From NCBI GenBank assembly GCA_029884455.1, contig JAOUHU010000006.1, positions 1-64,000 of the forward strand: a stretch of 64,000 nt of DNA. The letters run 5' to 3'. Position numbers and translations under genes: made by a program. Source of the DNA: Gammaproteobacteria bacterium. GTDB taxonomy: Bacteria > Pseudomonadota > Gammaproteobacteria > Steroidobacterales > Woeseiaceae. Each line of letters begins with the position of its first letter. The stretch's first letter is position 1. Below, one piece after another: positions 1-64,000 of the stretch. Below the pieces are notes generated by a model. That model was given only the letters and a program-made list of their open reading frames with translations, was not told where the DNA came from and did no database searches.

Positions 1-2
1 GC

Positions 3-62
3 GACGAAATCAGGGAGTTGCGTGAGATCGGGCTTGGGATTCGCGGTCGCAAGGCAGACTAA
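3..62 (+). CDS. C-terminal fragment of an unidentified protein (partial)
   Basis: An open frame runs in from the left edge and ends at TAA (60-62), giving 19 residues rich in charged amino acids (begins DEIREL, ends GRKAD). It is too short to identify. The frame is chosen only because it is uninterrupted and has a plausible basic helical tail; another frame is also open for a short distance. In many gammaproteobacteria thrS precedes infC, but this tail does not resemble a threonyl-tRNA synthetase end that I can recognise. Confidence 0.25.
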   Translation, partial: DEIRELREIGLGIRGRKAD

Positions 63-148
63 CAAGCCTTGCGTGTGGGGCAGGCCTTGAGTATCGTATC
101 CCGCCCTTGACCGGGGGACACTTTGCAAAGGGCGCCCGGAGCGTCTTG

Positions 149-223
149 GGGCGATTAGCTCAGGGGTAGAGCGCCACGTTGACATCGTGGAGGTCGGTGG
201 TTCGAAACCACCATCGCCCACCA
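149..223 (+). tRNA. tRNA-Val (anticodon GAC)
   Basis: A full cloverleaf can be drawn. The acceptor GGGCGAT (149-155) pairs with ATCGCCC (213-219), followed by discriminator A and an encoded CCA. The anticodon stem CCACG/CGTGG encloses loop TTGACAT, so the anticodon is GAC and reads valine GUC/GUU codons. The T-arm contains GGTTCGAAACC. The length is 75 nt. It lies just upstream of infC. Confidence 0.95.
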
Positions 224-298
224 GTTCCAGTGCCAGATCATTGTCGTGCAGTGGCAACGAGAGTCCTGATTTTTTTGGGAAAACAGGCGCTTTGGCAG

Positions 299-327
299 TT
301 GTTTCTTGGTAATCGGCTATATAGAAT
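299..327 (+). promoter_or_regulatory. Candidate sigma70 promoter for infC operon
   Basis: A TTGTTT -35 (299-304) is followed by a 17-bp spacer and a TAGAAT -10 (322-327), about 80 bp before the infC start and downstream of tRNA-Val. Hexamer matches are moderate. The position is right for the infC-rpmI-rplT-pheST-ihfA operon, but this is inference from sequence only. The rest of 224-405 shows no other clear feature. Confidence 0.4.
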
Positions 328-405
328 CGCGTTCCCGCACCTACCGCGGCGTCAGCGTGCGCCCGAAACTGGTGTGGACTTGGTTTTTTAGCGGAGGATC
401 CGGGG

Positions 406-924
406 ATCGCAAGCACAAAGCGCGTAAGGCGTAACGAGGAAATTGAAGCCACGGAAGTCCGTGTCATTGATGCGGATGGCGAGCAAGCGGGGGTAATGTC
501 ACTCCGCCAAGCAATAGAAATAGCCAGCAGTGCTGGCCTCGACCTGGTCGAGGTGTCTCCGAACGCCGAGCCACCGGTTTGCAGGGTGATGGACTTTGGC
601 AAGTATCTGTTCGAGCAGAACAAGAAAGCCCAGACCTCAAAGCGCAAGCAAAAGCAGGTTCATATTAAGGAAATCAAGTTCCGCCCAGGGACGGAATCGG
701 GTGATTACAAGATCAAGTTGCGCAAACTCATTGAGTTTCTCGAGTACGGCGACAAGACAAAGATCACATTGAGATTCAGAGGCAGGGAAATGGCGCACCA
801 GGAACTGGGTGCAAAATTGCTTGCCAGGGTTCGCGAGGACCTCGAAGAGTACGGTGTAGTTGAACAGATGCCGCAGTTAGATGGTCGGCAGATGGTTATG
901 GTGATGGCACCGAAGAAGCACTAA
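406..924 (+). CDS. infC: Translation initiation factor IF-3
   Basis: IF-3 binds the 30S subunit, prevents premature 50S joining and proofreads the start codon and initiator tRNA. The product is 172 aa with the N-domain signature ([20 protein letters not shown]) followed by the linker and the C-domain ([20 protein letters not shown]). The first in-frame ATG (496) would delete the N-domain. The full domain begins at an ATC codon at 406, preceded at 8-nt spacing by GGAGG (393-397). Rare initiators (AUU, AUC) at infC are an established autoregulatory device, because IF-3 discriminates against them. First gene of the translation operon. Confidence 0.95.
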
Positions 925-992
925 GCAAGATCCCGCCTGCATCGGCCGGAATCGTCCGGTACGTAGCAAGGCCTATCAAAGTGGAGCAAAAG

Positions 993-1190
993 ATGTCGAA
1001 GATGAAAACCAACCGGGGCGCGGCGAAGCGCTTCCGGCGAACGGCCAAGGGCGGCTATAAGCGAGCCCAGTCGCACCTCAATCACATTCTTACCAAGAAA
1101 AAGTCGAAGCGTAAGCGTCAGTTGGGTTTAACCCAACAGGTTGCTGAATGCGACGTCAAGAGCGTGCGCCGCATGCTCCCCTATAGCTAA
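993..1190 (+). CDS. rpmI: 50S ribosomal protein L35
   Basis: This small basic component of the large ribosomal subunit has 65 aa, the family's usual length, and the conserved start [21 protein letters not shown] at 981 is in frame, but the ATG at 993 matches the family N-terminus and has GGAG (983-986) six bases upstream. It lies between infC and rplT, the standard bacterial arrangement in which L20 represses L35 and itself. I did not attempt to fold an L20 binding site in the leader. Confidence 0.97.
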
Positions 1191-1204
1191 GAGGAGATTG
1201 AGAG

Positions 1205-1570
1205 ATGGCAAGAGTTAAAAGTGGCGTTACAGCCCAGGCACGCCATAAAAAGGTCCTCGATAAGGCGAAGGGCTATTACGGTGCGCGCAGCAAATTGTTC
1301 AAGACTGCCAAGCAGGCGGTTATCAAAGCAGGCCAATACGCCTACCGTGACCGGCGCCAGCGCAAACGCCAGTTTCGTGCGCTCTGGATTGCACGCATCA
1401 ATGCGGCCGCACGTCTGCACGGTCTGTCGTACAGTCGGCTGATTAACGGATTGAATCTGGCCAACATCGACATTGACCGCAAGGTGTTGGCAGATATCGC
1501 CGTGCACGATCCGGCAGGCTTCGGTGCAATCGCAGAACAGGCCAAGGCCGGTCTGGCGCAAAGCAACTGA
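1205..1570 (+). CDS. rplT: 50S ribosomal protein L20
   Basis: L20 binds 23S rRNA early in 50S assembly and represses the rpmI-rplT mRNA. The product is 121 aa, slightly longer than the usual 117-118, with the basic N-terminal arm ([16 protein letters not shown]) and the [23 protein letters not shown] core. A strong GAGGAG lies upstream of the ATG. The gene is 14 nt after rpmI and 35 nt before pheS, in one operon. Confidence 0.97.
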
Positions 1571-1605
1571 GGACTCTTTGTCGGCCCAGCCGATAAGGAC
1601 CAGGC

Positions 1606-2589
1606 ATGCAGGAATTGAGCGACTTGATGCAAACGGCAGCGTCGGAAATCGATGCCGCTGTGGATCTGGCTGCCCTTGATGCGGTCAGGGTCGCCTATCT
1701 CGGCAAAAAAGGTACATTGACCTTACGCGCAAAAACCGTAAGCCAGCTACCGGTCGCCGAACGTCCGGCAGCCGGCCAGGAAATCAATATCGCCAAGCAG
1801 GAGCTGCAGGAGCGGCTTAATTTGCGACGCGAGGTGCTCAACGCTGCGGCACTCGAGGCGGCGCTGGCGGGCGACGCGGTAGACGTAACCCTGCCCGGAC
1901 GAGGCATGTCGATCGGCGGACGCCATCCTGTGACTCGCGCCATGGCCAGAATCGAGTCGATCTTTCGTGGCGCCGGGTTCGGCGTCCGCTCCGGCCCGGA
2001 AATTGAAGACGACTTTCACAATTTCACTGCCTTGAATTTCCCCGCCAATCACCCGGCGCGGGCGGAGCACGACACGTTCTTCCTGCCCGGCGGCATGCTG
2101 CTTCGAACCCACACATCGCCTGTGCAGATTCGCTCCATGGTCGAGGAGGGCGTGCCAATCCGGATCATCGCGCCGGGGCGCGTATATCGTTGCGACTCCG
2201 ACCAAACACACACGCCGATGTTTCACCAGGTCGAAGGGCTGGTGGTCGATCGTGGTGTCAGCCTCGCAAACCTGAAGGCGGTCCTGCACCAGTTCGTCGA
2301 AAGTTTTTTCGAGCGTGAAGCCAGATTGCGTTTTCGCCCCTCGTATTTCCCGTTCACTGAACCCTCTGCGGAGGTCGATGTACTGTGGGAAAAGGGCAAG
2401 TGGCTGGAAATTCTCGGCTGCGGCATGGTCCATCCCAATGTTCTGGAATCGGCGGGCATTGATGCCGAAGAGTTTACCGGCTACGCCTTTGGTATGGGCG
2501 TCGAAAGACTCGCGATGTTGCGCTACGGCGTGACAGATTTGCGCACCTTTTTCGAGAACGATATGCGATTCTTGCAGCAGTTCAGGTAG
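1606..2589 (+). CDS. pheS: Phenylalanyl-tRNA synthetase alpha subunit
   Basis: This is the catalytic subunit of the alpha2-beta2 enzyme that charges tRNA-Phe, 327 aa and standard bacterial length. An N-terminal coiled-coil arm (about 1-90) precedes the class II core. Motif 2 is visible as [18 protein letters not shown] (about residues 190-207) and motif 3 as [14 protein letters not shown] near residue 296. It is followed 4 nt later by pheT, consistent with translational coupling. Confidence 0.97.
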
Positions 2590-2593
2590 CAGC

Positions 2594-4972
2594 ATGAAAA
2601 TTGCTGAATCCTGGATCCGCGAATGGGTAAGTCCCGCATTTGACAGCGAAGCAATGGCGCATCGCTTGACCATGGCGGGTCACGAAGTTGATGGTCTTGA
2701 TGGCGAGGGGGAGGCCTTGCGTGGCGTCGTCATTGCCGAGGTTCTGCAGGCGAAAAAGCATCCGGATGCCGATCGCTTGCGCGTGTGCCTGGTGTCGGAT
2801 GGCGGCGGTGATCCTATTGAAGTCGTATGCGGGGCGCCAAATGTGGTCGCCGGCATGCGTAGCCCACTCGCTAAACCCGGGGTCACATTGCCAAATGGCG
2901 TCACGCTGCGAAAATCGAAGATTCGAGGTGTGGTCTCGAGCGGTATGCTTTGCTCGGCCGTAGAACTCGGTCTGGGCGTTGAGTCGGACGGCATTATCGC
3001 GTTGCCGGCTGATGCGCCGGTCGGTCAATCACTGGCCGAGTTTCTGCAGTTACCGGATGTGGTTCTGGACCTGAACCTGACGCCGAATCGCGGTGATTGT
3101 TTCAGTGTGCTGGGTATTGCTCGAGACATCGCCGCACTGACTGGCCTCGAGCTTGAGGGGCCTCTGTTGACGACGGTCCCGGCGAGCATTACAGACACGC
3201 ACCCGGTGACGATCAGCATGCCTGAAGGGTGTCCAAGTTTCGCCGGGCGCGTGATTCGCGGAATCAACAACACGGCGAAATCTCCGATCTGGCTGACGGA
3301 GCGCCTGCGGCGATCTGGTCTGCGGGCGATCAGCCCGGTGGTCGACGTTACCAATTACGTAATGCTTGAACTGGGCCAGCCATTGCACGCCTACGATCTG
3401 AATAAAGTCCGGGGGGCGATCCAACCGAGGCTGGCGCTGGCTGGTGAAACGCTGACCTTGCTCGATGGCAAGGAAGTGGCGGCGACCACGGACACTATCG
3501 TGATCAGCGACGACAGCGGTGCCATAGGGCTAGCCGGCATCATGGGCGGCCTGAGTACGGCTGTGACAGCAGAAACAACGGACGTCTTTTTCGAGGCGGC
3601 ATACTGGCCGCAAGAGTTTGTGGCGGGTCGGGCGCGTGCCTACGGCCTGCACACGGACGCGTCGCAGCGTTTTGAACGCGGCGTTGATCCGCAGGGGCAG
3701 GCACGTGCGGTCGAACGGGCGACCGAACTGCTGTTGCAGATCTGTGGTGGGCAGGCGGGTCCGCTGGAACTCGTGCAGAATGATCAACACTTGCCCAAAG
3801 CGAAGCCGATTTCCTTGCGTCGGGACCGATTGCGAAAATTGCTCGGCATATCGATCGCCGATGCGACCGTGGTTGACATCTTGCGGCGGCTCGGCATGCA
3901 GGTCGATACGCACGACCTGGGATGGCAGGTACTGGCTCCTGCCTTTCGATTTGACATAGCTATAGAAGCTGATCTGATCGAAGAAGTCGCTCGCATCTAT
4001 GGCTATGACAAGATTCCAGCGACCACAGCGATTGTGGAAGCGCCGGTTGCTGTAGTTCCTGAGAGCACGATCGCCATCGACCTTGTCGCCGCGACCCTGG
4101 TTGCGCGTGACTACCAGGAAGTCGTTTCCTACAGTTTTATCGATGCTGCATCGAACAATGCGATAAGCGGTATGCCCTCGGAATTGAGCCTGATTAATCC
4201 GATCTCATCCGATATGGCCGTGATGCGCGCTTCGCTTTTGCCAGGCTTGCTGTATGCAACGGCTGCGAATATGTCGCGGCAACAAGACAGGATTCGAATT
4301 TTTGAGATCGGAAAGTCTTTTCACGGCACGCCGGATGCGCATTCAGAAGTTCTCCGCGTCGCTGGTGCATGCTGTGGTTCCGCATGTCCGGAACAGTGGG
4401 GGCAGGCATCGGAAGCGATTGATTTTTTTGACTTAAAAGCTGACGTCGAGGCGATCTTGCGGTTGACAGGCGCGGCTTGCGACGTCGCATTTGCGGCGAC
4501 GGAAAACTCGGCGCTACAGCCCGGCCAGTCCGCGAATATCGTTCGTGATGGAAACGTGATTGGCGTCATCGGAAAATTGCATCCGCGGCATGCAAAAATG
4601 TTTGCACTGAAAAAATCGGTTTATGTGTTTGAACTCGACGCTACAAAATCTCTCGAATCACGACCGCCGGTGGCCAGTGTCATTTCAAAATATCCATCTA
4701 TTCGGCGCGATATTGCCGTGCTGGTGGCCGATAACGTTACGGCCGCAGAAATCGTCACGGCGGTGGCGTCGGCGGCTCCAGAATTGATTTGCGACGTCAG
4801 GATTTTCGACATATATAAGGGCCCCGGCATAGAAGCTGGGCTAAAAAGCGTAGCTTTAGGCTTGATTTTGCAGGAAACATCACGCACGCTTACCGACGAA
4901 GATGCGGACTCTGCGATGTCCGCGGCGGTGCGTAAATTGCAACAAGAATTCGGCGCCGAGTTAAGAGACTAA
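2594..4972 (+). CDS. pheT: Phenylalanyl-tRNA synthetase beta subunit
   Basis: This 792-aa beta subunit handles tRNA binding and editing of mischarged Tyr-tRNA-Phe. Visible parts are an EMAPII-like OB fold (about 40-150, with VVCGAPNV and [15 protein letters not shown]), the B3/B4 editing region (about 210-380), the B5 domain, and a C-terminal ferredoxin-like anticodon-binding domain (from about 700, [14 protein letters not shown]). Length and order match the bacterial family. It is followed 5 nt later by ihfA, the usual gammaproteobacterial arrangement. Confidence 0.97.
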
Positions 4973-4977
4973 AGTCA

Positions 4978-5277
4978 ATGGCACTAACAAAAGCTGACAT
5001 GGCAGAATCGCTGTTCAACGAACTTGGTTTGAACAAGCGTGAAGCCCGCGAATTGGTAGATTTGTACTTTGAAGAGCTGCGCGCGTCACTGGCAGTTGGG
5101 GAGCAGGTCAAACTTTCCGGATTCGGGAATTTCGACCTTCGGGATAAAAAAGAACGTCCTGGCCGCAATCCGAAAACGGGAGAAGAAATCCCGATCACCG
5201 CTCGTCGGGTGGTGACTTTTCGGCCCGGACAAAAACTAAAGGCCCGAGTAGAAGCATATGCTGGAACCGGGGAATAA
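4978..5277 (+). CDS. ihfA: Integration host factor subunit alpha
   Basis: IHF-alpha pairs with IHF-beta to bend DNA sharply at specific sites, acting in recombination, replication and transcription. The protein is 99 aa, the typical size. It has the [11 protein letters not shown] segment and the DNA-intercalating arm [14 protein letters not shown], whose proline kinks the minor groove. Position after pheT distinguishes it from HU and IHF-beta. Its 3' end overlaps the MerR gene by 20 nt. Confidence 0.95.
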
Positions 5278-5614
5278 CGACGAACTACCTGCAATTCCTG
5301 GAAAGCGTTACTTCACGATTGGTGAGGTGAGCGATTTGTGCGCTGTGAAGCCGCACGTCCTGAGGTACTGGGAACAGGAATTTCCACAGCTGAAGCCAGT
5401 GAAAAGGCGCGGCAATCGGCGCTATTACCAGCGGCAGGATGTACTGATTATTCGCCAGATTCGAAGCCTGCTGTATGACGAAGGCTTTACCATTGGCGGC
5501 GCAAGGCAGCGCCTGATGGGTGATACCGCGAAAACTGATGTGAGTCAAAGCCAGCAGATAATCAAACAGTTGCGTTCAGAACTTGAACAAGTTCTTAAGA
5601 TCCTGCGTCGCTGA
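5258..5614 (+). CDS. MerR-family transcriptional regulator (ihfA-linked)
   Basis: The 118-aa protein has an N-terminal MerR winged helix-turn-helix (about residues 17-85): [27 protein letters not shown], then [19 protein letters not shown]. There is only a short C-terminal helix and no metal-binding cysteine set, so an effector cannot be inferred. This type sits between ihfA and tRNA-Pro in many gammaproteobacteria; its target is not known to me. The start overlaps ihfA by 20 nt, implying coupled translation. Confidence 0.85.
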
Positions 5615-5630
5615 TTTTTGTATTTTCGGT

Positions 5631-5707
5631 CGGGGCGTAGCGCAGCCTGGTAGCGCACCACAATGGGGTTGTGGGGGTCGGGAGTTCGAATCTCCCCGCC
5701 CCGACCA
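5631..5707 (+). tRNA. tRNA-Pro (anticodon GGG)
   Basis: The acceptor CGGGGCG (5631-5637) pairs with CGCCCCG (5697-5703), followed by A and an encoded CCA. The anticodon stem CCACA/TGTGG holds loop ATGGGGT, anticodon GGG (reads CCC/CCU). The T-arm is GGGAG-TTCGAAT-CTCCC. The length is 77 nt. The C at position 1 is typical of tRNA-Pro. It is placed after ihfA-merR as in related genomes. Confidence 0.95.
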
Positions 5708-5740
5708 AACTGATCCGCCGAAACGTCGACCAGCCCGAGG

Positions 5741-6982
5741 TTAGCTGGCAATTGTGCTCGGTGCGAGTTTTCGGTCCTCAATTCCGAGCAGGATAGGCTG
5801 GGCTGTTTCCCGGTAGATATTGACCTTGGCGTTGTAGGCGATTCTGGACAGCCCGTGCTTGTCCTTGATCAGCAGGCGGCGGATGCTGAATTGACCGCCT
5901 CCCATATTCTCGCCGGTCAGATAGCACTTGATGGCCGTCACCCGTTCGCCTGAAAACTCCATGCCACTGAGTTTCGCGAGATTGCCCTGCGCACGCTCGA
6001 GAAAAGTCACAGCATCGATATGCGCCTGGGTTTGCGAATGGTCCGTGACCTCGTTGCCTTGTAAATCGGCAAGAAACTCACCGACGAGGATCTGGCCCGG
6101 AAGCGCCGCCTCGATCATGCGTGCGAGTTCAATCGTGACATCGCCAACGATAAAATCATGCATGGTCGGATTGAGCCCCTCGGCCTGGTGAAACTCGTAG
6201 CAACTGCCGACGTGAAAGCAGGCGCGCAGGCGTGGCACCGCCCTGGACGTTGTTTTGCTACGCGCAATTGCGTTGTCAGCGAGCACAATATGCATGAAGT
6301 GGTACAGGTTGACGTTCGCCTCAAGGCCGTCGTCTCGATTCCATACATAGAAACCGTCGCCGCTCGATGAGCGAGCGAAATTTATACCTACATCCTGCTC
6401 AAGCATTTTTGCGTGCGCCGAATTCAGCGAATATGAAAGACTATTCAACTGTGTCATTTGTTCGAAGGGCGTAAGCAAGCTGAAGCCAACGATATCGAAC
6501 AACGTTACGGCACGGCTGGCGACATAATTGATGCCATAACGGCGCATCATCCTCTCGATGACTTGCGTTTCGACCGGGTGGCCGGTGAGAGGCTGGCGCA
6601 AGGCTACGAACTTGGGTTCGACCTCAAGCAGTCGCGCAACCTTATCAATCTGCTGTCGCGACAGTTGCCGGTCTCCGGAAATTAACTCGGTGATGAAGCG
6701 TGCGGATATTTTCGGCGCCTGGCCACCTAACCCAACCGCCGTGAAGTCAGCGATCGCATAGTGTGGAACAACCAGGATTAACAGGCCGTTTTCATGCGGT
6801 GCCCAGCTCAGGATATTGTTCTGACCCAAAGACCAATGTTGATGCAGGCTCTTTTCGAGATCGACCAGGTTGCTGCGCTGCCGCAGACCCATGCCTTGCG
6901 CGAGGCCGGCAAGCTGGTCCAGGTAAGGCGAAAAATCGGCGATGCGCCGAATGCCAGACTGCGATAGATCGTCAAATTCCAT
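5741..6982 (-). CDS. Class III nucleotide cyclase-like protein
   Basis: A soluble protein of 413 aa (ATG at 6982; an in-frame TTG at 7015 would add 11 residues; neither has a good ribosome site). Residues about 155-320 resemble an adenylate/guanylate cyclase catalytic domain. The first metal Asp lies in TLFDIVGFS (D163), the second in SSSGDGFYV (D209), then FHVGS and the helix GDVTIELARMIEAALPGQILVG. The transition-state Arg (about R288) is present, but the Asn usual in the VNLAAR motif is replaced. The N-terminal 150 residues are unrecognised, possibly sensory. Activity is plausible but uncertain. It converges on tRNA-Pro. Confidence 0.65.
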   Translation of the reverse strand: MEFDDLSQSGIRRIADFSPYLDQLAGLAQGMGLRQRSNLVDLEKSLHQHWSLGQNNILSWAPHENGLLILVVPHYAIADFTAVGLGGQAPKISARFITELISGDRQLSRQQIDKVARLLEVEPKFVALRQPLTGHPVETQVIERMMRRYGINYVASRAVTLFDIVGFSLLTPFEQMTQLNSLSYSLNSAHAKMLEQDVGINFARSSSGDGFYVWNRDDGLEANVNLYHFMHIVLADNAIARSKTTSRAVPRLRACFHVGSCYEFHQAEGLNPTMHDFIVGDVTIELARMIEAALPGQILVGEFLADLQGNEVTDHSQTQAHIDAVTFLERAQGNLAKLSGMEFSGERVTAIKCYLTGENMGGGQFSIRRLLIKDKHGLSRIAYNAKVNIYRETAQPILLGIEDRKLAPSTIAS

Positions 6983-7140
6983 GGAGGGCCCCAAACGCGC
7001 ATCGAAATTAATCAACTAATGCCGCATGCGCAAGTACTATTAGAAAGTCAGTGTATCTAATTTATATTTCAGGCTTTAACTGATTCACGCAGCCGAGCTA
7101 TTTTACATAAGTTTCCGAACCGCACAGGGCCCTAAAGCGC

Positions 7141-8130
7141 ATGATTGCAGCCCCGAGTATCGAAGATATCCGCCGCCTGCAGGAAACAATCGGGTCGGCG
7201 GTCTACCGCACGCCCTTGCTGCGGTGCACGGGCCTTGAGGATTTGCTGGCCCCCGCCACGGAAATTTTCGGCAAACTCGAGTTTTTGCAGCGCACCGGTA
7301 CGTTCAAGGCGCGCGGGGCGTTGGCAAGCGTGAGTACGCTTACTGTCGAACAAAAGAAAGCGGGTATAACCGCAGTCAGCGCTGGCAACCATGCAATAGC
7401 CACTGCATACGCAGCCCAGACGGCTGGTATCAGTGCCAAAGTGGTCATGGTGCGCTCGGCCAACCCGGCGCGCATTGCAGCATGCCGGCGATTTGGTGCT
7501 GAAATTGTCCAGGTCGATACGGTACACGAGGCGTTTTCGCTCGCAGGGCAGATTGAGAGACAGGAGGGCCGCTTCCTGGTGCACCCGTTCGAGGGACCGG
7601 CGGTAGCAACCGGTACCGGCATGATCGGTCTTGAAATTCACGAGCAATGTCCAGATTTCGACGCGCTGGTCGTCTCGGTAGGTGGCGGCGGATTGATCGG
7701 CGGCGTCGCGAGTGCCGTCAGGCAGTTGCGGCCCGGCTGCGAAATTATCGGGGTGGAGCCGGAGGGCGCAGACTCCATGCGGCGCAGTTTTGCAGCGGGT
7801 AGGCCACAGGCGATCGAGTCGGTCAGGACAATTGCAGACAGCCTTGGGGCACCTTATGCGTTGCCGTATTCATTTAAGCTTTGCCGGGACAACGTTGACC
7901 AACTGGTCACTGTGAGCGATGAGCAAATTCGCGAGGCTATGGGCATCCTGTATCACGCAGTGAAAATCGCGGTGGAACCGGCCTGTGCGGCGACGACGGC
8001 TGCCGTCCTGGGTCCGCTGCGTGAGCGCTTGCGGGGTCGGAAGTGCGTACTCGTCATGTGTGGCAGCAATATTGACTGGCCAACGTTCGCAACACAGGCA
8101 ATATTGCGGGATGCCTATGCTGCTGGATGA
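7141..8130 (+). CDS. Threonine/serine dehydratase-like PLP enzyme
   Basis: A 329-aa fold-type II PLP enzyme. The Schiff-base lysine is in RTGTFKARGA (about K58), SAGNHAIA follows, and a glycine-rich phosphate loop SVGGGGLIGG lies near residue 180. The length fits catabolic threonine/serine dehydratases or serine racemase-like enzymes without the ACT-like domain of IlvA. The substrate (Thr, Ser or a hydroxy-amino acid) cannot be settled. The 3' end overlaps the downstream FAD oxidoreductase by 20 nt, so the two are probably co-expressed; the dehydratase product is a 2-oxo acid and the neighbour family handles 2-hydroxy acids. Confidence 0.8.
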   Translation: MIAAPSIEDIRRLQETIGSAVYRTPLLRCTGLEDLLAPATEIFGKLEFLQRTGTFKARGALASVSTLTVEQKKAGITAVSAGNHAIATAYAAQTAGISAKVVMVRSANPARIAACRRFGAEIVQVDTVHEAFSLAGQIERQEGRFLVHPFEGPAVATGTGMIGLEIHEQCPDFDALVVSVGGGGLIGGVASAVRQLRPGCEIIGVEPEGADSMRRSFAAGRPQAIESVRTIADSLGAPYALPYSFKLCRDNVDQLVTVSDEQIREAMGILYHAVKIAVEPACAATTAAVLGPLRERLRGRKCVLVMCGSNIDWPTFATQAILRDAYAAG

Positions 8131-9502
8131 GCTGAAGTCGATTGTTGGCGCCAGCGGCTGGACCATGGATGCACTGGAACTGGCACCGCACTTGTCCGAA
8201 CGCCGGGGCCGGGTTCGCGGCCGGGCGTTGATCATGTTGTCACCGCGTTCTACTGCAGAAGTGTCGGCAATCGTACGGGCCTGCGCATCGGCAGGCGTCG
8301 CGATCGTCACGCAAGGGGGCAACACCGGCCTCTGCGGTGGTGCGATCCCGGATAACAGCGGCAGTCAGGTGCTGCTCTCGATGGCACGACTAAACCGGAT
8401 CCGGCATGTCGATACTGACGATTTTTCCATGATCGTAGAGGCGGGCTGCATCCTCGCCAATGTACAACAGGCCGCGCGTGAGGCAGGCCTCGTGTTTCCA
8501 CTCAGTCTCAGCGCCGAGGGTAGTTGCCAGATTGGCGGCAACCTCGCGACCAATGCTGGTGGGGTCAATGTAATTCGTTACGGCACTGCGCGTCAGCAGG
8601 TACTTGGCATCGAAGTGGTACTAGCAGACGGCAAGATTTGGGACGGCCTGCGCTCGTTGCGCAAGGATACAGCTGGTTACGATATGAAGCAGGTGTTTAT
8701 CGGCAGTGAAGGAACTCTGGGAATCATAACTGCAGCGACCTTGCGACTGATGCCGCCAAGCGGGACCACGCACACGGCGCTGATCGCACTGCCATCTGCG
8801 GGGGCGGCGGTGCGTCTCATGGGTCGCGTGCGAGGCATGAGCGGCGATCAGGTGCAGGCATTCGAGCTCATTTCGCAATCCGCGATGCAACTGGCGCTGC
8901 GCTATAGCGCCAACTGCCGCTCTCCCTTCGGGTCCAGCTATCCATGGGTCGTGCTGATGGAGATTGCGTCGGCTGTGGATTCGGATATTGCTACTAGTCT
9001 GGCCGCCGTCGTCGACGAATGCGGGGCACTCGACGCGGTAACTGCCAAGAACACAGACGAAGCGCGCCAGCTGTGGCGGATTCGGCATGCAATACCGGAT
9101 GCACAAATCGCTGCAGGCGCCAGTCTAAAGCACGACATTTCGTTGCCGATAAGCAGGTTGGATGAATTTCTGCAGCGATCTGAAGCCATGGTTCTGTCGA
9201 TGCTACCAGGCGCCATGCCGATCGTATTTGGGCACGTCGGTGACGGCAATTTGCACTACAACATTTCGCAAGCGGTGGACGCGGATGCAGCAGAATTTCT
9301 GCGCCAGGGGGAAGCGGCCAGCGACGCGATTTACGCCTTGGTGCATGAGCTTGGTGGCAGTTTCAGTGCCGAGCATGGCGTTGGTGTGCTTAAGAAGGCC
9401 TTGCTGGAGCAATATCGAAGTACAACCGAGCTTGAACTGATGCGCACTTTGAAACGCGCGCTGGATCCGGAGAACCGGCTTAATCCAGGCAAGGTAATTT
9501 GA
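8111..9502 (+). CDS. FAD-linked 2-hydroxyacid dehydrogenase (GlcD/D2HGDH-like)
   Basis: A 463-aa member of the FAD-binding type 4 / D-lactate, glycolate, D-2-hydroxyglutarate dehydrogenase group. The PCMH-type FAD domain shows TQGGNTGLCGGAIPD, NLATNAGGVNVIRYGTAR and GSEGTLGIITAATLRL. The C-terminal cap has the metal-site motifs FGHVGDGNLHYNI and the near-terminal AEHGVGVLKK. The start is taken at ATG 8111; a longer frame from 7985 lies wholly inside the previous gene and adds unrelated residues. The exact substrate is unknown. Confidence 0.85.
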   Translation: MPMLLDELKSIVGASGWTMDALELAPHLSERRGRVRGRALIMLSPRSTAEVSAIVRACASAGVAIVTQGGNTGLCGGAIPDNSGSQVLLSMARLNRIRHVDTDDFSMIVEAGCILANVQQAAREAGLVFPLSLSAEGSCQIGGNLATNAGGVNVIRYGTARQQVLGIEVVLADGKIWDGLRSLRKDTAGYDMKQVFIGSEGTLGIITAATLRLMPPSGTTHTALIALPSAGAAVRLMGRVRGMSGDQVQAFELISQSAMQLALRYSANCRSPFGSSYPWVVLMEIASAVDSDIATSLAAVVDECGALDAVTAKNTDEARQLWRIRHAIPDAQIAAGASLKHDISLPISRLDEFLQRSEAMVLSMLPGAMPIVFGHVGDGNLHYNISQAVDADAAEFLRQGEAASDAIYALVHELGGSFSAEHGVGVLKKALLEQYRSTTELELMRTLKRALDPENRLNPGKVI

Positions 9503-9571
9503 CGACCAGTTCCGGTTGCACCCGGGCCAAACCGCTAAAATATGTCAGGGTAACGGGCCTCTATTTAACAT

Positions 9572-12028
9572 ATGAAAGCTGAATCGCAGAAAATTCGTGA
9601 ATCGTTGGCTGACCAGCTGTCGAGTTTCGAACTACGCCTTGACAGCAAGATCGACGATGTTCGACTGCTCGCGGACATTCAGGACGGCCTGGGTCAGTTA
9701 CTGGGTGCCAGCGGTGGCAGCGAGGCGGACGTGCGGCGGGTACTGCAGGAACGCTACGACAGCGGCAATTTGCGAAAAGAAACCTTTCAACTCGTCAAGT
9801 CTATGCTGGACCGCTACGTGACCGAAAACAGCAAGGCTCCTAGCAAAGTTGACAACCCCGCCAGTCGCATATCGCCGCGACCGGGACCACGCGAAGCTGC
9901 CTATGTGCAAACAATAGCCGATGCGGCGCGAGAGCTGCATGCGGAACCGCATCCGCATAGTTCGACGGTCGTACTACCGCCGCAGACCCGCGTCGAGCCA
10001 GTTTCTGCTGAAGATCGTGTGCAGATTGGATCCGTTTTGCGCGACCGATTTCTGCTTCAGGAGCGAGTTGCGGGCGGCAGCATGGGCGTGGTTTACAAGG
10101 CCCTGGACAGGCGACTTGCGGAGGGGGGCGCAGGCAGCCCATTCGTTGCAGTAAAGGTGTTGTCACCGGAGCTCGCTGAGAGCGGCCAGGCACTCCGGGC
10201 GTTACAGCAAGAGGCAGCCAAGGGGCGCTGTCTTTCGCACCCAAATATCGTGCGTTTTCTCGATCTGGATCGTGATGAGGATCTGTACTTCATCGTCATG
10301 GAGTGGCTGGACGGGCGCACACTTGCAGACATTCTGGATTCACCGGCGACGTCCAAACTGACCAGCAAACAATCTTTCGACATCGTCGAGCAGTTGGGTA
10401 AAGCGCTTACATACGCACACCGCTGCGGGATTGTGCACGCGGATATCAAACCCGGCAACGTGATGATAATGCCAAACGGAGAAGCCAAACTTTTCGATTT
10501 TGGCGTGGCGCGAGTGCGGCAAAAACAGATTGAAGAGCGGCCGAGTTTCGACCCGGGCGAATTGGGCCGGCTGACACCCGCCTACTCGAGTATGCAGGTG
10601 CTCACTGGCGAAGATCCGACCCCAGCTGACGACGTTTTTTCGCTCGCCTGTTTGTTGTATCGCATGCTTGCCGGGTACCGGGTCTTTGGCCCGCGCAACG
10701 CGGCTGAAGCGGCTGCCGAAGGTATGAAGCCGCAGTGCCCGCAGGGCTTAAGTGAGACGCGCTGGCGCGTGCTGAAGAAAGCATTGGCCTATTCGCGCGT
10801 CGCGCGATACGAATCTATGACTGACTTCATCACGGCGCTGGAAATCGGCGTCGACGAGCCTATTCCGTTGACCGTTCCAATTCGTGAGGATCTGACCTTT
10901 CACGACGACTCACATGGTCCTGGCCGCTTTATCATAGGCATGCTGGTCTTGCTCGGCTTGGTTGCCGGGGCCGGCTACCAGTATGGTTTGCTCGACAATG
11001 TGGTTGAACGTATTCGCCCCGTCAATTCAGCCATGGATTCGCTGCCGTCTGTAGAGGAGAATACGGTGGCGCCGCTCGAGGCCGTCGCATCGCCAACAGA
11101 TTTGCCGGACGCAGAGACTGCAGCTGATGCCGCGGTCGAAACGTTAACAACCGAAACTGAGCCGGTTGTCGACGCTCCAATCGCAGCATTGCCCATTGAC
11201 GAGTTTCCCGTTGCCGAACTGGAACAACCCCAGTTAGAAAGCGTGCTACAGGCTGCGCCGGTTCTGGTCGACTTTTCTCAGTTACCGCCGGCGACTTTGG
11301 AAGTCCGTGTCGATACGAACAATCTGCAAAGCACCGCGTCATCCGTCAGCATGCGCGAAGGACGCGCACCGGTCATCATCGACTTTGTACGCGGTGACAC
11401 CAGCGGAATGCTGAGTCTTCGCCTGGAGGAAATTGGTTTCAGCGGCAATCGCTCGCCCTGGCTCGCGGGCGAGTATGCGGTGAAAGAGGGCGAGGTCGTC
11501 GAGTTTCCTGTAGGCCAGAATCGTGCCCGGGTGACCCTTACGATGCGCAGCGATCCATTACGCGAAGCTGACCAGCAGTCAACACTACGATTGCGCGAAT
11601 TTGATAATCCAGAGTCCGAACTTGCGACCATCACGGTGTATCTCGAAGACGACGATCAGCGCGCTTTTGAAGCAACTCTACCGGTCAACACGGTGGCATT
11701 TGCGGTCAGCCAGATTTCGGTCCAGGAACGTGATCCGGCGGTGCAGGTCGATATTCAGCGATTCAATCCGGACAATTCCAGGCTGGTGATTGCGTACGTG
11801 CTGCGGGACATTACCGCGACAGAGGGCGAGGACTACTTTGCCCCGGGTAGTCACACGATTGAGTTCGCACCGAATCAGCGCAGCGCTCGGCTCTTGATTC
11901 CGCTCGTTCAGGATTTCGTGTTTGAGGACAATGAAGCCTTCAGCATCGAACTTGCGACCGCAGATTCCGCTGTGGATAGCGATATTTACCGACGCACGGC
12001 GGTCATTATTCGGGACGACGATTCCTAA
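9572..12028 (+). CDS. Membrane Ser/Thr protein kinase with Calx-beta-like repeats
   Basis: An 818-aa multidomain protein. Residues 1-90 are helical and unrecognised. A Hanks-type kinase spans about 159-425: Gly-loop GGSMGVV (168-174), VAVK lysine K195, catalytic loop HADIKPGN (D291, N296; HAD instead of HRD) and DFG (309-311). One transmembrane segment follows at about 453-472 (FIIGMLVLLGLVAGAG). An acidic linker (about 485-585) leads to two Calx-beta-like beta repeats with acidic ends (YLEDDDQ near 690 and IRDDDS at the terminus), so the C-terminus is probably periplasmic. The key residues suggest an active kinase. The ligand and substrates are unknown. Confidence 0.85.
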   Translation: MKAESQKIRESLADQLSSFELRLDSKIDDVRLLADIQDGLGQLLGASGGSEADVRRVLQERYDSGNLRKETFQLVKSMLDRYVTENSKAPSKVDNPASRISPRPGPREAAYVQTIADAARELHAEPHPHSSTVVLPPQTRVEPVSAEDRVQIGSVLRDRFLLQERVAGGSMGVVYKALDRRLAEGGAGSPFVAVKVLSPELAESGQALRALQQEAAKGRCLSHPNIVRFLDLDRDEDLYFIVMEWLDGRTLADILDSPATSKLTSKQSFDIVEQLGKALTYAHRCGIVHADIKPGNVMIMPNGEAKLFDFGVARVRQKQIEERPSFDPGELGRLTPAYSSMQVLTGEDPTPADDVFSLACLLYRMLAGYRVFGPRNAAEAAAEGMKPQCPQGLSETRWRVLKKALAYSRVARYESMTDFITALEIGVDEPIPLTVPIREDLTFHDDSHGPGRFIIGMLVLLGLVAGAGYQYGLLDNVVERIRPVNSAMDSLPSVEENTVAPLEAVASPTDLPDAETAADAAVETLTTETEPVVDAPIAALPIDEFPVAELEQPQLESVLQAAPVLVDFSQLPPATLEVRVDTNNLQSTASSVSMREGRAPVIIDFVRGDTSGMLSLRLEEIGFSGNRSPWLAGEYAVKEGEVVEFPVGQNRARVTLTMRSDPLREADQQSTLRLREFDNPESELATITVYLEDDDQRAFEATLPVNTVAFAVSQISVQERDPAVQVDIQRFNPDNSRLVIAYVLRDITATEGEDYFAPGSHTIEFAPNQRSARLLIPLVQDFVFEDNEAFSIELATADSAVDSDIYRRTAVIIRDDDS

Positions 12029-12134
12029 ATCGTAGCTTGCGTCGCCAGATGGCATTTCGTCGTTCTGCAAATCGTTGCTAAACTGCTGCAACGGGCAAGC
12101 TCTGGGTAGCCCGCGGAAATCCAAGCGAGGCTAT

Positions 12135-13823
12135 ATGGAAGAAAAAGAACTTCGGCGCTATTCGCGCGTCGTCGTCGATGGTGACGAGCATGCGCCAAGC
12201 CGGGCCATGTTGCGTGCGGTCGGTTTCACCGACGATGATTTCACGCGTCCGCAGATTGGCATAGCCTCCACCTGGAGCATGACGACACCCTGTAACATGC
12301 ACATTCGGGAACTGGCCGAAGAAGCCGCAACAAGCGCCAACGAGGCCGGTGCCAAGGGAGTGGTTTTTAATACGATCACTGTTTCGGACGGCATATCGAT
12401 GGGCACGCCCGGCATGCGCTATTCACTGGTATCGCGAGAAATCATCGCAGACTCCATTGAAGCGGTCGTCGCAGCCGAAGGATTTGACGGTTTGGTGGCA
12501 ATTGGCGGCTGTGACAAGAATATGCCGGCTTGCGTAATGGCGATGGCGCGACTGAACAGACCGGCTGTATTTGTCTATGGCGGCACAATCCGCCCGGGCG
12601 CGCAACGCCGCGACATTGTATCTGTCTTCGAGGCCGTGGGCGCCAGGTCCAGCGGCCGGATTTCCGCTGCCGAGCTACTTGAGGTGGAGCAGACAGCGAT
12701 CCCGGGGCCTGGCGCCTGTGGCGGCATGTACACAGCCAATACCATGGCCTCAGCCATTGAAGCTCTGGGCATGAGCCTCGGCAATAGCTCGGCACAAGAG
12801 GCGGTGTCGGAAGCCAAACTTTCCGATTGCCGCCGGGCAAGTGTGGCGGTGATGCAGCTCCTGAAAAAGGGTATCAAGCCGCTCGATATCATGACGCGCA
12901 AGGCGTTCGAGAACGCGATTTCGGTCGTGATCGCGCTCGGTGGCTCGACCAATGCGGTTCTGCACCTGATTGCCATGGCCCGTGAAGCCGGGGTGCCGCT
13001 GTCGTTGAACGACTTCACTACGATCGGTGCCCGGGTGCCCGTACTGGCAGACCTGAAACCTAGTGGCAAGTACCTGATGTCCGAAATAATTGCGATCGGT
13101 GGAATTCAGCCGCTGATGAAACGCATGCTGGACGCGGGATTGTTGCACGGCGACTGTATGACGGTCTCGGGCGCGACGATGGCGGAAAACCTGGCGGCGG
13201 TCAAAGATTATCCTGAAGGACAGGATATCGTGCGCGGTTTTGACAGGCCGATCAAAGCGGACAGTCATCTCTCGATCCTTTACGGAAACGTTGCTCCCGA
13301 CGGCGCGGTGGCGAAGATTACAGGCAAGGAAGGGTTGAAGTTCAGCGGTCCGGCCCGTTGTTTCGATTCCGAGGAAGCGGCGCTGCAGGCAATTCTTGGT
13401 AATAAGATCGTCGCCGGTGATGTGGTTTTGATTCGTTTTGAAGGACCGAAAGGCGCGCCAGGCATGCGCGAAATGCTGAGTCCGACCGGTGCCATCATGG
13501 GCAAGGGGCTCGGTGCGGACGTTGCTTTGATTACTGATGGGCGTTTTTCCGGTGGCAGCCATGGTTTCGTGGTTGGCCATATTTCACCAGAGGCGGCTGT
13601 TGGCGGACCTATCGCGCTGCTCCAGGACGGGGATATTCTGCATATCGATGCGGAACGCAAGCGGATCGACGTCGAGCTGGATGTCGAAACAATGACATCA
13701 CGGCGCGCCAGCTGGCAGCGACCAGCGTCGTCCGTCCAAGGCGGGGCCCTTGCCAAGTACCGCGCCGCGGTCTCGTCAGCCTCGGATGGCGCCGTTACGA
13801 TTCCTCCTGCCTGGGATCGCTGA
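12135..13823 (+). CDS. ilvD: Dihydroxy-acid dehydratase
   Basis: The penultimate step of Ile/Val synthesis, dehydrating 2,3-dihydroxy acids to 2-oxo acids with an Fe-S cluster. The product is 562 aa. Cluster cysteines are visible in [16 protein letters not shown] and [15 protein letters not shown]; the conserved GRFSGG is near the C-terminus. The ATG at 12135 matches the family N-terminus and has GCGAGG just upstream; an upstream in-frame start at 12075 adds unrelated residues. It is separate from the minus-strand ilvC-leu operon. Confidence 0.96.
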
Positions 13824-13846
13824 CAACATCCATATACAGCAAGTAC

Positions 13847-13875
13847 TTGACGTTTCAGGCAAGGTTCGCTCTACT
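13847..13875 (+). promoter_or_regulatory. Candidate promoter for the lysC-lysA leader
   Basis: A TTGACG -35 (13847-13852, five of six consensus) is followed by a 17-bp spacer and a TCTACT -10 (13870-13875, four of six). A start site six or seven bases downstream falls on the ATG at 13882. It is the best promoter between ilvD and lysC-lysA, and it must lie upstream of the intrinsic terminator at 14028 because only about 28 nt separate that terminator from the gene. Confidence 0.5.
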
Positions 13876-13881
13876 CTGCCG

Positions 13882-14001
13882 ATGAGATTTTTTGCCACCC
13901 ACGTAATGTGCCGACATGTCGACTTGGTCGATATGAAAAAACACAGAAAATATATGGCGCGCCAGAGGTGCGTGGGTGCGAGTGACAATAGTACCGACTA
14001 A
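13882..14001 (+). CDS. Putative leader peptide for lysC-lysA attenuation
   Basis: A 39-codon ORF starting at the predicted transcription start (ATG 13882; a shorter alternative starts at ATG 13933). It contains a Lys-rich stretch MKKHRKY with three AAA codons (13936-13950) and ends at TAA 14001, 26 nt before an intrinsic terminator. CGTGGGT (13971-13977), inside the ORF, can pair with ACCCGCG of the terminator's 5' arm as an antiterminator. This suggests lysine-sensed transcription attenuation. The Lys density is modest, and no ribosome site precedes either start, so this remains inference. Confidence 0.45.
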   Translation: MRFFATHVMCRHVDLVDMKKHRKYMARQRCVGASDNSTD

Positions 14002-14027
14002 TTAATAAAGGACGGACATTGTCATCG

Positions 14028-14061
14028 AACCCGCGAGGAGAATCCTGGCGGGTTTTTTTTT
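14028..14061 (+). terminator. Intrinsic terminator/attenuator upstream of lysC-lysA
   Basis: AACCCGC (14028-14034) pairs with GCGGGTT (14048-14054), followed by a run of nine T residues. It lies only about 30 nt before the lysC-lysA start codon, leaving no room for a downstream promoter, so it must sit in the transcribed leader and act as an attenuator rather than merely terminate ilvD. Confidence 0.8.
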
Positions 14062-14089
14062 GTAACCCAGGAAGGAAGTGTGTCTCACG

Positions 14090-16732
14090 ATGATTAGCAG
14101 CCTAGACGAGGCAGAGTTCGAGCAGGATATCTGTCTGAGTACGGACAACGAGACCGCCGCGTCTCCCTGGGTGGTTCTGAAATTTGGCGGCACCAGCGTC
14201 TCAACGCTTGAGAATTGGCGCACGATTGCGGGGTTGCTGCGCAATCGACTTGACGCCGGCCTAAGGCCTGTTGTCGTACATTCTGCGCTGCGCACCGTGT
14301 CAAACCGGCTTGACGCGATCCTGCGATTGGCGGTAGAGGGCGACCCTGCAGAGGAACTGGGTACGATTCGTCAACAGCACGAAGAGTTAGCGGCGGCCCT
14401 GGGCGTAGACAGCGCCGCTTTGATCGGTCGGGAATTACTGGAACTTGAGCAACTGATTGCCGGCATCCGGCTGGTTCGCGAGGTCAGTGTACGCGTGCGC
14501 GTTCGGGTCATGGCGCTTGGCGAAATCATGGCCACGCGGCTCGGCGCCGAGTACCTGGTCCAGCAGGGCCTGCCGGTGCACTGGGTGGACGCGCGCGAGC
14601 ACCTGACCAGCAATAACAGGGCGGGTCAACAGCGAGCACAGGACTACCTGAGCGCCACCTGCGATTTCGTGCAGGATGAGGCAATGCGAACAGCGTTTGC
14701 CGCCAAAGACGGAATCATCCTGACTCAGGGCTTTATTGCCCGAAACATGCACGGCGAGACTGTGCTCCTGGGGCGCGGTGGATCGGATACCTCCGGCGCG
14801 TACTTTGCTGCTCGTCTACGCGCCCGGCGCCTGGAAATATGGACCGATGTGCCCGGCATGTTCACTGCTGACCCGCGCAAGGTGCCGTCGGCGCGCCTGC
14901 TGATTGCCTTGCACTATGACGAGGCGCAGGAACTGGCCTCCGCCGGCAGTACGGTGCTTCATCCGCGGTGCCTGTCGCCGCTGCGCCGCTGCAATATCCC
15001 CCTGTACATTCGGTGTACAACAGCGCCACAGATTAGCGGTACGGTCGTCTCGTCAATTACCGAGGAAATTGAGCCGCAGGTAAAGGGTATCTGCAGTCGC
15101 GACGGGCTGATGCTGATATCCATGGATACAGTCGGGATGTGGCATGAGGTAGGCTTTCTGGCCCGGGCGTTCGCCATTTTCAGTAATCACCACGTCTCGG
15201 TCGGCCTGGTCTCGACCTCGGAAACCAACGTAACTGTATCAATTGACACTGAGGGTGGCGTCCTTGCGGACCACGTAATCCACGACCTGGTCAGTGATCT
15301 CGAAGCATTATGCCGCGTGCGAGTCATCGCCGATTGTTCGGCTATTAGTCTGGTCGGGCGCAAGATCCGTACTATTTTGCCGCGCCTGGCGCCGGCCCTT
15401 GAGGTGTTCGAAGAAGAAAAAATTCACCTGATGTCACAGGCGGCAAACGACTTGAACCTGAGCTTCGTCGTTGACCGGAACCAGGGGCAGCGATTAGTGA
15501 GAAAATTGCACTCGTCAATTATTCGCAAGTCGGGCGGCAGCCCGGCTTTCGGCCAGAGCTGGGAGTCGTTGTTCACAAGCACAAAGTTAGCTGCCGAAAG
15601 AATCGAGCCCTGGTGGATGCACAAGCGGCAGCAATTGCTGAATCTGGCCGGCCAACAACTGAATGCCTATATCTACGACCGTGACAGCGTTAAGGAAGCG
15701 GCCAATGACTTGCTGAACCTCGAAAATGTAAGTCGCATTCTGTATGCAATGAAGGCGAACGATAACGCCGAATTGCTGCAGACACTCGCGGCCGCACAGG
15801 TCGACTTCGAATGCGTCTCCCCAGGTGAAGTAGAGTGGCTGCAGGCGGCAGTGCCGAAGCTAAGCGTCAAACGCATCCTGTTCACGCCAAATTTTGCACC
15901 GCGCTCTGAGTACGAGTGGGCCTTGCAAAAAGGTCTGCAGGTGACGCTCGATAATCTTTATCCGCTGCAGGCGTGGCCGGAATTGTTTCGCGGGCAGAAG
16001 CTGTTTATTCGCCTCGATCCGGGGCAGGGGCGAGGCCATCATGAGCATGTAAAAACGGCCGGCGTGCACTCCAAATTTGGCGTTCCGCTTTTCGAAGTGG
16101 ATGAACTACTGCGACTCACCAATGCAGTCGGAGCGACGGTCATCGGTATTCATGCACATAGCGGCAGTGGCGTACAGGACCCGGAATCCTGGCGAATTGT
16201 CGCTGGCGTTCTCGCGGAGGTCGCAAAGCGGTTTCCTTCGGTGGCTACGATTGATCTTGGTGGCGGTCTCGGTATTCCAGAGAAGCCGGGCGACAAGGAC
16301 TTCGATTTGGCGCGACTGGACGAGGCACTCGGTGAATTTCGCCAGGCCTACCCGCAGTATGAGTTATGGCTGGAGCCCGGTCGTTACCTGGTTGCTCGCG
16401 CCGGCGTGTTGCTGACACGCGTAACCCAGGTCAAGGGCAAGGGTGACATGCGTTACATCGGTGTCGGTACCGGCATGAATTCACTGATACGCCCTGCGCT
16501 TTACGGTGCTTACCACGAAATCGTCAATTTGAGTCGAGCGCATGAGGCTGCCACGGAAACGGTCACCGTGGTCGGACCCATCTGCGAAACCGGCGACCGA
16601 CTTGGCAGTGATCGGCTGTTGCCACCGTCCCGCGAAAATGATGTCATTCTGATCGCTAATACGGGTGCTTACGGTTACGTTATGCGATCAAATTACAATC
16701 GCCGCGCCGACGCGGTTGAGATCGTCATTTGA
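14090..16732 (+). CDS. Bifunctional aspartokinase / diaminopimelate decarboxylase
   Basis: A natural LysC-LysA fusion of 880 aa carrying the first and last steps of lysine synthesis. The N-terminal half has the aspartokinase KFGGTS motif (from K31), DTSGAYFAARLRA and ACT-like regulatory segments (about 300-450). The C-terminal half is the decarboxylase: PLP lysine in YAMKAND (K555), HAHSGSG, DLGGGLG and CETGDRLG. ATG 14090 is preferred; a GTG at 14078 abuts the AGGAAGGAA ribosome site and cannot use it. Such fusions are known in Xanthomonas and Xylella. Lysine feedback on the kinase is likely but not shown. Confidence 0.93.
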   Translation: MISSLDEAEFEQDICLSTDNETAASPWVVLKFGGTSVSTLENWRTIAGLLRNRLDAGLRPVVVHSALRTVSNRLDAILRLAVEGDPAEELGTIRQQHEELAAALGVDSAALIGRELLELEQLIAGIRLVREVSVRVRVRVMALGEIMATRLGAEYLVQQGLPVHWVDAREHLTSNNRAGQQRAQDYLSATCDFVQDEAMRTAFAAKDGIILTQGFIARNMHGETVLLGRGGSDTSGAYFAARLRARRLEIWTDVPGMFTADPRKVPSARLLIALHYDEAQELASAGSTVLHPRCLSPLRRCNIPLYIRCTTAPQISGTVVSSITEEIEPQVKGICSRDGLMLISMDTVGMWHEVGFLARAFAIFSNHHVSVGLVSTSETNVTVSIDTEGGVLADHVIHDLVSDLEALCRVRVIADCSAISLVGRKIRTILPRLAPALEVFEEEKIHLMSQAANDLNLSFVVDRNQGQRLVRKLHSSIIRKSGGSPAFGQSWESLFTSTKLAAERIEPWWMHKRQQLLNLAGQQLNAYIYDRDSVKEAANDLLNLENVSRILYAMKANDNAELLQTLAAAQVDFECVSPGEVEWLQAAVPKLSVKRILFTPNFAPRSEYEWALQKGLQVTLDNLYPLQAWPELFRGQKLFIRLDPGQGRGHHEHVKTAGVHSKFGVPLFEVDELLRLTNAVGATVIGIHAHSGSGVQDPESWRIVAGVLAEVAKRFPSVATIDLGGGLGIPEKPGDKDFDLARLDEALGEFRQAYPQYELWLEPGRYLVARAGVLLTRVTQVKGKGDMRYIGVGTGMNSLIRPALYGAYHEIVNLSRAHEAATETVTVVGPICETGDRLGSDRLLPPSRENDVILIANTGAYGYVMRSNYNRRADAVEIVI

Positions 16733-16751
16733 AACAGTGGAGGTCGGTCGG

Positions 16752-17342
16752 ATGAAGCTCTATTGGGCACCGCAAACGCGATCCGCGAGGGCAGTCTGGA
16801 TGTTGGAAGAGGCTGGCGTCGACTACGACGTCGAGGTCGTGGACATTCGCAACCCGGCGCGCCAGGACAGTGCCGAATTTCGTGCCGCGAGCCCGATGCG
16901 CAAGGTGCCCGCGCTGGTAGACGGAAATGTGCAGATGGCGGAGTCCGCGGCTATTTGCCTTTACGTTGCGGATCGGTATTGCAGCGGTAAGCTGGCGCCC
17001 GCTCTTGACGATCCACAGCGAGGCGAGTTCTTGTACTGGCTCATGTACACGCCCGCAGTAATTGAACCTACGATGTCGGAAAAGATAAACAAGATCCAGC
17101 CAAATCGCGGCCGCAATGGCTGGGGTGACTTCAATTCGATGATCGCGACTTTGGCGGATGGTTTGGGGCAGGGGCCGTGGATTCTGGGCGAGCAGTTTAC
17201 GGCCGCCGACGTCATGCTCGGTTCCAGCGTACATTTTCTGCAGTTATTCAACATGCTTGGCGACGCGCCGGTGTTGCTCGAGTACGTTGAACGCTGCCGG
17301 CAACGGCCGGCGTTCAAAGCCATGCAGGCGAGGGAAAGCTGA
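16752..17342 (+). CDS. Glutathione S-transferase family protein
   Basis: A 196-aa cytosolic GST-like protein. The thioredoxin-like N-domain has MKLYWAPQTRSARAVWMLEEAG, the cis-Pro segment RKVPALVDG and the glutathione-contact AESAAICLYVADRY (about residues 60-75). The C-terminal all-helical domain includes LGEQFTAADVMLGS. The catalytic residue near the N-terminus is probably Ser/Thr-type, as in bacterial beta/theta-like GSTs. The start ATG 16752 has GGAGG upstream; the longer frame lies inside lysC-lysA. The substrate is unknown. Confidence 0.88.
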   Translation: MKLYWAPQTRSARAVWMLEEAGVDYDVEVVDIRNPARQDSAEFRAASPMRKVPALVDGNVQMAESAAICLYVADRYCSGKLAPALDDPQRGEFLYWLMYTPAVIEPTMSEKINKIQPNRGRNGWGDFNSMIATLADGLGQGPWILGEQFTAADVMLGSSVHFLQLFNMLGDAPVLLEYVERCRQRPAFKAMQARES

Positions 17343-17345
17343 TAA

Positions 17346-19067
17346 ATGAAAATATTCTGCACCGCCGCAACCGCATTGTTGCTGGTTGCCTGTGCCGAGC
17401 AGCCGCCGGTGCGCAGCCCGCTTACCCTGAACAGCAGCATGCCGCGCTCACAGGGGCTGCAAAGCTATGCGGTGGTGCACTATTCGCTGCGCAACGACAT
17501 TCAGATCGAGCAAAAATCGATTTCGGGATCCTCGGAAATTACTTTTCGTGCGACGCGCGCAATGACGACACTGGAACTCGACTTCGATGGCTTATTCAAC
17601 ATTGACAGGGTAAGTGACGAGGCTGGCCCACTGGCGTATACGCGTGATGAAGCGAAGCTCTATGTACAGCTGCGCGGCGAGGTCGCAGCGGGCGATACGC
17701 ATTCGGTGCTGGTTGCGTATCACGGCAAACCGCATGAGGCAGTGCGACCGCCCTGGAGCGGCGGCTTCCAGTGGTCCGAGACGCCGTCGGGAAAACCCTG
17801 GGTTGCAACCGCGATCCAGGGAGAAGGCTGTGACCTCTGGTGGCCATGCATGGATCATCCGCTGGGTGAGCCAGAGGGCATGGATCTCTATTTCACCGTG
17901 GATGCCGGTCTGACTGCGGTCTCCAACGGTGTGCTGGTCGGCGTCGAGACACGCGAAGACGGTCGACAGACATTTCACTGGCGCACCAGCGTCGCAACCA
18001 ATACCTACGGGGTGGCATTAAATGTCGCACCCTACACACTTTTGGAAACCACCTACAGCTCATCCAATGGTACGCAGATTCCGGTTAAATTCTGGGCGAT
18101 CGAGGATCACGCGATACAGGCGCGACAGCTGCTCGAGTTGGAATTCGCTCCAACCATAGAGTTTTTTGAGCGCCGACTTGGGCCTTATCCCTGGGGACAG
18201 GAAAAGCTCGGCGTTGCAGAAACGCCGCATCTTGGCATGGAACACCAGACAGTTAATGCGTACGGCAATGAATTTCGCCGCGGCGAGTATGGGTTTGACT
18301 GGCTGTTTCACCATGAACTTGCGCACGAGTGGTTTGGCAATGTGATGACCCATGCGACTGTTTCGGACATGTGGCTGCACGAAGGGGCAGGTGCCTACAT
18401 GCAGCCGGTGTACGCGCAGGAAGTCATTGGCGATGCCGCGTTCCATGCCTCGATGTACTCAAGCTACCTGAAGATCCGCGCCTGCAATGCGATTGCGCCG
18501 CGACAGGAGTTTTCTGCTGACGAACTCTATTTTGATGATCCAGAAGGCCAGGGTCCGGCTGGTGATATTTATGCCAAGGGTGCGTGGTTGCTGCATTCGC
18601 TGCGTTACCTGATCGGCGATGATGCTTTTTGGCGCAGCATCCGAATCCTGATCTATGACACACCGGATCCGGCCAGCCTTCCGGCGCCGATACCGGCGCG
18701 CCTGCGATCAACTGACGATTTCATGCGCATCGCGGGCAATGTTGCTGGTACGGATCTCAGCTGGTTCTTTGAAGTTTATGCGCGTCGTGGGCCATTGCCG
18801 GAACTTTCGATTACTGATACCGACACGGGCGTACTACTGGAGTGGGGTAATGTCGACGGCCTCAGTTTTCCGATGCCTATACCAGTGCGCGTAGCAGGTC
18901 AGTTGCAGCGGGTTGAATTCATGCACAACCAGGCCAGCTTGCCGGGGGCTAAGAGCCGCGATCTGCTGGTTGATCCGTACATGCAAGTCCTGCGCAAGCT
19001 TTCAATAGTGCCGACCTGCGAGCAACGCCGCGCCGAGGAATCAGCCGCGGCAGCGGCTGAAGACTAG
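17346..19067 (+). CDS. M1 family aminopeptidase, lipoprotein
   Basis: A 573-aa zinc metallopeptidase with a lipoprotein signal (MKIFCTAATALLLVAC, lipobox LVAC, Cys16), so probably anchored to the outer membrane facing the periplasm or cell surface. The gluzincin site is complete: HELAHE (H323, E324, H327) and the third ligand E346 in LHEGAGAY. The substrate-anchoring GAMEN motif is represented by LGMEHQT. The N-terminal beta-domain (about 45-240) is typical of M1; the usual long C-terminal helical domain is short. It starts 3 nt after the GST gene and converges with hisE. Confidence 0.9.
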   Translation: MKIFCTAATALLLVACAEQPPVRSPLTLNSSMPRSQGLQSYAVVHYSLRNDIQIEQKSISGSSEITFRATRAMTTLELDFDGLFNIDRVSDEAGPLAYTRDEAKLYVQLRGEVAAGDTHSVLVAYHGKPHEAVRPPWSGGFQWSETPSGKPWVATAIQGEGCDLWWPCMDHPLGEPEGMDLYFTVDAGLTAVSNGVLVGVETREDGRQTFHWRTSVATNTYGVALNVAPYTLLETTYSSSNGTQIPVKFWAIEDHAIQARQLLELEFAPTIEFFERRLGPYPWGQEKLGVAETPHLGMEHQTVNAYGNEFRRGEYGFDWLFHHELAHEWFGNVMTHATVSDMWLHEGAGAYMQPVYAQEVIGDAAFHASMYSSYLKIRACNAIAPRQEFSADELYFDDPEGQGPAGDIYAKGAWLLHSLRYLIGDDAFWRSIRILIYDTPDPASLPAPIPARLRSTDDFMRIAGNVAGTDLSWFFEVYARRGPLPELSITDTDTGVLLEWGNVDGLSFPMPIPVRVAGQLQRVEFMHNQASLPGAKSRDLLVDPYMQVLRKLSIVPTCEQRRAEESAAAAAED

Positions 19068-19082
19068 CCGCTCTTTGACGTT

Positions 19083-19379
19083 TCAAGACTTGTGACGAGC
19101 CTCGAGAATATCAACTACAGTGGCAAGCCGAATTTGCTGATTCGCCAGTAGTACCAGAAGGTGATAAATCAGGTCAGCCGCCTCATTAACAATTTCATCA
19201 CGATCACCGGCCTGAGACGCAAGCGCTACTTCGACCGCTTCCTCGCCGACTTTTTGTGCTATGCGCCGCGGGCCGGCGGCAAAAAGTTGCGCCGTGTAAC
19301 TTGCCTCAGGCGCTGCCTGGCACCGCGATCTGATGATGTCTTCAAGTGTCCCCAGAAACTCAAGTCCCGTACTGCTCAT
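19083..19379 (-). CDS. hisE: Phosphoribosyl-ATP pyrophosphohydrolase
   Basis: Second step of histidine synthesis: hydrolyses PR-ATP to PR-AMP. The product is 98 aa from ATG 19379, which has GAGGA seven bases upstream; a GTG at 19403 overlapping the hisF stop would add eight residues. The MazG-like alpha-helical core has KVGEEAVEVALA and NEAADLIYHLLVLLA metal-binding acidic residues. It is a stand-alone HisE, not the HisIE fusion common in gammaproteobacteria, and is the last gene of the operon. Confidence 0.93.
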   Translation of the reverse strand: MSSTGLEFLGTLEDIIRSRCQAAPEASYTAQLFAAGPRRIAQKVGEEAVEVALASQAGDRDEIVNEAADLIYHLLVLLANQQIRLATVVDILEARHKS

Positions 19380-19399
19380 CTGTTCGTCCTCATGGTCTC

Positions 19400-20167
19400 T
19401 CACAACCTGATCGCCAGGTCTTTCCCGGCGAGGAATCGTTTCAGGTCAGCGATGTGAATGTCAGCGTTGTGAAAAACACTGGCGGCCAGTGCACCGTCAA
19501 CATTGGCTTGCTGAAATACATCGGCGAAATGCTGATGCGCTCCGGCGCCGCCTGATGCAATTAGTGGCACGCTACAGTGTCGCCGCGCCAGCACAAGCTG
19601 CGGGCAGTCATAACCCTGTCGTACACCATCCTGATTCATACAATTCAGGACGATCTCGCCCGCACCGCGTTGCTGCGCCTCAAGGATCCAGTCGAGCATG
19701 GAACGCTCAGTAGCCGAGGTCTTGCCGGGATCGCCAGTATTCCGGTACACCCTGTAGCCACCGGCAGACTCAAAGCTGTCGACACCGAGCACCACACACT
19801 GAGAACCAAAGCGGCGTGCAAGATCGCTGATCAGGCCGGGATTCTCAAGTGCCGGGGAATTGATGGAAATCTTGTCGGCGCCTTTGTTCAGTACCTCCTC
19901 GGCAGCAGCAAGTGTGCGAATGCCGCCTGCAACGCAAAACGGGATATCGATGACGGCGGCAACCTTGCTGATCCAGCGTCGGTCAACTGTACGACCCTCA
20001 GGACTCGCCGTAATGTCGTAGAACACCAATTCGTCCGCACCCTCGGTGCAATATCGTTCTGCCAGCTCGACGATATCGCCGACTACGCGATGGTCACGAA
20101 AGCGCACGCCTTTGACGACCACGTCGTCGCGCACGTCGAGGCACGGAATTATGCGTTTTGTTGGAAT
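19400..20167 (-). CDS. hisF: Imidazole glycerol phosphate synthase, cyclase subunit (AUU start)
   Basis: HisF forms IGP and AICAR from PRFAR with ammonia from HisH. A 255-aa TIM barrel with PCLDV (catalytic Asp), VAGGIRT, GVDSF and ASGGAGA. In frame, the sequence ahead of the family's K-R-I-I-P-C reads ATT-CCA-ACA, aligning exactly with the usual Met-Leu-Ala. GAGGAG lies 8 nt upstream of the ATT, and there is no ATG, GTG or TTG until 20380, deep inside hisA. I therefore place the start at ATT 20167. hisF overlaps the end of hisA by 19 nt. Confidence 0.92.
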
Positions 20168-20889
20168 GCGGCTATCTCCTCGGCGCTGATTCTGCCGTCC
20201 AGCAAGGCACGGCCGCTGATAGCGGCAGGCACGCGCAGGCGGCGCAGTTGTTCCAGGTCCTCGATGTGCCGAACGCCGCCAGACGCCTGCACCAACAATT
20301 GTGGATAACGCGTCATCAGGTCCTGATACAGGTCGAAATTTGGCCCGGTCATAGCACCATCGCGGCCCACGTCGGTGCACAGCACGTGCTTCAGGCCTGC
20401 GTCCAAGAAATCGTCAATGCATTCAAACAGGGTGGTGTCGCTGTCCCGGGTCCAACCGTGCGTCGTAACCAAAGGCTCGTTCTGCCTGCCAAAACGAATA
20501 TCCAGCGCAAGCACAATCCGGTCGCGCCCGTACTGGTTCAGCCATGCCTTAACCGCGTCCGGCTCTGTCATCGCGAGGCTGCCGATGACACAGCGCTGCA
20601 CGCCGATATCGAACCAGCCCGCCAGCGTGGCCTCGTCACGGATGCCGCCGCCAAGCTGCAGCTCCAGTAGGGATTCGGCGGCTATCGCCGCAACAATGTC
20701 CCGATTCCGCTGTTCACCGCTGCGGGCGCCATCCAGGTCAACCAGATGCAGAGTCGTGACAGCCAGGCTGGCAAACTGGCGCGCAATCTCGGTTGGGTGA
20801 CTGCTGTATTCGGTGGTTTGCGCAAAGTCGCCGCGCAGCAAACGCACGCATTTTCCGTCCTGAAGATCGATCGCGGGAATGATATTCAT
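20149..20889 (-). CDS. hisA: ProFAR isomerase (HisA)
   Basis: Isomerises the aminoaldose ProFAR to the aminoketose PRFAR. A 246-aa TIM barrel homologous to HisF. The N-terminal catalytic Asp is in [11 protein letters not shown], the second in LALDIRFG, with a phosphate-binding [12 protein letters not shown] 20889 overlaps the hisH stop as ATGA, indicating coupling; a GTG four codons earlier is less likely. Confidence 0.95.
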
Positions 20890-21491
20890 GGTCGCCAGCA
20901 CAGGAAGTTTTTCAGCAATCGCGAGCCTGCCGCAGATGAGCGCTCAGGGTGGAATTGCGCAGCCAGGAAATTCCCCTGTCGAACAATAGCGGCAAATCGA
21001 TGCTCGTGTTCGGCACTGGCAAGCGTTATCTGGGAAACGGGCAGGGCATAACTATGCACGAAATAGAAATAGTTACCGCTGTTGAGGCCGTCGAGTACCG
21101 AATCCTCTGCTGTTTTGAGAATAGGACACCAACCCATATTCGGCACCGGGAACTGCGGGCTTGCTGGCAGTCGCGCAGCAGTGCCGGGGATAATGCCAAG
21201 ACAATCAACGTCCTCCTCGTCCGAAGCTTCGGCCAGCAGCTGCATGCCGAGGCAGATACCCAGAACGGGCTGCTTGAGATTGCGGATAACGTCAAGCAGC
21301 CTGTGGTCGCGTAACTTGCTCATGGCATTTCGTGCAGCGCCCACACCCGGAAGTATGACGCGCGACGCGGCGCGGATTTCAGTTGCATCCGTAGTCAAGA
21401 CACTGCTCTGACCGAGGCGCTGTAGCGCGAATTGCAGAGACGCTATGTTCGCGCCACCGCTGTCGATGATTGCCACCGCAATTGCAGGCAT
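20886..21491 (-). CDS. hisH: Imidazole glycerol phosphate synthase, glutaminase subunit
   Basis: A class I glutamine amidotransferase subunit (201 aa) supplying ammonia to HisF. The nucleophile Cys is in GICLGMQLLAE, and the His-Glu pair in AQFHPERSS. The oxyanion segment appears as LPGVGAA. It sits between hisB (1 nt apart) and hisA (4-nt ATGA overlap), the standard gamma order. Confidence 0.95.
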   Translation of the reverse strand: MPAIAVAIIDSGGANIASLQFALQRLGQSSVLTTDATEIRAASRVILPGVGAARNAMSKLRDHRLLDVIRNLKQPVLGICLGMQLLAEASDEEDVDCLGIIPGTAARLPASPQFPVPNMGWCPILKTAEDSVLDGLNSGNYFYFVHSYALPVSQITLASAEHEHRFAAIVRQGNFLAAQFHPERSSAAGSRLLKNFLCWRP

Positions 21492-21492
21492 G

Positions 21493-22566
21493 TCAGTTTA
21501 GTGCACCCTTGGTGCTCGGCAGTGTTGTTCCATCCCGGCGCATGGACTGCCGAAGTACCCGCCCGACCGCCTTAAAGCAGGCCTCAACCATGTGATGCGT
21601 ATTCATGCCATGTACGCGAATGTGCAGCGCTGCACCCAGAGAGTCGGCCAGCGATCGGAAGAAGTGTTGCACCATTTCGGTAGACATTTCGCCGACACGA
21701 TCAGCCGGAAATTTACCCTCGAACAGCAGGTAAGAGCGACCGGACAGATCTATGGAAACCTGCGCTTCACTTTCGTCCATCGGCACAACAAATCCGTAGC
21801 GATCTATGCCAAGTTTGTTGCCGAGCGCATCACGGAGCGCAGTACCCAGGCAAATAGCCGTGTCCTCAACGGTATGATGATCATCGATCTCAGTGTCGCC
21901 ATCACACTGCAGCGTCAGACTGAAGCCGCCATGCCTGGCGATCTGCTCCAGCATATGATCATAAAACCCGATCCCGGTCGCGACGCTGACAGGAGCCTCC
22001 TTATCCAGGTTCACGGCGACCTGAATATTGGTCTCGCTGGTTCTTCTTTTTACCTCGGCGCTTCTTTCGCTGTAGCAGAGCGACGTTACAATTGTGCGCC
22101 AGCTCGTATCTGCATCGCCTGGGTCGATAAGGAACCCCCGAACACCGATCCGCTTTGCAAGTTGCAGGTCGCTGTCGCGGTCGCCGATCACGGCCGAGGC
22201 ACGCAGATCTACGTTGTGCGCAGCAAGAAAACCTGTCAGCAGGCCAGCCCGGGGTTTGCGACATTCGCAGCCCTCATCCGCTGTATGCGGACATATGAAA
22301 ATCTCGTCAAACATGACGCCCTGGGAAGCGAACAGCGCCAGGATGTGATCCTGGCAAAGCTGAAACTGCGCCGTTGGAAAAGCCGCAGTGCCCAAACCAT
22401 CCTGATTGCTGACCATGACGAAGCGGTAGCCGTGGGCTGCCAATTCCAGCAATGCCGGGATAACGCCGCCGACCAGCTGAACTTTTTCGAGGCTGTCAAC
22501 CTGGTTGTCCGCTGGCTCCACGACCAGGGTCCCATCCCGATCGATAAAAAGAATTCTTTCTTTCAT
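21493..22566 (-). CDS. hisB: Bifunctional histidinol-phosphatase / IGP dehydratase
   Basis: A 357-aa two-domain enzyme. The N-terminal HAD phosphatase has FIDRDGTLV (Asp nucleophile), a zinc-type cysteine cluster CPHTADEGCEC and GDRDSD. The C-terminal IGP dehydratase has the repeated metal motifs DHMLEQIARHGG, DDHHTVED and HHMVEACFKA. The start ATG 22566 overlaps the hisC stop (ATGA) and matches family start MKERILFIDRDG; the longer frame to 22647 is within hisC. Fusion as in Enterobacteriaceae and Xanthomonadales. Confidence 0.95.
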   Translation of the reverse strand: MKERILFIDRDGTLVVEPADNQVDSLEKVQLVGGVIPALLELAAHGYRFVMVSNQDGLGTAAFPTAQFQLCQDHILALFASQGVMFDEIFICPHTADEGCECRKPRAGLLTGFLAAHNVDLRASAVIGDRDSDLQLAKRIGVRGFLIDPGDADTSWRTIVTSLCYSERSAEVKRRTSETNIQVAVNLDKEAPVSVATGIGFYDHMLEQIARHGGFSLTLQCDGDTEIDDHHTVEDTAICLGTALRDALGNKLGIDRYGFVVPMDESEAQVSIDLSGRSYLLFEGKFPADRVGEMSTEMVQHFFRSLADSLGAALHIRVHGMNTHHMVEACFKAVGRVLRQSMRRDGTTLPSTKGALN

Positions 22567-23630
22567 GCCTGCGTGTCCGCCAACTCGGTGAAGGCCGCCA
22601 GCAGGCGGCGATTTTCCTCCGCGCTGCCAACTGTAATGCGTACACAATCAGCCAGATCGCCGCCGAAATAGCGCAGCAGCAGTTGGTGCCGCGTACAGTG
22701 CGCGAGCAATGCCGCGGCATCCCGCACCTGAACCAGGAAAAAATTGGCGGCGCTGCTCCAGGTTTTTTGTACGAAAGGAAAACTTGCCATCGCTGCAATC
22801 AGGCGATCGCGCTCATGAATAATGTCACGTGCGAATTGCTCGGTTTCCCCGAGGTTTTCAGCCTGCAACGTGTTCTCAATGATCTCGACGATTGGCGTAG
22901 CCATCGCATAAGGCGCCTGGACTGCCGAAACCAGTTCAATGAAAGGCGCTGTTGCGATCAAGCTCCCGCAGCGGGCACCTGCACAGGCCAGCGCCTTCGA
23001 CAAGGTGCGCAGTACAACAAGATTGTCGTGGCCCGCCAATAGCTCAATCGCCGATGGCCGGTTCGCGAATTCGATGTAGGCCTCATCGACAATGATGGCC
23101 GATTGATTGGCTCTCGCTTCAAGCAGGCGAATCAGGTCGCCGTGTGACCAGAGATTACCGGTGGGATTGTTCGGCGAGCAGACGAAAATCGCGCGAGTCG
23201 TTGCGTCGCATTTGTCTATCATGGCGTCCACGTCAATTGCGAAATTGTTGCTGCGGGACGTTGTGTACTCAATCAGCCGTGCTCCCTGAATGTTGGCGTA
23301 ATGCCTGTACATGCTGAAGGTCGGCTCAGGCACCAGGACACTATCCTCGCCCGCTCGGCAACAGACGCGCATCAGCAAATCGATGCCTTCACTGGTACCG
23401 CGGGTTACTAGCAATTCATCGGCTGCGCAAGAATATCGATCTGCAAGCATGCCGGCCAGGCGCGTGGGGCGGACCTCCGGGTAGCGATTCAGGGTGCGCC
23501 GAAAATTGTCACCCTGTCGTGGCCATGGCATTTCGTTTGCATTCAGACGCACCATGCCTTCAACTTGGGCGGCCGCCGCATAGGGTTTCAACGCGCGCAG
23601 TTCCGGCCGCACGATGTTTACCAGGCTCAT
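22563..23630 (-). CDS. hisC: Histidinol-phosphate aminotransferase
   Basis: A PLP-dependent class II aminotransferase (355 aa) converting imidazole acetol phosphate to histidinol phosphate using glutamate. Motifs: RGTSEGIDLLMR, CSPNNPTGN, DEAYIEFA and the PLP lysine in RTLSKALACAGARCG. It overlaps hisD upstream and hisB downstream by 4 nt each. Confidence 0.95.
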   Translation of the reverse strand: MSLVNIVRPELRALKPYAAAAQVEGMVRLNANEMPWPRQGDNFRRTLNRYPEVRPTRLAGMLADRYSCAADELLVTRGTSEGIDLLMRVCCRAGEDSVLVPEPTFSMYRHYANIQGARLIEYTTSRSNNFAIDVDAMIDKCDATTRAIFVCSPNNPTGNLWSHGDLIRLLEARANQSAIIVDEAYIEFANRPSAIELLAGHDNLVVLRTLSKALACAGARCGSLIATAPFIELVSAVQAPYAMATPIVEIIENTLQAENLGETEQFARDIIHERDRLIAAMASFPFVQKTWSSAANFFLVQVRDAAALLAHCTRHQLLLRYFGGDLADCVRITVGSAEENRRLLAAFTELADTQA

Positions 23631-24934
23631 CGATTTGCCCCTTGCCTGACGCGCACCGCGGCTGCATGCGCGTCCAGACCCTCGAGTTCCGCCAGTGTCA
23701 CGATCGTTTCGCTGAGTGCAGCGAGCCCGTTGGCCGTAAGTTCCTGAATAGTGGTATGGCGCAGGAAATGTTCCACACCCAGACCGCCGTAGGCGCGTGC
23801 AAAACCATAAGTCGGCAATACGTGATTAGCGCCACTGCAATAGTCGCCCGCGGATTCCGGTGACCACGCACCGACAAATATCGATCCAGCATTGCGAATC
23901 CTGGGCACGAAACTTCGGGCCGCCTCGATCTGCAGAATCAGGTGTTCGGGCGCGTAGGAATTGCTTATCTCTATTGCGGTGTCGATATCGGCCGCCACAA
24001 TGCAATGCGAATTTCGCAGCGCCGCTCGAATCGTCTCAGCTCGCGACAATACAGCAACCTGCGACACCAGTTCCGTGTCAACCCGGGTGGCAAGATCGAC
24101 ACTGGTCGTTACCAGCATGGCCTGCGAATCGACGCCGTGCTCTGCCTGCGCCAGCAGGTCGGCAGCGACGAAAGCCGGCGATGCGGTGGCATCGGCAATT
24201 ACCAGTACCTCGGAGGGCCCGGCGGGCATATCGATTGCGGCGCCGTTCAGGTCGGTGCTGACAAGAGTTTTTGCGAGAGTGACCCAGGCGTTGCCTGGGC
24301 CAAATATTTTGTTCACTTTGGGCACTGTTGCGGTGCCGTATGCCATGGCCGCAATTGCCTGTGCACCGCCAATCTTGAAAATATCGCGAATGCCGGCGCG
24401 CGATGCCGCAACCAGTACAGCCGGATCGGCGCGCCCATCAACTCGGGGCGGTGTACAGAGAATACGGACCGGGCAGCCCGCGATCGCGGCCGGCACCGCC
24501 AGCATGATCGCGGCGGACGGCAGTGGTGCCGTACCGGCAGGCACGTACAGCCCGACTGCGTCGATGGCCTGGCTGATGCGCTCGCAATGTACGCCCGGCA
24601 TCGTCTCTACTGCGATTGGCGTCGGCAACTGGGCGGCGTGGAAACTACGCACGTTGCGAATTGCGATATCAATCGCAGCGATTGAATCTGAGGGCAGATC
24701 TGCTTCGGCCTGTGCAAGTTCGGCGTCATCGACGCGGCTGCTAGCCAGCTCCACTTTGTCAAATCGCCTGGTTAGTTGCGCAATAGCACCGTCGCCACCA
24801 TCGCGAACCTGTTGCAATGTGTCGCGCACCGTCGCCAGCATGCCTGCGTTGTCCGCACATGCGGGTCGTTGCAGCAAGGCCTGCCGCGCTCGAGCGTCCA
24901 GTTCTGACCAGCTTGTGCGCTTCAGCAGCATCAT
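23627..24934 (-). CDS. hisD: Histidinol dehydrogenase
   Basis: Zn-dependent NAD enzyme catalysing the last two oxidations to histidine; 435 aa. Visible are YVPAGTAPLPS, IFGPGNAWVTLAK, IDMPAGPSEVLVIAD and AEHGVDSQAMLVT, and the C-terminal SAGDYCSGANHVLPT. Two consecutive ATG codons (24934, 24931) follow the hisG stop; the first overlaps it as TGATG. Confidence 0.96.
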   Translation of the reverse strand: MMLLKRTSWSELDARARQALLQRPACADNAGMLATVRDTLQQVRDGGDGAIAQLTRRFDKVELASSRVDDAELAQAEADLPSDSIAAIDIAIRNVRSFHAAQLPTPIAVETMPGVHCERISQAIDAVGLYVPAGTAPLPSAAIMLAVPAAIAGCPVRILCTPPRVDGRADPAVLVAASRAGIRDIFKIGGAQAIAAMAYGTATVPKVNKIFGPGNAWVTLAKTLVSTDLNGAAIDMPAGPSEVLVIADATASPAFVAADLLAQAEHGVDSQAMLVTTSVDLATRVDTELVSQVAVLSRAETIRAALRNSHCIVAADIDTAIEISNSYAPEHLILQIEAARSFVPRIRNAGSIFVGAWSPESAGDYCSGANHVLPTYGFARAYGGLGVEHFLRHTTIQELTANGLAALSETIVTLAELEGLDAHAAAVRVRQGANR

Positions 24935-25836
24935 CAGGCCAGCATCTTTTCAACCGGTAGCACCAACAAAGAACTGGCGCCGGCTGCCTTCAGGTTTTCC
25001 AGGGTTTCCCAGAAAACATTCTCACGGCAGACCGCGTGCACAGCGACCCGGTCCGTTGAGCCTTCGAGCGGAATTACGGTAGGCGACTCGCTTCCTGGTA
25101 ACAGGCTGCGGATTTCCGCGAGGGCCGAACGGGGCGCGTGCAGCATGATGTACTTGCTTTCGCGTACCTGAAGTACGCCGTCGAGGCGTTGCAGCAGGCG
25201 ATCTACCAGCGCTTGCTTGGCATTGCTGAGCGGAGCGCGAGTCTGAATTATGACGGCTTCACTTTCGAGCAAGACGTCGAGCTCTCGCATGCCGTTGGCT
25301 TCAAGTGTTGCGCCGGTCGAAACCAGGTCACAAATAAAGTCGGCCTTGCCCAGCTTCGGTGCGATTTCCACGGCGCCGGAGAAAAATACGGTTTCGGCCT
25401 GAATGGAATTACTCTTAAGAAAACGATTTAAGAGATACACATAACTAGTTGCGATCTTTGAATTATTTAAGCTTTGTATGCCCTGGTACTTGGTGCTGTC
25501 CGGTGCCGCCAGCGATAGGCGGCAATGTCCGAAATCCAATGCAAAGACCTGTCTGAACTCGGCGTTACGGCCCACCGACTGCAGTTCCAGGCGTTTCTCT
25601 TCAACCACGTTCAGCCCGACGATGCCGAGGTCGCAGACGTCGTCGCTGACCAGGCCCGGAATATCGTCGTCGCGGACCAGCAACAGGTCGACGGGCATAT
25701 TCTCGCCATAGCAGAACAGTCGATCCTTACTCCGGGTGAGTTTCAGTCCGCAACGCTCCAGCAGGTCCTGCGAGTGCTCGGTGAGACGCCCGGTTTTCTG
25801 GACCGCGATTTTGACGCGTTGCTCTGAGGTTTCCAT
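24934..25836 (-). CDS. hisG: ATP phosphoribosyltransferase (long form)
   Basis: Committed step of histidine synthesis. The 300-aa product is the long HisG type, with catalytic lobes (VQKTGRLTEHSQDLLERCG, PVDLLLVRDDDIPGLV, DFICDLVSTGATLEANG) and a C-terminal regulatory ACT-like domain (about 225-300) that mediates histidine feedback inhibition. It starts 9 nt after the TrpR-like gene; the AGGA of its ribosome site overlaps that gene's stop, so the two are one transcription unit. Confidence 0.95.
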   Translation of the reverse strand: METSEQRVKIAVQKTGRLTEHSQDLLERCGLKLTRSKDRLFCYGENMPVDLLLVRDDDIPGLVSDDVCDLGIVGLNVVEEKRLELQSVGRNAEFRQVFALDFGHCRLSLAAPDSTKYQGIQSLNNSKIATSYVYLLNRFLKSNSIQAETVFFSGAVEIAPKLGKADFICDLVSTGATLEANGMRELDVLLESEAVIIQTRAPLSNAKQALVDRLLQRLDGVLQVRESKYIMLHAPRSALAEIRSLLPGSESPTVIPLEGSTDRVAVHAVCRENVFWETLENLKAAGASSLLVLPVEKMLA

Positions 25837-25845
25837 GAAAATTTC

Positions 25846-26172
25846 CTAGTGTGCGGTTGGATTATTGCGGCTTGCAGTGCGGTCGACGGCGGTCCGATAA
25901 CCCCCGTAACCATCCGCCAGAAATCGCGCAACCCGCCCGATGGTCGTGACACTGACACCGGTCAATTCATAAATGCGGCGGTAGGTAAGGCCATCCTCAA
26001 GCAATTCGACCACTTGCCAGCGATCCACCAGGGCCTGCAGTTCTGCGGGTGTGCAAAGATCGCGCAGGAAATTGCAGCATTCCTCGGGGGTTTTGAGACT
26101 GATAATCGCGCGACAAAGGGCTCTTTCTGCCACGAGCTGCTGGTTGCCGCCGTCGGTGCGTTTTGGTTTCAT
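25846..26172 (-). CDS. TrpR/YerC-family repressor, probable HisR
   Basis: A 108-aa protein of the TrpR/YerC superfamily: an all-helical fold with a helix-turn-helix LTYRRIYELTGVSVTTIGRVARFL (about residues 60-84) and the family segment TPEECCNFLRDLCTPAELQALVDRW. It is the first gene of the his operon, and its promoter region holds a perfect palindrome, so autoregulation and control of hisGDCBHAFE by histidine or His-tRNA status is the natural reading. TrpR-family his regulators have been proposed for Xanthomonadales by comparative genomics; the effector here is not shown. Confidence 0.85.
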   Translation of the reverse strand: MKPKRTDGGNQQLVAERALCRAIISLKTPEECCNFLRDLCTPAELQALVDRWQVVELLEDGLTYRRIYELTGVSVTTIGRVARFLADGYGGYRTAVDRTASRNNPTAH

Positions 26173-26186
26173 TGGCTGCGCCCTGT

Positions 26187-26217
26187 GTATTAACGTGTTA
26201 ATACGCTAATACATTAG
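26187..26217 (-). promoter_or_regulatory. Tandem palindromic operator upstream of hisR-hisG
   Basis: A perfect 18-bp inverted repeat GTATTAACGTGTTAATAC (26187-26204) lies 15 bp upstream of the hisR start. A second dyad CTAATACATTAG (26206-26217) has its centre 16 bp further upstream and shares the TTA/TAA half-site character. Together they cover the likely -10 region and transcription start, as expected for a repressor site. Confidence 0.75.
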
Positions 26218-26244
26218 TACAGCCAGCGCAAGCTGCCAGTGCAA
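26216..26244 (-). promoter_or_regulatory. Candidate hisR-his operon promoter
   Basis: On the minus strand, TTGCAC (26239-26244) is separated by 17 bp from TGTACT (26216-26221); TACTAA at 26214-26219 is an alternative -10. The -35 lies one base from the leuB stop codon, and the -10 overlaps the distal operator dyad. Spacing is good, hexamer match moderate. Confidence 0.45.
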
Positions 26245-26245
26245 A

Positions 26246-27307
26246 CTAATGCAGGAACTTGAGAATTGCGTCGGTCATCTCTCGCGTTGACAGAGTTGGT
26301 CTGCCACCGCGTACCAGGTCCGCTGTGCGAGCGCCCGAGGCTATGGCGCTGACAATCGCGTGGTCGACCAGATCGGCCTCAGCCTCCAGTCTCAGGCTGT
26401 GCCTGAGCAGCATCGCAGCGCTGGCAATCATGCCACAGGGATTCGCGATGCCGCGCCCGGCTATGTCCGGGGCCGAGCCGTGTATTGGCTCAAACACACC
26501 TCGGGAGCTGTCGCCAAGCGAGGCCGACGGCAGCATACCCATGGATCCCGCCAGCATTGAAGCCTCATCGGTAAGAATGTCGCCAAACATGTTCTCGGTG
26601 ACAATGACGTCGAAGTCTGCCGGGCGGCTCAACAGGTGCATGGCGGCAGCATCGACTAACAGGGTTTCCAGCTCGATTTCAGGAAATTCCTGGCGCATGA
26701 CGCGGTTCGTTACGTCGCGCCAGAGGCGCGACGTTTCCAGCACATTCGCCTTGTCGACCGAGCAGAGTTTGCCGCGGCGGTCGCCGGCCAGCCTGGCGGC
26801 AACACGCACAATGCGTTCTACCTCGCTGACGGAATAAACACATAAATCGCTGGCCGAGTCCTTGTTGCGGGTTTTCGCGCCGAAATAGATTCCGCCGGTC
26901 AGTTCCCGAACCACGAGCAGATCGACGCCTGCCAGGAACTCGGCCTTGAGAGGGGACGCGGCCGCCAGTTCCGGCATCACTTTGACCGGGCGAAGATTCG
27001 CGTACACACCGAGCAGGGCACGCAACTGCAACAGACCTTGTTCCGGGCGAATCGCAGCATTCGGATCAGACCATTTGGGACCGCCAACCGCTCCCAGCAA
27101 AACTGCCGATGAGCGCTGGCAGCTGGCCACGGTCGAATCCGGAAGCGGCGTACCGAATGCATCGATAGCGGCTCCGCCGATCTGCTGCACGTCGAACTCA
27201 AAGCGGTGCTTGAACCGCAAGGCGATTTCCTGCAATACACGCTGCCCGGCTGCGGCTACTTCCGGTCCAATGCCGTCACCCGGCAAAACAGTAATCACGG
27301 CGTCCAA
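26246..27307 (-). CDS. leuB: 3-isopropylmalate dehydrogenase
   Basis: NAD-dependent oxidative decarboxylation in leucine synthesis; 353 aa. Motifs: LPGDGIGPEV, RELTGGIYFG (family determinant), VDAAAMHLL, TENMFGDILTDE and EPIHGSAPDIAGRGIANP. The start is a TTG at 27307 with GAGG 8 nt upstream; a GTG at 27298 is an alternative. It overlaps leuD by 13 nt and is the last gene of the ilvC-leu operon, with no visible terminator before hisR. Confidence 0.95.
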   Translation of the reverse strand: MDAVITVLPGDGIGPEVAAAGQRVLQEIALRFKHRFEFDVQQIGGAAIDAFGTPLPDSTVASCQRSSAVLLGAVGGPKWSDPNAAIRPEQGLLQLRALLGVYANLRPVKVMPELAAASPLKAEFLAGVDLLVVRELTGGIYFGAKTRNKDSASDLCVYSVSEVERIVRVAARLAGDRRGKLCSVDKANVLETSRLWRDVTNRVMRQEFPEIELETLLVDAAAMHLLSRPADFDVIVTENMFGDILTDEASMLAGSMGMLPSASLGDSSRGVFEPIHGSAPDIAGRGIANPCGMIASAAMLLRHSLRLEAEADLVDHAIVSAIASGARTADLVRGGRPTLSTREMTDAILKFLH

Positions 27308-27879
27308 GTTCGATGCCTCTCATACAGTTCTATATCTGGCAGGCGTTGCCGGAGAAAGCCCAGCTGGTCGATGCCTTCGAGCAGGCAGTAGCGGGCAAAC
27401 TGATCAATTGGAAATTCAACGCAGCGGTCGCCGGCAAACTGCAGGGTTGCGCGCGCGACGTCAATTGCAACTTCAGTACCCGGATGCTGCAACAGCCACT
27501 GGTGTGTCTCTGCGTCGACCACAATTGGCAGCAAGCCGTTTTTCAGTCCGTTATTTCGAAATATGTCCGCAATCCCAGTGCTGATAACCGCGCGGATACC
27601 ATAGTCCAATAGTGCCCAGACGGCGTGCTCGCGCGATGAGCCGCAGCCGAAATTGTTGCCTGCAACAAGCACCTCGCAGCCGTCCGCACCCGGCTGATTG
27701 AGCGCAAACTCCACGTTCGGGCTACCGTCCTTATTGAATCGAAGATCATAAAACAGTTGGGCACCAAAGCCGGCGCGCGACGTTGCCGTGAGAAACCGGG
27801 CCGGGATGATCTGGTCGGTGTCGATGTCGCGCGTAGCAAGTACTACAGTGCGTGATCTGAGTTGTGACATGGGCTGCAT
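27295..27879 (-). CDS. leuD: 3-isopropylmalate dehydratase small subunit
   Basis: The swivel subunit partnering LeuC in isopropylmalate isomerisation; about 194 aa. Signature NFGCGSSREHAVWALLDYGIRAV and the N-terminal DIDTDQIIPARF. ATG 27879 is chosen because GGAG lies 9 nt upstream; a TTG at 27885 overlapping the leuC stop and an ATG at 27870 are alternatives. Confidence 0.95.
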   Translation of the reverse strand: MQPMSQLRSRTVVLATRDIDTDQIIPARFLTATSRAGFGAQLFYDLRFNKDGSPNVEFALNQPGADGCEVLVAGNNFGCGSSREHAVWALLDYGIRAVISTGIADIFRNNGLKNGLLPIVVDAETHQWLLQHPGTEVAIDVARATLQFAGDRCVEFPIDQFARYCLLEGIDQLGFLRQRLPDIELYERHRTWTP

Positions 27880-27881
27880 CG

Positions 27882-29291
27882 TCAATGCTCCCGCAGGTAC
27901 GGACGTGGATCTGCGACCCGTCCGCGGATGGCTGATGCTGCTGCGGTCAAAGGGCTTGCCAGAATCGTGCGCGCCCCGACCCCCTGCCGTCCCTCAAAAT
28001 TTCGATTGCTGGTACTGACACTGAGTTTGCCACTCGGTACCGTATCGCCGTTCATTCCCAGGCACATGGAACAGCCAGACTCCCGCCATTCAGCCCCGGC
28101 GCTGCGAAAGATCTTGTCAAGGCCGATGGCTTCAGCCTGTGCTTTGATCTGCTGTGAGCCCGGCACTACGAGCATGCGCACGCCGTCGGCAATGCGCCGC
28201 CCGTCGAGAATCGCGGCCGCTTCCTGCAGGTCGGACAATCGGGAATTGGTACAACTGCCGACAAACACCACGTCGACGCTGGCTTCCGTCAGCGGTTTGC
28301 CGGCGGCGAGTCGCATGTATTCCAGTGCCTTGCGGAAGCTTGCGTCACTGCCATCCGCCGTTGGTACAGGCTCATTTATGGCGACCACCATGCCGGGATT
28401 GGTGCCAAAGGTGACCATCGGTTCGAGTTGACTCGCGTTGATCGACACGGTGGTGTCAAATTGCGCTGCATCGTCACTGGCGAGGTCCCGCCAGCGCGCA
28501 ACGGCGTCATCCCAAGTTTCGGCACGCGGCGCTCTCGGCCGCCCGGCAAGGTAATCGAAGGTCGTGTCATCCGGCGCGATCATGCCAGCTCGTGCGCCAG
28601 CCTCAATCGACATGTTGCACACCGTCATGCGTGCATCCATGCTCAAGGCCCGTATCGCTTCTCCGCGATACTCGATGACATGCCCGGTACCGCCGTTAAC
28701 GCCGATCTGACCAATGATCGCAAGTATCAGGTCCTTTGCAGTCACCCCGGTACCCAGCCGTCCGGCAACCTCAATGGCAAGTGTTTTCGGTTTGCGTTGC
28801 AGCAGGCACTGCGTAGCGAGTACGTGCGCGACTTCGGTTGTACCTATGCCGAATGCCAGCGCGCCGAACGCGCCGTGCGTGCTTGTATGGCTGTCGCCAC
28901 AGACGATTGTCTTGCCTGGTTGCGTCGCACCGAGTTCCGGTCCGATGACGTGCACGATACCGCGCTGGTCGCTGTCGTGATCCAGCAGGGAAATGCCAAA
29001 GTCGGCGCAGTTTTTCCGCATTTGTGAAATTTGCTGTACCGCGGCTGCGCCGACGATCGCAACATCCTTGAAGCTTGCGCCGGGCAAGGTCGGCGTCGAG
29101 TGATCCATCGTTGCCAAGGTCAGATCCGGACGCCGCACCGACAGACCTTGTGACCGCAAAAGCGCGAATGCCTGTGGCGTTGTAACTTCGTGAATAAGGT
29201 GCAAATCGATATAGAGCACTGCAGGAGTATCGCGGGTCTCCGGCGTGACAACATGCTCACGCCAAACCTTTTCAAAGAGTGTCGCCGGCAT
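27882..29291 (-). CDS. leuC: 3-isopropylmalate dehydratase large subunit
   Basis: The 4Fe-4S aconitase-type subunit, 469 aa. Cluster cysteines appear in [13 protein letters not shown] and in CSMCLGMN. The N-terminal [16 protein letters not shown] and [13 protein letters not shown] are typical. The ATG overlaps the leuA stop by one base (TGATG). Works with LeuD to convert 2- to 3-isopropylmalate in the cytoplasm. Confidence 0.96.
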
Positions 29292-30856
29292 CAGATCGAT
29301 GACCTGGACAAATTCGCAGTTGAATCGGTATCGTCGTCGCTGCGATCGCGACGTCGAATGATGCGATTAATAACATCGAGGCATGCGCGTGCGCCGGCCT
29401 CGACTATGTCAACACTGGCGCCGTTGCCTCGATATAGCTCAGCGTCATGTTGCACTGTGATGGCAACCTCACCCTGTGCATCCTCGCCGATCGACGCACT
29501 GTGCAGGTCGAACTTTTTCAGCGTAATTTGCACCTGCGTGGCTTCTTCCAACGCGGCAAATGCCGCTGCCACCGGGCCATCGCCGCTCGCGCTGGCGGTG
29601 ACGGGTGCAGCACCGGTGCCAAGCAGGACGACGGTTGCCCGGGCAGGGCGGTCCGATGCGGTCTGCACTTCAAGACGCTGCAAGGACCACGGGCCGACCG
29701 AAGCGTTGTCAACGTTCATTATGATGGCTTCAATGTCGCCGTCGTAAACGTCTTTTTTTCGATCAGCGAGCGTCTTGAACGCCTGGAACGCGCGATTGAG
29801 TTCAAATTCATCCAGCACAAAGCCGAGTTCTTTCACCCGATCGCGAAACGCGTGTCGACCACTGTGTTTGCCAAGCACGAGGCTCGAGCGTGACAGGCCG
29901 ACGTCTTCCGGGCGCATGATTTCATAGGTCGAATGGTGCTGCAGCATGCCGTGCTGGTGAATGCCGGCTTCGTGCGCAAATGCGTTTTCACCGACGATGG
30001 CCTTGTTTCTCGGCACCTGCATGCCAGTTATGCTTGCTACCAACCGCGATGCCGGGTACAGCCGGGTCGAGTCGACTCCGGTTTCAAGATTGAAGAACTC
30101 GGCGCGAGTCCTGATTGCCATGACGACTTCTTCAAGGCTGCAGTTACCGGCGCGCTCGCCGATGCCGTTTATCGTGCATTCAATCTGCCGTGCACCTGCA
30201 CGAACCGCGGACAGGCTGTTAGCCACAGCCATACCGAGATCATCATGGCAATGTACGCTCAGCGTAATATCATCAATACGGGCGACGTGTTGACGCAGGT
30301 AGCGGAACAGCTCATCAAATTCAGCTGGCACAGTGTAGCCGACAGTGTCCGGGATATTGACCGTCGTCGCGCCGGCCTCGATCGCCGCGGTAACAACTTC
30401 TGCGAGATAAGACAATTCCGTTCTCGATGCGTCTTCCGGCGAGAATTCGACGTCGCTGCAGAGCTCGCGAGCCATGCTGATGGCGCCGACGGCACTCTTT
30501 ATGATTTCTTCCTTCGCCATGCGCAGCTTATGTTCACGGTGAATCGCGCTGGTCGCGACAAACACGTGAATGCGGTGTCTTGTGGCACCTCTTACGGCCG
30601 CGTGCGCTTTTTCGATGTCGGCCGGATTGCAACGAGCGAGGCCACAAATGATCGGGCCGAAATCTTCATCTGCGATCGCTTTAACTGCGTCAAAGTCGCC
30701 TGGCGACGCCGCTGGGAAACCGGCCTCGATAACGTCTACCTTCAATTCCGAGAGCGACTTCGCGATCCGCAACTTCTCGCGCAAAGTCATGCTGCAACCA
30801 GGCGCCTGCTCGCCATCTCGCAGCGTAGTATCGAAAATCAGGACGCGGTCTGCCAT
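29291..30856 (-). CDS. leuA: 2-isopropylmalate synthase
   Basis: First committed step of leucine synthesis: acetyl-CoA plus 2-oxoisovalerate. A 521-aa protein. The catalytic TIM barrel has [16 protein letters not shown] and the metal motif [15 protein letters not shown]. The C-terminal domain (about 390-521) is the leucine-feedback LeuA dimer domain. ATG 30856 has AGGA nine bases upstream; a longer frame to 30877 overlaps ilvC. It follows ilvC by 5 nt. Confidence 0.96.
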
Positions 30857-30861
30857 CGAAA

Positions 30862-31848
30862 CTAATCCTGTAGCCAATCCATGCGACTGCGAAGGTTTGC
30901 ACCAACTTTCTCGATGGGGTGCTCGAGGTCGGCGTTCATCAGTTCTTTAAATCGTGGCATGCCAGATTCGTTTTCGGCGATCCAGTTCCTGGCGAACGTA
31001 CCATCCTGGATCTCCGTCAACACTGTCTGCATCGCGGCGCGCGAATTGGCGTCGACAATACGCGGCCCGCTGATCATGTCGCCCCACGCGGCGGTGTCGC
31101 TAATGAACTTATGCATTTTTTTCAGGCCGCCTTCGTGCAGCAAGTCGACGATCAGCTTCAGTTCATGCATGACTTCGTAGTACGCCACCTCCGGTTGGTA
31201 GCCAGCAGCGACCAGGGTTTCGTACCCCGCCACGATCAGCTCGGTCGCGCCGCCGCAAAGTACAGCCTGCTCACCGAACAAATCGGTTTCGGTCTCTTCG
31301 GCGAATGTGGTCTGGATTACCCCGGCGCGCGCGCCGCCAATACCCGCTGAGTAGGCCAGGGCAAGTTGCAAAGCGTTGCCTGTTGCGTCCTTGTGTACCG
31401 CTACCAGGCAGGGGACGCCATGTCCTTCTTCGTATTGGCGACGAACGAGACCACCTGGTCCCTTGGGTGCAATCAGGACCACGTCGAGGTCGGCTCGCGG
31501 TTCGATCAATTTGAAATGCACGGCGAAACCGTGTGCGAACAGCAACGCTGCACCGTGTTCGATATCGCCGATTATCGATGCATATAGTTTCCGCTGCACC
31601 ATGTCGGGTGTCAGGAAAGCGACAATAGCGGCACCCTTCACGGCTGCGTTCGGCTCCTTGACAACGAGGCCGTCAGCTTCAGCCTTGCTCCAGCTGGCGC
31701 CACCACGGCGCAAACCGACTACCACATTGAAGCCGCTGTCGCGCAGATTCAGTGCATGAGCGCGCCCCTGGCTGCCATAGCCGAGAATCGTAACTTGTTG
31801 ATCAATCAGGCGGGCCGTATCGACATCCGCTTCCAAATACATTTGCAT
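30862..31848 (-). CDS. ilvC: Ketol-acid reductoisomerase (class I)
   Basis: NADPH-dependent isomerisation/reduction to dihydroxy acids for Ile, Val and Leu. The product is 328 aa, the short class I type. The Rossmann segment is [20 protein letters not shown], followed by [16 protein letters not shown] and the knotted domain with metal acidic residues ([27 protein letters not shown]). ATG 31848 has GGGGAAG upstream. First gene after the attenuator; ilvBN is not nearby and ilvD is elsewhere in the window. Confidence 0.95.
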
Positions 31849-31892
31849 GGTGCTGCTTCCCCGGCGTAGTGCCTGTTTCAAGTGAACAAATT

Positions 31893-31929
31893 AAAAAAAA
31901 CCCCGCAATCCTTGCGTGGATGCGGGGTT
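31893..31929 (-). terminator. Attenuator terminator upstream of ilvC
   Basis: On the minus strand, a perfect 9-bp stem AACCCCGCA/TGCGGGGTT with a 13-nt loop is followed by eight T residues. It lies about 45 nt before the ilvC start and 27 nt after the stop of the leucine-rich leader ORF. TGCGGG at the end of that ORF (31959-31964) can pair with CCCGCA of the stem, forming the competing antiterminator. Confidence 0.88.
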
Positions 31930-31955
31930 CACGATTTCCTGAGTTTGGATACGCG

Positions 31956-32042
31956 CTACCCGCACTTCCTCCGAAGCAGAAGCAGGGCAAGTTCGAGAGC
32001 CAGTCCCGAAAAAAATACATGCTGCAAACCGTGGGTATTCAC
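31956..32042 (-). CDS. Leucine-rich leader peptide of the ilvC-leu operon
   Basis: A 28-codon ORF beginning GTG (32042) and ending TAG (31956-31958). Residues 14-23 read LALELALLLL, seven Leu codons within ten (32003-31974), followed by basic RRK. The antiterminator TGCGGG lies in the last codons, directly before the stop. A ribosome stalled for leucyl-tRNA would leave it free, whereas one reaching the stop would cover it and let the terminator form. This is the classical leu attenuation layout. No ribosome site precedes the GTG, and the predicted transcription start is 2-3 nt away. Confidence 0.8.
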   Translation of the reverse strand: MNTHGLQHVFFSGLALELALLLLRRKCG

Positions 32043-32050
32043 AGCGTCGC

Positions 32051-32079
32051 ATGATGTTTTATCAATGCAGCGAAGTCAA
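32051..32079 (-). promoter_or_regulatory. Candidate promoter of the leader-ilvC-leu operon
   Basis: On the minus strand, TTGACT (32074-32079, five of six consensus) is separated by 17 bp from CATCAT (32051-32056, four of six). Transcription would start near 32044, almost at the leader GTG (32042), so the leader would be translated from an essentially leaderless mRNA. Confidence 0.5.
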
Positions 32080-32493
32080 CTGCCGAAAAATCAGTTACTT
32101 GTGTTACCAATTTGCACTGTTTCCAAGTCGAAATGCGGGAACATCCGTCGCCCGAATGTGGTCCGAACTTATGTTGTTGCCGGACTAGTCAAGCGCGAGC
32201 CATGTGTTATCCTCTTGCTCCGGGTGCTTTGGGACCTAATAAAAATATTGCTTAAACAATTGGCGGGGATGCCGGGTGCAAATGATCCGGAAGGCCAGAG
32301 AGAAGAGAGAGAGATCAAGGTCCAACAAAGATTAATCGCCGCGGCGAAGGTGGAGAGGGCCGTGTGCGCATGCGGGGTTGCAAGCCAGCAACCCCGTGCA
32401 TCAATTGTGCATGTAATGTATACAAGGGATGTGTTGCAGTCCTCTCCTCGTCACAACCAGATAATTACTATTTGACCTCGTAAAGGAGCGTTC
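32080..32493. other. Divergent intergenic region between ilvC-leu leader and TonB operon
   Basis: About 410 bp without a convincing gene. It contains a possible plus-strand promoter TTGCTC (32215-32220), 16 bp, TAATAA (32237-32242); a purine-rich GAGAGAAGAG tract near 32300; an inverted repeat CGGGGTTGC/GCAACCCCG (32373-32381 with 32388-32396); and an AAAGGAG ribosome site near 32482 for the next gene. The only open frames here are longer shadows with no family resemblance. Confidence 0.4.
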
Positions 32494-33279
32494 ATGAAAC
32501 GGTGCAAAAGCAGCAGTCGGCGCATTAGCGTTGCATTTCTTGCAGCGAGTCTATTTGCGGCAACCGGCAGCGTATTCGCCCAGACCGTCGACCAGGTTTT
32601 GCAAGCGCAGGACCGTCGCCTGGATCTGGCACAGCAGTCACAAGAACGAATCAACAATGTTGTTGAGGGTACGCGTTCGCTTGAAGACCAATATCGGGCA
32701 ATCAACAAGGAAATTGACGGCCTGAAGGTATACAACCGCTTGATGGCGGCACAGACGAGTGGTCAAGAGGCCGTGCTTGAGGATATTTCCTTGTCGATGG
32801 ATCAGGTTGATGTCATTAACCGCCAGATATTTCCGTTGATGGAGCGCATGATCGATGGCCTCGAGTCGTCTATCAACCTTGATGTGCCGTTCCTGATGGA
32901 AGAACGCACAAATCGTGTTAATACGCTTAAGGACATCATGGAGCAATCGAACGTCAGCGTCGCCGAGAAGTTTCGCAAGGTGATGGAGGCTTATCAGATT
33001 GAGAATGACTATGGCAACTCGGTAGACGAGTATCAGCAGGTCATTGAACTCGACGATGGATCAACGCGCACCTACAACGTTTTGCGCATTGGACGTGTCG
33101 GCCTGTATTTTCAATCGGACGATACCCAGATTACCGGTCGGTGGTCGATGGAAGAGAAAAGATGGGTGATTGACAACGCGGCGCGCAATGAGGTCCGCAA
33201 GGGCTTGCGCATGGCCAAGCAGTTAATAGCTCCGGAGTTGATCCTGATTCCGATCTCGGCACCCGTGGAGGCTTCGTAA
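32494..33279 (+). CDS. DUF3450 family periplasmic protein
   Basis: A 261-aa exported protein with a Sec signal (SVAFLAASLFAATGSVFA, cleavage after about residue 29) and a long helical, Gln/Glu-rich coiled coil (about 35-110), then a small beta-rich end (VLRIGRVGLYFQSDD). This matches DUF3450, a family found at the head of TonB/ExbB/ExbD operons in marine gammaproteobacteria. Its role is not established to my knowledge; a periplasmic partner of the long ExbB-like protein is plausible. A strong AAAGGAG precedes the ATG, and the next gene starts immediately after its stop. Confidence 0.8.
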   Translation: MKRCKSSSRRISVAFLAASLFAATGSVFAQTVDQVLQAQDRRLDLAQQSQERINNVVEGTRSLEDQYRAINKEIDGLKVYNRLMAAQTSGQEAVLEDISLSMDQVDVINRQIFPLMERMIDGLESSINLDVPFLMEERTNRVNTLKDIMEQSNVSVAEKFRKVMEAYQIENDYGNSVDEYQQVIELDDGSTRTYNVLRIGRVGLYFQSDDTQITGRWSMEEKRWVIDNAARNEVRKGLRMAKQLIAPELILIPISAPVEAS

Positions 33280-34647
33280 ATGAAACGCATACTAGGAATA
33301 ATCGCTGCCGGTCTTTTGGCACTCACGGCAGGTTCGGCAACGGCCCAGGATAGCGGTGCGGCCAGCATGTCTGAACTGTTGCGCCTGATTCAGCAGGGTG
33401 AGGCACGCGAAAACCAGGAGGCGCGGCAGCGCGAAGCGCAATTCAACCAGCAGCGCAATCAGCAGCAACAGTTGCTGAATAATGCTCGTGCAGAACGCAC
33501 ACGCCAGGAAAATGAGAGCCAGCGACTGGAAAGACTGTTTCAGGATAACCAGCAGAGAATCATCACCGCGCGTGCCGCCCTTGATGAGCGGCTGGGCGCG
33601 TTGAAAGAATTGTTCGGTGTATTGCAGACGGTAACCGGCGACGCGCAAGGCCGATTCAATGCTTCGCTAACCAACATTCAATACCCGGATCGCGGCGAAT
33701 TTCTTATGGAGCTTGGCAACAAGATGGCCGGAGCGAGCACGCTGGCGTCCATCGAAGACATCGAGCGGCTCTGGTTCGAACTGCAACGTGAAGTTACGGA
33801 GTCGGGCCGGGTCGTGCGCCTGAATGGTACGGTCACGATGGCCGACGGCGCCCAGGAAGCTCTCGAATTTGTGCGTGTCGGACCGTTCAACCTGGCTTTT
33901 CAGGATGGCTATCTGAAGTACGATACCAACACAAAAACTATCAGCGAATTGCAACGCCAGCCTGAGCAGGGGCGTTATACGAGTTCGGCGGCTGACTTGC
34001 TCGATGCTACCGGCGGTGTGGTTACCTTCGGCCTGGACGTGACGCGGGGCAACATTCTGGAATTGCTGGTGGAGTCGCCGACCGTGATGGACCGAGTTCA
34101 CCAGGGCGGTATCGTGGGTTATTGCATCATCGGACTCGGAGCGATCGGCTTCCTGATCGCGTTGTTGCGTTTCATCAGCCTCTCGGCAGACAGTCGCAAG
34201 GTTTCAGCGCAACTCAAGCGCGATACAGCCAGCACTGATAATCCGCTGGGACGCGTATTGGCTGCGTACGAGAGCAACCGCAATGCTGATACTGAAACCA
34301 TAGAGCTGAAGCTCAGCGAGGCGGCGCTTAAGGAGATGCCAGGGCTCACCAAGGGCTTGCTGTTGATCAAGGTCATTTCTGTTGTGGCGCCGCTGATGGG
34401 GCTGCTCGGTACGGTGACCGGTATGATCAAGACCTTCCAGGTCATCACGTTGTATGGCGCCGGCGATCCGAAAATGATGGCAGGTGGTATTTCACAGGCA
34501 TTGGTGACAACAGTACTTGGACTGGTAGTGGCTATTCCGATGGTTCTGCTGCATACCGTCGTCAGTGGCCAGAGCCGCAAGGTAATTAATATCCTGCAGT
34601 CGCAAAGTGCCGGCCTGGTAGCTGAGCATTCTGAGCGCCGAGCCTAA
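33280..34647 (+). CDS. Long ExbB-like (TtpC-type) MotA/TolQ/ExbB proton channel protein
   Basis: A 455-aa inner-membrane protein. It has a signal peptide (GIIAAGLLALTAGSATAQ), a periplasmic Gln-rich coiled coil (about 35-115), a beta region, and a C-terminal MotA/TolQ/ExbB domain with three membrane segments (about 285-305, 360-395, 405-430), including LLGTVTGMIKTFQ. This architecture is TtpC of the Vibrio TonB2 system, which couples ExbB2/ExbD2 to TonB2. Operon neighbours agree. Confidence 0.85.
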   Translation: MKRILGIIAAGLLALTAGSATAQDSGAASMSELLRLIQQGEARENQEARQREAQFNQQRNQQQQLLNNARAERTRQENESQRLERLFQDNQQRIITARAALDERLGALKELFGVLQTVTGDAQGRFNASLTNIQYPDRGEFLMELGNKMAGASTLASIEDIERLWFELQREVTESGRVVRLNGTVTMADGAQEALEFVRVGPFNLAFQDGYLKYDTNTKTISELQRQPEQGRYTSSAADLLDATGGVVTFGLDVTRGNILELLVESPTVMDRVHQGGIVGYCIIGLGAIGFLIALLRFISLSADSRKVSAQLKRDTASTDNPLGRVLAAYESNRNADTETIELKLSEAALKEMPGLTKGLLLIKVISVVAPLMGLLGTVTGMIKTFQVITLYGAGDPKMMAGGISQALVTTVLGLVVAIPMVLLHTVVSGQSRKVINILQSQSAGLVAEHSERRA

Positions 34648-34664
34648 TTGATTGAGGAGCAATA

Positions 34665-35192
34665 ATGCTGTGGCTAACTGACAGCTTTGAGGCGATCCGC
34701 GATTTCATGGAGCTCGGTGGGCCGTTACTGCGTTGGATCGCTGTGACGATTTTTCTGATGTGGGTACTCATAGCCGAGCGGGTGCTGTATTTCCGCTCGA
34801 CCATGAAAACCATGTCCAGAGAAATTCACGAAGCTTGGGAATCACGTAGTGAGCGACGCTCGTGGAACGCGCACCAGATTCGTGAAATGATGATTTCCCG
34901 GTTTGAGATGGCGTCAAACAAAGGCATCAATGTGATCCAGACCCTGGTCGCCTTGTGTCCGCTCCTGGGGCTCATGGGTACAGTGACAGGTATGATTGGG
35001 GTATTCGGCGTTATGGCCGTATCCGGGTCCGGAAACGTCCGCGCGATGGCTGCTGGTGTGTCCCAGGCGACTATACCGACGATGGCAGGCATGGTCGGCG
35101 CACTTTCGGGCGTATTGCTGGTCACATTACTTAGTCGTCGCGCGACGCGTGAGGTCGAGTTCCTGGCAGATTCGCTCACGATGGACCACTGA
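34665..35192 (+). CDS. exbB: ExbB proton-channel protein (TonB2-type)
   Basis: A compact 175-aa MotA/TolQ/ExbB family protein. A first membrane helix (about 20-40, LLRWIAVTIFLMWVLIAERV) precedes a cytoplasmic loop, then two helices with LCPLLGLMGTVTGMIGVFG and IPTMAGMVGALSGVLLVTLL. It would form the proton-conducting pentamer with ExbD to power TonB. GAGG lies just upstream of the ATG. It is 17 nt after the long ExbB-like gene. Confidence 0.88.
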   Translation: MLWLTDSFEAIRDFMELGGPLLRWIAVTIFLMWVLIAERVLYFRSTMKTMSREIHEAWESRSERRSWNAHQIREMMISRFEMASNKGINVIQTLVALCPLLGLMGTVTGMIGVFGVMAVSGSGNVRAMAAGVSQATIPTMAGMVGALSGVLLVTLLSRRATREVEFLADSLTMDH

Positions 35193-35202
35193 GGAGTTAA
35201 GT

Positions 35203-35616
35203 ATGCGGAAGCATAATTTCAACCTGGGCGGAGACACGGAAGAGAATGAAATTGACCTCACCCCCATGCTGGACGTCGTTTTCATCATGCTGATCTTCTT
35301 CATAGTAACGGCGTCATTTATCAAGGAGGCGGGAATTGATGTGAATCGCCCGGACGCGCCGCTATCCGAGGTTCCGCCGGAGGAGTCCAATATCCTGGTC
35401 GTTGTTGATGCAAACGATGACATTTTCATCGATCGGCGGCACATCGATCCGCGTGCGGTGCGAGCGAATATCGAGCGGTTGCATGCCGAGAACCCGGCCG
35501 GCTCAGTGGTCATTCAGCCGAGCAGGAAGTCAACTAACAGGATGCTGGTCGTGATCATGGACGCTTCGAGGCAAGCTGGGGTCTACAACATTTCTATCGC
35601 GGACAGCCCGAACTAG
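35203..35616 (+). CDS. exbD: ExbD-family energy transducer, first copy
   Basis: A 137-aa ExbD/TolR protein: a short cytoplasmic start, one membrane helix (about 24-45, MLDVVFIMLIFFIVTASFI) whose Asp at the head is the proton-relay residue (DLTPMLDVVF), and a periplasmic domain ending SRKSTNRMLVVIMDASRQAGV. GAGGAG lies eight nt before ATG 35203; a longer frame from 34996 lies inside exbB. It is followed by a second, similar ExbD. Confidence 0.88.
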   Translation: MRKHNFNLGGDTEENEIDLTPMLDVVFIMLIFFIVTASFIKEAGIDVNRPDAPLSEVPPEESNILVVVDANDDIFIDRRHIDPRAVRANIERLHAENPAGSVVIQPSRKSTNRMLVVIMDASRQAGVYNISIADSPN

Positions 35617-35629
35617 GCAGGTATAGACG

Positions 35630-36040
35630 ATGCAAAGTAATAGAGGTGCCTTTGGCGCAAAAGAGGAAGAAAGCAGTATTGACCTGACGCCTATGCTGGA
35701 CGTCGTGTTTATCATGCTGATTTTCTTTATTGTTACCGCTTCGTTTATCAAGGAAGCGGGTATTGAAGTGGCGCGTCCGCTTGCAACGACACTCGACAAA
35801 ATTCCGGACGCAAACATCCTGATTGCGATCAGCGCGACCGACGAAATCTGGATCGACAAGAACAGAGTGGAGCCAAAGTTTGTCAAGGCCTCGATCGAGA
35901 AGTTACATGCCGAGAATCCGAAGGGGTCTATCGTAATTCAGGCCGATGAGCGCTCGACCAATGAAATGCTGACCGTGGTCATGGAGGCGGCGAAACAGGC
36001 AGGTGTGAAAAACGTTGCGATTTCAACGGATGAGGTCTGA
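35630..36040 (+). CDS. ExbD-family energy transducer, second copy
   Basis: A 136-aa ExbD/TolR paralogue with nearly the same membrane helix (DLTPMLDVVFIMLIFFIVTA) and periplasmic domain (IEKLHAENPKGSIVIQADERS) as the preceding gene, diverged in the N-terminus and in the segment after the helix. The pair looks like an old tandem duplication. The two may form hetero-oligomers in the ExbB pore; this is inference. Confidence 0.88.
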   Translation: MQSNRGAFGAKEEESSIDLTPMLDVVFIMLIFFIVTASFIKEAGIEVARPLATTLDKIPDANILIAISATDEIWIDKNRVEPKFVKASIEKLHAENPKGSIVIQADERSTNEMLTVVMEAAKQAGVKNVAISTDEV

Positions 36041-36078
36041 GAGTCAATGGGCGGGACAATCGTTGAGGAGTTAGGATC

Positions 36079-36684
36079 ATGATAGGCCGTTATGCATTTT
36101 CTATCGTCATCGGCATAGCCGTTACGCTGAGCCTGCTATTTGTCATGCACTTGCTGATCCTGTATGGCGAGGACGCCGTATCCAAGGAACGCACCCGGCA
36201 TAATCTCGAATTTGTCCGCGTGAAACGCAACGAAACGACGAACGTAGAGGATTTTACGCCCGAAAAACCACCCAAGCCGCCTGAGACTCCGCCGGAAGCG
36301 CCGCCTCAGGACATGGACGCCATGGATCCAAACGCACCTACGATTAACGTCGCGGCGCCGACGGTCAATGTTGACTCCAACATCGGTGGTCCCGGTGGTA
36401 TGAATATAGCGGAGGGAGATTACCTGCCGATTGTGCGAGTGGCACCGGTCTATCCGGCACGTGCCTTGTCGCGCGGTCTGGAAGGACACGTGGATCTGTC
36501 GTTCACCGTTACAACCACGGGCACTGTTCGCGACCCGGTCATTATTTTCTCTACCAGCAGTATGTTTGACCGTGCCGCGACGCAGGCAGTACTGAAGTTC
36601 AAGTACAAGCCACGGGTTGTTGATGGCGTACCGGTAGACGTGCCCGGCGTGAAGACCCGCATTACCTTTAAGATCGAGGACTAG
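36079..36684 (+). CDS. TonB family energy-transducing protein
   Basis: A 201-aa protein. It has an N-terminal membrane anchor (about 5-28, FSIVIGIAVTLSLLFVMHLLILY) and a proline-rich periplasmic spacer (EKPPKPPETPPEAPPQ, about 63-79). The C-terminal TonB domain (about 115-201) has YPARALSRGLEGHVDLSFTV and ends at ITFKIED. It transmits proton-motive energy to outer-membrane TonB-dependent receptors. The short length resembles TonB2 of Vibrio. Confidence 0.9.
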   Translation: MIGRYAFSIVIGIAVTLSLLFVMHLLILYGEDAVSKERTRHNLEFVRVKRNETTNVEDFTPEKPPKPPETPPEAPPQDMDAMDPNAPTINVAAPTVNVDSNIGGPGGMNIAEGDYLPIVRVAPVYPARALSRGLEGHVDLSFTVTTTGTVRDPVIIFSTSSMFDRAATQAVLKFKYKPRVVDGVPVDVPGVKTRITFKIED

Positions 36685-36726
36685 TTACCCTGACGGGACT
36701 CATGTTCGAAGAGGATACATTTCGAG

Positions 36727-38100
36727 ATGCACACTAATATTCGATTCGCACCAAAAGTTGGCGCTTTGCTTGCCTGCAGTTTGCTTGCATTTGGTACCGC
36801 GTCTGCGCAGGACTCCGAAAAAGAGGCACAGGAGGCGGCCGAGCGCGCATCAAACGCGCAGCAGACCAAGCAGGCGCAAGCCGTCAGCAAAGCGGTCTAC
36901 GACCAGATCACGAAGGCCCAGGAACTGGTTGATGCCAAGGATTATCCGGGTGCGTTGAGAATGCTCAATAGCCTGTATAACCCGGACAAACTGACCGAGT
37001 ACGAGCAAGCCAACGTTTTGAATTATATCGGTTTCGTCTATTTCAATATGGACGATGTGCCGAACGCGATGCGCACCTACGAGAGGATGGTTGCGATTCC
37101 GTCGCTTGAGCCTCAGTTGTTGAAGCAGACCACCTACACGCTCGCTCAGCTGTACACAATGGAAGAGCAGTATCCAAAGGCCCTCGCCGCACTCGATAAA
37201 TGGTTCGTAATGGAAATAAATCCAGCGCCGGAGGCTTTTATTCTCAAGGCGCAGAACCTGTATCAGCTTGCGCGCTATCAGGACATGATTCAGCCGATCG
37301 AAAACGCAATGCAAGTTGCCGTTGCGCGTGACAAGCCGGTTAAGGAGGACTGGTATGTGTTGCTGAATTTTGCCTATTTCCAGCAGGAAAATTATCGGAA
37401 GGTCAGGGACATTCAAAAGACGCTGTTGGAGTCCTGGCCGAAGAAAAATTACTGGTTCTCGCTGGCGGGCGCGTACACGGAACTTGGTGAGGACCAGAAC
37501 CTGATGAACGCCTATGCCTCGGCGCACATGCAGAATATGCTGGAAAAGGAATCAGAGCTGATCACCATGGCACAACTCTACATGCAGAGAGAAACGCCAT
37601 ATCTGGCCGCGACGCTGATTGAAAAGGAAATGGCGGCTGGTCGGATTGCCAAAGACGGCAAGAACTATCGATTGTTGTCTCAGGCCTGGCAATTGGCACA
37701 GGAGGACGCGAAGGCCATTCCGGCCCTGAAGGAATCGGCACGCTTGACAACCGATGGCGAGCTGGATGTTCGACTCGGCAATGCTTACCTGAACATTGGT
37801 GAATATGACGAATGTGTCACGGCCGTGAACAATGGCATTCGCAAAGGCGGTTTGAAGAGTGCGGACAACGCGCAGATTTCTCTCGGCATGTGTTTGTACA
37901 ACCTGCGCAGGTATCAGGATGCTATTAACGCGTTCCAGGCCGCAGCGAGAACAGAGCGATCCCGCAGGGTTGCCAATCAGTGGATCAGCGTGATTCGTGC
38001 TGACATCGAACGTAATGAACAAATCCGACTGGCCGAAGAGGCGGCTCGCAAGAAACGCGCCGAGATTGATGAACGGCTGCGTCGTAGCGGCCGGGCCTGA
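36727..38100 (+). CDS. TPR-repeat exported protein of the TonB operon
   Basis: A 457-aa protein with a Sec signal (VGALLACSLLAFGTASAQ) and multiple tetratricopeptide-like helical repeats through most of its length (for example YPGALRMLNSLYNP, VLNYIGFVYFNMDDVPNAMRTYERM, LSLGMCLYNLRRYQDAINAFQAA-type units). It closes with a charged coiled tail. TPR proteins close TonB2 operons in Vibrio and relatives and are thought to assist the complex in the periplasm. Last gene before a strong hairpin. Confidence 0.82.
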   Translation: MHTNIRFAPKVGALLACSLLAFGTASAQDSEKEAQEAAERASNAQQTKQAQAVSKAVYDQITKAQELVDAKDYPGALRMLNSLYNPDKLTEYEQANVLNYIGFVYFNMDDVPNAMRTYERMVAIPSLEPQLLKQTTYTLAQLYTMEEQYPKALAALDKWFVMEINPAPEAFILKAQNLYQLARYQDMIQPIENAMQVAVARDKPVKEDWYVLLNFAYFQQENYRKVRDIQKTLLESWPKKNYWFSLAGAYTELGEDQNLMNAYASAHMQNMLEKESELITMAQLYMQRETPYLAATLIEKEMAAGRIAKDGKNYRLLSQAWQLAQEDAKAIPALKESARLTTDGELDVRLGNAYLNIGEYDECVTAVNNGIRKGGLKSADNAQISLGMCLYNLRRYQDAINAFQAAARTERSRRVANQWISVIRADIERNEQIRLAEEAARKKRAEIDERLRRSGRA

Positions 38101-38136
38101 CCGGCCAAAAAGCTTAGAGCTAAGCCAACGATTGAT

Positions 38137-38166
38137 AGGGCGTTGACGGGCTACCGTCAACGCCCT
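38137..38166 (+). terminator. Strong hairpin after the TonB operon
   Basis: A perfect 13-bp stem AGGGCGTTGACGG/CCGTCAACGCCCT closes on a GCTA tetraloop, 36 nt after the TPR gene stop. The downstream sequence is only moderately T-rich (TATAG), so it may be a weak or bidirectional terminator or an RNA 3'-end stabiliser. Confidence 0.65.
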
Positions 38167-38202
38167 TATAGTTCGCGCCGTCAAAAATAACGCAGACGCT
38201 TG

Positions 38203-38523
38203 ATGCCAAAAATTACCTACATCACCGTTGATGGAATGCGTCACGAGATAACCGTAGAGAACGGTTACACTGTCATGGAAGGCGCGATTAATAATGATAT
38301 AGACGGAATTGTGGCCGAATGCGGCGGCGCATGCGCCTGCGCGACGTGCCACAGCTATGTGGACGAGGCCTGGCTGGACAAGTTACCACCTATGGACGAT
38401 ATGGAAGACAGCATGCTGGACGCCGCCTATGAGCGCAAAAGCAACAGCCGCCTCACTTGCCAGATAGAGGTTACCGATGAACTCGACGGGCTGGTTATTC
38501 ACGTCGCGGAAAACGAATACTGA
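38203..38523 (+). CDS. 2Fe-2S ferredoxin (adrenodoxin type)
   Basis: A 106-aa electron carrier. The 2Fe-2S ligands follow the Cys-x5-Cys-x2-Cys pattern in ECGGACACATCH (about residues 44-55), with the fourth Cys in RLTCQIEV. The N-terminal ITYITVDGMRHEITVENGYTVMEGA is the ubiquitin-like fold of the family. ATG 38203 is used rather than an overlapping TTG at 38200. Partner redox enzymes are not adjacent; it may serve Fe-S assembly or a monooxygenase. Confidence 0.9.
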   Translation: MPKITYITVDGMRHEITVENGYTVMEGAINNDIDGIVAECGGACACATCHSYVDEAWLDKLPPMDDMEDSMLDAAYERKSNSRLTCQIEVTDELDGLVIHVAENEY

Positions 38524-38547
38524 CGGGGTTTCCCGAGGAGCGTAGAA

Positions 38548-39030
38548 ATGGCGATCGCGGTAGGTAAAAAAATGCCGGCTGGAAGCTTCAGCGTGATGGG
38601 CGAGAACGGGCCCGAAACATTGTCAACAGATGCACTTTTTGCGGGCAAGAAAGTAGTACTGGTTTCCGTGCCCGGCGCATTCACTCCAACCTGCTCCAAG
38701 GGCCATCTTCCCGGCTACATCAGTCACGCCGATGAAATGTTGGCCCAGGGGGTCGATACAATCGCCTGCATGGCCGTAAATGACGTATTTGTCATGCATG
38801 CCTGGGGCAAGGATCGTGGTGTCGGCGACAAGGTGCTCATGCTGGCTGATGGTAATGGCGACTACACACGTGCCCTTGGCCTGGAACTCGATGCCACTGG
38901 ATATGGCATGGGCCAGCGCGGCCAGCGCTTCGCCATAGTCGTTGACGACGGTGTTGCCACGCATGTCGCTGTCGAAGCGGCAGGCGAATTCAAGGTGAGC
39001 AAAGCTGAGGCTATTTTAGCGCAGCTGTAA
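38548..39030 (+). CDS. Peroxiredoxin (Prx5 type)
   Basis: A 160-aa thiol peroxidase of the Prx5/AhpC-TSA family. The peroxidatic Cys is in PGAFTPTCSKGHLPGY (about residue 50), and the conserved VNDVFVMHAWGK and GLELDATGYGMGQRGQRFAIVVDDG follow. No fused glutaredoxin domain is present. The ATG follows the ferredoxin stop by 24 nt. The gene converges with etfA and their coding ends overlap by 20 bp. Confidence 0.9.
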   Translation: MAIAVGKKMPAGSFSVMGENGPETLSTDALFAGKKVVLVSVPGAFTPTCSKGHLPGYISHADEMLAQGVDTIACMAVNDVFVMHAWGKDRGVGDKVLMLADGNGDYTRALGLELDATGYGMGQRGQRFAIVVDDGVATHVAVEAAGEFKVSKAEAILAQL

Positions 39031-39952
39031 GTTCGGGAACGATACTGAAAAGGTCGCCGACCAGACCAATGTCAGCGACTTCAAATATTGGCGCCTCCGC
39101 ATCCTTGTTAATGGCAACGATGGTCCCCGCATCCTTGATCCCGGTCAGGTGCTGAATGGCACCCGAAATACCGATCGCAAGATACAGTTCCGGGGCAATG
39201 ATTTTGCCGGTTTGGCCGACCTGCATCTCGTTCGGCACATAACCGGCGTCGACTGCCGCTCTCGATGCGCCGACCCCGGCGCCGAGTTTGTCTGCCAGTT
39301 CGAAAATTATTTTGAAATTTTCGGAGCTCGCAAGGGCACGGCCCCCCGAAACGACTTTTGTCGCTGTTTGCAGATCGGGGCGGTCGGAAGAACCCGACTT
39401 CAAATCAATGTAGCGTGTGTGCGCAGGAATCTCGGCGGAACAGCTGACACTTTCAATCGCGGCCTGACTGTTGCTCGCAACCGGCTGGTAGGAAGCCATG
39501 CGAACGGTTGCCACGACTGGTTGATCCGAAGGTGCTTTCACGGTGAGTACCACGTTGCCGGCATAAATCGGCCGCTTGAACGTGTGTGAATCCAGGATAG
39601 CCATGATGTCGCTGATCTGATTGACACCTAGCAGAGCGGCGACCCGCGGCATGAGGTCCCTGCCGAAAGTGGTGGACGGCCCGAATACGTGGCTGTAACC
39701 GGCGGCCAGCGCAACGACCTGCGGGGCCAAAGTTGCCGCAAGTGCATTGGCATTGGCTGTGTTTTCTACCGTCAGCACCCGACTCACCGCATCCAGTTTG
39801 GCGGCTTCCGCGGCTACCAGGCCGGCGGATTCGGCCATAACCAGGATATCGATGCTTGCAGCACTTACGCCAGTGGCACAGGCGACGGTCTTGGCGGTAC
39901 TTTGATTGAGCGACCGGCCATCGTGTTCGGCGATGATCAGGATCTTTGACAT
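39011..39952 (-). CDS. etfA: Electron transfer flavoprotein alpha subunit
   Basis: A 313-aa FAD-binding ETF subunit that passes electrons from acyl-CoA and other dehydrogenases to ETF-quinone oxidoreductase. The C-terminal FAD domain shows VVSGGRALAS, GASRAAVDAGYVPNEMQVGQTGKIIAPELYLAIGISGAIQH (seen in pieces) and a VAINKD segment. It is directly downstream of etfB with one-base overlap. Its 3' end overlaps the convergent peroxiredoxin gene. Confidence 0.95.
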   Translation of the reverse strand: MSKILIIAEHDGRSLNQSTAKTVACATGVSAASIDILVMAESAGLVAAEAAKLDAVSRVLTVENTANANALAATLAPQVVALAAGYSHVFGPSTTFGRDLMPRVAALLGVNQISDIMAILDSHTFKRPIYAGNVVLTVKAPSDQPVVATVRMASYQPVASNSQAAIESVSCSAEIPAHTRYIDLKSGSSDRPDLQTATKVVSGGRALASSENFKIIFELADKLGAGVGASRAAVDAGYVPNEMQVGQTGKIIAPELYLAIGISGAIQHLTGIKDAGTIVAINKDAEAPIFEVADIGLVGDLFSIVPELTAALK

Positions 39953-40701
39953 CAGAGTAACCCCTTGTCTTTGAGTGCTGCGATCAAGCCAGCAACATCC
40001 TCAACCATTACACCTTTCTGGCGCTCCGCAGGCGGCTCAAAACGCAGCTCCTCGAGCCGCGGTGCTACGGAAACGCCAAGATCCTGCAAAGAAATCTCGT
40101 CCAGGGGTTTCTTCTTGGCTTTCATGATGTCCGGGAGTTTGACGTAGCGCGGCTCGTTGAGGCGCAGGTCAACGCTGATAACGGCCGGTAAATCGATCTC
40201 AATGGTTTCCAGGCCGACATCGACCTCGCGCACTACGCGCGCCATGTTGCCATTGAGCTCGAGTTTCGAAGCAAACGTCGCCTGTGGCCGATTCCAAAGC
40301 GCCGCGAGCATCTGTGCCGTCTGGCTGTTGTCGTCATCGATGGCCTGTTTGCCCAGAATGACCAGGCCAGGATTCTCCCGTTTAGCGATCTCAAGCAGCG
40401 CCCGGGCCCGGCCCAGGGCGTCAGTCGGCTGGTCCACCTTTATCAAAATGGCGCGATCAGCACCCATAGCAAGTCCGGTGCGCAATTGCTGCTGTGCGTC
40501 AGCCGGACCTATCGACACAACAATTACCTCGTTGGCCTCACCGCGTTCCTTGATCCGCAGCGCCTCCTCGAGTGCAATCTCGTCGAACGGATTAATGCTC
40601 ATTTTCACGCCATCCGTTTCCACGCCGGTGCCATCAGCTTTGACCCGTACACGAACGTTGTAATCAACGACCCGTTTCAGGCCGACCAGTATCTTGTCCA
40701 C
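39952..40701 (-). CDS. etfB: Electron transfer flavoprotein beta subunit
   Basis: The AMP-binding partner of EtfA, 249 aa. The start is GTG 40701, giving the family N-terminus (KILVGLKRVVDYNVRVRVK) with GGGGA eight nt upstream; the longer frame to 40749 adds 16 unrelated residues. Other motifs: INPFDEIALEEALRIKE, LGKQAIDDDNSQTAQMLA and the signature VREVDVGLETIEIDLPAVISVDL (seen in pieces). Confidence 0.95.
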   Translation of the reverse strand: MDKILVGLKRVVDYNVRVRVKADGTGVETDGVKMSINPFDEIALEEALRIKERGEANEVIVVSIGPADAQQQLRTGLAMGADRAILIKVDQPTDALGRARALLEIAKRENPGLVILGKQAIDDDNSQTAQMLAALWNRPQATFASKLELNGNMARVVREVDVGLETIEIDLPAVISVDLRLNEPRYVKLPDIMKAKKKPLDEISLQDLGVSVAPRLEELRFEPPAERQKGVMVEDVAGLIAALKDKGLL

Positions 40702-40757
40702 GAATGGAATCCCCACTTGCTGATTTGTTGGGTGGGCGCGTGAGCCCACGGCCAGCT

Positions 40758-40786
40758 ATTGTCCATGACGTTTTGAGCGTGTACAA
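40758..40786 (-). promoter_or_regulatory. Candidate etfBA promoter
   Basis: On the minus strand, TTGTAC (40781-40786), 17 bp, GACAAT (40758-40763) lie about 57 nt upstream of the etfB GTG. A small GTGGGC/GCCCAC hairpin falls in the short leader. Moderate hexamer match. Confidence 0.4.
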
Positions 40787-40818
40787 GGCTTGGTGTCGCT
40801 TCTGGTAACGGGGTAGCC

Positions 40819-41670
40819 GTGCCTGACCAAAACAGTTTGATTTCAGTTGCAGAGCTTGCCCGATGCATCGATGAGGACAAGTTGCGGATCATAGATTGTC
40901 GTTTTGATCTGCTTGCACCGAGCGCGGGTAGACGGGCCTATCTTGAGGCCCACATCCCGGGGGCGGTGTATGCCGACCTGGATCACGACCTGTCCGCACC
41001 CGTCGGTATGACAACCGGGCGGCATCCGCTGCCTGACATCGAATGCATTGCCGCAGCCTTTGGACGCATGGGAATTGATGATGCGACCACTGTGGTTGTC
41101 TATGACGAGCGCAGCGGGGCCGTGGCAGCCCGCGCGTGGTGGATGCTGCGTTGGCTCGGGCACAGCAGGGTTGCGGTGCTGGACGGTGGACTTGCCGCCT
41201 GGCAGGAAGCCGGCTTTGCACTTCAGGCAGGTGTGGTGGCGGTACCGAATCGAGAGTTCATTGCACGGGCGCAACACGACTGGATCATAAGCACCGACAG
41301 TATTGCGGCCGGCCTTGGGCGGGGTCTGAGGCTGCTCGATGCCCGGGCCAGCAGGCGCTTCGAGGGCCTGGCCGAGCCTATCGATGCGGTTGCAGGGCAT
41401 ATTCCGGGAGCTATCAATCTGCCGTTTGAACGCTGCCTGGAAGCTGACGGGCGTTTTCGTCGCCCTGGCGCACTGCGCGAAATCCTCGCAAGTGTACTTG
41501 GCGGCCCTGGGGAGACGAACTTGGCGGTCATGTGCGGCTCAGGTGTCACCGCTTGCCATCTGATCCTGGCATCCAAACTGGCCGGTTTGCCTGAACCAAG
41601 GCTCTATGCCGGGTCGTGGAGTGAGTGGATACGCGACCCGGGCCGCCCGGTGGCGACCGGGCCCGCCTGA
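40819..41670 (+). CDS. Rhodanese-type sulfurtransferase (3-mercaptopyruvate type)
   Basis: A 283-aa two-domain rhodanese. The N-terminal inactive repeat has RRAYLEAHIPGAVYADLDHDLS, and the C-terminal repeat carries the active-site loop CGSGVTA (Cys near residue 240), the form typical of 3-mercaptopyruvate sulfurtransferases rather than thiosulfate enzymes. The start is GTG 40819, with a GGGG-containing ribosome site. Divergent from etfBA. Role in sulfur trafficking is inferred from the family. Confidence 0.88.
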   Translation: MPDQNSLISVAELARCIDEDKLRIIDCRFDLLAPSAGRRAYLEAHIPGAVYADLDHDLSAPVGMTTGRHPLPDIECIAAAFGRMGIDDATTVVVYDERSGAVAARAWWMLRWLGHSRVAVLDGGLAAWQEAGFALQAGVVAVPNREFIARAQHDWIISTDSIAAGLGRGLRLLDARASRRFEGLAEPIDAVAGHIPGAINLPFERCLEADGRFRRPGALREILASVLGGPGETNLAVMCGSGVTACHLILASKLAGLPEPRLYAGSWSEWIRDPGRPVATGPA

Positions 41671-41716
41671 GAGCCCGGATGCGCGTTCCGGGGTTCGCGG
41701 AAGCGGCATGAACTTA

Positions 41717-41798
41717 ATCCAATTTCTGGCAGTCAAAAGCAAATAGTGAGAGCATCTGTGAGGGCTGTGGACAGATGCCCTAAGGTCGAAAATTGGAT
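41717..41798. repeat. Nested inverted repeats upstream of a lipoprotein gene
   Basis: An outer 9-bp stem ATCCAATTT (41717-41725) / AAATTGGAT (41790-41798) encloses an inner 8-bp stem GCATCTGT (41752-41759) / ACAGATGC (41771-41778). The element ends about 11 nt before the next start codon; no T run follows. A TATAAAT box lies between it and the ATG. Confidence 0.55.
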
Positions 41799-41809
41799 CA
41801 GTATAAATC

Positions 41810-42289
41810 ATGATAAAACAAAGCGTTATATGTTTTTCTTTATGTTTTTTAGTAGCTTGTGCGGCTAGTGATTCCAGCCCCGATCCGGCCGATTCCGTGG
41901 TATCAAATGCAGGCTCGGATTGCATCTCGGAAAGCTCTATCCGAGACTACACCGTACTGGATGAATCCAACCTGATCGTGCGCGAGTCGCGTAGCCGGGC
42001 ATATCATGTCGAGCTGACGCGACCTGCTTATGGGCTCAGGTCGAGCTGGCAGCTCGGGTTTCGAAGTTCAGCAGGTCGGATTTGTGGCGGCACCAGCGAC
42101 ATTATCGTTGTGGATGGAAGCCTTGGCGGCTCGAGTTTCGATCGAACGATACGCATCCGTTCGATTCGGCGTCTGTCGCCGGAAGATGAAGAGGATTTAC
42201 TAATCCGGTTTGGCAAGAAGGAACCGGAAATTGAACAACCGCGGCAACCCGAAGCGATTGAGGGAGCCGAGGTAGAAGAGCTGGACTAG
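41810..42289 (+). CDS. Small lipoprotein, DUF6491-like
   Basis: A 159-aa predicted lipoprotein: signal MIKQSVICFSLCFLVAC with lipobox LVAC (Cys17). The mature part has an early Cys (SDCISESSIRDYTVLDESNLIVRE, seen in pieces), another Cys in GRICGG, and an acidic Glu/Pro-rich tail. The IRDYxVLD pattern resembles the DUF6491 family of proteobacterial lipoproteins, of unknown function. Local composition (AT-rich start) differs a little from the neighbours. A terminator follows. Confidence 0.65.
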   Translation: MIKQSVICFSLCFLVACAASDSSPDPADSVVSNAGSDCISESSIRDYTVLDESNLIVRESRSRAYHVELTRPAYGLRSSWQLGFRSSAGRICGGTSDIIVVDGSLGGSSFDRTIRIRSIRRLSPEDEEDLLIRFGKKEPEIEQPRQPEAIEGAEVEELD

Positions 42290-42350
42290 GTCGCGATCGG
42301 TTCCCGAAAGTACGACCCAGTCACGCAATCCGCAATCTCCGTGCGGACCC

Positions 42351-42387
42351 ACCCGGCCAATCGAAGGGTTGGCCGGGTTTTATTTTT
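42351..42387 (+). terminator. Intrinsic terminator after the lipoprotein gene
   Basis: A perfect 10-bp stem ACCCGGCCAA/TTGGCCGGGT with an 8-nt loop is followed by TTTATTTTT. It separates the lipoprotein gene from the aminotransferase gene. Confidence 0.9.
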
Positions 42388-42491
42388 GCACCCACGAATG
42401 CCGTTTGTGCCTGAGATTTTGTTTCTTTGCTTGCGATGCGCTTGCAGCGCCGTGACAATCGGGCCTCCCAAGATCAGCTGTTGTCGAAACG

Positions 42492-43706
42492 ATGCCAAGA
42501 CCGATTCAGTCCAGTGCGACCCTGCGTGGTGTGAAATATGAGATTCGGGGCCAACTCGCGCATAGGGCTCACGAGCTGGAAAAGCGTGGTTACGAAATTA
42601 TCTCACTGAATATCGGCAACCCCGGGCTGTTCGGATTTCGGACGCCTGAGACCATGCGTCTTGCCATGATTGAGAATCTCGGTCATGCCGAACCATACTG
42701 TCACCAAAAGGGAATTTTTCCTGCGCGTGAGGCGATCGTTATGCAGCAGCAGGAACGCGGCATTCGTGGCATCAGCGTAGAGGATGTATTCATCGGTAAC
42801 GGCGTCAGTGAACTGATTGATCTGTCGCTACGAGCCTTGTTGAATCGGGGTGATGAAGTTCTTGTGCCCAGCCCGGACTATCCCTTGTGGTCGGCCGCGG
42901 TAGCGCTGAATGGCGGAGTGGTTCGCTACTACGACTGCGCAGTGGAGCGAGATTTTCAGCCCTCCGCGGCAGAAATTGAAGCCAGCATCGGCCCCAGGAC
43001 AAAGGCCATCGTCATCATCAACCCGAATAATCCCAGCGGTGCAGTTTATGACGAGGCAACGCTGCGCGAGATCACTCAGGTTGCCGAAAAGAATAGCATC
43101 GTAGTTCTCGCGGACGAAATCTACGACCAGATGGTCTATGACGATGCGAAGTTCGTGCCGCTCGCGACGTTGGTCGAGAATACTGTTTGTTTGACTTTTT
43201 CCGGACTGTCGAAGATTTACCGAGCATGCGGCTATCGCGTTGGTTGGTGCGTTTTTAGCGGCCAGCTGGAACGCGCCGCAGACTTCATGCATGGCATGGA
43301 ATTGCTGGCTTCGCTGCGTTTGTGCAGCAACGTTCCGGGCCAGTGGGCGGTGCAAACGGCCTTAGGCGGGTACCAAAGTATCCAGCCACTGGTGCAGCCA
43401 GGTGGCCGGTTGTACCAGTCGCGGCAGACAGTCATCGAGCGCGTGGTCGATAGCCCCTATCTGTCGTTGCACGCGCCGATGGGTGCGATGTATGCCTTCA
43501 TCCGCATCGATGAGCGGTGTTCGCGGCAGCTGGACGATCGCGCTTTTGCGCTGCGATTGCTGGAGGAACAGCATGTGCTGGTCGCACCGGGCAGCAGCTT
43601 TAATACGCCATATACGGATCATTTCCGAATTACGACTTTGCCGGACCCGCAGACCTTGCACGTGGTCTTTGACCGCATGAACCTGATTCTTGAGAAAGCA
43701 GCGTAA
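42492..43706 (+). CDS. alaA: Alanine-synthesising aminotransferase (AlaA type)
   Basis: A 404-aa class I/II PLP aminotransferase that closely resembles E. coli AlaA in length and motifs: LNIGNPGLFGFRTPE, GNGVSELIDLSLRALLN, VPSPDYPLWSAAV, IINPNNPSGAVY, ADEIYDQMVYDDA, the PLP lysine in FSGLSKIYRACGYRVGW and TALGGYQSI. Expected reaction: glutamate plus pyruvate to alanine. The start is ATG 42492. It is followed 3 nt later by the nuclease gene. Confidence 0.88.
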   Translation: MPRPIQSSATLRGVKYEIRGQLAHRAHELEKRGYEIISLNIGNPGLFGFRTPETMRLAMIENLGHAEPYCHQKGIFPAREAIVMQQQERGIRGISVEDVFIGNGVSELIDLSLRALLNRGDEVLVPSPDYPLWSAAVALNGGVVRYYDCAVERDFQPSAAEIEASIGPRTKAIVIINPNNPSGAVYDEATLREITQVAEKNSIVVLADEIYDQMVYDDAKFVPLATLVENTVCLTFSGLSKIYRACGYRVGWCVFSGQLERAADFMHGMELLASLRLCSNVPGQWAVQTALGGYQSIQPLVQPGGRLYQSRQTVIERVVDSPYLSLHAPMGAMYAFIRIDERCSRQLDDRAFALRLLEEQHVLVAPGSSFNTPYTDHFRITTLPDPQTLHVVFDRMNLILEKAA

Positions 43707-43709
43707 GGT

Positions 43710-46295
43710 ATGCCGGACTGGCTGGATGCTGCGCTGCGTGACTCGTCGCAGGTGGTTACAGCCAGCCGCAGACTCGCCAGAAGCCTGCAGGTCGAGTACT
43801 CGAAAGCCCGCATAGCCGCCGGCGCAACCGCTTGGAAAAGTCCGGAAATCCTGCACTGGCAGGACTGGTTGTCACGGTACATCGCCGACAGCGATGGCCT
43901 GGCTGACTTACCCGCGCGAATTACTGTGCAGCAAAGCCGAATTCTCTGGGAGCAATGCGTGCAACGCGAAGTGCCGGACCCATTGCTCAACATCGGCATG
44001 ATTGTGCGCCAGTGCCGCGAGACCTGGAACCGCCTGTTGGAGTGGCGCATTCAGCTGTCGGAATGTCAGCGCGCGGCGCGCAACCGTGACCAGCGGCTGT
44101 TCGCGCGGGTGGCTGACGCTTACCGATCGATTCTGCGGCGGGAGCACTGGATTGACGATGCCGGAATGGCGGAACTGGCTTTGCAGCAAATTCTGTCTGG
44201 CCGAGCGAAACCGGCTGGAAAACTGACATTGGCGGGTTTCGATCGGCTCACGCCACAGCAGCAGTCAGTTGTGGCGGCGATAGCGAAACTCGGCTCGACG
44301 ATCGGGATGGCGCCGCAGAAGCCCGCCAACAGGGAGCTTGCGCTGCACGTTGCAGAATCAAATGATGCCGAGCTTCGCACTGCGGGTGCCTGGGCACGCC
44401 AGCAATTGTTACAGGATCCGGCATTACGTGTGGCGATCATAGTCACGCAGCTGGAACAGGACGCCGGGCGCAGCCTGCGCCTGATAAAAGAGGGGCTGAT
44501 TCCCGGTTGGCAAAATGCCTCGCAGCAAGATAATCAGGTCATTAATATCTCCTATGGGCGCAAGCTGCTGGAATATCCTGCCATCGCTATGGCGCTGCTG
44601 GCGCTACGCTGGTTGCACAGCGACTTGACAACGGTTGAGGTCAGCCGCTTGCTGCAAAGTAATTTGCTCGACTCGAATGCCAGCGATGCATTGGCTCGCG
44701 TAGAGCTGCGCCTGCGACAGCTACCCGACCAAGGCTGGTCACCACAGGCGTTGCTGGCTGAGATTTCATCAGGCTATGGTCTCGTACCGGGCGCAGCCGC
44801 TCGCATTCAGCACATCGCGCAGTATCGTGAGCGTCTGCCGCGACGTCAGTCGCCAGCAGCATGGGTTGCAATGTTTGATGCGGTCCTTGGCACTCTGGGT
44901 TGGCCCGGATCTGCGCCGCTCGACAGCGGCGAATTCCAGTTGATCAATCGTTGGCGCGAACTCCTGAACGATGTTGCGCGTCTTGAGCTTGTCAGTTCTG
45001 CGATGACCTGCGGCGAGTCATTAGCGCGCATCGCGTCGATCGCGGCTGAGACGGTGTATCAGCCTGAATCGGAGCAGGCCGTGGTGCAAGTCTTGGGGCC
45101 CCTTGAGGCGGCCGGGCTGCAGTTTGACAGGCTCTGGATCACCGGAGTCAGCGATCAGGACTGGCCGGCGCGCAGCAGGCCCCTGGCGTTACTGTCGCGC
45201 GAATTGCAGCGCAGCCATACCATGCCTGATGCAACACCGGCAGACACGCTGGAGTTTTCCAGGACCGTGCTGCAACGACTTGCCGCCAGTACCGAACAGC
45301 TCATCGCAAGTTTTGCGAGCGTCGAGGATGGAGCACAACGATCAGCCAGCGAATTGCTGCACGAGTTTTCTATCGGCGCGCCTGCCAACGTTGCAGATCC
45401 AGGATGGCGGGCACGCGCGCTGTGCGAATCGGGTGTGCGACTCGTGCGACTGGCAGATCCGGTCCCGCCGGTTACCGCTTCCGAAATTATCTCGGGCGGA
45501 GCAGCGACGCTACAACGGCAGCGCGAAGATCCATTCAGCGCTTTTGTGACCGGACGACTTGGAGTCCGAGTGTTGGCGCCGATCGCCGCAGGATTATTAC
45601 CGAACCTCCGTGGAAGCCTGATCCACGCTGCGCTGCATCGACTGTATGAGCAGTGCCCGTCACGACAGCAAATCAGCGCATGGCTTGACGCCGATCTGGA
45701 TGCACGCATCGAGCGGGCGGTTCAGGCAGCGTTCCGCCCCCGGGAAAAAAATGCGGATGCCGTGTTGCATGGTTTGCTGCAACTCGAGAAGGGACGCGTC
45801 CGAAAATTATTGCGCCGGGTCGTCGAGCTGGATACAAACCGCGATTTTCTGCGCGTCTACGCGGTTGAGCAAAAACTTGCGACCAGCGTTGCAGGCATAA
45901 ACCTGCGCTTGCGTGCGGACCGTGTTGATCAGCATGCAAGCGGTGAAATGCTGATATTTGATTACAAAACAGGAGTGCCCAGGTCATTGCTTGACCGCAA
46001 CGAGAGCCCGCGGGACCTGCAACTATTGGTCTATGCGCGCGCCTTGTCCGATGCGGTGGGTGGTATTGGCCTGTTTAATATTGATTCGCGGCAGATCGCG
46101 CTGGATGCATTCGGGCGAGACCAGCTGCCGGGTACGGCCTGGGATGTACGGCTCGCTGAGTGGCAAGAGTCGGTAACCCGGGTGGCGATGCAAATGGCGG
46201 CTGGCGACGTCCGGGTCGCACGTTGGCAAACCACTCGTTCCGCACGTTCACTGGCCTTGTTGAGCCGTTACCAGGAGATATTGCGTGAGCAATGA
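43710..46295 (+). CDS. AddB-like PD-(D/E)XK nuclease, probable DNA repair protein
   Basis: An 861-aa protein of the family annotated as probable DNA repair protein (TIGR03623-like). There is a helicase-like scaffold without an obvious Walker A lysine, and a C-terminal PD-(D/E)XK nuclease (about 630-861): RGSLIHAALHRLYEQ, RADRVDQ, then IFDYKTG and DLQLLVYARAL. Its ATG overlap with the next gene (11 bp) indicates a complex with the UvrD-like partner, as in AddAB end-resection enzymes. No Fe-S cysteine set like canonical AddB was seen. Confidence 0.82.
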   Translation: MPDWLDAALRDSSQVVTASRRLARSLQVEYSKARIAAGATAWKSPEILHWQDWLSRYIADSDGLADLPARITVQQSRILWEQCVQREVPDPLLNIGMIVRQCRETWNRLLEWRIQLSECQRAARNRDQRLFARVADAYRSILRREHWIDDAGMAELALQQILSGRAKPAGKLTLAGFDRLTPQQQSVVAAIAKLGSTIGMAPQKPANRELALHVAESNDAELRTAGAWARQQLLQDPALRVAIIVTQLEQDAGRSLRLIKEGLIPGWQNASQQDNQVINISYGRKLLEYPAIAMALLALRWLHSDLTTVEVSRLLQSNLLDSNASDALARVELRLRQLPDQGWSPQALLAEISSGYGLVPGAAARIQHIAQYRERLPRRQSPAAWVAMFDAVLGTLGWPGSAPLDSGEFQLINRWRELLNDVARLELVSSAMTCGESLARIASIAAETVYQPESEQAVVQVLGPLEAAGLQFDRLWITGVSDQDWPARSRPLALLSRELQRSHTMPDATPADTLEFSRTVLQRLAASTEQLIASFASVEDGAQRSASELLHEFSIGAPANVADPGWRARALCESGVRLVRLADPVPPVTASEIISGGAATLQRQREDPFSAFVTGRLGVRVLAPIAAGLLPNLRGSLIHAALHRLYEQCPSRQQISAWLDADLDARIERAVQAAFRPREKNADAVLHGLLQLEKGRVRKLLRRVVELDTNRDFLRVYAVEQKLATSVAGINLRLRADRVDQHASGEMLIFDYKTGVPRSLLDRNESPRDLQLLVYARALSDAVGGIGLFNIDSRQIALDAFGRDQLPGTAWDVRLAEWQESVTRVAMQMAAGDVRVARWQTTRSARSLALLSRYQEILREQ

Positions 46296-49200
46296 GTCCG
46301 ATTTGCTGTTTGCGGACCAAAAGGCGCGCAACACTGCGCTGGACGTGAGCCGATCCTTTATAGTGCAAGCGCCGGCGGGCGCCGGCAAGACGGAACTCCT
46401 GATCCAGCGTTACCTGCGGCTACTTGCCTGTGTCGACCACCCGGAAGAAGTCCTGGCCATCACATTTACGCGCAAGGCATCAGCCGAAATGCAGTATCGT
46501 GTCTTGCAGGCGCTAAAATCAGCGCGCAGTGGCGATCGACCGGTTGCCACACACCAGCAGACCACCCTCGAGGCCGCAACGGCAGTTCTGAAGCGTGATC
46601 GCGAAATGGCATGGGAGCTAGTCAGCAACCCGGGTCGAATGCGCATCCAGACGCTGGACTCCCTGAACGCAGCCATTTCGGCCATGCAGCCGATGTCGGC
46701 GGGCAGCGGTGCCACGCATAACGCGATCTTGGCCGATGCTGAGATGGCCGCGCTCTACAAAAGTGCGGCCGTCTTGACGCTGGATCAGCTTGTCGAGTCG
46801 GGTGAATTGCGCGAGGCGACCGAGCAAGTATTGCTACACGTCGATAACAACACCTCGTTATACGTGAGCTACGTGGCGCGTATGCTGGCGACGCGAGATC
46901 AATGGTTACCCTTTATCGGCAGCGGACTGGTCGCGGCCGATGCTCAGGCTGAATTGCGGGCGCGCTTTGAGAACAATATCGGCGGTGCTGTCACCGCGCA
47001 TCTCGATCGCATTCGTCACAACGTGCCGGCAGAGCTGCTGCCGGACCTGCTGGAGTTGGCCAGGTACGCGGCGGGCAATGCCGACGGTTTCGAGGTGCTG
47101 CAGGGCTTGCACGGCTTGCCGCCGGCCAATGTATCAGCTCTGCAGATCTGGCGGGGGCTGGCAGATTTGCTGCTGACTCGCGAAGGTGCGTGGCGCAGGA
47201 CGGTGACGAAGTTACAGGGATTCCCCGCCAGCGATGACGGCCAAAAACAACGCATGCTGCAGTTGTTGGCGGATCTTCGGGATGCGCCGTCGTTTTGCGA
47301 ATTATTACAGGATGCTCGCGATCTGCCGCCGGTTACCTATAGCGACGATCAATGGTCCGTGCTGCTGGCACTATTTCGCCTGCTACCGCTGGCAGTCACG
47401 GAACTCAAACGGCTATTTGCCGAACGCGGCGTGACTGACTACATCGAGGTGTCCCTGAGTGCGGCAGCGGCGCTTGGCTCGGCTGACGATCCCGGTGATG
47501 TGGCGTTGTTGCTCGATTATCAATTGCGGCATTTGCTGGTGGACGAAATGCAGGATACATCGAGCGCACAATACCGCATGCTGGAAGCACTGACCGGCGG
47601 GTGGGAACCCGGGGATGGGCGCACCTTGTTTTGCGTGGGCGACCCCATGCAGTCAATCTACCGATTTCGCAATGCCGAAGTCGGGCAATTTCTGCTAGCC
47701 AAGCAGTCGGGCATCGGACATCTCGCGCTCGAGCCGCTGACCTTGCGGCAGAATTTCCGGTCGGGTGAAACACTGGTGAACTGGTTCAACGCAGTTTTTC
47801 CTCGCGTGCTGAGCCGTGAAGACGACCCCTCACTCAGTGCTGTTTCGTATGCTGCCGCGGTGTCCGTGCCACAACATGCCGGGCAGGGCCAATGTGTCGT
47901 GCATCCGGTCATTGGCAGTGATCCGTCTGACGAGGCGCGGCATGGATGTACGCTGATCGAGGAAACCCTGGCGGCGTATCCGGACGATGATATGGCGGTA
48001 CTGGTCCGCGGGCGCAGCCACCTAAGCAGGTTGCTGGGCGATCTGCGCGCAGCCGGTCTGGCCTATCGTGCCATAGAGATCGATCGCCTTACCGACCTTC
48101 CCGAGATCATTGACGTGTTGGCCCTGACTCGAGCCTTAGTGCACCGTGGCGACCGGCTGGCATGGCTGGCCATTCTGCGATCGCCGTGGACCGGTCTCGA
48201 CTGGACGGACCTGCATGCGCTGCTCAGTGGAGCTGGCGACCGCACGGTGTGGCAATTACTCCACGATGGTGAATCATTGGCACGCCTCGGTAATGACGGA
48301 CGTTTGGCGGTGATTCGCCTGCGGGATGTACTCGGGCCTGCGATGCGGCCCGCCAGGTTAAAATCGCTGCGCGATCGTGTCGAGCAAACCTGGGTTGCCC
48401 TGGGCGGCGCGGCAATGCTTCGCGATGCAAACACCGTCGACAATATTTATCGCTATCTCGATGTTGTCGAGGGCATGGAACAGGGCGGCACGCTGATCGA
48501 TGTAGCACAACTCGAGGATGCGCTGGACCACGAGTACGTTTCGAGTGACAGCGATGCGCGACTGCAGGTAATGACCATGCATCGCGCCAAGGGGCTGCAG
48601 TTTGACCACGTGCTGCTGTACGGTCTCGGTCGCGTACCCGCAAGGCAGGATCGCAGCGTCCTGAGCTGGTGCGATATTCCAGGCGCACACGGCGCAGACG
48701 AAAAAATCATCAGCCCGGTCGGGCGAAGGGCAGACGTGGAGGGAGATCCACTGCATCGATATATAGAAAAGGTTGAGACCGGCAAGTACCGACACGAGCT
48801 CGGGCGCCTGCTGTACGTCGCCTGCACACGAGCGCGTAAGAGCCTGCACTTGATGGGACATGTCGAGTTGCCGGCTGATGGAAAACAGTTGCGAGGGCCT
48901 CGCTCAGGCAGTCTGCTGGAATTGTTATGGCCGTCCGTAGCCAGCGATTTCGCCAACGCACTGCAGAGTGCGCGCAATACCGTCATCGAAACCAGCCCTG
49001 CGCCGTGGTTGAATCCGGTACTGCGGAGATTTGCGGAGCCGTATGCGGTGCCAGAATTTCATGGCCTGGGGAAATGCGGCGAAGTATCCGCGCAACCCAC
49101 TGACGCGGCCGTCGAATTTTACTGGGTAGGCGCCGAAGCGCGACTGGCGGGTACGATCGTGCATCGTTGGCTGCAACTGGCTGCCAATGGACGGGTGTCG

Positions 49201-49644
49201 CTGGCAGAGGCGGGCGCGGAGATTATCAAGGCGACTTCGTCGCGCTGGCTGCAGAGCATGGGAGTTATCGGCGCAAGTAGCGAGACGGTCATTGGGCGCG
49301 TTGAGGCAGCCCTCACAGGCATACTGGCCGACGAAAAAGGTCGCTGGCTGTTGAGCGGTAAAGGAATGGCAGAACTCGCCTTGACCGGAGTTTACGAGGG
49401 AGAACTCATATCCGTGGTACTGGATCGTGTACGTATCGACGAACAGGACAGACATTGGATTGTCGACTACAAGACCAGCTCGCATGAGGGCGGTAAGCTG
49501 GAGTCTTTTCTTGAAGCGGAAGTCGAACGTTATCGGCCACAGCTGAAAAAATATCGGCAACTCTACCTGGATTACGCACACACCGAAGCGCGTTGCGCCT
49601 TGTATTTTCCGTTGCTGCAGCAGTTCGTAGAAGTACCGCTATAG
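46285..49644 (+). CDS. AddA-like UvrD-family helicase-nuclease
   Basis: A 1119-aa superfamily 1 helicase with C-terminal nuclease. Walker A is QAPAGAGKTELL (near residue 33). Further motifs: FTRKASAEMQ, motif II VDEMQD (about residue 420), GDPMQSIYRFRNAE, MTMHRAKGLQFDHVLL and YVACTRARKSL. The nuclease part has GTIVHRWLQ, IVDYKTS and a YRPQLKKY helix. It fits AddA/RecB-like double-strand break processing. Its coding end overlaps convergent gspN by 6 bp. Confidence 0.88.
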   Translation: MSNESDLLFADQKARNTALDVSRSFIVQAPAGAGKTELLIQRYLRLLACVDHPEEVLAITFTRKASAEMQYRVLQALKSARSGDRPVATHQQTTLEAATAVLKRDREMAWELVSNPGRMRIQTLDSLNAAISAMQPMSAGSGATHNAILADAEMAALYKSAAVLTLDQLVESGELREATEQVLLHVDNNTSLYVSYVARMLATRDQWLPFIGSGLVAADAQAELRARFENNIGGAVTAHLDRIRHNVPAELLPDLLELARYAAGNADGFEVLQGLHGLPPANVSALQIWRGLADLLLTREGAWRRTVTKLQGFPASDDGQKQRMLQLLADLRDAPSFCELLQDARDLPPVTYSDDQWSVLLALFRLLPLAVTELKRLFAERGVTDYIEVSLSAAAALGSADDPGDVALLLDYQLRHLLVDEMQDTSSAQYRMLEALTGGWEPGDGRTLFCVGDPMQSIYRFRNAEVGQFLLAKQSGIGHLALEPLTLRQNFRSGETLVNWFNAVFPRVLSREDDPSLSAVSYAAAVSVPQHAGQGQCVVHPVIGSDPSDEARHGCTLIEETLAAYPDDDMAVLVRGRSHLSRLLGDLRAAGLAYRAIEIDRLTDLPEIIDVLALTRALVHRGDRLAWLAILRSPWTGLDWTDLHALLSGAGDRTVWQLLHDGESLARLGNDGRLAVIRLRDVLGPAMRPARLKSLRDRVEQTWVALGGAAMLRDANTVDNIYRYLDVVEGMEQGGTLIDVAQLEDALDHEYVSSDSDARLQVMTMHRAKGLQFDHVLLYGLGRVPARQDRSVLSWCDIPGAHGADEKIISPVGRRADVEGDPLHRYIEKVETGKYRHELGRLLYVACTRARKSLHLMGHVELPADGKQLRGPRSGSLLELLWPSVASDFANALQSARNTVIETSPAPWLNPVLRRFAEPYAVPEFHGLGKCGEVSAQPTDAAVEFYWVGAEARLAGTIVHRWLQLAANGRVSLAEAGAEIIKATSSRWLQSMGVIGASSETVIGRVEAALTGILADEKGRWLLSGKGMAELALTGVYEGELISVVLDRVRIDEQDRHWIVDYKTSSHEGGKLESFLEAEVERYRPQLKKYRQLYLDYAHTEARCALYFPLLQQFVEVPL

Positions 49645-50379
49645 AATTCCTTCCACAGCAAACTCGTGTTGGCCGCGCACATTGGCAGGGCCGAGGCCAG
49701 CGGCCAAATATTGTCGCAGCGACGCCGGCGTATTTTCCTTAACGCCTAGCTGGCCCTGTAATTGGTAGCTGCGGTTGGCGGAAAGCCGCAAGCTGCCGGC
49801 AAGATCAATCAGGGCGTCACTGTCCTCGAGACTCGCCACAATAGCAGAGTCCTCGGTAAAAAACTCCGCGCGGAAGTCTCCGAGTGCGTCGCGAAAAACG
49901 AACGGTACTGCCAGTTGCGCAATGCTGATACTACCCTCGGCTACCACCGGCAGGCCTTCCAATACGCGCAAGCGGCTGAATTGCACCGACAGATTGCCAC
50001 GCAAGCCGGGAATTCCCAGTACCGGCTGTAATTCAGCAAGTGGCAGCGACGCGCCCAATTCGCTGACCGTCAATGCGCCTGACAGGTCGGTTGCGACGTC
50101 CGCCTGCAGAAATCCGGACGCAAATTTTCCATGCATTGAATAGGCGATTGTTGCCCCCAGGAGTTTCATTGGCCGGATCCGCCACTGCATATCGCGCAGG
50201 TAAATACCGCGCACAGACGCCTCACTGGCATCGCCGTGCCAGATCGTACCGTGGATACCGCCGAGTTTGAGCTCGGGTGGTGCCAGCCACTGGTACGCGA
50301 CGCGTGCCGGGAAAAAAAGCAGGACGCCCGCAACAAAGGTGAGCAAACCAAACAATACGAGGCGCGAACGTCGCGCCAT
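49639..50379 (-). CDS. gspN: Type II secretion system protein N
   Basis: A 246-aa inner-membrane-anchored periplasmic protein of the GspN family: one N-terminal membrane helix (LVLFGLLTFVAGVLLFFPARVAY), then a beta-rich periplasmic part (LKLGGIHGTIWHGDAS). ATG 50379 overlaps the gspM stop (TGATG); the longer frame lies within gspM. GspN is dispensable in several systems. Last gene of the minus-strand cluster. Confidence 0.85.
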   Translation of the reverse strand: MARRSRLVLFGLLTFVAGVLLFFPARVAYQWLAPPELKLGGIHGTIWHGDASEASVRGIYLRDMQWRIRPMKLLGATIAYSMHGKFASGFLQADVATDLSGALTVSELGASLPLAELQPVLGIPGLRGNLSVQFSRLRVLEGLPVVAEGSISIAQLAVPFVFRDALGDFRAEFFTEDSAIVASLEDSDALIDLAGSLRLSANRSYQLQGQLGVKENTPASLRQYLAAGLGPANVRGQHEFAVEGIL

Positions 50380-50867
50380 CAGGCGCGTTCCAGCGTGAAC
50401 GTCGCGTTGATTCGACCCGGCGACGCCTGCGTGTTCGTAGACATGGTGCCCGAAGTAACGTGCATGCCATATTGCCGGCTCAGGTCTCCGAGCCACTGCA
50501 CGAGTTCGTCGAAAGCGACATTCTCGAATTCCACGCGAATGCCGTTCCCCGACGTCGGTTGACTACGTTGCAGGGCTCGATCCAGACCGCGCGCACGCAA
50601 CGTCTGATCAACAATGACAACCGGAGTCTGTTGACCGCTGCCAGTCGAGGCCGCTCGTGACGTGGAAGTCGTGACCTGAATGTTCTTGAGCGGTTTAAGC
50701 GCCACGAGTGATTGCTCCCAGCGACTAACGCTCGCAGACAATGCATTTTGCCCGGCGTCGAGCGGAAACCAAATGAATGCGTAGATGAGCGTCAGCAATA
50801 CGATAATCCCTCCCGCGGAGATGAAAATCTGCTCACGCTTTTGCAGCGCTTCGAACCAATCTTTCAT
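50379..50867 (-). CDS. gspM: Type II secretion system protein M
   Basis: A 162-aa bitopic inner-membrane protein of the assembly platform, partner of GspL. It starts MKDWFEALQKREQIFISAGGIIVLLTLIY-like: a cytoplasmic head then a membrane helix (about 17-37), then a periplasmic ferredoxin-like domain. Overlaps gspL (ATGA) and gspN. Confidence 0.88.
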   Translation of the reverse strand: MKDWFEALQKREQIFISAGGIIVLLTLIYAFIWFPLDAGQNALSASVSRWEQSLVALKPLKNIQVTTSTSRAASTGSGQQTPVVIVDQTLRARGLDRALQRSQPTSGNGIRVEFENVAFDELVQWLGDLSRQYGMHVTSGTMSTNTQASPGRINATFTLERA

Positions 50868-52120
50868 ACACCACCCTGTCGAATCTGGATGCGGCTACTT
50901 ACCTTGTCACCAACCTGGTCCGTTGACTGAATGGATGCACCGAAACGGCCGGATGCGCCAATAACCCGCTGAATGCTATCCAGCGTGGCGACATCCGGGG
51001 CTGTCAGGCGCACATCAACTATGCCTGCGCGGTAGCTGATCGCTTCAACTTCCGCCGCTTCGTTCTGTTGTAATGCCTGGCTCAGTTCGTACAGCAAGGG
51101 CAGAAATGCGTCGCTTGAGACCGGTGACCCTCGCCTGGCACGCTCCTCGGCCACGATCCGCTCAGGGTCAACGATGTCGCGAGTGTCATCGGGTCGGATT
51201 TGCCGGTACTCGGCGAGGAATTGCTCCTGCAGCACAGCCTGTTCGCGCGCCAGTCGGTAATAATCTGCTGCCTTGCCAGCAAAGCTGACCAGCGCCAGGG
51301 CGAGAAGCAGTCCGGCGGCATATTTCCACGGCTCGAGCAAGGCCCGGTAGTTTGTCTTCGCGCCGAAGGGGCCCTGCAGCAGATTCACACCGCGCCCTGC
51401 GGCGACCGTTACTGCGAGGCGCGGCAGCACCCCGTCGGGCAGGAGGTTGATATCGACGCTGCTCAGTTCATGCCGCAATGCCGTCCAATCCGAAGCGAAT
51501 CGCTGTTCCTCGCCGGGTTCACAGTACACCAGCAGGTGCCCGGATGTTTTCACATCGCCGCCGGCCGCACCCTCTAACACGCCCGCCACGGCCAGCACGT
51601 CACTGGGTTTCACATCCTGAATGACGAACTCGCACTCTGCGCCATCGTTGAACATTATCTGTTGCTCGGCGACCAGCATGCTGAGCGTGCCGGGAATACG
51701 GGCGAGGCCATGGTTTTCCGGAACCAGTCGGGTTGCGACGATTCCGGCCTCTTGCAGCGCCTCCAGCCAGCCCAGCATTTGCGCACGCGCGACCACCGCA
51801 ACCGGCAATAAGCCGCTTTCACGCCGCTCACCGGCGGCGAAATGAAGATTTTCGACATCATCAGCGAGCTGCTCTTCGAGTGCGAACGGCAGTGCGGCCC
51901 GTAAGCGGGCACCGCTTTTTATCGGTATATCAACCGTGGCATTGAGCACTTCAGTTGCCGGAACCAGCACTATGACAGCGCGTCCGCCGATATCCTGTTT
52001 TGCTTCTGACAGGGGACCGGTAACCGGTGGCGAACGACGTGTGCCATTGTTATCCACCGCAATCCAGTTTGCGGATTGCTGCGGATTATCGCCAAGTCGA
52101 ATGACCAGAAACTCTGCCAT
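50864..52120 (-). CDS. gspL: Type II secretion system protein L
   Basis: A 418-aa protein linking the secretion ATPase GspE to the inner membrane. The cytoplasmic actin-like domain (about 1-260) includes FALEEQLADDVENLHFA, followed by a membrane helix (about 278-295, AAGLLLALALVSFAGKA) and a periplasmic ferredoxin-like domain. It lies 3 nt after gspK and overlaps gspM by 4 nt. Confidence 0.9.
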   Translation of the reverse strand: MAEFLVIRLGDNPQQSANWIAVDNNGTRRSPPVTGPLSEAKQDIGGRAVIVLVPATEVLNATVDIPIKSGARLRAALPFALEEQLADDVENLHFAAGERRESGLLPVAVVARAQMLGWLEALQEAGIVATRLVPENHGLARIPGTLSMLVAEQQIMFNDGAECEFVIQDVKPSDVLAVAGVLEGAAGGDVKTSGHLLVYCEPGEEQRFASDWTALRHELSSVDINLLPDGVLPRLAVTVAAGRGVNLLQGPFGAKTNYRALLEPWKYAAGLLLALALVSFAGKAADYYRLAREQAVLQEQFLAEYRQIRPDDTRDIVDPERIVAEERARRGSPVSSDAFLPLLYELSQALQQNEAAEVEAISYRAGIVDVRLTAPDVATLDSIQRVIGASGRFGASIQSTDQVGDKVSSRIQIRQGGV

Positions 52121-52123
52121 TTT

Positions 52124-53044
52124 TCAGGTTGTCCCCAGGGAACGCAGAATCGGCGTAACATCGCCCTGCGGCCCACGTTCCAGAATGCTGTAGTAGGTGA
52201 TGCGCACCGTATCAATCCGCACGATCAGCTTCAATTGAAAATAACTGGTGGATTCCTCAAGCTGCTCCTGTAACGCGCCCTCGACATAGCTGTCGAAGAT
52301 GTCCAGGCTGGTAAACCCCGTGCCCTCCCGGGCAGCGAACAGACTTTCGACATCGCCCACCGACATGGTTTCGCTCAGCGATTGTAGTACCGGTCCGGTC
52401 GCGGTATTCACATTAATACCCGTATGCCGCGGCAGGGCAACAATATGTGGCGACAGGATATCAAAACTCTCTTTGTCCATGCCTTCTATTGCACCCAGTT
52501 CGGAGGCATTCGAAAGAAACTGGTTTGCCGCGCGATACGGCGGCGTGAAACCTGTGTAGATGGCATCTTCGGCGCCATCCGGAAATGATGCCTGGTCATC
52601 CGCATCGATCCAGTCCGCGGTAATGCCGGCAAAACGCGGATCGAGTTGCAGCGCGTTCAGGAGATTCTGAAACTGCTTTTGTGCTTCCTGATCAATGTCA
52701 CCATTTGCATCGATCAGGTTGTTGACATTGAAACGGCCCTGTAAGTCCTCGATGACGCCAAAAATTTCACCGCCGTCTATAGGCAGGGGCGGAAGCTCGC
52801 TGGCCCAGATTTCTCCAAGGTGGTCGTGGTCCGGATCGTCTTCGTAGTCGTCGCGCAGTATGTTTTGTATCCAGCTCTCGGCGCCAAGCGCGACCTGGAT
52901 TGCCTGATCGCGGTTCAGCATGACAACGGTGCGACGAATGTCGAGCGCATTGTTCCACTTAAGAGTGATTGCAAGGGTGGCCAGCAGGGCAGTAATCAGC
53001 AAAGCAGTTAATAGCGCTACGCCCTTGTTGTATGCAGGTCTCAT
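52124..53044 (-). CDS. gspK: Type II secretion minor pseudopilin K
   Basis: The large tip pseudopilin, 306 aa. A prepilin-like N-terminus (KGVALLTALLITALLATLAITL) gives cleavage after Gly8, and the residue before the hydrophobic helix lacks the Glu5 typical of other pseudopilins, as usual for GspK. The globular part has GRFNVNNLIDANGD and GINVNTATGPVLQSL. ATGA overlap with gspJ. Confidence 0.92.
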   Translation of the reverse strand: MRPAYNKGVALLTALLITALLATLAITLKWNNALDIRRTVVMLNRDQAIQVALGAESWIQNILRDDYEDDPDHDHLGEIWASELPPLPIDGGEIFGVIEDLQGRFNVNNLIDANGDIDQEAQKQFQNLLNALQLDPRFAGITADWIDADDQASFPDGAEDAIYTGFTPPYRAANQFLSNASELGAIEGMDKESFDILSPHIVALPRHTGINVNTATGPVLQSLSETMSVGDVESLFAAREGTGFTSLDIFDSYVEGALQEQLEESTSYFQLKLIVRIDTVRITYYSILERGPQGDVTPILRSLGTT

Positions 53045-53655
53045 GGTGCAATTTCCAGCAGGCGCGTTATTTCACCTTCATCCGGCAAGCTCAGAACAAT
53101 CTCGACGGCGCGCGGCCTGACGCGAAGATTGGTGCTCCCGGCGGCGATTTGCGGCGGCCACACTTCGTAAGATTCACCGTTGTCGTCAAAAAAACGGAAC
53201 AATAGCGCTTCGACATCTTCAAGAAGTACGGCCGCGACTGCCTCATTGCCATAAGTTCGGTCGAGGACGTTCCAGTGGTAGCGAACGAGCTTACCGTCCT
53301 CAATTCTGTATGCGGACCGCTGCAATGTACTTCTCGGCAGTCCGGCCGGGTTACCCCAGCCGCCATGACTTAGTTCAATAGCGAAATCGCCGCTGAGACT
53401 GCTGAAGATAGCCGGGCTAAGCCCATCGCCGAGCTCGGTGCGCACCGGGCGCGGTGCCGCCTGCGTCAGGTCCGCGCTCAGGTAGCGAAGCGTACGCTGA
53501 ATCGTCTGCAGGCGCTGCATGCGCTCGGTCAGCATGTCGGCATTTTCAAGGGATTGACTCAATGCACCCCAGGCGAGCATGGCCATGACCGAGAAAATCG
53601 CGACCGCCACCATGATCTCGATCAGGGTAAATCCCCGTGCACGTCTGAGGTTCAC
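53041..53655 (-). CDS. gspJ: Type II secretion minor pseudopilin J
   Basis: A 204-aa pseudopilin with the methylation motif RGFTLIEIMVAVAIFSVMAMLAW (cleavage after Gly). The start is GTG 53655, overlapping the gspI stop as GTGA; it yields a short basic leader (NLRRAR). The long upstream extension of the frame to 53868 lies inside gspI. Forms the tip complex with GspI and GspK. Confidence 0.92.
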   Translation of the reverse strand: MNLRRARGFTLIEIMVAVAIFSVMAMLAWGALSQSLENADMLTERMQRLQTIQRTLRYLSADLTQAAPRPVRTELGDGLSPAIFSSLSGDFAIELSHGGWGNPAGLPRSTLQRSAYRIEDGKLVRYHWNVLDRTYGNEAVAAVLLEDVEALLFRFFDDNGESYEVWPPQIAAGSTNLRVRPRAVEIVLSLPDEGEITRLLEIAP

Positions 53656-54113
53656 GATATCGGCCCTGATTCCGGTGCCTCGGGCGAGCCAGGCGCATTG
53701 AGCCGGCGTTGATTCCATGCTCCGTTGCTTAGCCCGGGTGGCACGGGTTCGCCGATGAATCCGGTCACCGGGCGCATGATGGGTTCTTGGCCGGGAAACG
53801 AAACGCTGACATCGATTCGGAACAGGTTTTCCACCCCTGTTTCGGATACCACCGCGCGCCAGGCCCATTCCACACCGGCGTAGGTCATCTCGCCGCTGGT
53901 GGCGCTAACTTCGGGCAGAACATTGCTCAGGCGCATCTCCGTAATTTTGTTGTGCGCTATCCAGCTGGCATAGGTCCGATCACGCAAGGTGTTCGCGGCG
54001 TTCAGCATCTGCACCATCGTGACCGCCATGGCGCTCAGCGCGAAACTGACAATAGCGAGCGCGACCAGCACTTCGATCAGGGTAAAGCCGCGGGATTTCC
54101 TAGCGCATCGCAT
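53652..54113 (-). CDS. gspI: Type II secretion minor pseudopilin I
   Basis: A 153-aa pseudopilin: leader MRCARKSRG then FTLIEVLVALAIVSFALSAMAV. The globular domain has NTLRDRTYASWIAHNKITEMRL, typical of GspI. It is longer than the usual 120-130 residues because of a Pro-rich tail (GEPVPPGLSNGAWN). The start overlaps gspH by 14 nt. Confidence 0.92.
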   Translation of the reverse strand: MRCARKSRGFTLIEVLVALAIVSFALSAMAVTMVQMLNAANTLRDRTYASWIAHNKITEMRLSNVLPEVSATSGEMTYAGVEWAWRAVVSETGVENLFRIDVSVSFPGQEPIMRPVTGFIGEPVPPGLSNGAWNQRRLNAPGSPEAPESGPIS

Positions 54114-54678
54114 CGGCTTGCTCTTCTGCGGTCATAATACTGACGACACCCATCACGTTGCCTTCGAGTATGACGAACTGCTGTTCCGATCTGCGCGCAA
54201 TACGCAATTCGAACGGGGTTGCCTCGCCGCTTGAAAATATCAGCACGTGTGGCGCGTATTTCTCGCTCGTGTTGCGAACATTGGTCGAATCCGGATCAGC
54301 AATGTTCGCTGCTTCGGCACTCAACAGCACTGTTTTTCCTTCAAGCAATAATTCGAACTCAAGGTCTTCGGGGAGCCTGCGGCTGCGAAAAATGTCGTCG
54401 ATCTCGAGTTCCAGCCAGCGCGCCTGGAAAGGGTCGAATTCTACGAAGCGATAGGAACTGTGCATAAGCTCGAGACCGAATTCCCGACCCTGCATGACGG
54501 CCTCATCCTGCGCGGCAGCCAGCAAGGAACTAATTCGCCGTGCCTCAATACGCAATTGTCGATCGTCGCCGAGAACACTCAATGAGAGCAGCGCGATTGA
54601 TACGATAATCCCGATCACCGTAACGACGACCAGGATCTCGATCAACGTAAAACCGGCACTGGGGCGGCGATCACGCAC
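54100..54678 (-). CDS. gspH: Type II secretion minor pseudopilin H
   Basis: A 192-aa GspH-type pseudopilin: short leader then AGFTLIEILVVVTVIGIIVSIALL, with the globular GspH domain (LLAAAQDEAVMQGREFGLELM). The start codon is GTG 54678, 11 nt after gspG, with a weak ribosome site. Minor component of the pseudopilus. Confidence 0.92.
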   Translation of the reverse strand: MRDRRPSAGFTLIEILVVVTVIGIIVSIALLSLSVLGDDRQLRIEARRISSLLAAAQDEAVMQGREFGLELMHSSYRFVEFDPFQARWLELEIDDIFRSRRLPEDLEFELLLEGKTVLLSAEAANIADPDSTNVRNTSEKYAPHVLIFSSGEATPFELRIARRSEQQFVILEGNVMGVVSIMTAEEQADAMR

Positions 54679-54689
54679 AGCGGTCGAGC

Positions 54690-55121
54690 TTATTTGAGGT
54701 CCCAGTTGCCGATATCGGCATCGTACCCTTCGCCCCCCGGTGCCCGATCGGCGCCCAGCGTAAATACATCGATCTCACCATTATTGCCGGGATTAAGGTA
54801 AAGGTAAGGTTCGCCCCAGGGATCAGTCGGCATGCGTTCGAGATAGCCGCCCGGATTCCAGTTCTTGATGTTTGGATCGTTCGGCTTGGTCACCAGTGCC
54901 TCGATACCCTGTTCAGTGGAAGGGTAGGCAAAATTGTCAAGCCGATAGAATTTGAGTGCGTTCTCAATGGTTGATATTTCTGCCTTGGCGGCTTCGACCC
55001 GTGCCTTGTCGACCTGGTTGAACAAGCGTGGACCAACCAGCGCTGCAAGTATGCCGATGATGACCACAACGACCATGATCTCGATTAATGTGAAGCCGCT
55101 TTGCCGGTTGTTCCGTAACAC
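54690..55121 (-). CDS. gspG: Type II secretion major pseudopilin G
   Basis: The major pseudopilin, about 143 aa. GTG 55121 is chosen because GGAG lies seven nt upstream and it gives a short leader (LRNNRQSG) before FTLIEIMVVVVIIGILAALV; an ATG at 55157 would lengthen the leader to 21 residues. The calcium-site end (YDADIGNWDLK) and KFYRLDNFAYPSTEQGI are classical GspG. First gene of gspGHIJKLMN; gspC, D, E and F are not in this window. Confidence 0.94.
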   Translation of the reverse strand: MLRNNRQSGFTLIEIMVVVVIIGILAALVGPRLFNQVDKARVEAAKAEISTIENALKFYRLDNFAYPSTEQGIEALVTKPNDPNIKNWNPGGYLERMPTDPWGEPYLYLNPGNNGEIDVFTLGADRAPGGEGYDADIGNWDLK

Positions 55122-55214
55122 GTACACACTCCATGGCAGGCGCAGACCGGCCTGCATTGACTCGTTTGTTGATTAAACGCGAGTATAGCAAACATAGGGT
55201 TAGGCCAAGGTGCC

Positions 55215-55811
55215 ATGGATACTCGGAAAAAAGCCGAATTTGCTGCCTGCTGGGCCGCCCTGGCGGTGCTGGCGGTCGTGGCGGCGCTCGAGCTGGGTGG
55301 CCAACCGGTACGCGAGTGGCTGCGTTATGACAGGGCGGCAATATCCGGCGGCGAAACCTGGCGTCTGTTCAGCGGCCATTTCGTGCATCTCGGCTGGTCC
55401 CATCTGCTGCTGAATGGCGCCGGGTTGCTGCTGATCGCCTACCTGGTCGGGGCGCATTTCGCCTGGCGACAGTGGGTGGCCGTAAGTATCCTGACCATTG
55501 CTGGCATGGATCTCGGTTTCTGGTACTTGCAGCCGCAGTTGAGCTGGTACGTTGGGCTGTCGGGGCTGTTGCACGGCCTGCTCGCAGCCGGTACGGTCAG
55601 CGGCATCCGCCATCGGCAGGTCGAGTTCAGTATCATCGCGGCATTCCTGCTCGGCAAACTGGTCTACGAGCAATTGTTTGGGCCACTGCCGGGTTCCGAG
55701 GCCTCGAGCGGCGGAAATGTGGTCGTGGCGGCACATTTGTACGGGACTCTTGGCGGCGCACTCGCGGGCCTGTTGTTCGCCCTTAGAAAATCGTCAGCTG
55801 CGCCTATATAA
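55215..55811 (+). CDS. Rhombosortase (rhomboid-family intramembrane protease)
   Basis: A 198-aa polytopic membrane protein of the rhomboid superfamily with about six helices. The serine motif GLSGLLHG is near residue 118 and the histidine helix AAHLYGTLGG near residue 175, with HFVHLGWSHLLLN upstream. The short size and motif form match rhombosortases, which process GlyGly-CTERM proteins often exported by type II secretion. It is divergently placed right beside gspG, supporting that role. No GlyGly-CTERM substrate is encoded in the window. Confidence 0.83.
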   Translation: MDTRKKAEFAACWAALAVLAVVAALELGGQPVREWLRYDRAAISGGETWRLFSGHFVHLGWSHLLLNGAGLLLIAYLVGAHFAWRQWVAVSILTIAGMDLGFWYLQPQLSWYVGLSGLLHGLLAAGTVSGIRHRQVEFSIIAAFLLGKLVYEQLFGPLPGSEASSGGNVVVAAHLYGTLGGALAGLLFALRKSSAAPI

Positions 55812-55848
55812 TGCGCGCCCACATCGACAGCCCCAGACGGAGCATGAA

Positions 55849-56787
55849 TTGAGCATTGCAATGGTATTTCCGGGTCAGGGCTCTCAGTCTTCGGGCATGC
55901 AGGCCGATCTTGCTGCGGCACACTCGCTCGTGGAGGACAGCTATGCGGAAGCCAGCGAGATCCTGGGCTATGACCTGTGGCGAGTGGTTGCTGAAGGCCC
56001 CATCGAGCAGCTGAATGCCACAACGGTGACCCAGCCGGCGATGTTGACCGCCGGATACGCGGCCTGGCGGGTATGGCAGGCCTCAGGCGGGACGGACCCT
56101 GCGATGATGGCGGGACACAGCCTGGGCGAATACACGGCGCTGGTGTGCGCGGGCAGCCTCACTTTTGACGAGGCACTCAGAGTCGTGCAGCGGCGGTCCG
56201 AGTTGATGCAAGACGCAGTGCCCGCCGGGGCAGGTGCGATGGCCGCCATCCTCGGCCTCGACGATCAGGCCGTCATCGCGGTTTGCGCGGCCGCGGCCGG
56301 CGATGGTGTCGCAGACGCGGTCAATTTTAATGCCCCTGGACAGGTGGTCATTGCCGGTGACGTGGCCGCGGTCGACCGTGCCATCGTTCTGGCCAAGGAA
56401 CGCGGCGCACGGCGTGCCTTGCAGCTACCGGTGAGTGTTCCGGCCCATTCGGCCCTGATGCGCGCAGCAGGCGAAGCGCTGGCGGATGCGCTGGCGCGGG
56501 CGCCATTCAGGACCCCTGCCATTACCGTGATCGCTGCCTCGGATGCAAGACCCTATACGAGTGGCGACGATATTCGCGCACGCCTGTCACGTCAGGTCTA
56601 CGCCCCCGTACATTGGGTAGCTACCATCAACGCCATGACACGTGCAGGAGCGACACGGATCATCGAATGCGGTCCGGGTAAAGTCCTTGCGGGCCTGGTG
56701 CGGCGTATCGACAAGTCCGTGGCCTGTGACACCATTGACTCCATCGACAGTTTGCAGCAGGCCCTGGTGGCCGAGGAATCAGCATGA
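55849..56787 (+). CDS. fabD: Malonyl-CoA:ACP transacylase
   Basis: Loads malonyl onto ACP for fatty acid synthesis; 312 aa. Motifs: MVFPGQGSQ, the serine elbow GHSLGEYTAL, VPAHSALM (catalytic His) and ECGPGKVLAGL. The start is TTG 55849, six nt after GGAG, giving the family N-terminus SIAMVFPGQG. A longer frame from 55552 lies within the rhombosortase gene. rpmF-plsX-fabH, usual upstream neighbours, are absent here. Confidence 0.95.
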   Translation: MSIAMVFPGQGSQSSGMQADLAAAHSLVEDSYAEASEILGYDLWRVVAEGPIEQLNATTVTQPAMLTAGYAAWRVWQASGGTDPAMMAGHSLGEYTALVCAGSLTFDEALRVVQRRSELMQDAVPAGAGAMAAILGLDDQAVIAVCAAAAGDGVADAVNFNAPGQVVIAGDVAAVDRAIVLAKERGARRALQLPVSVPAHSALMRAAGEALADALARAPFRTPAITVIAASDARPYTSGDDIRARLSRQVYAPVHWVATINAMTRAGATRIIECGPGKVLAGLVRRIDKSVACDTIDSIDSLQQALVAEESA

Positions 56788-57539
56788 CAGGCGCTTTTAG
56801 CGAACACGCATTGCAGGGGGAAATCGCGCTCGTTACCGGAGCTTCGCGGGGCATTGGCGCGGCAATCGCACGAGCTCTCGCGGCGGCGGGCGCCAAAGTT
56901 ATTGGCACGGCGACCAGCAAGACCGGGGCCGACGCCATTTCGGTCGCGCTTGGGTCCGGCGGCAGGGGTATCGTATTGGACATCGCCGATGAAGCGTCGG
57001 TGCACGCTGCGGTGGCCGATGTGCAGGCGAACGAGGGCGATCCATCGATCCTCGTGAATAATGCCGGCATCACGCGCGACAACCTGCTGATGCGCATGAA
57101 GGCCGAGGACTGGGATGCAGTAATCGCAACTAATCTCGGCGGCGCTTACCGGGTCAGTAAGGCGTGCCTGCGCGGCATGATGAAGGCAAAGCGCGGGCGG
57201 ATAATTAATATTGCGTCCGTCATCGGTGTCATGGGAAATGCCGGGCAGGCCAATTACGCAGCGGCCAAGGCCGGTTTGATCGGCTTTTCCAAGTCGCTTG
57301 CCCGCGAAATCGGTTCGCGCAACATCACCGTGAATGTCGTTGCGCCGGGTTTCATCGACACCGACATGACCCGGGTTCTGCCGGAGGACCAGCGTAACGC
57401 CATGCTGGCGCAGATTCCGCTCAACCGGCTGGGGGAGGGCGCGGATATCGCCGCCGCCGTGTTGTTTCTTGCTTCGGCGGCCGGAGCCTACATCACCGGT
57501 GAAACCTTGCACGTAAATGGCGGCATGTTAATGGATTAA
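56784..57539 (+). CDS. fabG: 3-oxoacyl-ACP reductase
   Basis: NADPH-dependent ketoreductase of the elongation cycle, 251 aa. SDR motifs: [24 protein letters not shown], the catalytic Ser-Tyr-Lys in [22 protein letters not shown], and a C-terminal [12 protein letters not shown]. The start overlaps the fabD stop (ATGA). Confidence 0.96.
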
Positions 57540-57678
57540 GTTGGCGCGAATTCGCAGTAGCAAGGCCAGACCTATTCCCTTACAATACCGTGCCACGGCA
57601 GCTTGCACCCAGAGATATCAAAGACTTACGGGGCCGTGTACTATTTTTGACGTGATCTTCCGAGGAGAAGAAACCGCT

Positions 57679-57924
57679 ATGAGCAGTATCGAAGAACAAG
57701 TAAAGGCCATCGTTGCCGAGCAACTCGGTGTCAAGGAAGACGAGGTAACGAACGACGCCTCCTTTGTAGACGACCTCGGTGCGGATTCGCTCGATACGGT
57801 CGAGTTGGTCATGGCGCTCGAAGAGGAATTTGAGACCGAAATTCCGGATGAGGACGCCGAGAAAATCACTACAGTGCAACAGGCAATTGATTTCGTAACG
57901 TCGCGCGCCGCAAACGCAGACTGA
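57679..57924 (+). CDS. acpP: Acyl carrier protein
   Basis: The small acidic carrier of growing acyl chains, 81 aa, with the phosphopantetheine serine in [21 protein letters not shown] 57679 matches the family start [11 protein letters not shown] and has CGAGGAG upstream; a longer frame to 57541 is spurious. The 139-bp gap after fabG contains TACAAT at 57581, a possible -10 of an acpP promoter with a poor -35. Confidence 0.97.
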
Positions 57925-57931
57925 TGTTCCG

Positions 57932-57958
57932 TGGCGCGGCGCCCGATGTGCCGCGCCA
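57932..57958 (+). terminator. GC-rich hairpin between acpP and fabF
   Basis: TGGCGCGGC (57932-57940) and GCCGCGCCA (57950-57958) form a perfect 9-bp stem with a 9-nt loop, directly after the acpP stop. There is no T run, so it is more likely an mRNA-stabilising or partial-termination structure that lets acpP be expressed above fabF. Confidence 0.5.
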
Positions 57959-58015
57959 GTTCCCACCTGCATTCCTAGTGCCTCCTGGCATTCTGCCAAT
58001 CCAAACGAGTCAACC

Positions 58016-59257
58016 TTGAAAGAACGACGCGTCGTCATTACCGGAATGGGTATTGTCTCGCCGGTAGGCAATGAGCTCGACGAAGCCTGGGACAATGTGT
58101 GCAACGGCGTGTCCGGCATCCGCATCGTCGATGAATTTGACACCAGCACGTACCCGACTCGAATTGGCGGGATCGTACAGAATTTCAATGTCGAGGAGTT
58201 CCTGACGCCGAAAGACGCGCGCAAGATGGACCCGTTTGTGCATTACGGCATTGCATCTGCTGTAAAAGCCATCCGGGATTCCGGGCTGGAGATCACCGAA
58301 AAGAACGGCCACACGATCGGGGTTGCGATGGGCGCCGGCATCGGCGGCATCAAGAGCATCGAGGAAAACCACCGGAAGATGCTCGATGGCGGCGTACGCA
58401 AGGTGTCGCCGTTTTTCATTCCCGGCAGCATTATCAATATCACCTCCGGATACGTCAGTATCCTGCAGCACATTACCGGGCCGAACGTGTCTATCGTGAC
58501 TGCCTGCGCAACATCTGCGAATTGCATTGGTTTCGGTGGCCGCATGATCGCACATGGCGACGCGGACGTGATGCTGGCGGGCGGCTCCGAATACGCGACC
58601 ACGCCACTCGCCATGGGTGGATTCTGCTCGGCTCGCGCCATGTCGACGCGCAATGACGACCCGACACGTGCCAGCCGGCCATTTGACAAGGATCGCGACG
58701 GCTTCGTGCTCAGCAATGGAGCCGGATGCATTGTGCTCGAGGAACTCGAACATGCAAAAGCACGCCGTGCCCGGATCTATGCCGAGCTGATTGGATTCGG
58801 CATGAGTGGCGACGCTTATCACATCACCTTGCCGCCGGCGGACGGCGATGGCGCACGCCGGTCAATGCTCGCCGCAATCAGGGACGCGGGCATCGAGGCG
58901 TCGGATATCGACTACCTGAACGCCCACGGTACCTCGACTCCGGCCGGCGACATAGGCGAGTCCGTTGGAATTCGGCGCGCCTTCGGTGCCGCCGCTGACA
59001 AACTCATGGTGAGTTCGACAAAATCCACGACCGGCCACCTGTTGGGTGCTGCAGGCGTCGTCGAGGCCATTTTTTCCATCCAGGCGATTAACCGCCAGGT
59101 AATACCGCCAACGATCAACCTCGAGCACCAGGATTCTGCCTGCGATCTCGACTACGTGCCGAATACAGCGCGCGAGGCGCGGATCCGGACAGCAATATCC
59201 AATTCCTTCGGCTTCGGCGGCACGAACGGCACTCTGATATTCCGGGAATTTGTATGA
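58016..59257 (+). CDS. fabF: 3-oxoacyl-ACP synthase II
   Basis: The condensing enzyme (413 aa). The nucleophile Cys164 is in VTACATSAN, and the His residues are in NAHGTST and KSTTGHLLGAAG. The start is TTG 58016, matching the family N-terminus KERRVVITGMGIVSPVG, with only a weak ribosome site. Elongates acyl-ACP and palmitoleoyl-ACP. Overlaps pabB by 4 nt. Confidence 0.95.
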   Translation: MKERRVVITGMGIVSPVGNELDEAWDNVCNGVSGIRIVDEFDTSTYPTRIGGIVQNFNVEEFLTPKDARKMDPFVHYGIASAVKAIRDSGLEITEKNGHTIGVAMGAGIGGIKSIEENHRKMLDGGVRKVSPFFIPGSIINITSGYVSILQHITGPNVSIVTACATSANCIGFGGRMIAHGDADVMLAGGSEYATTPLAMGGFCSARAMSTRNDDPTRASRPFDKDRDGFVLSNGAGCIVLEELEHAKARRARIYAELIGFGMSGDAYHITLPPADGDGARRSMLAAIRDAGIEASDIDYLNAHGTSTPAGDIGESVGIRRAFGAAADKLMVSSTKSTTGHLLGAAGVVEAIFSIQAINRQVIPPTINLEHQDSACDLDYVPNTAREARIRTAISNSFGFGGTNGTLIFREFV

Positions 59258-60594
59258 ATTCGACCCTGCTTCCGGCAGGCGTCGATTTACACGCTCTCCA
59301 TCGCCTCGCACCGGCGCGCTACTCGTTTCTGCTGCAAAGCACGGCGGCGGCATCGTCACTCGGTGGTTTTGACCTGCTTTTGATGTCACAGGGTGATTCA
59401 TTGGTGCTCGACAGGCCAGGTCAGCTGTCCGGTGTGGCAGCTGCTGGGCAGCGGGAATTCCTGACGGCACTGGACGCGTGGTGGCGGGACGAGCGGGTGG
59501 CATCGTGCGACAGCAACCTGCCGTTTGCTGGCGGCTGGTTCCTGTATCTCGGGTACGAGCTGGCGGCAGAAATCGAGCCCAGCGTCGGTTTGTTCAACGA
59601 TCCGCTCTTGCCAACGGCCTTTGCAGTTCGCTGTCCCGCGGCGCTCATAGTTGCGCACGACACCGGCCAATGCCATTTTGTCGCCGAGCCCGGATCCGGC
59701 TTTGACGCCGAGGCAGTGCTCACCGATATGCTCGCCGCCCGTGAACTGGTCGAGGCTGTTGCGACGCAGCAGGAAATTCGGATCGACGAGGAAGACCCAG
59801 GTCGCTTCCTTGGCGCGGTCGCAGCGGCCAAGAATCACATTGCGCAGGGCGAAGTTTACCAGGCCAACCTGTCGCGTGGTTGGTCGGCCACAATGCCGTG
59901 CGTCGACGCCAACCGAATCTACGCAGCCTTGTGCAAATCCAATCCGGGTCCGTTCGCAGGACTTGCCTATTGGGACGGGGTATCGATCATCTCTTCATCA
60001 CCCGAACGGCTGGTGCACATTCGCGATGGGTATATCTCGACGCGACCCATCGCCGGGACCCGGCCGAGATCGGATGATCCGGCCTACGACAAAAGATTGC
60101 TTAATGAGCTGCTAGGCGACCCCAAGGAACGTGCCGAACATGTCATGCTGATTGACCTGGAGCGCAATGATCTTGGTCGGATATGCGAGCCTGGCTCGGT
60201 CAAAGTGAGCGAAAAGATGGTCATCGAAAGCTATGCGCATGTGCATCACATTGTTTCGAATATTCATGGATGCTTGCGGCCATCTGTGACGCCGGGGGAG
60301 GTGATTCGGGCAGTGTTTCCGGGCGGCACAATTACCGGTTGCCCGAAGGTCCGCTGCATGCAAATCATCAGCGAGCTGGAGGCCGGCCCGCGCGGTGCCT
60401 ATACAGGCTCGTTTGGCTATCTGAACCGCGACGGCAGCATGGACCTCAACATTTTGATTCGCACCATGGTGGTTCGCGATGGCAAGGTTAGCTGGCGTGC
60501 AGGTTCCGGTATTGTGGCGGACTCGGACCCCGAGGCGGAATTGAACGAAACGCGAGCCAAGGCAAAGGGTTTGCTGCGAGCAATCCTGCCATGA
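59254..60594 (+). CDS. pabB: Aminodeoxychorismate synthase component I
   Basis: A 446-aa chorismate-binding enzyme making aminodeoxychorismate for p-aminobenzoate and folate. The C-terminal core has HIAQGEVYQANLSR, LIDLERNDLGRICEPGSV, FPGGTITGCPK and GAYTGSFGYL. At the position of the PIKGT lysine of E. coli PabB this protein has Ala (PIAGT, Ala267), the form seen in anthranilate synthases and some PabB proteins. Context with pabC supports PabB over TrpE. It overlaps fabF and pabC by 4 nt each. Confidence 0.88.
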   Translation: MNSTLLPAGVDLHALHRLAPARYSFLLQSTAAASSLGGFDLLLMSQGDSLVLDRPGQLSGVAAAGQREFLTALDAWWRDERVASCDSNLPFAGGWFLYLGYELAAEIEPSVGLFNDPLLPTAFAVRCPAALIVAHDTGQCHFVAEPGSGFDAEAVLTDMLAARELVEAVATQQEIRIDEEDPGRFLGAVAAAKNHIAQGEVYQANLSRGWSATMPCVDANRIYAALCKSNPGPFAGLAYWDGVSIISSSPERLVHIRDGYISTRPIAGTRPRSDDPAYDKRLLNELLGDPKERAEHVMLIDLERNDLGRICEPGSVKVSEKMVIESYAHVHHIVSNIHGCLRPSVTPGEVIRAVFPGGTITGCPKVRCMQIISELEAGPRGAYTGSFGYLNRDGSMDLNILIRTMVVRDGKVSWRAGSGIVADSDPEAELNETRAKAKGLLRAILP

Positions 60595-61436
60595 GTGGCT
60601 GGTTTGCGCAGGGCTCGAGGATCGACTGCATCCCGGCCGATGATCGTGCCGCGCAATACGGTGACGGTTTGTTTGAGACCATGGCAGTTCGCGATGGTGC
60701 GGCGCGCTTTTGCGTCGCGCATATCGCACGTCTGCAGATCGGTTGCTCACGACTGTTGCTGGACTGTCCACCGGCCGAGGCACTGCTCAAGGCAGTTGAT
60801 GACGCCATACATCAGTCGGCCGATGTGAACAAATATGCGACGGCCAAGCTGGTGCTGTCGGCCGGCAGTGGGCCGCGAGGATATCGACGCATTGAAGACG
60901 CCGGTCCAATCGTGCGCGTCGGTATTTTCGCCGCGAAGCCACTACCTGCAACGATCTATCAGCAGGGCGCCACAATTCGGCTGTGCGCATCGCGACTGGC
61001 AGTTCAGCCGCAACTGGCCGGTATCAAGACACTGAATCGGCTCGAGCAGGTTCTGGCAAGGGCAGAATGGCAAGATCCGGGAATCTTTGAAGGGCTAATG
61101 CTCGACACTGGCGGCCGCCTGATCTGCGGTACCATGAGCAACGTGTTCATGGCGGCAAAATCCGGTCTCATCACGCCTGCAATTACGCGTTGCGGCGTGT
61201 CCGGCATCATGCGCGGCCAGTTATTGCGCTGGTTCCAAGCCGCGGGCATTGACTGCGACGTGCGTGACGCTGGCATCGACGAGTTACTTGCCGCGGACGA
61301 AGTTTTTCTCACCAACAGTCTGCTCGGCGTAATCCCCGTGCAAAGTTGCGGCTCGCGGCGTTGGACAGTCGGTGACTTCACAAGAAAGGCCCAGGCGCTA
61401 GCCGCGGCCAACGGTGTTCCGGAGTGCCAGGCTTGA
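60591..61436 (+). CDS. pabC: Aminodeoxychorismate lyase
   Basis: A class IV PLP enzyme (281 aa) releasing pyruvate to give p-aminobenzoate. Motifs: QYGDGLFETMAV, the PLP lysine in IKTLNRLEQVLA, and FEGLMLDTGGRLICGTMSNVF (seen in pieces). Sits directly after pabB and before mltG, the usual gamma order. Confidence 0.92.
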   Translation: MSGWFAQGSRIDCIPADDRAAQYGDGLFETMAVRDGAARFCVAHIARLQIGCSRLLLDCPPAEALLKAVDDAIHQSADVNKYATAKLVLSAGSGPRGYRRIEDAGPIVRVGIFAAKPLPATIYQQGATIRLCASRLAVQPQLAGIKTLNRLEQVLARAEWQDPGIFEGLMLDTGGRLICGTMSNVFMAAKSGLITPAITRCGVSGIMRGQLLRWFQAAGIDCDVRDAGIDELLAADEVFLTNSLLGVIPVQSCGSRRWTVGDFTRKAQALAAANGVPECQA

Positions 61437-62467
61437 GGACGCTGAAGCTGATATTGCTTTCGATGCTGGTGCTGTTTTCGGCGTTCACTGCATTCGGTGG
61501 CATGCGTTTGCATGCATTTCTCGGTACACCGGTCACCGTAGCGGACACTGGTGCCACATTTGAGATTGCGTCTGGGACATCTTTTGGCGGCATAGCGGCG
61601 TCACTCGAGCAGCGTGGCATCATTGCCGGCGCTCGTATGTTGCGCATTTACGCGCGTTGGACTGGGCAGGCCAACCTGGTTCAAGCGGGCGAATACCTGA
61701 TCACGCCTGGGACCACACCGCGGGAATTGCTGCAACAGTTTACTCGCGGTGCCGTACGGCTTTACTCATTTACTCTGATCGAAGGCTGGAACCGTTGGGA
61801 CCTGCTGCACGCACTGCATCAGCAGCCAGAACTTGATGCCAGCATGACGGACGAGGACTGGCCTGCATTGCTGGAGTCGCTAAGTGCGGCGACCAGTCAC
61901 GCGGAGGGCCTGTTTCTCCCCGAAACCTACTATTTCCCCCGCAATACCAGTGATCGCAGTGTGCTGCGCCAAGCCTACCAGATGATGCAGGATGTGCTCG
62001 CCAAGGAGTGGGCAAACAAGAGCGAGTCGGCGGTCGTGGCGACCCCGTATGAGGCATTGATTCTGGCGTCCATCATCGAAAAGGAAACCGCACGCAGCGA
62101 CGAGCGTGAGCGAATCGCGGGTGTATTCTCGCGGCGTCTCGAAAAAGGTATGCGCTTGCAGACGGACCCAACGGTGATCTACGGGCTTGGACAAGACTTT
62201 AACGGCAACCTGACACGCAAGGACCTGCAGACGCCAACGCCATACAACACGTACACGAGGCGCGGGCTGCCACCCACACCGATCGCCATGCCTGGCCGCG
62301 CGTCAATTTATGCCGCGTTGCATCCTGCTGCAGGCGAGGAGATTTTCTTCGTTGCCACGGGTACCGGTGATGGCAGTCACAGGTTTTCGACGACCAAAGA
62401 AGAACATGACCAGGCAGTCGCGGCATACTTGCAGCAGTTGAAAAAAAATCAGCGTAACAAGGATTAA
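61433..62467 (+). CDS. mltG: Endolytic murein transglycosylase MltG
   Basis: A 344-aa inner-membrane enzyme that cuts nascent peptidoglycan and sets strand length. An N-terminal membrane helix (TLKLILLSMLVLFSAFTAFGG) is followed by a LysM-like region and the YceG/MltG catalytic domain (EGLFLPETYYFPR, ILASIIEKET with the catalytic Glu, RLQTDPTVIYG, YNTY). TTG 61433 is chosen because it overlaps the pabC stop (TTGA) and has GGAG eight nt upstream; a GTG at 61424 is an alternative. Confidence 0.93.
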   Translation: MRTLKLILLSMLVLFSAFTAFGGMRLHAFLGTPVTVADTGATFEIASGTSFGGIAASLEQRGIIAGARMLRIYARWTGQANLVQAGEYLITPGTTPRELLQQFTRGAVRLYSFTLIEGWNRWDLLHALHQQPELDASMTDEDWPALLESLSAATSHAEGLFLPETYYFPRNTSDRSVLRQAYQMMQDVLAKEWANKSESAVVATPYEALILASIIEKETARSDERERIAGVFSRRLEKGMRLQTDPTVIYGLGQDFNGNLTRKDLQTPTPYNTYTRRGLPPTPIAMPGRASIYAALHPAAGEEIFFVATGTGDGSHRFSTTKEEHDQAVAAYLQQLKKNQRNKD

Positions 62468-62470
62468 TGA

Positions 62471-63112
62471 ATGCAGCGAGGCAAGTTCATCACCGTTGAG
62501 GGTATCGAAGGTGTCGGTAAATCAACCAACGTCGAGATTTTGCGCCAGGCCATAGAGCAACGTGGTATCCCGGTTTTAACCTCGCGTGAGCCCGGTGGCA
62601 CACCGCTGGCCGAAAAGATTCGCCGCTTGCTGGTAGAACACGGCGACGAACCGTTGCCTGATATTGCCGAACTGCTGCTGATGTTTGCGTCGCGGGCACT
62701 GCATGTGCAAAACCGCATCGAGCCGGCGCTTGCAGCGGGCACCTGGGTGGTTTGTGATCGCTTCACCGATGCGAGCAGGGCCTACCAGGGGGGCGGGCGT
62801 GGTTTCGCGCAGGCGGACATCGACCGGCTGGCCGAATTGGTGCACCCGGGTCTCAAGCCGGATATGACCCTGTTGCTGGATGCGCCGGTCGCTACGGGAT
62901 TGAGCCGGGCCGGGCGGCGCGGTCGTCCAGACCGGATCGAGATCGAGCGCCATGATTTTTTCAGCCGCGTGCGTGAGCAGTACCTGCACCTGGCTGCGGC
63001 GGAGCCGGATCGCTTCGTGGTTGTAGATGCGGACGCCAGCGTCGACCTTGTCGGCCACGCTGTGACCTCGGCCATCAACAGGCTTTTAGATGAGACATTA
63101 CAGGAAAAATAG
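62471..63112 (+). CDS. tmk: Thymidylate kinase
   Basis: Phosphorylates dTMP to dTDP; 213 aa. The P-loop is EGIEGVGKST, then TSREPGGTP, and the DRFTDASRAYQGGGRG segment; the LID region has RRGRPDRIE. Lies between mltG (3-nt gap) and holB. Confidence 0.96.
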   Translation: MQRGKFITVEGIEGVGKSTNVEILRQAIEQRGIPVLTSREPGGTPLAEKIRRLLVEHGDEPLPDIAELLLMFASRALHVQNRIEPALAAGTWVVCDRFTDASRAYQGGGRGFAQADIDRLAELVHPGLKPDMTLLLDAPVATGLSRAGRRGRPDRIEIERHDFFSRVREQYLHLAAAEPDRFVVVDADASVDLVGHAVTSAINRLLDETLQEK

Positions 63113-63131
63113 CCAGTAACACATTGAAGTT

Positions 63132-64000
63132 ATGGATATAAGTTGGCACAGGGATTTCGCAGCGAACTGGCTTGAACGAACCCGGCAGGGGCGCGTTCCG
63201 CATGCGGTCCTGTTGACCGGACCCGCAGGCGTCGGCAAACGCGCGGCGGCATCCTGGATGGCGGCGCAGCACCTCGGCATAAGTGCGGCCGGCGCTCTGC
63301 CAGAATATCCGGCGCATCCCATCGAACACGCTGATCTGCGCTGGATCCGACCGCCAGACGACAAGCAGAGCATTGGCATCGACCAGATTCGTAGCCTGGT
63401 CGCGGAACTCAGCCTCACGAGTTACCAGGGAGGTGGCAAGGTCGCCATTATCGATCCGGCGGACGCGATGACCGGCAATGCCGCAAACAGTCTATTGAAG
63501 ACGCTCGAAGAACCCCCCGGAGATGCCCTGTTGATCCTGATTGCAGACCGCAAAGGCCATATGCCCGCGACTATTTTCAGTCGTTGCCAGCGTCTCGAGT
63601 TCGCCTTGCCGGGCGAAACCGAAGGCCTGGCGTGGCTGGATCGCCTGCATCCCGGCCAGAGCTGGGTCGCAGCCTTGCGTCTGGCTGGCAACGCCCCGCT
63701 GGCGGCAATCGCCGCGAGTGCGCAACTGGATACCCACGCCGGACTAAGCCGGGACCTCGCGGCTGTGGCGGCAGGCAAGGCCTCTGCGCTTGATGTTGCG
63801 GCGCGCTGGTCCACGCTCGACACCCCGTTTGTGCTGAACTGGCTCGCTCGCCAGGTCCAGGCGGCTATTTTTCGTGCTTCAGGCACCACCGGATCGGGAA
63901 CACAGTCGGCAATTGAAGATTCTGTGCTAAAGCGCATGGACAGGCGAAACCTGTTCTGCTATCTAGACACGATCAACCGTTTGCGGGGTCAGATGGCTGG
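63132..64000 (+). CDS. holB: DNA polymerase III delta' subunit (3' end outside window)
   Basis: The frame opens at ATG 63132 and runs off the window edge, giving at least 289 residues. The clamp-loader AAA domain has TGPAGVGKRAA (modified P-loop), NSLLKTLEEPPG and the SRC motif in FSRCQRLEF. The zinc-binding cysteines usually found between P-loop and LEEPP are absent. The family is secure from the tmk neighbour and motifs. Truncated by the window, not by mutation. Confidence 0.92.
   Translation, partial: MDISWHRDFAANWLERTRQGRVPHAVLLTGPAGVGKRAAASWMAAQHLGISAAGALPEYPAHPIEHADLRWIRPPDDKQSIGIDQIRSLVAELSLTSYQGGGKVAIIDPADAMTGNAANSLLKTLEEPPGDALLILIADRKGHMPATIFSRCQRLEFALPGETEGLAWLDRLHPGQSWVAALRLAGNAPLAAIAASAQLDTHAGLSRDLAAVAAGKASALDVAARWSTLDTPFVLNWLARQVQAAIFRASGTTGSGTQSAIEDSVLKRMDRRNLFCYLDTINRLRGQMA

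Follow-up and report, generated by a model that had tools for sequence, protein, structure and literature searches.

The lysC-lysA fusion gene of this Woeseiaceae bacterium is preceded by a conserved element of about 180 nt that runs from promoter-like boxes through a putative transcription start at 13882 and four helices to an intrinsic terminator. We read it as an attenuator RNA that has its own promoter, a core resembling a sensor, and an upstream open reading frame (ORF) that is leaderless, and give this reading roughly even chances. Positions refer to the window, i.e., the whole stretch of 64,000 nt that was analysed, and the parts are as follows:

12075 to 13823, plus strand: ilvD (dihydroxy-acid dehydratase), the upstream neighbour; TIGR00110, 715 bits; the start given here comes from the ORF tool and is provisional
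13847 to 13852, plus strand: -35-like box TTGACG; TTGA invariant and TTGAC present in 33 of 35 same-genus leaders
13870 to 13875, plus strand: -10-like box TCTACT (consensus about TYTACT) after a 17-nt spacer, conserved across the 35 leaders
13882 to 14001, plus strand: putative leaderless upstream ORF of 39 codons plus TAA, with its ATG at the inferred +1, MRFFATHVMCRHVDLVDMKKHRKYMARQRCVGASDNSTD
13896 to 13905, plus strand: 5' strand of helix P1 (strand 1), CACCCACGTA, pairing with 13969-13978; 6 of 10 pairs show compensatory change
13908 to 13913, plus strand: 5' strand of helix P2, GTGCCG, with its partner at 13955-13960; conserved in 68 copies
13915 to 13935, plus strand: hairpin P3, variable in sequence, with compensatory change in 7 of 7 pairs
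13936 to 13953, plus strand: A-rich joining segment, its A run retained also in copies that lack the frame
13954 to 13968, plus strand: near-invariant core ATGGCGCGCCAGAGG, i.e., the P2 3' strand and the unpaired GCCAGAGG, defined by conservation
13969 to 13978, plus strand: 3' strand of P1 (strand 2), TGCGTGGGTG, also the alternative partner of the terminator arm
13983 to 14024, plus strand: hairpin P4; 12 of 14 pairs show compensatory change, over three stem parts
14029 to 14061, plus strand: intrinsic terminator formed by strands 3 and 4 plus the T run; the outer stem and the T run hardly vary
14090 to 16732, plus strand: lysC-lysA fusion gene (aspartokinase / diaminopimelate decarboxylase), assigned by NF006515 and Pfam domains

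The locus and the boundaries of the element

The fusion gene scores 1188 bits against NF006515, the model for the bifunctional aspartokinase/diaminopimelate decarboxylase (cut-off 802), and the protein contains the Pfam domains AA_kinase, ACT_9, Orn_Arg_deC_N and Orn_DAP_Arg_deC. We take its start to be the ATG at 14090, the first start given by the ORF tool being a GTG at 14078. With ilvD ending at 13823, 266 nt separate the two genes. An earlier, sequence-only reading had placed a terminator shortly before the start codon, and this is borne out: the stem ACCCGC-G-AGGA...TCCT-G-GCGGGT lies at 14029-14053, the T run reaches 14061, the gap to the ATG is 28 nt, and the outer part of the stem hardly varies, if at all, across 35 genomes. 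A mechanical terminator scan has no entry for 14029-14061, which we think is explained by the G.G mismatch in the stem. In the aligned upstream regions, judged by eye, conservation ends with the T run and does not resume before the gene, suggesting that the gene is probably transcribed through the terminator region.

An alignment of the upstream regions of 35 same-genus genomes has a conserved block that begins at the -35-like box and ends with the T run, and in nearly all of them the spacing between the -35 box and the GGCGCG of the core is constant. The ACT of the -10-like box is invariant and its first T is present in 34 of the 35. A mechanical sigma-70 scan returned no promoter at 13847-13875; we think that this is due to the -10-like box having no A at position 2. 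The sequence-only reading did not include these boxes, P4, the start codon at the inferred +1 or CCCACG (13898-13903), the 5' partner in P1.

The element matches no family in Rfam. Rfam 15 has no match on it at E values up to 10 in the window, and none at E values up to 5 on the element strand of 17 relative loci. The sequence-only reading had named the lysine riboswitch as the element to search for; its model (RF00168) has no match in the window and, with strict filters, none in 61 genomes of the family, while a control match was obtained in Escherichia coli. The candidate identity of 6S RNA was rejected, since 6S RNA sits elsewhere in 7 of 8 genomes. A search of the literature on Woeseia together with riboswitches or small RNAs found no on-topic description of the element; the main text of PMC2965389 does not mention lysA, lysC or lysine, and PMC7451513 mentions neither lysine nor small RNA. 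Going by this search and by Rfam, the element appears to be undescribed.

Covariation around a near-invariant core

Comparison of the copies establishes the RNA, its helices, their covariation and the complementary strands. Folding of the window leader gives z = -2.9, with 2 of 200 shuffles equally good, and RNAalifold on an alignment that was not fitted to any structure predicts 45 pairs, 16 of them with compensatory change. The alignment of 68 copies has compensatory change at 28 of 37 pairs, and 93.8% of its cells are paired, versus 25-46% for slid controls. None of 500 shuffles attains any of five measures on this alignment, a result that overstates the certainty because the alignment was fitted to the structure and the copies are related.

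P2 and the core hardly vary. The GUGCC/GGCGC pairing of P2 is nearly invariant, with one U-G pair present in 68 of 68 copies, and the GGCGCG and CAGAGG of the core are invariant in 35 of 35 same-genus leaders and nearly so in the 68 copies. P3 is more flexible, being absent in L105 and carrying a 12-nt insertion in L109.

These data bear on one alternative, namely that the stem is a plain ilvD terminator or a chance fold with no regulatory role. ilvD does end about 205 nt 5' of the terminator on the same strand, but conserved promoter-like boxes lie between ilvD and the RNA, covariation is seen in every helix, and the element is present in 3 genomes (G211, G219, and G234) with no ilvD seen close upstream. 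A chance fold is excluded by the covariation in the 68 copies, and we regard the alternative as a whole as barely credible.

A reading frame from the putative first nucleotide

The sequence-only reading had pointed to an upstream frame encoding KKHRK, and such a frame is indeed open from 13750 to 14001. Within it, the predicted ORF starts at the inferred +1. In most copies, a start codon stands at the seventh nucleotide after the -10-like box; copies with a start codon there are stop-free up to the core, and in framed copies the stop falls nearly always at the same P4 position or one codon later, with TAG, TAA, and TGA all used. The frame is preserved despite the 12-nt insertion in L109 and a 3-nt deletion in L100 and L154. 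About a dozen copies have no frame, and the start-less copies with in-frame stops or shifts are L091, L094, L096-L098, L101-L105, L114, and L115. The coupling of start and frame has exceptions, i.e., L117, which has a TTG and a 1-nt shift, and L016, L026, and L029, which are start-less yet stop-free upstream of the core.

In 61 ungapped framed leaders, there are no stops in frame, compared with 174 and 59 in the other two frames. When columns change independently in a simulation on the tree, in-frame stops average 9.6 and 5 of 1,000 runs have none; an earlier simulation with pseudocounts had no stop-free run in 150. Because base pairing is left out of the simulation and the third frame comes out with too few stops (35 versus 59 seen), we take the openness of the frame as moderate support only. 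At that strength, it suggests that selection has kept the frame from +1 to the stop in P4 and that ribosomes start, or once started, at the first nucleotide of the RNA; translation of the upstream ORF probably matters.

Selection does not appear to act on the peptide sequence itself. On the tree of the 61 framed leaders, parsimony assigns 224, 270, and 192 changes to codon positions 1, 2, and 3, respectively, and the third position is not the most variable in the 35 same-genus leaders either. A conserved small protein was rejected on these grounds, the codon positions (with third positions varying least in the 61 leaders) giving no sign of selection at the amino-acid level.

Competing pairings and the proposed switch

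Strand 2 is complementary to both strand 1 and the terminator arm, so that 3 competing pairings are possible (1:2, 2:3, and 3:4). The pairing claimed by the sequence-only reading is present: CGTGGGT (13971-13977) and ACCCGCG (14029-14035) form 7 pairs, one of them G-U, with a duplex energy of -12.5 kcal/mol. In folding models, mutually exclusive antiterminator and terminator structures are predicted as a potential of the leader, against controls that are weak. For transcripts ending before the terminator 3' arm, the free-energy difference between P1 and the antiterminator averages -0.1 kcal/mol (sd 2.1) over 76 leaders and lies within 3 kcal/mol in 66 of them, each structure being worth about -3.5 kcal/mol relative to neither; the window leader in this state prefers the antiterminator (0.98). 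With the terminator included, folds lacking the antiterminator are favoured over folds lacking P1, on average by 4.0 kcal/mol and in the window by 6.6 kcal/mol. The balance before the 3' arm is a weak test of a switch: an exchange of arms among leaders raises the spread from 2.09 to no more than 2.37, and the mean drops only to -1.2 once the arm is scrambled. Matched arms pair 0.3 kcal/mol better than permuted ones (0 of 500 permutations), the leaders being related.

Two candidate conclusions were dropped along the way. One, from duplex energies, was that P1 always wins, which did not survive the ensemble calculations; the other was loss of the antiterminator in L091, where a shifted register still gives -11.5 kcal/mol.

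We propose the following switch. Structured RNA made from the promoter at 13847-13875 would choose between termination at 14029-14061 and read-through. With P1 (strands 1 and 2) and the core folded, the terminator would form; with P1 blocked, strand 2, P4 and the terminator 5' arm would make up an antiterminator and lysC-lysA would be transcribed. We think that the core responds to a signal related to lysine or diaminopimelate. For most lineages, we picture a second input from ribosomes that translate the leaderless ORF and would promote the antiterminator early in the frame and the terminator near its end. The terminated RNA of about 180 nt may additionally be active in trans.

Modelled ribosomes, i.e., footprints masked in the folding of the 61 framed leaders, give antiterminator probabilities of 0.84-0.93 at codons 2-12, 0.35-0.66 at codons 13-25, 0.60 and 0.76 at codons 26 and 27, and at most 0.17 at codons 28-39, compared with 0.57 for ribosome-free RNA. 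A modelled ribosome at the lysine codons yields 0.35-0.59, about the same as no ribosome.

Lysine codons, the frame and the core as possible signals

In a classical lysine leader-peptide attenuator, ribosomes short of Lys-tRNA would stall at the lysine codons of KKHRK while strand 2 pairs with the terminator arm. The window codons of this segment are AAA AAA CAC AGA AAA, and 58 of the 61 framed leaders have at least one lysine codon in codons 18-24; start, frame, and stop are retained in most copies, and a relocated leader in genome G282 (see below) encodes EKKFGKRK. However, the KKHRK codons (13936-13950) fall inside the A-rich joining segment, and in codons 18-24 the 61 framed copies have 1.84 lysine codons per copy in frame versus 0.92 and 1.54 in the other frames, with 1.25 in the same register of 8 frame-less copies. 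Because the A-rich segment is kept in frame-less copies, it accounts for most of the lysine codons, and 3 framed copies have none; no conserved cluster of lysine control codons emerges from the 61 framed and 8 frame-less copies. The lysine codons also lie between strands 1 and 2, where masking makes little difference in the model, and the 8 copies of genus g25 have lost the frame and still precede a lone lysA. The lysine-codon reading is thus weak, and we consider a classical attenuator quite unlikely. What stands of the lysine attenuator first proposed is the terminated leader, the competing pairings, the lack of a lysine riboswitch match, and a start, frame, and stop conserved in most relatives; lysine codons as the signal do not stand.

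The persistence of the core where the frame is lost makes the core look like the sensor and the frame like a second input. One could go further and propose a pure riboswitch of a novel class that binds lysine or a metabolite close to it, with the frame as a bystander. The near-invariant core, the invariant U-G pair of P2, the A-rich joint, and P1 as a switching helix would all suit such a riboswitch, as would the frame-less copies before lysA, which retain core, P1, and terminator, and the lack of canonical lysine riboswitch matches in the 61 family genomes. Against this, a single copy was found per genome under strict filters, so that no second pathway gene carries the element, the openness of the frame is apparently selected in most lineages, and the lysC-lysA of G282 manages without the core. 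We judge a pure riboswitch to be very unlikely, and keep to an attenuator in which core and frame would both act.

Gene context, orphan copies and a possible role in trans

Among 85 genomes classified by what lies downstream of the element, 67 have the fusion gene, 10 a lone lysA, and 7 neither, and one has a deleted leader. The element thus stands 5' of lysA or the fusion in 77 of 84 undeleted copies, with the terminator in between, which makes a cis-acting attenuator leader the simplest account.

Several of these loci deserve separate mention. The lone lysA occurs behind the RNA in 2 genera of the family (L094-L098, L101, L102, L104, L105, and L155) and shares 59-65% identity with the C-terminal half of the fusion, indicating that the fusion arose or was lost within the family. 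The deleted leader (L008, genome G009), which precedes lysC-lysA, lacks an internal stretch that reaches from the A-rich segment to the terminator 3' arm; it is either a natural mutant without the terminator stem or an assembly error (the genome has 9% contamination). In L076 (G184), the fusion gene is split at about 2440-2475 into 2 overlapping pieces, residues 1-266 and 265-495, because of a frame shift or else a misassembly.

In 7 genomes, the RNA persists with no lysA next to it, so that a role in trans is possible. In 4 of them (G013, G016, G247, and G288), later genes of the window's gene order follow the element in line, as seen by alignment for G247 and G288 and by eye for G013 and G016; the gene behind is either an M1 peptidase gene (Pfam) or a putative glutathione-transferase-like gene. 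In the other 3 (G242, G260, and G282), no same-strand gene was seen behind the element, only opposite frames. A SAM riboswitch (RF00162, 79 bits; L110:95-222, minus strand) is found together with one of the orphan copies on a stretch of 2.1 kb.

Genome G282 has its fusion gene on another contig, behind a second leader that the covariance model missed and an nhmmer profile found (32.6 bits, E value 1.3e-11 on 1.2 kb):

L130 (G282:C97:16800-18000), about 180 to 375, minus strand: diverged second leader copy before the relocated lysC-lysA

This leader has the promoter boxes, an ATG at the inferred +1, a lysine-rich frame of 32 codons (MDMSGSRIATGEKKFGKRKMHRIRAGAHGRRI) and the terminator, with the core absent, whereas the copy behind ilvD has the core and P1 and no frame. 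It looks like a division of labour, with core and ORF split between 2 copies, in one draft genome that is 82% complete.

The orphans raise the alternative of an autonomous small RNA gene, i.e., a stable trans-acting RNA, possibly a small leaderless mRNA as well, with lysA or lysC-lysA read by leak-through. This would fit the retention of the RNA in the 7 genomes, which fall in 5 or 6 places of the ilvD tree (shown without support values), the 3 copies with no visible same-strand gene behind, the strong terminator of its own, and the apparent split in G282. It would also fit L091, in which P1 is kept through 3 double changes although lysC-lysA is on another contig. However, lysA or the fusion still follows the RNA in 77 of the 84 undeleted copies, no conserved stretch follows the T run, the gene probably being read through, the antiterminator option is preserved, in 7 orphan copies too, and no target is known. 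We therefore regard an autonomous small RNA gene as doubtful, and the attenuator leader, perhaps with an added activity in trans, as the better description.

The most far-reaching version of this description would be a new, family-specific class of RNA with 3 roles in 180 nt: a sensor core for lysine or a closely related metabolite, replacing the lysine riboswitch, a leaderless frame of 39 codons as ribosome input, and a trans-acting RNA that survives the loss of lysA, with core and frame split in G282. In this full form, we think it unlikely.

Distribution

The fusion protein was compared across 60 genomes, the window's own included; 58 have a match, which in 41 of the 60 genomes covers nearly the whole fusion and in some others consists of pieces at contig ends. 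A near relative, an uncultured Woeseiaceae bacterium (L034), is 73% identical in this protein. The element itself was followed with a covariance model built from 35 leaders. In 296 sampled genomes of the order, it matches 74, once each and all in the window's family, down to an E value of 2e-8; these comprise 59 same-genus genomes and 15 from 7 other genera. The model is silent in 4 same-genus genomes and in 12 genomes of other family genera. The element is thus present in 8 of the 12 sampled genera of the family and not matched in 4, and a second covariance model adds 3 further family genomes. Counting per genome, it occurs once in 66 of 73 same-genus genomes, and in 30 of the 31 good ones.

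Outside the family there is no convincing match: in a class sample of 369 genomes, the best E value is 0.017, two same-genus genomes aside, and 22 lysA or lysC-lysA neighbourhoods, mostly from other genera and families, give 3 matches, all within the family. In family genera without the element, lysA or lysC-lysA follows closely behind ilvD in G118, G130, G204, and G290 (by eye). The same close arrangement without the leader, again by eye, was observed at L153, L156-L158, and L041-L044, from element-less family genera and other families of the order. As a separate observation, several same-genus genomes (e.g., G005, G013, G014, G015, and G022) have a second, distant lysA (about 32-34% identity), either in addition to the fusion or in its place.

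Woeseiales are described as widespread in marine sediments (PMC7082342). For this family, in which the usual lysine riboswitch was not found in the 61 genomes searched, the element offers a test case for the control of lysine synthesis, and more generally for attenuators with a frame from the first nucleotide and for a leader RNA that outlives its gene.

Comparison with known systems

The his, trp, thr, ilv, and leu attenuators of Proteobacteria combine a leader ORF with 1:2, 2:3, and 3:4 pairing. The element resembles such ribosome-mediated attenuators in both respects. It differs in that its start codon lies at the inferred +1, its core outlasts the ORF, and no conserved run of control codons for the product amino acid is apparent.

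With the lysine riboswitch (L box, RF00168), the element shares its position before a lysine gene and, presumably, the control of lysine genes. The conserved letters and helices of the L box differ from those of the element, and RF00168 has no match in the window or in the 61 family genomes. In Gammaproteobacteria, the lysine riboswitch is placed mainly before lysC (PMC5584792).

A further likeness is to the trp attenuator RNA rnTrpL of Sinorhizobium meliloti: as described in PMC7298713, this RNA begins directly with the ATG of its small ORF and, once terminated, acts in trans, as does its peptide peTrpL. Both have a leaderless ORF at the 5' end (a putative one in the element) and attenuation, here proposed, before a biosynthetic gene. 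On that description, rnTrpL encodes a 14-aa peptide with Trp codons as the signal (PMC7298713), whereas the element has 39 codons without demonstrated control codons and a near-invariant core. The likeness is one of description and we do not claim homology; as a leaderless and trans-acting RNA, rnTrpL is a precedent for the trans role that the lysC-lysA leader may possibly have.
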